Below, piece after piece: positions 1 through 20,038 of a stretch of 20,038 bases of DNA (the first letter of the stretch is position 1; each line of letters starts with the position of its first letter). The translations under genes and the position numbers were made by a program. This stretch comes from a virus. The DNA lies in the IMG/VR virus record IMGVR_UViG_3300033150_003028, positions 1 through 20,038 of that record; one strand, written 5' to 3'. The notes beneath the pieces were generated by a model. It did no database searches. It saw only the letters and a list, made by a program, of their open reading frames with translations, and was not told where the DNA came from.

Positions 1-105
1 TTCCCCAATGCTGACAGTGCTAACCGGATATTCTATGGAGTGACCAAAAACCTCAACCAAAGCTGGAATAAGGAACCTCTTAAAGAATTTCCACAATCCA
101 ATTGA
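1..105 (+). CDS. C-terminal end of a possible transposase (partial)
   Basis: An open frame runs from base 1 to a TGA at 103-105 and gives 34 residues, beginning FPNADSANRIFYG and ending KEFPQSN. It is the only supported plus-strand coding sequence and is AT-richer than the phage genes it faces. The pattern 'FP..DSA.+++Y....N....W' resembles, from memory, the C-terminal end of IS256/Mutator-type transposases, but 34 residues are too few to be sure. The 5' part lies outside the window. It converges on the phage operon, with a terminator-like hairpin between them. It could instead be any host gene tail. Confidence 0.4.
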   Translation, partial: FPNADSANRIFYGVTKNLNQSWNKEPLKEFPQSN

Positions 106-133
106 CATTACCTCTCTTTTCCCATACTGAAAG

Positions 134-171
134 CAAAAAGCCAAGTATTTAATATTGCGTTGGCTCTTTTG
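134..171. terminator. Bidirectional rho-independent terminator between convergent transcripts
   Basis: Arms AGCCAA (139-144) and TTGGCT (160-165) pair perfectly around a 15-base AT-rich loop. CAAAA (134-138) and TTTTG (167-171) extend the stem with one bulged C. Read on plus, the stem is followed by a T-rich tract (CTTTTGATTTG). Read on minus, it is followed by TTTTTGC. It lies 29 bases after the plus-strand stop and 43 bases after the stop of the last minus-strand gene, which suits termination of both transcripts. Confidence 0.7.
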
Positions 172-214
172 ATTTGTTCGGATCAAAACCATGCCGGCAT
201 GAAGGGTTACCCTT

Positions 215-601
215 TCATCTACCTCTCACCTTCTTAAACCTGCCTTTCTCGACCTTCCAGACCGTATTTTCCCAATCTGACGGTATAGTATCCGAAACAG
301 CCAATATGCATACCTGGGAAGTGTCAACACCGCCGATCCGTGCCTTCTCGCCAAGCATTGCGAGTTTACCGTCTGCCTGACGGACATAAGGTCTACAGGT
401 TATGACCACCTCTTTATCCCCGGCTCTTTGAAGGGCGAAATTCCCGGCGAAAGTCTCTATCACTGTGCTGTCCGCTCTGGAGCATAAGGCATAGACCGTG
501 ATCCCCTTTTTCTGAGCAACAATCACAGGCTCGGCATCCTGCCCCAGAAGAGCCGACACAGCCAGCAAGGCTGATACGAAAAAGAATCCCAACAGGCGCA
601 T
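215..601 (-). CDS. Small exported protein of unknown function, last gene of the phage operon
   Basis: This encodes 128 residues from an ATG at 601 preceded by a near-perfect Shine-Dalgarno (GGGAGGTTAAA). An upstream in-frame start at 688 would bury the signal peptide and overlap the previous gene, so it was not used. Residues 1-20 are a classical signal peptide (MRLLGFFFVSALLAVSALLG, probable cut before Gln21). The mature part is about 108 residues, looks beta-rich and carries three cysteines at 40, 69 and 98, exactly 29 apart. The C terminus is basic (KGRFKKVRGR). It starts 11 bases after the stop of the beta-helix gene, so the two are probably co-translated. I do not recognise a family. A lysogeny-expressed (moron) secreted protein or an accessory of the spike-like neighbour are both possible. 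Confidence 0.75.
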   Translation of the reverse strand: MRLLGFFFVSALLAVSALLGQDAEPVIVAQKKGITVYALCSRADSTVIETFAGNFALQRAGDKEVVITCRPYVRQADGKLAMLGEKARIGGVDTSQVCILAVSDTIPSDWENTVWKVEKGRFKKVRGR

Positions 602-612
602 TTTAACCTCCC

Positions 613-2124
613 TCAGTTCGGGTCGTGGACGTCTCCAACCGCAGTTCCGGTACCGCCGTCCACGTAGTTCACAGCGCAGGAATAGCACATCAGCTCTGCG
701 AACCCGTGATTCGAGCCGTTGTCTATGTCAAGGCCGGTGCCCATCTCATAGACTTGATTCCCGCTTGACCAGATACTGTTGACATACGAGCCGTGATAAT
801 GAATCCCCACCGAGCCGGAACAATCACATCCACGGATTCTGTTGTTCCCGACATTACAGAAGTGCGACCAGTAATTCATCCGAACGCCGCAACCAAAGGC
901 AAAAATATCATTATTCACAACCAGGCAATGAGAAGACTGGCTTAAGACTATACCATATTTGAAATACTTGTCCGCTCCGGTTCCACTACCCGGCAGGCCG
1001 ATCTTATTGTTTCTGACAACCATGTGATAAAGGTTGGGTGTGGCGTACTGGGAAAGAATCCCGACAGCATCATTGGCTGAATCGGCGTTTTCCAATCTGT
1101 TACCCTCAATCAGGCAATGGTAAGCGTCTATCGGGTACCTGTCATGGTACACGTAAATCGCCGCCCCGCCGCTTGAACTGCCTGGAACGTATATATAATT
1201 ATCACGGCAGACAGTATGATGGCCCGTTATCTCAAGCACGTTTCCTGTGCCTTCACCGACTATATCATTTCCGATGATTCTAGAGAAACCGGCGTCCAGT
1301 CTCACCTTCTCCACGTTCAGGAACTTGTTATTGCAAAGCTCCCAGCAGTTGCTGCTGTCGGACAGAAACATCGCGGCGGAGGAAGCGGTAAAGTCCCTTA
1401 TCAGGCAGTTTCTGACGGCGTTGGAATCAGAACTTACCTCAGCCTCTATCAGTCCGAGCGGCGAACCTGAGCCGATAAACTCGATGCAGTCCAGCAGGAA
1501 CCCGCCCACCCCGGCAGTATCGTGAAACGCATAGGCCGACAGGGTTACATAGACCCTGCTTTCGTTCAGGCTTCCGGTCAGACCTGTATGTTTGATCTGG
1601 TAATAGCAAGTATCATCCAGGGCGAATTCACCCTTTATGAAAATATCGCCGCCGCCGGAATCGGCCACAGCGTCAAAAGCGACCTGCAGGGACTCCGCGA
1701 ATTCATATTTCGCGCATTCCAGGTCGCCGCCGCCGCCTGTATTGGTGATTGTCAGGGTGGCATTTTTAAAGCCGCCTCCTCCTCCACCGCCTGCGGCTAT
1801 AGTTGCGCTGTCCGGATTATTCGCAGGACCGTGCGGGGTGATTGTAATATTGTCTCCGGCCTTGTAGAAATCTTTCTCTGCTTTCCGCGACTGAAGGCTG
1901 TCGATATTCTCCTGTTCCTGCCTGAACTCTGCGGTATCCGGCGCAACACCGGACAGCGAGTCGATACGCGCCTCGAGTTCATTTACGGCTGTTGTGTCCG
2001 CCTTCGCCGCCAGGCTGTCGGCGGTTTGCACTCCGGACCAGGGCCTGGAGCTGCCAAGATATTGCGCCTGTAGAATCGCAGGGAAAAGCACCACAAAAAA
2101 CATCGTGTATTTAAGCCGTCTCAT
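613..2124 (-). CDS. Parallel beta-helix spike-like protein with N-terminal signal peptide
   Basis: This encodes 503 residues from an ATG at 2124 with GAGGCGAAAG just upstream. A longer frame from 2172 hides the signal peptide. Residues 1-20 form a signal peptide ending LQA before Gln21. Residues 34-83 are rich in A, E and D with heptad-like spacing. Residues 90-99 (GDNITITPHG) and the Gly7 run at 112-118 look like the linker seen in many phage tail fibres. From about 155 to 480 there are repeated turns with an Asn ladder (GNDIVG, EGNRLEN, RNNKIG, NNDIFA, GNNRIRG, SGNQVYE), typical of right-handed parallel beta-helices of the pectate-lyase/tailspike type. Such folds bind or cleave polysaccharide, but no catalytic triad can be assigned by eye. 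A signal peptide is odd for a virion spike; see findings. Confidence 0.78.
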   Translation of the reverse strand: MRRLKYTMFFVVLFPAILQAQYLGSSRPWSGVQTADSLAAKADTTAVNELEARIDSLSGVAPDTAEFRQEQENIDSLQSRKAEKDFYKAGDNITITPHGPANNPDSATIAAGGGGGGGFKNATLTITNTGGGGDLECAKYEFAESLQVAFDAVADSGGGDIFIKGEFALDDTCYYQIKHTGLTGSLNESRVYVTLSAYAFHDTAGVGGFLLDCIEFIGSGSPLGLIEAEVSSDSNAVRNCLIRDFTASSAAMFLSDSSNCWELCNNKFLNVEKVRLDAGFSRIIGNDIVGEGTGNVLEITGHHTVCRDNYIYVPGSSSGGAAIYVYHDRYPIDAYHCLIEGNRLENADSANDAVGILSQYATPNLYHMVVRNNKIGLPGSGTGADKYFKYGIVLSQSSHCLVVNNDIFAFGCGVRMNYWSHFCNVGNNRIRGCDCSGSVGIHYHGSYVNSIWSSGNQVYEMGTGLDIDNGSNHGFAELMCYSCAVNYVDGGTGTAVGDVHDPN

Positions 2125-2187
2125 CTTTCGCCTCGTTGGGTTCTTCTCCTCTGTGAAGAGGGGAGCCCGCAAAGCGGGCGGAATGTG

Positions 2188-2562
2188 TCAGTTTGTAAAC
2201 TCATGCTCTCGGCGGATCGTGAACAGGATTGCATGGTCGGTTATCCTGCCGGCCTCTTCGATCTCCAGCTGTGTGTCGTGATCGGTCTGAGCGCAGGCTG
2301 TGATCACGCATCCGATATCACATAGGGCTACGGCCTGCACCCGGAAAGCTATGTCATGGTCGATATCCTCCAGGGTAAAGATCCCGAAAGTTGTGTCATA
2401 ATCGACCTGCGCCGAATTCCGGATCCGAAACAGGCAATCGTGCTCATCCTGGAGTGTGTTCGCGATCCTGAACGAGCCGTCACTGGATGTGGTGATCCAG
2501 TTAATCGGATAATCCTGACGGAAAAAGAATTGAAAACTGTGTTGTGCAAGAGAATAAAACAT
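2188..2562 (-). CDS. 14-residue beta-repeat protein, probable virion component
   Basis: This encodes 124 residues from an ATG at 2562 that overlaps the stop of the upstream gene as TGATG. An in-frame extension to 2610 has no need to be used. From about residue 28 the protein is built of short repeats with period 14, each with an acidic/His turn followed by an alternating strand: EHDCLFRI (40-47), DYDTTFGI (54-61), DHDIAFRV (68-75), a degenerate copy around 82-89, DHDTQLEI (94-101) and TDHAILFTI (108-116). The N-terminal 25 residues are aromatic-rich (FQFFFRQDYPINW). I do not know a named family. Its position after the hub protein and among other small structural genes suggests a tail-tip or fibre-associated role, which is inference. 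Confidence 0.7.
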   Translation of the reverse strand: MFYSLAQHSFQFFFRQDYPINWITTSSDGSFRIANTLQDEHDCLFRIRNSAQVDYDTTFGIFTLEDIDHDIAFRVQAVALCDIGCVITACAQTDHDTQLEIEEAGRITDHAILFTIRREHEFTN

Positions 2563-3068
2563 CAGCTCTGCAGCTCCGCCCAAAACACGGCCTCTTCTAC
2601 CCAGGACCAAACCAGCACCTTGATCGTGGTCGAATCAGAGGGCTGGTAACGGCTCATCGGGAAAAACACCTCGAGCTGGTAGGGAGTTGAGGCCGCAATG
2701 TATTTAATCGTGCCGCCGATTTCGATTGCGAACATGGCCTCGACCTCGCCTCCGCAGCGGATTGCCGAGAGGTAAGCCGATCCGTCGAACGAATGGTTCA
2801 GCAGCTCAGTACCTGAGACAAGACGCACGTTCGACCCGTCTGTATGGTCTGTATCCGCAGTGCCGTTGCGGGCGCGGGTAACAGTGCAAGTGGTTCCGGC
2901 AGAATCGATCCGGATATCCTCCTCGCCCACAGTGACCTCATCGCTGTCGCTGAATATGTCCTCGGCGATATACATCGTGGTCGCGCCCTGGGCTAATGCT
3001 GCAGCGAGCCTGGTGGCGTTTTGCGAGACCACCTTGCCTCGCGGGCCTGTCTGTGCTACAAGTTGCAT
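2562..3068 (-). CDS. Small virion-associated protein sharing a module with its upstream neighbour
   Basis: This encodes 168 residues from an ATG at 3068, with GGGGGATGGAGCG upstream and 15 bases after the previous stop. Residues 30-84 (from TTMYIAED to VRLVSG, including CTVTRARNGT) align with residues 61-118 of the 202-residue protein encoded just upstream (LTVTRGYNGTTPAGHS...). The motif 'TVTR..NGT....H..G..VRL' is, from memory, common in phage tail and baseplate proteins. The C-terminal half (about 95-165) is beta-rich with many aromatics and may be a separate sandwich domain. No signal peptide or membrane segment is visible. A tail-tip or fibre-base role is inferred from neighbours only. 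Confidence 0.75.
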   Translation of the reverse strand: MQLVAQTGPRGKVVSQNATRLAAALAQGATTMYIAEDIFSDSDEVTVGEEDIRIDSAGTTCTVTRARNGTADTDHTDGSNVRLVSGTELLNHSFDGSAYLSAIRCGGEVEAMFAIEIGGTIKYIAASTPYQLEVFFPMSRYQPSDSTTIKVLVWSWVEEAVFWAELQS

Positions 3069-3083
3069 CGCTCCATCCCCCTT

Positions 3084-3692
3084 CTAGGTGGTCTCGTTGA
3101 TCGTGGCCGAGAGCCTGTGCACGAGGTCCCGCTTGTAAGCAGCCGGTGTGGAGGCAGGCACGACGAGCTTTCGCCAGATTTTCCGGCTCTGGTCGTAGTT
3201 CAGGTTCGACATCGAGTGGGGCGCCTCCCAGCCGCCATCCGGGCTGCCGCCGTCGTCGTTGCAGTAAGTGACCCAGTCCGACTCGTCAGATCCCTCGTTG
3301 TCCACGCAGTCGATCGATACTGAGCTGCAGTCATAAGCCAGCCTGACAGGATCACCACTTGAGTGGCCGGCCGGTGTTGTGCCATTGTAGCCCCGCGTTA
3401 CTGTGAGCGAGTTGGTGCCGTGGCCCGAGGTGATCAGCATCTTTTCGCTGCCTACAATGATCACGCTGTAGTCGGTGTCTGCGAACCGTGCGGCTGCCAG
3501 AGGCACGGTCTGGGTGGAATCGTCGATACCGCTCGACAGGGTTGTCTGCTCCACTGCAGCCCAGAGGGCTTTCTGGGCGGTCTCCCCGTTTGTGCCGTCC
3601 AGCGAGTCCTCTTCATCCGGGTTGGTGAAATCCCCGTCTTTGGACACAAGCAAAGTCAGGTCCGAGTCCTCGTATAACCTGAGTACGCTCAT
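3084..3692 (-). CDS. Small structural protein with phage TVTRGxNGT module
   Basis: This encodes 202 residues from an ATG at 3692 with a strong GGGAGGGGATAA site. The start overlaps the previous stop as ATGA. Residues 61-118 hold the module shared with the next gene (MLITSG ... LTVTRGYNGTTPAGHSSGD). The N terminus (1-50) is acidic and polar. Residues 125-160 are rich in Cys, Asp and Gly (C122, C129, C144). The C-terminal 40 residues (IWRKLVVPAST ... RLSATINETT) look like a beta-sandwich edge often seen in fibre-attachment proteins. It lies in the group of small genes after the hub, which in phages usually encodes tail-tip or fibre-attachment components. I cannot assign a specific role. Confidence 0.75.
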   Translation of the reverse strand: MSVLRLYEDSDLTLLVSKDGDFTNPDEEDSLDGTNGETAQKALWAAVEQTTLSSGIDDSTQTVPLAAARFADTDYSVIIVGSEKMLITSGHGTNSLTVTRGYNGTTPAGHSSGDPVRLAYDCSSVSIDCVDNEGSDESDWVTYCNDDGGSPDGGWEAPHSMSNLNYDQSRKIWRKLVVPASTPAAYKRDLVHRLSATINETT

Positions 3693-3899
3693 TTATCCCC
3701 TCCCTTCTCAGCTTCCATTTTGCGCTGCGCCCCGGCCAGCTCTTTCACTTGATAACAGGCCTCCTCGAGCGCCCCCTGAGTCTTGATAAACTCGTTGGCC
3801 ACTGTCTGAATCTCCTGGGTCAGCTCTGCGTGCCGCCCCTGGAGCCGGTTCAGTTTCTGTTTCAGTTCCTCGATCCGGGCTTCCAGTTTTTTTTTGCAT
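3689..3899 (-). CDS. Coiled-coil protein whose likely ATG is out of frame by one base in an A9 run
   Basis: The coding frame is clear from about 3887 to the TGA at 3691-3689. It encodes a strongly heptad-patterned coiled coil (LEARIEELKQKLNRLQG ... LTQEIQTVANEF) ending in a charged tail. In this frame the only upstream start is a TTG at 3943, with no good ribosome site and lying inside the hub gene. An ATG at 3899, 12 bases after the hub stop and preceded by AAAGGG at about 8 bases, is the natural start, but the A9 run right after it (3887-3895 on plus, as T9) puts it one base out of frame. With eight A residues it would read M-Q-K-K-L-E-A-R. Without slippage, the full open frame is 3689-3943 (84 residues). 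Function unknown; a chaperone or trimerisation partner of fibre proteins is possible. Confidence 0.6.
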
Positions 3900-3911
3900 G
3901 ATCCGATCCCT

Positions 3912-6900
3912 TTAGCTGCTGGACAGAATATGGATACTTTCAAGCTCGTCTATCAGAGCCGCCAGTTGCGCCCTGCATTCTGCATCCACCGTAGTTCCGC
4001 CGGAGGGGTCGTCCACCTTGTTTCCCTGGCCGGATAATACGGTGGTGGCGCCGATTTGATAAACCCCATCCGTTTGTATATTCCCATTGCATCCGATTGC
4101 AGCCCCATTCTGCAGTGCTATTCCAGCCGGATAAATACTAACCCGATCCTGGCCATCCGATGTCCGGATTCTTAACCGCCCGGCGCTATCAAATATATCC
4201 AGCGCACCAACCAGCTTGGAGCCATTATGCAACTTGAACATTGCATTAAACATTTGAGCATATTCAGAGCCACTATAGGAGTAGATTCCATTCGAGGTGA
4301 GCCTTCCCTCGATCTCAAGCAAACCAGCACTCTTATCCCATTTCACGTGCTGGCCACTTGAACTGCCGATTATCACATCACCAACCTCCGTGCCGCCCAC
4401 GATGCACTTGAATACATCGTTCGCGCCGTCGGTTACCAGAATGCCCGTGTTCGCATCCGGAAAAATCCTCACCCTGGGGCCGGAGCTTGCGCTGTTGTAC
4501 TGGCCGCCCAGGGCCGCCACCTTGTCCGTGGGATCATATCCGGAGGCGAATTCGCAGGAGCCTGAGATCCGGATCTTAGCGGCGTTGATTCGAAGCCCCT
4601 CGGTGGAAGCGTTAATCGTGCCGACAACATTGTCCGTGCCCACAACAGTGAAATTGCAGTGGCCCGTAGTCACTGCATTGACTTTGATCGAGCCGGAACC
4701 CACTTTCCCGGCTCTTTCCGGGGCTGTTTCATCGCTGATCTGGCTGGCGTTGCCGCTGTGATCGTAAGCTGTGACCCTGTATTGATATGATTTGTCGATA
4801 CTGGATTCGCCTACCTCGTGCACGAAAACCGTGGCCCTGTATTCCGGGTCGAGCACCCGCCAGGAGCCGCCGTTTTCTTTGCACTCGATCTTGAAATGCG
4901 AGAAATCCGGGCATGAGCCTCCGCCCTGGGCGGGCTCGCTGATATTGAGCAGCAGCCCGAGCTGAAGCGAGGTGACCGTGACTGCGGGCTTGTCCGGCCC
5001 GGTGGTGTCATCCGTGAGCTGCACGGTCTGGGAATCGCTGAAAGCCCCCGGGCGGTTGTTTCTGCCTACTGCCCTGGCCTTGAACTGGTAATAATGACCC
5101 GGCTTGAGCTTGCGGTCAGTGTTGTCATAAAAGATCGCCAGAGGGGCAGGATCCCCGGACTGATTTTGTTCCACCAGGCAATCCGGCAATTGCTGCCAGT
5201 CAGTCCAGCTTGTCTGGTTGCTTCCATCGTCGTCGCGGCGCCAGACCTCATAGCGCACGGCCAGGTCCTGCTCCCCGGAACAGGGTACGATTTTGAGCCG
5301 GATCGAGAAGGCCTGGTAGGGCCCCAAGGCCTTCCGTATGATCTGCGGGAAGCCGCCTTCTGAGGCCAGAGTGGGTGCATTGAGCAGTTGATCCGCATCC
5401 AGCATCGGCTCGTAGCACATGGTTCGCTCGATGCCGCGCTCACCCTCCCGGCCCCACCGGTCTACAGTGCTCAGGGCAAACGCCATCCAGCGCTCGCTGT
5501 CATTCTTGTATGGATTGGGCGGAACGCAGGCAAAGGCGTCCCGGCGCTCGGCATTGGCCGGGATCGTGCCGGCCAGCTGCCAGCCGGCGTTCATGCTCGG
5601 CCGCACGTAAACATTGTAGTGGTGGGCGCCTGCCACCTCGTTCTTGATAAATATCTGCACTGCGCCAGGGATGTTGAGCAGCGCATAATCATCCACTCCG
5701 GGGGGATCAAGCGGGCTGTCCGTGAGCAGAACGTCCTCCTCCGCTGCAATCGAGGAGGCCCGGCCGTTCGAATCCACGAACCGCACGCCGAAATCGTAAG
5801 CCACAAGCTCGGCAAAATCGCTGTCGGGCTGGGAATAGTCCGCTGAGCCGTCCGCGGCCACGGTCAGCTTTTTCGCCCCCCAGTCGTCCAGGTGGGCCGG
5901 GCGCTGGAAGAGCTCGTATTTCTGCCCTGCCGCGCCGGTGTCGTCCGCGCTCGCCTCCCAGAACCAGGTGACCGAGCCGTCCCCGCCTGCGGTGACAGCC
6001 ACGTTCCGCGGCGGATCGACAGCAGGCGCGCTCTCCTCGCTCTCCGCCCCATCGAGCAGCACCAGAGCGCTCCAGTGGATTTGTGCCAGGTTGCGATCGA
6101 TATTCTTCCGGGTGACCATCACCAGCAACGGATTCGCCTCGCTCACTCCGGGACGGCTGTAAAGCGTGGAATCCAGGTTGATATGATCGCCGATCTGCAG
6201 ATATGCGAACTTGAGCCTGGTTGACCATTCGATCATCCGCACGCCTTGTTTCTGCAGATTGAGCCGCCTGCGGGCCACCGCGGCAGCCACCCCTGGAGAG
6301 TCAATCGGGATGAATTCGCTGTGAAGTTTGTCCGGGGCGTGCTCCTTGTTCGCCTTTTCGCTGGCCTGGTCGTAGTCGATCTGGATTCCCCTGTACTGCT
6401 TGTCGTCGCTCCCCCTGCCGCCGAAAAGCACAGCCACCACATTGCGAAGGTGCTTGCGGCCGGGATAGAAAGCCTCGCTGCCCACAATCAGGTCGTTCCC
6501 GCCCAGGCTTTCGGTGTCCGGATCGGGAGTTGCCGCCAGCTCTGCATAGGCGAAACGCCATTTCCCCTTTTCGTCCACCACCTGGAAACCCAACAGGTGC
6601 CGGTTGAGCTCGGTGTCCACCGCCTGAAGGGATCCGGGCTTTTCGATCACGTGGGACAGCTCCCAATCGAATGCAGACTCCAGGGCCTCGAAATTCGCAT
6701 TGTTGATCTTTGACGGCCTGATCCGCGCCCGCTGCAGAAGGTCCCGCTTGATCCGGGCCGGGTTCATCCTCTCGTAATGGATTTCCTCGGTCATTTCCGG
6801 CGGGTCGTCCGGAGTGGGGGCCTCGGCCTGCCTGAACCTGATCTGCTGGTCGTAGCCGTGCACGACCACCCTGCCGTGTTCGATCTCCCAGTCCTCGATC

Positions 6901-8318
6901 CAGATCGTCTTGAAATGGAGAAAATCGCTCTCTGCAAGCCCAGCGCCTGCAAACCCGAGCTTGACTTGGATTTCGTCGTTTTTCATGGCATAGCGCGAGA
7001 ACAGGGCTGAGATCATCCCGCCGGGATCGAGCATCTCGATACGGCTCGTATCCGTGGCCTGGGCCTCCCCGGAGAGCGGGTCACCCTCAGCCGAATAGTC
7101 CGGGGCCTGGCTGACAACGTTCGGATAGCCGAAAAGAGGCTCGCTGGCCAGTGCGAACTTGTGGCTGCTGCGGAAAGCCACGCGCATGGAGTAGACTCTC
7201 GGGGTGGCAAGCTGATCGGAATCCGAACTCAGGGTGGGCCTGACCTGCACCCAGCGTTTGGTGAGTTTAGCGCCGTCGGACACAGCCTTCCAGCCCGAGG
7301 AGGCGAGCAGGCCCTGAGTGGCTGCCTCGCGCATGGCAAAACTCAGGCTCGTGCCCCGCGGCTCGACATAGCGAAGCTCGAGCTCGCCGGACAGATCGCT
7401 CGAGGGGGTTTCGCCCAGGTCGAATTCCCAGATGCCCGAGCCTGTCTTCTGGTAGCCGAAAGCGGTGATCTTGAACGACAGGCTTGCCTCCACCTCTGCG
7501 AAAAGCCCGGCCTCCGCATTGAAACGGTATAGATTGCCGGCTTCATAGTCGTTGCGCGAGTCGCCCCCGAGCAGCTCGGCATAGCTCACGTTCTCGGAGT
7601 TGACCAGCTTGATCGCAATCGCGCAGGGGCTGTTCCCGCCGGGCAGCCAGATATTCTCCTGGCTGAAATCGAGAATCCGCCACTTGCGGCCATCGGAGTC
7701 GGTTTCCAGGTCCACTCCCTGCACGGGCCCGCCCTGGCTCTCGTCAAGAGTATCCCTGGCCAGGTCGATCGTTCTCTCGGCAAGCACGTCCGCACCCTCG
7801 AGGATTCTGGCGATCTCGCTGGGCACGTCCAGCCGCTCCCTTCGGTAGCCCCCCATCCCGAGAGGCAGCACGTTGCGGAAATCGCGGAAATTGCTCAGAA
7901 TCTGCACCGTGAAACTTACCCTGGCCTTGTTCTCCCGGTTGTTAATGCCCAGGTAGAGCCTGCTCAGGCGGAAAGCGGTGCTGAACTTGACAATCTGAAC
8001 GAAAGTGACCGTGTAGTTGTAATAGCGCTCGGTCCAGGTACCGCCCATCAGGGTGCGTTTCGGCTCGGAGTGCAGCAGAATGGCCCGGTAGTTCTGTTTC
8101 AGTTGCTGTGCGGGATGGGTGATCTCGGCCCGGGCCAGGCGCAGCTCATCCGTGGGATGCTCCAGGTCGAGACCGGTCACCTGGCTGCCGGCTGCCCAGT
8201 CCCCCCGGAAATTCTTCTCTGCATATAACACAGTAGGCTTGAAATCGAAAAGAAGAACCGGCTGCGCGCTCCCCGCGGCAGCGGCCTCCCGCCATTTTTT
8301 CGTAGGCTCCAGCGCCAT
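3912..8318 (-). CDS. Tail hub/host-specificity protein, J-like, with fibronectin repeats and fibre-like C terminus
   Basis: This encodes 1468 residues. The ATG at 8318 overlaps the upstream stop as TGATG and has GGAGGTGATC in front. Residues 1-420 are beta-rich with two or three sandwich-like segments. Residues about 425-760 look like the baseplate hub of siphophage J/Tal proteins (IWIEDWEIEHGRVVVHGYD, then a block with LRNVVAVLFGGRG and RMIEWSTRL ... IGDHINLD). About 765-865, 870-970, 980-1105 and 1108-1205 are four fibronectin type III-like repeats, the last ending YQYRVTAYDHSGN. From 1207 the chain becomes fibre-like (EGLRINAAKIRISGSCEFASGYD, as in lambda J C termini) and ends in a short helix (QLAALIDELESIHIL) that could trimerise it. 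It would sit at the tail tip and decide receptor choice. Confident on role class, less on domain borders. Confidence 0.85.
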   Translation of the reverse strand: MALEPTKKWREAAAAGSAQPVLLFDFKPTVLYAEKNFRGDWAAGSQVTGLDLEHPTDELRLARAEITHPAQQLKQNYRAILLHSEPKRTLMGGTWTERYYNYTVTFVQIVKFSTAFRLSRLYLGINNRENKARVSFTVQILSNFRDFRNVLPLGMGGYRRERLDVPSEIARILEGADVLAERTIDLARDTLDESQGGPVQGVDLETDSDGRKWRILDFSQENIWLPGGNSPCAIAIKLVNSENVSYAELLGGDSRNDYEAGNLYRFNAEAGLFAEVEASLSFKITAFGYQKTGSGIWEFDLGETPSSDLSGELELRYVEPRGTSLSFAMREAATQGLLASSGWKAVSDGAKLTKRWVQVRPTLSSDSDQLATPRVYSMRVAFRSSHKFALASEPLFGYPNVVSQAPDYSAEGDPLSGEAQATDTSRIEMLDPGGMISALFSRYAMKNDEIQVKLGFAGAGLAESDFLHFKTIWIEDWEIEHGRVVVHGYDQQIRFRQAEAPTPDDPPEMTEEIHYERMNPARIKRDLLQRARIRPSKINNANFEALESAFDWELSHVIEKPGSLQAVDTELNRHLLGFQVVDEKGKWRFAYAELAATPDPDTESLGGNDLIVGSEAFYPGRKHLRNVVAVLFGGRGSDDKQYRGIQIDYDQASEKANKEHAPDKLHSEFIPIDSPGVAAAVARRRLNLQKQGVRMIEWSTRLKFAYLQIGDHINLDSTLYSRPGVSEANPLLVMVTRKNIDRNLAQIHWSALVLLDGAESEESAPAVDPPRNVAVTAGGDGSVTWFWEASADDTGAAGQKYELFQRPAHLDDWGAKKLTVAADGSADYSQPDSDFAELVAYDFGVRFVDSNGRASSIAAEEDVLLTDSPLDPPGVDDYALLNIPGAVQIFIKNEVAGAHHYNVYVRPSMNAGWQLAGTIPANAERRDAFACVPPNPYKNDSERWMAFALSTVDRWGREGERGIERTMCYEPMLDADQLLNAPTLASEGGFPQIIRKALGPYQAFSIRLKIVPCSGEQDLAVRYEVWRRDDDGSNQTSWTDWQQLPDCLVEQNQSGDPAPLAIFYDNTDRKLKPGHYYQFKARAVGRNNRPGAFSDSQTVQLTDDTTGPDKPAVTVTSLQLGLLLNISEPAQGGGSCPDFSHFKIECKENGGSWRVLDPEYRATVFVHEVGESSIDKSYQYRVTAYDHSGNASQISDETAPERAGKVGSGSIKVNAVTTGHCNFTVVGTDNVVGTINASTEGLRINAAKIRISGSCEFASGYDPTDKVAALGGQYNSASSGPRVRIFPDANTGILVTDGANDVFKCIVGGTEVGDVIIGSSSGQHVKWDKSAGLLEIEGRLTSNGIYSYSGSEYAQMFNAMFKLHNGSKLVGALDIFDSAGRLRIRTSDGQDRVSIYPAGIALQNGAAIGCNGNIQTDGVYQIGATTVLSGQGNKVDDPSGGTTVDAECRAQLAALIDELESIHILSSS

Positions 8319-9097
8319 CAGATCACCTCCCTGGCCTCGATCATGCCGTAGCGCACAGTGCGCGCGATGGCGAACCGCCTGGGCGCTCCCTCGCAGTTGA
8401 GATAGAGCGGATCCTCAGGCTCGCTCTGCGGGAAAGTGAGCCACCACCAGTTCCGGCCCTCTCCCGGGGCCTGGTTCCACCAGAGCTCGAGCAGCTCGTA
8501 ATGCGAGTCCGTGAGATTCTCGAAAGCGGCTCTCAGCACGCGCCTCCTGAAACGCTGGTTCCACTGGAAAGCGCCTGAGGCCCCGTGCACCGGCTCGCCC
8601 ACCACCTCCTCCTCGTACGGGTCGAAATCGCCGTAGGGGCCGAAAGTGAGCTCGATCCGCTTGCCTGCCCAGAGGTTGTAAATCCGGGGCTGGGCTGTAA
8701 GTCCGGTGATCCGCAGGCGCCAGAACTGCCGGCTAACCGCGCTGAAAGTGCGCCAGTAGATCGAGCCGCTCTCCAGGGCGCTGACCGTCACTGCGGTGGT
8801 CCAGCTCGCGCCGTCGGCCGAATGCTGGAAATAGACTGTGGCCGAGGCTCCCTCGAGCGTGAAATTCCGGTCCAGGACAAAGGTATCCATCTCCACTGCG
8901 CTGTCGAAATTCCAGGTGAGGCGCTGCTCGGATTTTCCCGCAGCTCCTTTCCAGAGCGAGCCCCGCGAGCGGTCGGTCAGGTGGGCCAGCGGGTAGATCC
9001 CGTTTTCAGCCAGCGGATTGCCCGAGCCGTCCGTAAAAGAGACAGAGCCGGCTTGCTCGAGCCTGTTCTGTGCCAGGATATGTGGAAATTCGGGCAT
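8318..9097 (-). CDS. Distal tail protein with discoidin-like carbohydrate-binding fold
   Basis: This encodes 259 residues from an ATG at 9097 with an AAGGAGAAAA site. Residues about 15-150 have the pattern of an F5/8 type C (galactose-binding-like) domain: LTDRSRGSLWKG, then LTWNFDSAVEMDTFVLDRN, a 'YFQHSADGASWT' strand pair and FWRLRITG. Residues 150-259 form a second beta domain (LTFGPYGDFDPYEEE ... NWWWLTFP). It sits directly before the hub gene and is stop-start coupled to it. In siphophages this position holds the distal tail (Dit) or tail-tip connector, and such proteins often carry sugar-binding domains. Virion adsorption aid is the best guess. No catalytic motif is seen. Confidence 0.7.
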   Translation of the reverse strand: MPEFPHILAQNRLEQAGSVSFTDGSGNPLAENGIYPLAHLTDRSRGSLWKGAAGKSEQRLTWNFDSAVEMDTFVLDRNFTLEGASATVYFQHSADGASWTTAVTVSALESGSIYWRTFSAVSRQFWRLRITGLTAQPRIYNLWAGKRIELTFGPYGDFDPYEEEVVGEPVHGASGAFQWNQRFRRRVLRAAFENLTDSHYELLELWWNQAPGEGRNWWWLTFPQSEPEDPLYLNCEGAPRRFAIARTVRYGMIEAREVI

Positions 9098-9143
9098 TAT
9101 TTTCTCCTTGACTGCCGTGAAACCGAGACAGGGTTATCCCGCA

Positions 9144-9200
9144 GCCGGAAAACTTTGCTCCGGCCTCTTTTGCCGTGCCCGGCCCGGCTTGAACCGGGTC
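9144..9200 (-). other. Two adjacent stem-loops in the 164-base gap after the tape-measure gene
   Basis: GCCGGA (9144-9149) pairs with TCCGGC (9159-9164) around a 9-base loop. CCCGG (9183-9187) pairs with CCGGG (9194-9198) around a 6-base loop. Neither is followed by a T tract on the minus strand, so they are not rho-independent terminators of the operon. They may slow RNA decay or have no function. Confidence 0.3.
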
Positions 9201-9261
9201 AAATCTGGATTCGGGAAAGAGGGATTAATTAAAGGATGGCCGCCCCACCCTCACACGAGGT

Positions 9262-10170
9262 TCAATACTCCCTTGCCGGGTTGGAACCCGTGCGCACAAG
9301 CTCCCTGATTCTGTTCCGCAGCTCGCGGTCCACTCCGGCGCGGTCCAGGTTGCGGTCCACCTGGTACACGCTGCCGCCGCGGATACCGTCGATATAGACA
9401 TTGACCACCTGCGGCCCGCCCCGGGTGCTGCTGCTGCTCTCTGCTGAAACTCCGCCATCGCCCGCTGTTGCAAGCCTCACCCCTGAGCCTACGGTGCCTG
9501 AGCGGGCCGAGCCTCCCAGGCCTGAGGAAAGGCTGCGCAACATCTGGCCCAGGGCGATCAGGCCGAACGAGGCGGCCGCAGCGCCGAACGGGTTCAGGGT
9601 GCGGAAAGCGGCAAACGCCTTTGAGGCATACCCTGAGACTGCGCCGAGATGCATGGTGTAATCCGCCAGGCCGCGGTAGAGGTCTTTACATAGAATCGTG
9701 GAGCTGTTGCCGATCCTGTCGAACGAGCCTGTGGCCTGTTCGAGAATCTTGCGGAACATAGAGGCAAAGCTCGCCATTATCTTGTCGTTGCCGCTCATTA
9801 TCCGCTCGAGCATTTGATCGTACGTCTCTCTGATCGACCTAAAAAACTCCAGGCTGCCGTCCTTGTCTGTCATCGGTGCGAAAGAAGCCCTCCAGGGAGA
9901 CAGAATGCCCCTGCTTTTTTCACCGAATAAGCCGGGGAATCCCCCGCCTTTGCTTCTCGAAAGAAGAGGGCAGGTGAAAGGGCAGGCGGGTATTTTACCG
10001 AATCCCCCACCGGGCAGGCCGAAACCGCCGGGGATGCCGCTGCGTCCGCCTCCGCCTAAGACGCCTCCCAAGCCACCCTTGCCGAGAATTCCACCGAAAA
10101 GGCCGTCCAGTAATTTGTCTTTGCCTCCCAAAAACAGGCCCAGAGTAGAAAAAACATTATTTCCGCCCAT
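9262..10170 (-). CDS. Short tape-measure-like tail protein
   Basis: This encodes 302 residues from an ATG at 10170 with GAGAGGG eight bases upstream; a TAA closes the frame just before it. Residues 11-82 are Gly/Pro-rich (LGGVLGGGGRSGIPGGFG), 106-150 are helical (FFRSIRETYDQMLERIMSG) and 180-215 are a hydrophobic Ala/Phe-rich stretch. The C terminus (QVVNVYIDGI ... RIRELVRTGSNPAREY) looks like the end of many tape-measure proteins. Position supports this: after the frameshifting chaperone and before the distal tail and hub. Tape measures usually exceed 600 residues, so this is very short and predicts either a stubby tail or a different role. The DNA at its 5' end is AT-richer than neighbours, and another open frame overlaps its start. 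Confidence 0.6.
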   Translation of the reverse strand: MGGNNVFSTLGLFLGGKDKLLDGLFGGILGKGGLGGVLGGGGRSGIPGGFGLPGGGFGKIPACPFTCPLLSRSKGGGFPGLFGEKSRGILSPWRASFAPMTDKDGSLEFFRSIRETYDQMLERIMSGNDKIMASFASMFRKILEQATGSFDRIGNSSTILCKDLYRGLADYTMHLGAVSGYASKAFAAFRTLNPFGAAAASFGLIALGQMLRSLSSGLGGSARSGTVGSGVRLATAGDGGVSAESSSSTRGGPQVVNVYIDGIRGGSVYQVDRNLDRAGVDRELRNRIRELVRTGSNPAREY

Positions 10171-10319
10171 ACCAAAAACCCTCTCATTGGTTTAAACAAG
10201 CTGCTGCTGCCTAACTTGCCCAGAGGCAGGGATCCTCTTGATGTATCCGGCAAGAATGAAAGCAAAGAATTCAACAGACCACTTTTCAGGCCACTGCCTA
10301 TTGGCTTGAAAAAGCGCAA
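10056..10319 (-). CDS. Possible small open frame upstream of and overlapping the tape-measure start
   Basis: A TTG at 10319 sits six bases after a strong GAGGAG site and opens 87 codons. The first 45 residues (RFFKPIGSGLKSGLLNSLL ... LGSSSLFKPMRGF) have a Gly/Ser/Leu-rich, helix-turn character like the start of the tape-measure protein. The last 38 (VWAEIMFFLLWACFW...) read like an out-of-frame shadow of the tape-measure gene. Three readings are possible: a real leader gene, an extra N terminus for the tape measure joined by a -1 shift or sequencing error within 10056-10188, or chance. It fills the otherwise empty 172-base gap between genes. Confidence 0.35.
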   Translation of the reverse strand: MRFFKPIGSGLKSGLLNSLLSFLPDTSRGSLPLGKLGSSSLFKPMRGFLVWAEIMFFLLWACFWEAKTNYWTAFSVEFSARVAWEAS

Positions 10320-10342
10320 AACAGTCTCCTCTGCCGGCTTGA

Positions 10343-10540
10343 TCAGGTATTTTCGCAGTCTATTTTCACCGGCCCGATTTTCTTATAAAGCTCATCCGGG
10401 CCCCGTATTCTCACCTGCAGTTTGGGCTGGACGGGCTTAACTTCTTTTTCGGGAAAGGTTAACCGCAGCCTGCCTGATTGTGACAACAGAGCTTCTGTAG
10501 GAACCGCACCAAATCCTTTAAAAATATCCTTATTTTTCAC
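10343..10540 (-). CDS. Small protein of unknown function, coupled to the frameshift product
   Basis: This encodes 65 residues from a GTG at 10540 that overlaps, as GTGA, the TGA (10539-10537) ending the -1 extension of the tail chaperone. No clear ribosome site precedes it, so translation probably depends on ribosomes finishing the frameshifted product. The sequence is polar and basic-mixed (RLRLTFPEKEVKPVQPKLQ), with no membrane segment or known motif. It lies between chaperone and tape measure. No family recognised. Confidence 0.6.
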   Translation of the reverse strand: MKNKDIFKGFGAVPTEALLSQSGRLRLTFPEKEVKPVQPKLQVRIRGPDELYKKIGPVKIDCENT

Positions 10541-11234
10541 GTAGAAATTAACTGCTTTTTCTCCTGCTCGGCCCTGTGCGCCTGGCGCGCCCCGGTAAAT
10601 ATCTGGTAAATCTCGAAATCGCGCCAGCTCAAGCTCTCGGGATCAGGCCGGAATGTGTCGATATAGTCTGCCAGCAGGGCGGCATAGTAAGTGGTGAGAA
10701 AACGGGGCCGCCAGCGCAGAGACTCCCCGACCCTGCAGCCCCGGCACGGATCAGGCCCCTCGGCCTGCCAGCCGCAGCAGTCCGCACCCGAGCAGATCGG
10801 GCTGTCGCCCGGGACATCCGCGCGCTCGAAGCCTGCCCGGATGTCCCGGATCAGTTTTTTGCAGTCTCCTCAGCAAGAGTACCCTCCTGCCTGAGCAGCT
10901 CCTCCACAGCCCAGTACTTGTGCTCGATTGGAATCGCTTCCCTCAAGGCGTCCCCGCTGTCTCCAGGCTCGGGCAACTCATACCCCTGGACCCGGAGAAT
11001 ACACCTGTCGTAGAGGGTCTCGATCGCGCCCCAGTAGCCGCTCCCGCTGTCAGCGCCGCCTGCACCGGCCAGCTCGGCACGGCTCATGCAGCCGTAGAAA
11101 ACCTTCTTGTCAGCAGCGCTCGGTTCGCGGAAAACATGAACCAGTTTATAAATTTCGCCATGGGCGCGCACCTTGAGGGTGATCTCGACCTCTCCCCCGG
11201 AGCGTGAAAGGGGAAAAAGCTTGTTATTGCTCAT
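10537..11234 (-). CDS. Tail assembly chaperone, long -1 frameshift product (G-T type fusion)
   Basis: This is inferred to be made by a -1 shift at A AAA AAC (10860-10854). The ribosome reads ...E-T-A-K-N, then continues CTG ATC CGG for 105 more codons to the TGA at 10539-10537, giving about 232 residues. The -1 frame is closed upstream by a TGA at 10872-10870 and has no usable start codon, so frameshifting is the only evident way to express it. The extension holds five cysteines (fusion residues 148, 153, 154, 164 and 167; pattern C-x4-C-C-x9-C-x2-C) followed by a helical tail (DFEIYQIFTGARQAHRAEQE). In lambda, the G and G-T proteins coat the tape measure and recruit tube subunits during tail assembly, and gene order here matches that role. 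Confidence 0.75.
10809..10860 (-). promoter_or_regulatory. Programmed -1 ribosomal frameshift signal
   Basis: In the mRNA sense the zero frame reads GCA AAA AAC TGA, so the heptamer A AAA AAC (10860-10854) fits the X XXY YYZ rule exactly. After a 4-base spacer comes a perfect 12-bp stem: CCGGGACATCCG (10849-10838) with CGGATGTCCCGG (10820-10809), and a 17-base loop. Zero and -1 frames are both open only between 10869 and 10851, and the heptamer lies in that small window. Confidence 0.85.
10851..11234 (-). CDS. Tail assembly chaperone, short zero-frame product (G-like)
   Basis: This encodes 127 residues from an ATG at 11234, with AAGGAG eleven bases upstream. A longer frame to 11270 adds 12 unconvincing residues. 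It is a compact alpha/beta protein (EVEITLKVRAHGEIYKLVH, then DKKVFYGCMSRAEL) ending in a helical Glu-rich tail (EHKYWAVEELLRQEG). It sits between the tail tube and tape-measure genes, the fixed place of siphophage tail chaperones, and ends in the slippery codons AAA AAC TGA. The family assignment rests on position, size and frameshift signal rather than on a motif. Confidence 0.75.
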   Translation of the reverse strand: MSNNKLFPLSRSGGEVEITLKVRAHGEIYKLVHVFREPSAADKKVFYGCMSRAELAGAGGADSGSGYWGAIETLYDRCILRVQGYELPEPGDSGDALREAIPIEHKYWAVEELLRQEGTLAEETAKN

Positions 11235-11282
11235 CGTGCCAAATACTCCTTTTCGATTGCATGTGTTCAAAGCAATTCAAGC

Positions 11283-12326
11283 TTAGCCCGTCGGGAAATA
11301 TCCGCTCACTGACCCCTCGACGGTCTTGACCGAAAGCGGCCCTCCCGTGGCCTCGTGCCAGGCGCCCTGGATGTCGAGTTCCAGATGAAGCAATCCGTCG
11401 TCGTAGCCGTAATCCAGCCTGGTGCAGACTGCCTGGGGCACAGTGATCTCGATCTCGTCGAAATCATCCGGGGATGTGCCGGATATTTTTTCGCCCAGGC
11501 AGGAAATGATCATCTCGCTTGCAGTGCCCTCCTGCTGGGCAATGCGGAAATCGGCCAGGTCGCCGCTTTCGGCAAGCATGGTCAGCCCGAGAGCCAGGTT
11601 GCGCTCCGGGGTGTAGGGCCACACGCAAGGATAGATCCTCTCCGCCTCGGCAGCCGCCTTGCGCCAGGCCAGCCCGGTGTTGATACCGGATTCGAGAGTG
11701 AGTTCGAAAGAGCGAAGCTGCGCTCTTTTGCCTGAATCACCGCCGATACTGAAAGTGCCTGCATAGTTGTAGAGATAGCGCAGCGGGCTCGCCTCGGGCC
11801 AGCTATAGCCGCTGAGCGTTCCCCCGATCCTGGAGGCCAGAAATGACCCTCCGGCTTCACATCTGTTCGATCCCTCCCCGCGCAGAGTGAGGCTCGCACA
11901 GGCGATATCCTGAAGGTAGTAGTCGTTGCCGTCCTCCTGCACGGCGAAAGTGGTTACATAGGCCTCCGGCCGCGTGCCGAGAGACTGGAACCGGGAGGTA
12001 TGCTCGTATGCCCCGCTGCCCAACTGCTGACTGCTGTCGTAGGAAAAGAGCAGGGCCAGCAGATAGCCAATAAAATCCACGGGGAGCGGCTGCACGGGAA
12101 TCTCGAACCGCACGTACTGCCGGATTCGGCCTCGCTGGGTTTCCCAGTCGTGACCCGTGCCGATCATTCCACGGTCCGTCCAGTGCTCGGCAGACTCGTC
12201 GATAACAATGGGCTCCTGAAGTTTGAGAAACCTGGTCAGGTCTGCATTGGACAGCGGGGACCCGAAAGAATCCTGCTTTTCAACCGACCAGGCGATCTTG
12301 CTCGCAGTTCGCTGCACTGGTGCCAT
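11283..12326 (-). CDS. Major tail tube-like protein
   Basis: This encodes 347 residues from an ATG at 12326 with GAGGTGAATT upstream. The sequence is almost wholly beta-patterned. An early segment (RIRQYVRFEIPVQPLPVDFIGYLLALLF) is followed by strand pairs such as AYVTTFAVQEDGNDYYLQD and LRSFELTLESGI, the usual look of siphophage tail-tube subunits. It ends in LHLELDIQGAWHE ... VSGYFPTG. It precedes the frameshifting tail chaperone, as tube genes normally do. At 347 residues it is longer than many tube proteins, which may mean an added surface domain. The call rests on context and beta pattern, not on a signature motif. Confidence 0.65.
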   Translation of the reverse strand: MAPVQRTASKIAWSVEKQDSFGSPLSNADLTRFLKLQEPIVIDESAEHWTDRGMIGTGHDWETQRGRIRQYVRFEIPVQPLPVDFIGYLLALLFSYDSSQQLGSGAYEHTSRFQSLGTRPEAYVTTFAVQEDGNDYYLQDIACASLTLRGEGSNRCEAGGSFLASRIGGTLSGYSWPEASPLRYLYNYAGTFSIGGDSGKRAQLRSFELTLESGINTGLAWRKAAAEAERIYPCVWPYTPERNLALGLTMLAESGDLADFRIAQQEGTASEMIISCLGEKISGTSPDDFDEIEITVPQAVCTRLDYGYDDGLLHLELDIQGAWHEATGGPLSVKTVEGSVSGYFPTG

Positions 12327-12456
12327 AATTCACCTCAAAGATTTTTCTTGATGATCCGGCCTTAGTATCTCCGAACAAGAGCGAGTCAGCACAACCAGCC
12401 GGTAGTTCATACTATATTTTTATGCTCAAACAGTTTATTGTGGGAATGTCGCACTG

Positions 12457-12903
12457 TTAAACCTGCTGGCGGACCTGCCAGGTTGCCACAGTCATCCTGT
12501 AAACTGCAAGCCCTTCCTTCTCGGCTTCCTCATCCTTTTCGCAGGATTCTACTGTGATCGGAGCCAGGCCGGACAGAGCCAGATCGTTGCCCATCAGCGC
12601 ATCGCGGATGCTGTCGATCAGGCCGTAGGTATTCTCAACGCTGAAACGCCTACCGCGAAAATCCTCGGCGACCAGGGTCAGCCTGAAAGTAAGGTGCTCC
12701 TCGGCAAGGCTGCTGTCCGAATTGAGTTCTGAATAATGCGACCGGGTGAGCGCCACTCCGACAAAGGGGAGGTTGCGTCCAAGCTCGACAAACTCCTTGA
12801 GCGACCCGGCGAAAGTAGCCACGGTTTCCGCATTCAGGCTATCGACTGCCGAGGCCAGCCTGTTGATTATCGCATCGGAAACGGTCTTGATTGATGAAGC
12901 CAA
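12457..12903 (-). CDS. DUF1834 (Mu gp37-like) head-tail/tail-terminator-type protein
   Basis: This encodes 148 residues from a TTG at 12903 with an excellent GGGGAGG site five bases upstream. The layout fits the DUF1834 family: an N-terminal helix (IKTVSDAIINRLASAV), a central FVELGRNLPFVGVALTRSHY, a helix after 'RRFSVENTYGLIDSIRDAL', and a last strand ending RMTVATWQVRQQV. In Mu-like phages this gene follows the DUF1320 connector and precedes the tail genes, as here. It probably joins or ends the tail at the neck. The upstream 210-base gap and the TTG start suggest that its translation may be separately tuned. Confidence 0.75.
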   Translation of the reverse strand: MASSIKTVSDAIINRLASAVDSLNAETVATFAGSLKEFVELGRNLPFVGVALTRSHYSELNSDSSLAEEHLTFRLTLVAEDFRGRRFSVENTYGLIDSIRDALMGNDLALSGLAPITVESCEKDEEAEKEGLAVYRMTVATWQVRQQV

Positions 12904-12963
12904 GACTGCCTCCCCGGATTAAAAAGTTCGAGAGCTTCCAATACATTACTTAAAAATCATGCT

Positions 12964-13100
12964 CCGGAGCCAGCGGCGAGTTTCAAGCCCCTCTTTCCCA
13001 TCGGCCTTTTCCAATGGCGAGCCTGGTTTCCAAGCCACCTGCACACACCTTCATCCGCCACTTCCCGGCAGGCCCGCTTTCGCCCCGCCGCCGGCTCCTG
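12964..13100 (-). other. Candidate structured RNA element in the largest intergenic gap
   Basis: In the minus-strand RNA, GGAGCCGGCGGCG (13098-13086) pairs with CGCCGCUGGCUCC (12978-12966) along 13 consecutive positions, twelve Watson-Crick and one G-U. Two more pairs continue inwards. Inside the closed domain, GCUUGG AAA CCAGGC (13035-13021) makes a 6-bp hairpin. No convincing coding sequence lies in 12904-13113. It ends about 60 bases before the TTG start of the DUF1834 gene. Confidence 0.4.
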
Positions 13101-13113
13101 GATTAACGATAAA

Positions 13114-13566
13114 TCAGAGCTTTTTCAGCCTGTCTTCAGTATAGACCCGGTCCTGTTCTTCCGCATCCGTGCGGTAGGAGCGCTCGGTGTGGCTCGCAAC
13201 GCTTCCGGAATCATCGAGCCCCAGGCTGTGCTCGCCCTTCGAGGCAGCTTTGAACTCGGCCTTGCAGTCCTCGTACACGCTGCGCCAGGTGTCGGTTACC
13301 GCCCTGCGCCGCAAATAGAGGTTATAGACAGCGAGAGTTGCGCTGATCCGGTTTATCTCGTCCGGAACCGGGTCGTATCCCCGCAGCCCGGGCCAGCGCC
13401 CGAGAAGGTAGCTGTCGATCTGTGCGTCTGCGCTCTCGATAGCCTCTTCGGCCACAGAGGTCACGCTCTCGCTCCCGATCGTTGCATCCGGATCGGTGGT
13501 GCAGAGCCGCACCAGTTCCTGGGCGTCTATCCAGCGGGTCAGGTCTGTAATCGCAGAGTAAGCCAT
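13114..13566 (-). CDS. DUF1320 (Mu gp36-like) head-tail connector
   Basis: This encodes 150 residues from an ATG at 13566 (GAGGTAAAG upstream); a longer TTG frame to 13587 was rejected. The sequence follows the DUF1320 pattern: 'MAYSAITDLTRWIDAQELVR' at the N terminus, an AEEAIESADAQIDSYLLGRW helix, then VPDEINRISATLAVYNLYL and a basic helix around VYEDCKAEFKAA. The C-terminal tail is charged (DAEEQDRVYTEDRLKKL). This family forms the adaptor ring below the portal in Mu-like phages. Gene order, after the capsid gene and before DUF1834, agrees. Confidence 0.85.
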   Translation of the reverse strand: MAYSAITDLTRWIDAQELVRLCTTDPDATIGSESVTSVAEEAIESADAQIDSYLLGRWPGLRGYDPVPDEINRISATLAVYNLYLRRRAVTDTWRSVYEDCKAEFKAASKGEHSLGLDDSGSVASHTERSYRTDAEEQDRVYTEDRLKKL

Positions 13567-13639
13567 CTTTACCTCGGGCGTTGACAAGAGTACTAAAAGT
13601 TAGATGCATTTCAGCATAGCCGTGCATTGAATCCCCGAC

Positions 13640-13822
13640 TTAACTCGATTTGCCCTTCTCTGTGCGGGTTCCGGTAGCCATGCTCCTGCGGCGAGGTTTT
13701 AAAGCAGTGCAAAGGCCGCGCTCGATACCGCTTCGGGCGATCTCTTCCGGCAGCTCCACGGTTTTGCCCACCTGCGGCAGACGCCCTGCGCAAAGCCAGG
13801 GCTTGAGGATTCTAACCTTCAT
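13640..13822 (-). CDS. Small phage protein between capsid and connector genes
   Basis: This encodes 60 residues from an ATG at 13822 (GGGGGGAG just upstream; a GTG at 13825 is also possible), 16 bases after the capsid stop. It begins MKVRILKPW and contains VGKTVELPEEIARSGIERGL. This 'long-strand, then ELPEE.A...IE.G' layout recurs, from memory, in short proteins beside phage capsid genes. The last 20 residues are basic. Function is unknown; a minor capsid or connector accessory fits the location. Confidence 0.65.
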   Translation of the reverse strand: MKVRILKPWLCAGRLPQVGKTVELPEEIARSGIERGLCTALKPRRRSMATGTRTEKGKSS

Positions 13823-13838
13823 CACTCCCCCCGGTTCA

Positions 13839-14795
13839 TCAGCTCGAGTAAGCCCCGGTGATCAGAAACCCGCAGTCAGGGCTGACTACTTCCTCTGTCT
13901 GCTCGATCAGGCCTTCCACTACAGTGGCGTGCTTACCCTCGTCACGGTAACGATAGGCAGCCACGTCCAGAGAGCCGGAAATCGGGCGGCGGAACTGGTA
14001 TGCCAGCGAGATAGAGCGCTTGCTCGGTGCCGTGCGCTCGACATAGCAAACCAGCACGCTGTTGTCATCCCAGAGGAAATCGAAATCAGCACTGCCCACT
14101 CCGGGCGCCGCCTCATCGCACAGCGAAAGAGGAATCACCACCTCCAGGCCGAACAGCCTGGGCGGCAGCTCGCCGTTGACCAGCAGGGTCGAGTCAGTGT
14201 GTTTGACCAGATCGCGGATTTTTTCATCCTTCTTGGCTTCCACTGCAATATGGGGCGGAATCACTATCGTGTTAGGCTCCACTCCGGCTTTCTTGCGCAC
14301 GCTAAGCTTGGCTCCGTCGATATCGCCCTCGATATCGACACCGCTGGCTGCATTCCAAGCCGCGGTCGCCGCTGCGTTATTGGTGATCACGCTGGTGGAC
14401 ATGACCATGGAGACCACTCTCAGCTCGATCGGCAGACGCAGTTTCCTGATGATCAGGGCGATAGCGTCACGTTCCGGGTCCACCACTGCGCGGTCGGCGT
14501 TGTCCATCTCCTCATCGGCGATCAGCTCCCTGAGGCCGTACTGCTTGCAGGCGTAGTTGGCCGAACTGTATGAGCGGCGGATCTCGTTGGATTCGGTCAG
14601 CGGCGCGCGCAAGGCGTCGTAGTCGTTGCGCAGGGCCTCGATGTTGCTGAACTTGTAGTACTTGCCTGTGGTGGTCGGCACATGGACCACCGGGGCAAGC
14701 CTGTCCGCCACAAACGGTCCGCCCAGGCCCATGTTTTCCACAGCGAACTGGGTCAGGGTCCGGTTGAGATTCTGAGTCGAATATCTGTCTGCCAT
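13839..14795 (-). CDS. Major capsid protein (HK97-fold type)
   Basis: This encodes 318 residues from an ATG at 14795 with GGGAGATAAAG upstream. It shows the layout of a common Mu-like/siphophage capsid family: an N-terminal arm (NRTLTQFAVENMGLGGPF), 'APVVHVPTTTGKYYKF' at the E-loop entry, 'YGLRELIADEEMDNAD', a long spine helix (ALIIRKLRLPIELRVVSMVM), a PNTIVIPPHIAVEA strand-helix, then LFGLEVVIPLS and 'LAYQFRR'. There is no cleaved delta domain, consistent with a separate scaffold. It follows the protease/scaffold and decoration genes. A 6-bp hairpin lies in its leader. Confidence 0.88.
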   Translation of the reverse strand: MADRYSTQNLNRTLTQFAVENMGLGGPFVADRLAPVVHVPTTTGKYYKFSNIEALRNDYDALRAPLTESNEIRRSYSSANYACKQYGLRELIADEEMDNADRAVVDPERDAIALIIRKLRLPIELRVVSMVMSTSVITNNAAATAAWNAASGVDIEGDIDGAKLSVRKKAGVEPNTIVIPPHIAVEAKKDEKIRDLVKHTDSTLLVNGELPPRLFGLEVVIPLSLCDEAAPGVGSADFDFLWDDNSVLVCYVERTAPSKRSISLAYQFRRPISGSLDVAAYRYRDEGKHATVVEGLIEQTEEVVSPDCGFLITGAYSS

Positions 14796-14822
14796 CTTTA
14801 TCTCCCGAATTCAAATTCTCAC

Positions 14823-14841
14823 CGGCTGCCAGCGACAGCCG
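14823..14841 (-). promoter_or_regulatory. Stem-loop in the leader of the capsid gene
   Basis: CGGCTG (14823-14828) and CAGCCG (14836-14841) form a perfect 6-bp stem with a 7-base loop, 27 bases before the capsid ATG. An AT-rich stretch lies just upstream of it in the transcript. No T tract follows, so a role in RNA stability or processing of the abundant capsid message is more likely than termination. This is inference. Confidence 0.35.
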
Positions 14842-14871
14842 ATATATTAATTCAAGTAGCCAGATCCAAAA

Positions 14872-15276
14872 TCAAGGTGCCGGATTATCCACGCGTACCG
14901 GCCAGACCACGACCGGGATCAGCTGATCCTCTGCGGCTGAATCGCGCAGCGCATAGCCGACAAAATACTGCACTGTTCCCTGGCTGGCGGCTGCGGCTGT
15001 AGTAACCTTGCCGTCGGCGTCACTGACCAGCCAGTCTCCCTCGCTGATATTCCCGTCAGCAGCAAGAGCCAGCACTGTGCTTCCCCCCTGGGCGACCCGT
15101 ACATCCTTGCCTGCATAACCGGTCTCAGTGGTAATACCCGCGAACTTGGCCGCGTTGGCCCCGGAGGCGTTTACCACTCCGCTATTCAGTACCACGCAGG
15201 CACCTCGGGGGATATCACTGCTACCGACAGTGAAAGTGTCGGTATTGTTAAGTCTTTCTCTGAGTTTAATCGTCAT
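14872..15276 (-). CDS. DUF2190-type head decoration protein
   Basis: This encodes 134 residues from an ATG at 15276 preceded by CGGAGTGAAGGGAA. The small beta-barrel pattern is typical of DUF2190 capsid decoration proteins: 'IPRGACVVLNSGVV', 'KFAGITTETGYAGKDVRVAQ', then a VLALAADGNISEGDWLVSDA block and 'QYFVGYALRDSAAEDQLIPV'. Such proteins bind the capsid surface at 3-fold sites and stabilise it. It lies between the scaffold/protease and capsid genes, the usual place. Confidence 0.85.
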   Translation of the reverse strand: MTIKLRERLNNTDTFTVGSSDIPRGACVVLNSGVVNASGANAAKFAGITTETGYAGKDVRVAQGGSTVLALAADGNISEGDWLVSDADGKVTTAAAASQGTVQYFVGYALRDSAAEDQLIPVVVWPVRVDNPAP

Positions 15277-15340
15277 TTCCCTTCACTCCGTTTTGTGTTG
15301 AAAATCTCTCCTGTTGCTGAGGGGGACCTTTAGACACATC

Positions 15341-15922
15341 TCAGGCCTGAGCGGCCTTTTCCCGGCGCACCCGTTTGATCGCCTCCTCGAAAGTGAGCCC
15401 CGGGTTGGCGGAGATCAGCTCTAGTGCGGCATCGTGTTCCGGGTCCTCGGGAAAACCGCTGAACTCGGCTCTCCTGCGGGCGATCTCGTCCACAGCCTGC
15501 GGATTGTCCCCGGGTGAAGAAAGCTCCTGGAAAAGAGCCAGCCGCTGCCGCTGGGACACCTCTTCGAGTATGGCGTTGCGCCCGGTCTGATCCAGGCGGG
15601 AGCCGAGCCGGTAGTAGCCTTTGAGCTCCGCAGGCGTCAGCCGCCCGTCTTTCGCGGCTTGCTCCAGGGCCGAGGCGAAGCTGGCAAGCCCGGCCTCCTG
15701 GTTTCTCATCTGGAGAGCTTTCTCCAGCTCTGCCAGGCGTGCTTCAGCGTCCAAACGCGCTTCTTTCTCCCGCTCGAGCTCCTCTTTCAACTCGGCCAGT
15801 TCTGCAGCAGCATTGTCGTTCTCCGTTGCGGAACTTTTCTGCTGATTCTCATCTCTCGCAGTCTGGATAAAAATCTCTTTCAGCGCATGGATCGCCCGTT
15901 CGGCAATCGTTCTGTCATCCAT
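15341..15922 (-). CDS. Nested scaffold protein from an internal in-frame start
   Basis: Met173 of the protease/scaffold gene (ATG at 15922) follows AGGAGAGGTGAGG, one of the strongest ribosome sites in the window. The product would be 193 residues: MDDRTIAERAIHALKEIF, the coiled coil and the C-terminal helices, without the protease. Nested scaffolds made this way are known from lambda (Nu3 within C) and Mu (Z within I). The arrangement is seen here; expression is inferred. Confidence 0.6.
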   Translation of the reverse strand: MDDRTIAERAIHALKEIFIQTARDENQQKSSATENDNAAAELAELKEELEREKEARLDAEARLAELEKALQMRNQEAGLASFASALEQAAKDGRLTPAELKGYYRLGSRLDQTGRNAILEEVSQRQRLALFQELSSPGDNPQAVDEIARRRAEFSGFPEDPEHDAALELISANPGLTFEEAIKRVRREKAAQA

Positions 15923-16438
15923 CCTCACCTCTCCTGTTCTTGGAAGCGCTTCGGTTAGATTCATCTCTCCGGAGCCGATCAGGATTGCTCGCTGCCCGGC
16001 CCGTTCCGTCATCACTGAAGGCTCCGGCGAAAGTCCCTTGACTGCCGGCGGGGCAGCCCCGAGAAAGCTGACCGCACCCAGGTAAGCCCTGCCGGTTGTT
16101 TCGAACGGCTTGTACATCTCGATCGAGCGGCTGCGGTAGGCTCCGCTGCGCAGCCACTGGCGCAGGCTTTCGGACAGGTCTGCAAACCGAGCCTGCAGCC
16201 TGTCGCCGAGCACACGAAGTGCGGCCACCCAGCCGTGCGCAGGGCCCTCCCGGCGATGCTCCACCGTGACCGGGGCTTCCTGGACCTGTGGATCATAGTC
16301 GGCGGCCATAGTGTACAGGTCCTCAGGGGTGATCTCGATCCGCGTGGGCGCCCCGGCGATCGTTCCCTTCCACAGGCCGGCTCTGGCGACATCCCACCAT
16401 CCGTCAATCTGCTCGTCTGTCAGTCTGCTGTTTTTCAT
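15341..16438 (-). CDS. Head maturation protease with scaffold domain (Mu I-like)
   Basis: This encodes 365 residues from an ATG at 16438, seven bases after the portal stop. Residues 20-137 form the protease part: RIEITPEDLYTMAADYDP, 'VTVEHRREGPAHGWVAALR', and RSRSIEMYKPFETTGRAYLG ... FLGAAPPAVKG, as in Mu I-type and related capsid assembly proteases. His61 and Ser105 are the best catalytic candidates by eye. Residues 206-247 are a strong coiled coil (ELAELKEELEREKEARLD...), typical of scaffolds. The tail is charged and helical. It would scaffold procapsid assembly, then cleave itself and the scaffold. A nested start at 15922 could give the scaffold alone. Confidence 0.82.
   Translation of the reverse strand: MKNSRLTDEQIDGWWDVARAGLWKGTIAGAPTRIEITPEDLYTMAADYDPQVQEAPVTVEHRREGPAHGWVAALRVLGDRLQARFADLSESLRQWLRSGAYRSRSIEMYKPFETTGRAYLGAVSFLGAAPPAVKGLSPEPSVMTERAGQRAILIGSGEMNLTEALPRTGEVRMDDRTIAERAIHALKEIFIQTARDENQQKSSATENDNAAAELAELKEELEREKEARLDAEARLAELEKALQMRNQEAGLASFASALEQAAKDGRLTPAELKGYYRLGSRLDQTGRNAILEEVSQRQRLALFQELSSPGDNPQAVDEIARRRAEFSGFPEDPEHDAALELISANPGLTFEEAIKRVRREKAAQA
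15926..15935 (-). promoter_or_regulatory. Internal ribosome binding site for the nested scaffold
   Basis: AGGAGAGGTG lies 3 bases before the in-frame ATG at 15922. The codons Thr-Gly-Glu-Val-Arg it encodes are otherwise unremarkable linker residues at the protease-scaffold boundary, which is where a separate scaffold should begin. Confidence 0.6.
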
Positions 16439-16444
16439 AAGCCT

Positions 16445-17749
16445 TTAATCCTCTTTGCCCGGTTCTGTACTATAATTTTCATATTCGTTCTTTTCGGGCC
16501 CTCCTGCACCCAAGCCGGTCTTTCCTTCCAGCGGCTCGTCATCCACATGGGGAGCCGGGAAGCCGATCTGCTCACGCAGCCATGACTGGCCGACATCCAG
16601 GCCCAAATCGTTCACAGCCACAGAGACTGCCTGAAGGTACGATTCAAGGTCCTTGTCTTCCTCGTAAGCGATACGGAAACGCGGATACCGGCCGGGCGGC
16701 AGCGGACCGAAATTAATCTCGATCAGAGTGCGGATCACCCCGTCAATCTGCTCCTGCTGCCAGAGGGAGTCGTCCTCGATAATGTTCTGCAGGCCCTTGT
16801 TCTGGAACTTGGCCAGGGCGTAAGTACCGCTTTCGCTTTCAGTAGAGAGGGTCTGGCCGAGAATCGCCTTGGCATACTGTCGGTCGACGTACTCGGAGAT
16901 GATGAAACGGAAAAGATCGGTTACTCCCTGCCGTGCGATTTCATTGACCTGAAATTCGGTACCCTCCGGACCGATGCCGACCGCGTTGCTATGCATAAGT
17001 TTAAGTACTTCCAGCAGTGCATCCTGCTCGACAGCCGACAAGCCCCTTGGGTAATTGGCCCAGAGATAGGGCGCGCCGAACTTCTCCACGAAACGGACCA
17101 GCTCCTTGATCGCATTGTTCTTGAAAAACCACAGCGGGTAAAGCTCGCGCAGAAGACCCTGTCCGAACGGGCTTTCATCCGAGCCCCAGGTATTGACCAC
17201 GAACTTCTCGCGCGGCATCACTTTCTCATCTCCGGGTCCGTTGCCCAGCAGAACCAGTCTGCCGTGTTCATCGAAACGGAAACGCTCAGGGTCCCGGGTC
17301 CGGAAGCAGGCGATTCCCACCGTGCCGTCGAAGCGGCGGGTGAACATTATCTCGGCCGGTGCATAACCATGGCTGACACCGCGGAAAAACCGCGTGCGGC
17401 TCAGATGAAAATTTTCCACACCCTCAATCACCTCTTTCACCCAGGCAGTTCGTTCGTGATCCTCACGTGTTTCACCGCCCGGAATGATCCGCCAGCCCTG
17501 GGCCATCACGTTTAGAGCGCGCTGCCTGAAACACATCGCAAGCTGGGCGTCCTTGCGCAGCATCTCGCTGTAGAGCCGCAAGCCCTCGTCGGAGTGATCG
17601 ACCAGGGTGCGGTCGGGATTTTCCAGGTAACGCCCGAAAAGGCGATTGAACTTTTCAGCGGCCGGGCTGGAGAGCTCGCGTCCAAGCCGGATGTTAAGCG
17701 TAGCCTTTCCGGGTCTTCTCCTTCTTCTTCTGTTGCCGTTTGTAGCCAT
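16445..17749 (-). CDS. Portal protein, Mu gp29-like (DUF935)
   Basis: This encodes 434 residues from an ATG at 17749 overlapping the terminase stop as TGATG. The N terminus is Arg-rich (NRRRRRRPGK). Family marks are 'MCFRQRALNVMAQGWRI' near 73-89, 'FFRGVSHGYAPAEIMF' near 121-136, a long helix region with PLWFFKNNAIKELVRFVEKF and GAPYLWANYP (206-234), and the diagnostic ILGQTLSTE at 296-304. The C-terminal 40 residues are acidic. The portal forms the dodecameric DNA channel at one capsid vertex and docks the terminase. Mu places an F-type minor head gene after the portal, but here the protease follows at once. Confidence 0.9.
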   Translation of the reverse strand: MATNGNRRRRRRPGKATLNIRLGRELSSPAAEKFNRLFGRYLENPDRTLVDHSDEGLRLYSEMLRKDAQLAMCFRQRALNVMAQGWRIIPGGETREDHERTAWVKEVIEGVENFHLSRTRFFRGVSHGYAPAEIMFTRRFDGTVGIACFRTRDPERFRFDEHGRLVLLGNGPGDEKVMPREKFVVNTWGSDESPFGQGLLRELYPLWFFKNNAIKELVRFVEKFGAPYLWANYPRGLSAVEQDALLEVLKLMHSNAVGIGPEGTEFQVNEIARQGVTDLFRFIISEYVDRQYAKAILGQTLSTESESGTYALAKFQNKGLQNIIEDDSLWQQEQIDGVIRTLIEINFGPLPPGRYPRFRIAYEEDKDLESYLQAVSVAVNDLGLDVGQSWLREQIGFPAPHVDDEPLEGKTGLGAGGPEKNEYENYSTEPGKED

Positions 17750-19395
17750 CACCCGAATACCTTTTTTAGATGTTCCTTGCCCGTTCGGGGCCGGTCAAAG
17801 CGGAACCGCTCCGGCCCGGCAACTTTTTCCATGAGCTGTACCGCCATTTCCAGGGCGTCCGGGCCGTCATCATGACCGGCCAGAGGAAAGAAGCGCAGCT
17901 CGTCCAGAAGCGTTTTGTGTTTTTTCTGAAAGCGAAGCCTGCCGCTTTTGACCAGCGGCTGAAGGCGCTGGATGCGCAGCTTCTTGTCTTTTGTCTGCTT
18001 GAGGCCTCTCACCGGCGGATAAATCCCCCGTCTGGCAGCCTCTTTTTCCAGAGTCTCCTTGAAAAATTCCTGGAACTGGACTGTTTCCACTCCGATTACA
18101 CAGGGCCGCCGCCTGGCATAAAGCTCCAGCGTATCCTCGATTATTGCATCCGGGCTCCTGCGCTGGATGTCAGCCTCCAGCACGTAGAGCGCACCGTTTT
18201 CGTCCCGGCCCAGGCATACTATGGCCGAGGGGTCGCCGTGACGGCCCTTGCCGCCCAGGGAGGGATCCACCGCAGCCACCAGAGTAAGGCGCTCAAGATT
18301 GATCTCCTCCTCCTCGAACCAGTTGAACCATTCCGCCTGGAAAAGTGCCTCCCGCGGGTTCACCGGCTCGTTCTGGATCTCGCTGTCGAAACTCGCCGGG
18401 CCCTCAGCCACACGCAGTTTCATCAGGTCGTAGTAGCTTCGGTGCGCCGGCCAGATCACCCGGGTACCTGCTGTCATCCGTTTACTGTGCCGGGCAAAAA
18501 AGGCGTCGGCTCTCGCGGTGCGTTCTTTCTCGGGTATGGACATATCCGTGTATAACCTTTCCCATTCCTCCCAGAGAGCAGTTTCCGCGCTCCATCTGAG
18601 CACTCCCTGGTACTTGCGGCTGGCGAAAGCCGGGTTGGCAAGCAGCCTTGAAAGCAGGCTTTCGTAATGCAGGATCGTTCCGATCACCACAATATCAGCT
18701 CTTTTGCTCGCCGTCTTGCTGAAAGCCTTGAAAAACCAGTCTGCAATCTTCTGCCGTTGCTCCACAGTCTGGCTGTTTCTGTCGTTTTCCAGATCATCGC
18801 CGATCAGCAGGTCCGGCCGGAACTGGCGGTGGCGCAGGCCGCGGATGTTACCTCCGGTGCCGCGCGCGGTGAGTTTCACTCCGCCGTTGGTAATGATCTC
18901 GCTCTTGGTCCAGAGCGGGCCGGCCCCTGTGAGCCCGCCGAAACTCTCCCGGAGTCTTTCGTTATCCTCCAGTTCGATCTTGATATCGCCGAGATGCCGC
19001 TCCGCCTGGGTGGCCGTGTCACTGGCGATCAGGATGTAGCGCTTGCCGGCGGTTTCCGGGTAACAGATACACCACAGCGGCAGGAAAAGAGTGGCGATAG
19101 TGCTTTTGGCGCTCTCCCGGGGGGCGGCAACTGCGATACGGTGGCCTCGCTCTCTGTCAAGAACAGCGTCGGTGAGCAGAGCATACATCTCGAGATGGAA
19201 ATCACTCGGTTGCTCCCTGTGGTAGTGGTCAAAATATTTTTCGGCGAATATTCCAATATCCAGCCTTCCCAGCTCCCGGTCACGCTGAGCAGGCGGCTTC
19301 AGCCTCCCGATATCCTTTAACAGCTTTTCGACGCTCTTCTGGACTGAGCGCCTCGATCTCCTGCCTGATCCTCTCGCATGACCTGCTCTGCTCAT
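17749..19395 (-). CDS. terL: Terminase large subunit (packaging ATPase-nuclease)
   Basis: This encodes 548 residues. The ATPase half has a Walker A-type APRESAKST at 91-99, a Walker B LLIGDD at 196-201 and a coupling-motif GT at 239-240 (VVIGTILHY). The RNase H-like nuclease half has Asp377 in VAAVDPSLGG, Glu437 in IGVETVQFQEF and the acidic HDDGPDALE at 508-516. It pumps DNA into the procapsid through the portal and cuts the concatemer. The ATG at 19395 is the only standard start, yet it overlaps the preceding gene by 116 bases, and the first 40 residues are Arg/Ser-rich and poorly conserved-looking. Gene order (small subunit, large subunit, portal) is standard. Confidence 0.95.
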   Translation of the reverse strand: MSRAGHARGSGRRSRRSVQKSVEKLLKDIGRLKPPAQRDRELGRLDIGIFAEKYFDHYHREQPSDFHLEMYALLTDAVLDRERGHRIAVAAPRESAKSTIATLFLPLWCICYPETAGKRYILIASDTATQAERHLGDIKIELEDNERLRESFGGLTGAGPLWTKSEIITNGGVKLTARGTGGNIRGLRHRQFRPDLLIGDDLENDRNSQTVEQRQKIADWFFKAFSKTASKRADIVVIGTILHYESLLSRLLANPAFASRKYQGVLRWSAETALWEEWERLYTDMSIPEKERTARADAFFARHSKRMTAGTRVIWPAHRSYYDLMKLRVAEGPASFDSEIQNEPVNPREALFQAEWFNWFEEEEINLERLTLVAAVDPSLGGKGRHGDPSAIVCLGRDENGALYVLEADIQRRSPDAIIEDTLELYARRRPCVIGVETVQFQEFFKETLEKEAARRGIYPPVRGLKQTKDKKLRIQRLQPLVKSGRLRFQKKHKTLLDELRFFPLAGHDDGPDALEMAVQLMEKVAGPERFRFDRPRTGKEHLKKVFG

Positions 19396-19714
19396 CTGTA
19401 TCGCTTCTTACTCCCACTTTTGCCGGACCTTTTCCGTAAGCGTAACCGTAAACCGTTTTCATCCTGAAAAGCAGGGCCTGCCGGTCACCCTCGCTCACCT
19501 TTACCTCAAGCCGTCTCTCGTCTTTTGCCAGTCCTAAAGCCTCGCTCTTTTCCACCAGCATGGCGAATTTTTCATCCCTGGCAAATTTCCGCTCCAGTTC
19601 AGCGAAAGTTATTCCTGCCCAGCCGCAGGCTCCCTTGCGGGTTCCCCCTCTGCGCAGATGCCTGAGCAGCCGGTGCAGTTCACTGAATGTGAAATCGGGT
19701 ATCTGCTGGCTCAT
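19280..19714 (-). CDS. Putative terminase small subunit
   Basis: This encodes 144 residues from an ATG at 19714 with AAAGGA seven bases upstream. A GTG at 19780, touching the previous stop as TGAGTG, would add 22 residues and cannot be excluded. The helical N-terminal part (FTFSELHRLLRHLRRGG, then GWAGITFAELERKFARDE) looks like a DNA-binding helix-turn-helix followed by an oligomerisation helix (FAMLVEKSEALGLAKDERRLE). The last 40 residues (ERIRQEIEALSPEERRKAV) are helical and would contact the large subunit, which starts inside this gene. The call rests on location and layout. Confidence 0.65.
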   Translation of the reverse strand: MSQQIPDFTFSELHRLLRHLRRGGTRKGACGWAGITFAELERKFARDEKFAMLVEKSEALGLAKDERRLEVKVSEGDRQALLFRMKTVYGYAYGKGPAKVGVRSDTDEQSRSCERIRQEIEALSPEERRKAVKGYREAEAACSA

Positions 19715-19780
19715 CAACTCATCCTTTTCATCTGCCTCACAGACAGAGAACACAATCTCCTCATCCTTTCTCGCGGACAC

Positions 19781-20038
19781 TCAGAGGCGTGCAGCCACGG
19801 CCAGAGCGATCACCGCCAACGCGGCCAGCACTCCGCCGACTCCGCCCCAGACACCTGCCTTGACCTCCAACCGTGCCACAGCGGGTATCAGCTCATCGAG
19901 CTTTTCCAGCAGGTGCTGCTGGCCTTCGTAAATTTCCTCTGCGCGATGCTCCAGGGAATCGACCCTTGCCTCCACGCGCGCCAGCTCCACCTCCTTGTGG
20001 CAGATCTTGCAGAAGCTTTCGCTTTTTCTCTCGTTCAT
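19781..20038 (-). CDS. Small coiled-coil membrane protein, XhlA/holin-associated type
   Basis: This encodes 85 residues from an ATG at the very edge of the window, so an upstream start cannot be checked. Residues 16-60 are a coiled coil (ELARVEARVDSLEHRAEEIY ... LDELIPAVARLE). Residues 64-83 are one hydrophobic Gly/Ala/Val/Leu segment (VWGGVGGVLAALAVIALAVA) ending in Arg-Leu. This layout matches XhlA-type haemolysin/holin partner proteins that phages place near the lysis or terminase genes. A CKICH motif at residues 10-14 is unusual for them. Host lysis help is inferred. Confidence 0.6.
   Translation of the reverse strand: MNERKSESFCKICHKEVELARVEARVDSLEHRAEEIYEGQQHLLEKLDELIPAVARLEVKAGVWGGVGGVLAALAVIALAVAARL

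Follow-up and report, generated by a model that had tools for sequence, protein, structure and literature searches.

Does the short reading frame between the presumed tail tube and tape measure genes of this viral record end in a programmed −1 ribosomal frameshift, and what kind of element carries it? The window, that is, the whole stretch of DNA analysed here (20,038 nucleotides, positions 1 to 20,038 of the IMG/VR record IMGVR_UViG_3300033150_003028), encodes on its minus strand a zero-frame protein of 127 aa, which runs from ATG at 11234 to TGA at 10853-10851 (10851-11234 with the stop). It was assigned as a putative G-like tail assembly chaperone on the basis of its translation, its homologues in six genomes and the likeness of its structural model to 3fgx, 2ob9 and 3klu. 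Its gene ends GCA AAA AAC TGA, with the slippery heptamer A_AAA_AAC at 10860-10854 in correct phase. The −1 frame is closed by TGA at 10872-10870, is then open for 105 codons (10854-10540) and terminates at TGA 10539-10537, defining a candidate T-like extension of 105 aa (10537-10854), and the next ORF begins with GTG at 10540 in a GTGA overlap with this stop. These positions all agree with the original prediction, which had proposed that a programmed −1 frameshift extends a short tail chaperone into a frame lacking a usable start; indeed, the first ATG, GTG or TTG of the −1 frame in the window occurs only at codon 75. The GTGA overlap with the next ORF is not kept in relatives.

In-phase heptamers of the slippery type are found at only 7 of 5,850 positions in the window's genes, A_AAA_AAC among them. 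Two in-phase heptamers are of the all-A kind, namely A_AAA_AAC and an AAAAAAG near the end of terL, the latter being taken as chance. Off-frame open runs this long are not rare in the window (10 of 407 reach 105 codons); the run by itself is therefore unimpressive, and the argument rests on the relatives.

A spacer of four nucleotides (TGAT, 10853-10850) separates the heptamer from a putative stimulatory hairpin (10809-10849, minus strand), in which the arm at 10849-10838 (CCGGGACATCCG) is perfectly complementary to that at 10820-10809 (CGGATGTCCCGG), giving the 12-bp stem that had been predicted, with a 17-nt loop. The region folds with a z-score of −4.5, and none of 200 dinucleotide shuffles was as stable. 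A search of Rfam gave no match. A Shine-Dalgarno-like GAGGAG before the window's heptamer was not counted as a stimulator, since it is not kept in all relatives.

A search with the capsid protein led to related loci in Candidatus Glassbacteria and in assemblies labelled Gemmatimonadales, and a search of the phylum added further members. The junction lies within the available sequence of six relatives (G001, G002, G003, G005, G007 and G009). An IMG/VR relative, L002 (IMGVR_UViG_3300031553_000049), ends at the tail tube and hence has no junction, for which reason it was excluded from this comparison, and a distant capsid relative (L004) was left out. Scans of viral contigs with the extension, chaperone, portal and tip proteins retrieved no relatives, nor did an exact-pattern scan of viral contigs for the heptamer plus stem, and tblastn of the tail tube and the fusion against annotated phages found no match.

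In all six relatives, the extension directly follows the chaperone in the same −1 register, with identities to the window of 39-82% for the chaperone and 38-78% for the extension. The junction reads A AAA AAC TGA in five of them and A AAA AAA TGA in G003, and the hairpin is kept in all six; the conservation of heptamer and stem, which had been proposed as a check on the frameshift, thus held, with A_AAA_AAA as the variant in G003. In G005, the heptamer and hairpin are retained though the cysteine-containing part of the extension is lost. Both frames are indicated to be under purifying selection, dN/dS in two genome pairs being 0.20-0.26 for the chaperone and 0.31-0.35 for the extension. The conservation of the signal in six relatives settles that it did not arise by chance, and we have very little doubt that these sequences record a selected frameshift signal. 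As the original prediction had anticipated for ordinary gene calling, start-to-stop calling drops half of the conserved protein in these clusters.

The G002 chaperone contains an in-frame TAA (L006 10214-10216, G002:C20), while the other cluster genes of G002 are intact. An internal stop (TAG) interrupts gyrA in this assembly too, and the TAA is therefore plausibly an assembly error; decay is the other possibility.

Two other accounts of the junction have to be weighed against a frameshift. The stem arms encode conserved residues (RDIR and ADVP), and it could be argued that stem and heptamer are functionless by-products of these amino acids. When codons were redrawn for the same amino acids, however, 48 of 84 Watson-Crick stem pairs were expected versus 76 of 84 observed, and none of 5,000 trials reached the observed count. 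Over the window and its six relatives, 94% of stem cells are paired, versus 26-50% when the partner is slid by 1-3 columns. Three stem pairs are changed on both sides, two of them from A-U to G-C in G005, where the encoded residues are altered (RDIR to RGVR and ADVP to AGAP, i.e., D to G, I to V and V to A) but the pairs stay. The stem pair counts and compensatory changes, together with the codon shuffle, rule out a chance origin of the signal, and on this comparative evidence the hairpin is selected as RNA, with pairing beyond what the encoded amino acids require; we regard the by-product account as highly improbable. Marginally less improbable, and still very unlikely, is that the second frame is a separate protein made by termination-reinitiation. 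Its best case is G003, where the junction is ATGA, placing an ATG in the −1 frame with GAGGAA upstream, and re-initiation is possible in this genome. The −1 junction codon is CTG in the window and in the other five relatives, however, and the first ATG, GTG or TTG follows only at codon 75 (window and G001), at codon 44 (G009) or at codons 8-9, inside the hairpin (G002, G007 and G005); moreover, if the second frame were translated by re-initiation, there would be no need to keep both A_AAA_AAC and a stem. Relatives whose second frame has its own start codon, or which keep both frames after losing heptamer and stem, had been named in advance as evidence against the frameshift, and neither was cleanly found: G003 does have an ATG at the junction, but it retains A_AAA_AAA and an 11-bp stem. 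The programmed frameshift is thus supported by both frames, heptamer and stem being kept in six relatives, by compensatory changes, by the codon shuffle and, more tentatively, by a predicted chaperone-like fold.

As to this fold, neither the chaperone nor the extension matched a family in Pfam or PHROGs, including the tail chaperone families for which a search of the extension had been suggested, and their profiles found nothing useful by sequence in the PDB. VIA-align matched the chaperone model, whose pLDDT of 65 makes for modest confidence, with 3fgx from Bacillus stearothermophilus (Z 7.5), with 2ob9, titled HK97 tail assembly chaperone (5.5), and with 3klu, which is YqbN (5.3), where a Z under 8 can reflect a common arrangement; the best-aligned structures also include a Vibrio PICI-like protein with a Z within 7.5 to 5.3. 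We take 3fgx and 3klu to be prophage tail proteins of the tail-assembly-chaperone kind. Foldseek of the same model against the PDB gave no significant match, and a search of BFVD returned several named tail chaperones, none at E<0.001. The paired frames sit between the tail tube and tape measure genes in the window and its relatives, tube and tape measure being assigned mainly by position. The predicted fold and the place before a tape-measure-like gene support a G role for the chaperone.

The extension is modelled as helical with low confidence (pLDDT 58), too poor for a fold search. Its residues 21, 27, 37 and 40 form a C-x5-C-x9-C-x2-C pattern (window 10735-10794), which is present in most members and deleted in G005. 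This four-cysteine motif looks like a zinc site, and to our knowledge no such site is known from lambda T.

The frameshift lies in a cluster of about 20 kb, which comprises lysis, terminase, portal, protease, capsid and tail genes; the assignments that follow are all on the minus strand of the window. A probable small terminase (19280-19780) matches phrog_4044 weakly (E 0.018, and 0.00067 for the G007 homologue) and occurs once in all six class genomes. It is followed by the large terminase (17749-19395; phrog_38, E 1e-114), a Mu-type portal (16445-17752; PF06074, E 5e-72), a head maturation protease (15341-16438; phrog_976, E 2e-39), a cement/decoration protein (14872-15276; PF09956, E 2.5e-9) and the major capsid protein (13839-14795; phrog_1005, E 2e-47), which is 76-94% identical in relatives. 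Then come a Mu gp36-like head-tail protein (13114-13587; PF07030, E 9e-19) and a Mu gp37-like protein (12457-12903; phrog_490, E 2e-9; PF08873, E 8e-5, slightly short of the curated cut-off). The presumed tail tube protein (11283-12326) was assigned by position without a family match, with one copy in each of the six class genomes. Beyond the frameshift site lie a presumed tape measure protein (9262-10170), which was assigned by position, a weak match to phrog_1538 (E 0.42) and homologues in relatives, a distal tail-like protein (8318-9097; phrog_9522, E 2e-4; F5/8 type C-like, E 7e-5) and a large tail tip or host-contact protein of 1,468 aa (3912-8318; weak matches to phrog_5616 and phrog_31), which is kept in three relatives.

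Several features of this gene order are worth recording in their own right. The protease directly follows the portal (16438-16445) with no Mu F-like minor head gene between them, unlike in phage Mu. With only 302 aa, the presumed tape measure would imply a short tail, about 45 nm long if the usual 1.5 angstrom per residue applies; a short tape measure is also a feature of RcGTA. The last two genes of the cluster (613-2172 and 215-688) have signal-peptide-like N-termini, one of them with a NosD-like repeat domain, and in G002 and G009 they have counterparts on the downstream side of the cluster, which is unusual for phage structural genes. The diverged relative L002 has additional ORFs in two places, one separating its portal and protease genes and the other behind its capsid gene; these come with repeated segments that are glycine-rich in translation.

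A question raised by this gene content is whether the cluster belongs to a mobile phage or to its host. The class sample consisted of six Candidatus Glassbacteria genomes, of which the named ones are metagenome-assembled and fragmentary. A tail tube profile gave exactly one match per genome in all six, and a capsid profile matched the six at E<1e-195; among 389 other Gemmatimonadota genomes, the capsid profile gave three weak matches only (E 1e-18 to 2e-4) and no close homologue. Host flanks were recovered in five of the six genomes, G001 being the exception, and host genes are seen on one side of the cluster per genome. Upstream, G007, G005 and G003 have in common two cation/proton-antiporter-like genes, and behind these they carry, in one conserved order, genes for an M15 peptidase-like protein (E 0.12 only), a holin-like protein (named by eye) and, in most cases, a third small protein of membrane type, and then those of the terminase; in G007 and G005, the collinear host stretch extends further to a GlgC-like nucleotidyltransferase and a GalT-like gene. 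Downstream, G002 and G009 have in common an M14-like peptidase and a radical-SAM protein (named by eye). The flank-sharing genomes lie on both sides of the tree's main splits, which makes it most likely that the cluster was inserted before the sampled lineages diverged.

The trees are consistent with this. Eleven cluster proteins gave a tree with {G002,G007}, {G003,G005} and {G001,G009}, which is identical to the EF-G tree, and rpoB plus EF-G recovered {G002,G007} and {G003,G005} at 100% with a poorly resolved third split. The cluster topology was not rejected on the host data of rpoB plus EF-G (p-AU 0.32), although the best host tree was disfavoured by the cluster data (p-AU 0.011). Pairwise distances of cluster and host were correlated (Mantel r 0.935, with 5 of 720 permutations as high, in a small sample). 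dN/dS ranges from 0.05 to 0.45 across all cluster genes, and the structural genes, head genes included, are constrained and free of internal stops, the G002 chaperone being the exception. We are fairly confident that these patterns reflect a domesticated, vertically inherited cluster, and what the record lists as a "virus" probably represents a domesticated particle, for instance a gene transfer agent (GTA).

The published criteria for GTAs (PMC9662315) can be set beside these observations. The cluster encodes proteins derived from tailed phages; it appears fully endogenized, host genes adjoining it in five genomes; and mostly vertical inheritance with co-diversification is indicated by its presence in 6 of 6 genomes and by the agreement of the trees, one host split being weak. 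By the sequence-testable criteria the cluster is thus GTA-like, which is not to say a proven GTA; that it is a GTA proper seems to us more likely than not. A literature search for a GTA in Gemmatimonadota or Glassbacteria found no report, and very few GTAs are known outside Alphaproteobacteria (PMC12946183, 2026).

Two rival readings accept the frameshift and concern the element. The window was itself taken from a virus collection, and its Mu-like head genes and lysis-like genes would suit an ordinary prophage or a Mu-like phage lineage of Glassbacteria that favours one site. Mu-like phages insert at random, which speaks against such a lineage at a single site. So do the single copy in all six genomes, the flanks common across deep splits and the agreement with the host tree; besides, no tyrosine integrase or tRNA was found on the cluster contigs, and no replication or regulatory module lies between the lysis genes and the host genes. 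We consider this reading unlikely, and a little more so the other one, in which the cluster is domesticated but makes a tailocin-like or other particle that transfers no host DNA. The preserved tail genes and chaperone signal would fit it, but the large terminase, portal, protease, cement and capsid genes are all intact (dN/dS 0.05-0.24), whereas a headless tail weapon would lose them. The supposed phage looks like a vertically inherited, class-wide, GTA-like cluster, a point that the original prediction had not seen.

Overall, we put the probability of the whole explanation, a frameshifted chaperone in a domesticated, GTA-like Glassbacteria cluster, at about 0.78. Most ribosomes would end at TGA 10853-10851 and yield the 127-aa chaperone. 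A minority, held up by the hairpin while AAA is in the P site and AAC in the A site, would shift back by one base on A_AAA_AAC and read 105 more codons, giving a fusion of 232 aa. In lambda G/GT, the short product attaches to the tape measure protein, and the longer one additionally brings in tail tube subunits (PMC5009743). By analogy, the short form here would coat the tape measure protein while the added 105 residues would recruit tail tube subunits, and the ratio of short form to fusion, set by the slippery site, would control tail assembly. A_AAA_AAC is poor in E. coli, being weaker than A_AAA_AAG (PMC5009743), and the pairing of such a weak site with a strong hairpin could plausibly serve to set the ratio in this cluster. 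On this reading, the ancestor of Glassbacteria would already have carried the cluster in endogenized form and passed it on vertically, most probably as a GTA that packages host DNA. The sequences themselves show the signal and its conservation, selection on both frames, the single copy across the class, the flanks common to genomes and the agreement of the trees; slippage in the cell, the chaperone function, particle production and DNA transfer are what we infer.

If this is true, a single-copy, class-wide cluster at a shared locus represents a new GTA lineage in a largely uncultured group, and the reading of such IMG/VR "viruses" changes. A lineage could hardly maintain a recoding signal, compensatory changes included, unless tail making were under selection; such a signal can therefore separate functional domesticated particles from decaying prophages. 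On balance, we favour the view that Glassbacteria carry an independently evolved GTA, class-wide since their ancestor, with a Mu-like head and with tail assembly through an ancient hairpin-stimulated −1 frameshift, in which the recoding signal would show that particle assembly is selected in a domesticated element.

The predicted frameshift is of the lambda G/GT type, with a well-supported hairpin, and is missed by family searches. As in lambda gpG/gpGT (reviewed in PMC5009743), the site lies between the tail tube and tape measure genes, the −1 slip occurs near the end of the first frame, and a short and an extended product would result. Unlike in lambda, the site here combines A_AAA_AAC with a strong adjacent 12-bp hairpin, the extension carries the four-cysteine motif in most members, and no sequence similarity was found; frameshifting in certain tailed phages seems to proceed without stimulators (PMC5009743). 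A_AAA_AAC is also the slippery heptamer of the g-t frameshift in HCTV-2, at the corresponding place among the tail genes (PMC5009743), but HCTV-2 is a haloarchaeal virus, and the searches used found no similarity to it. With RcGTA, BaGTA and BhGTA (PMC9662315) the cluster has in common an endogenized head-tail cluster, vertical inheritance and genes derived from tailed phages; it differs from them in belonging to another phylum, in its Mu-type portal and head genes, and in being known from genes alone. FpGTA of Faecalibacterium (PMC12946183), a recent example, is likewise a GTA-like element outside Alphaproteobacteria; however, it is described as podovirus-like and backed by packaged-DNA reads, whereas the Glassbacteria cluster, known from sequence alone, has the arrangement of tail tube, chaperone and tape measure genes.
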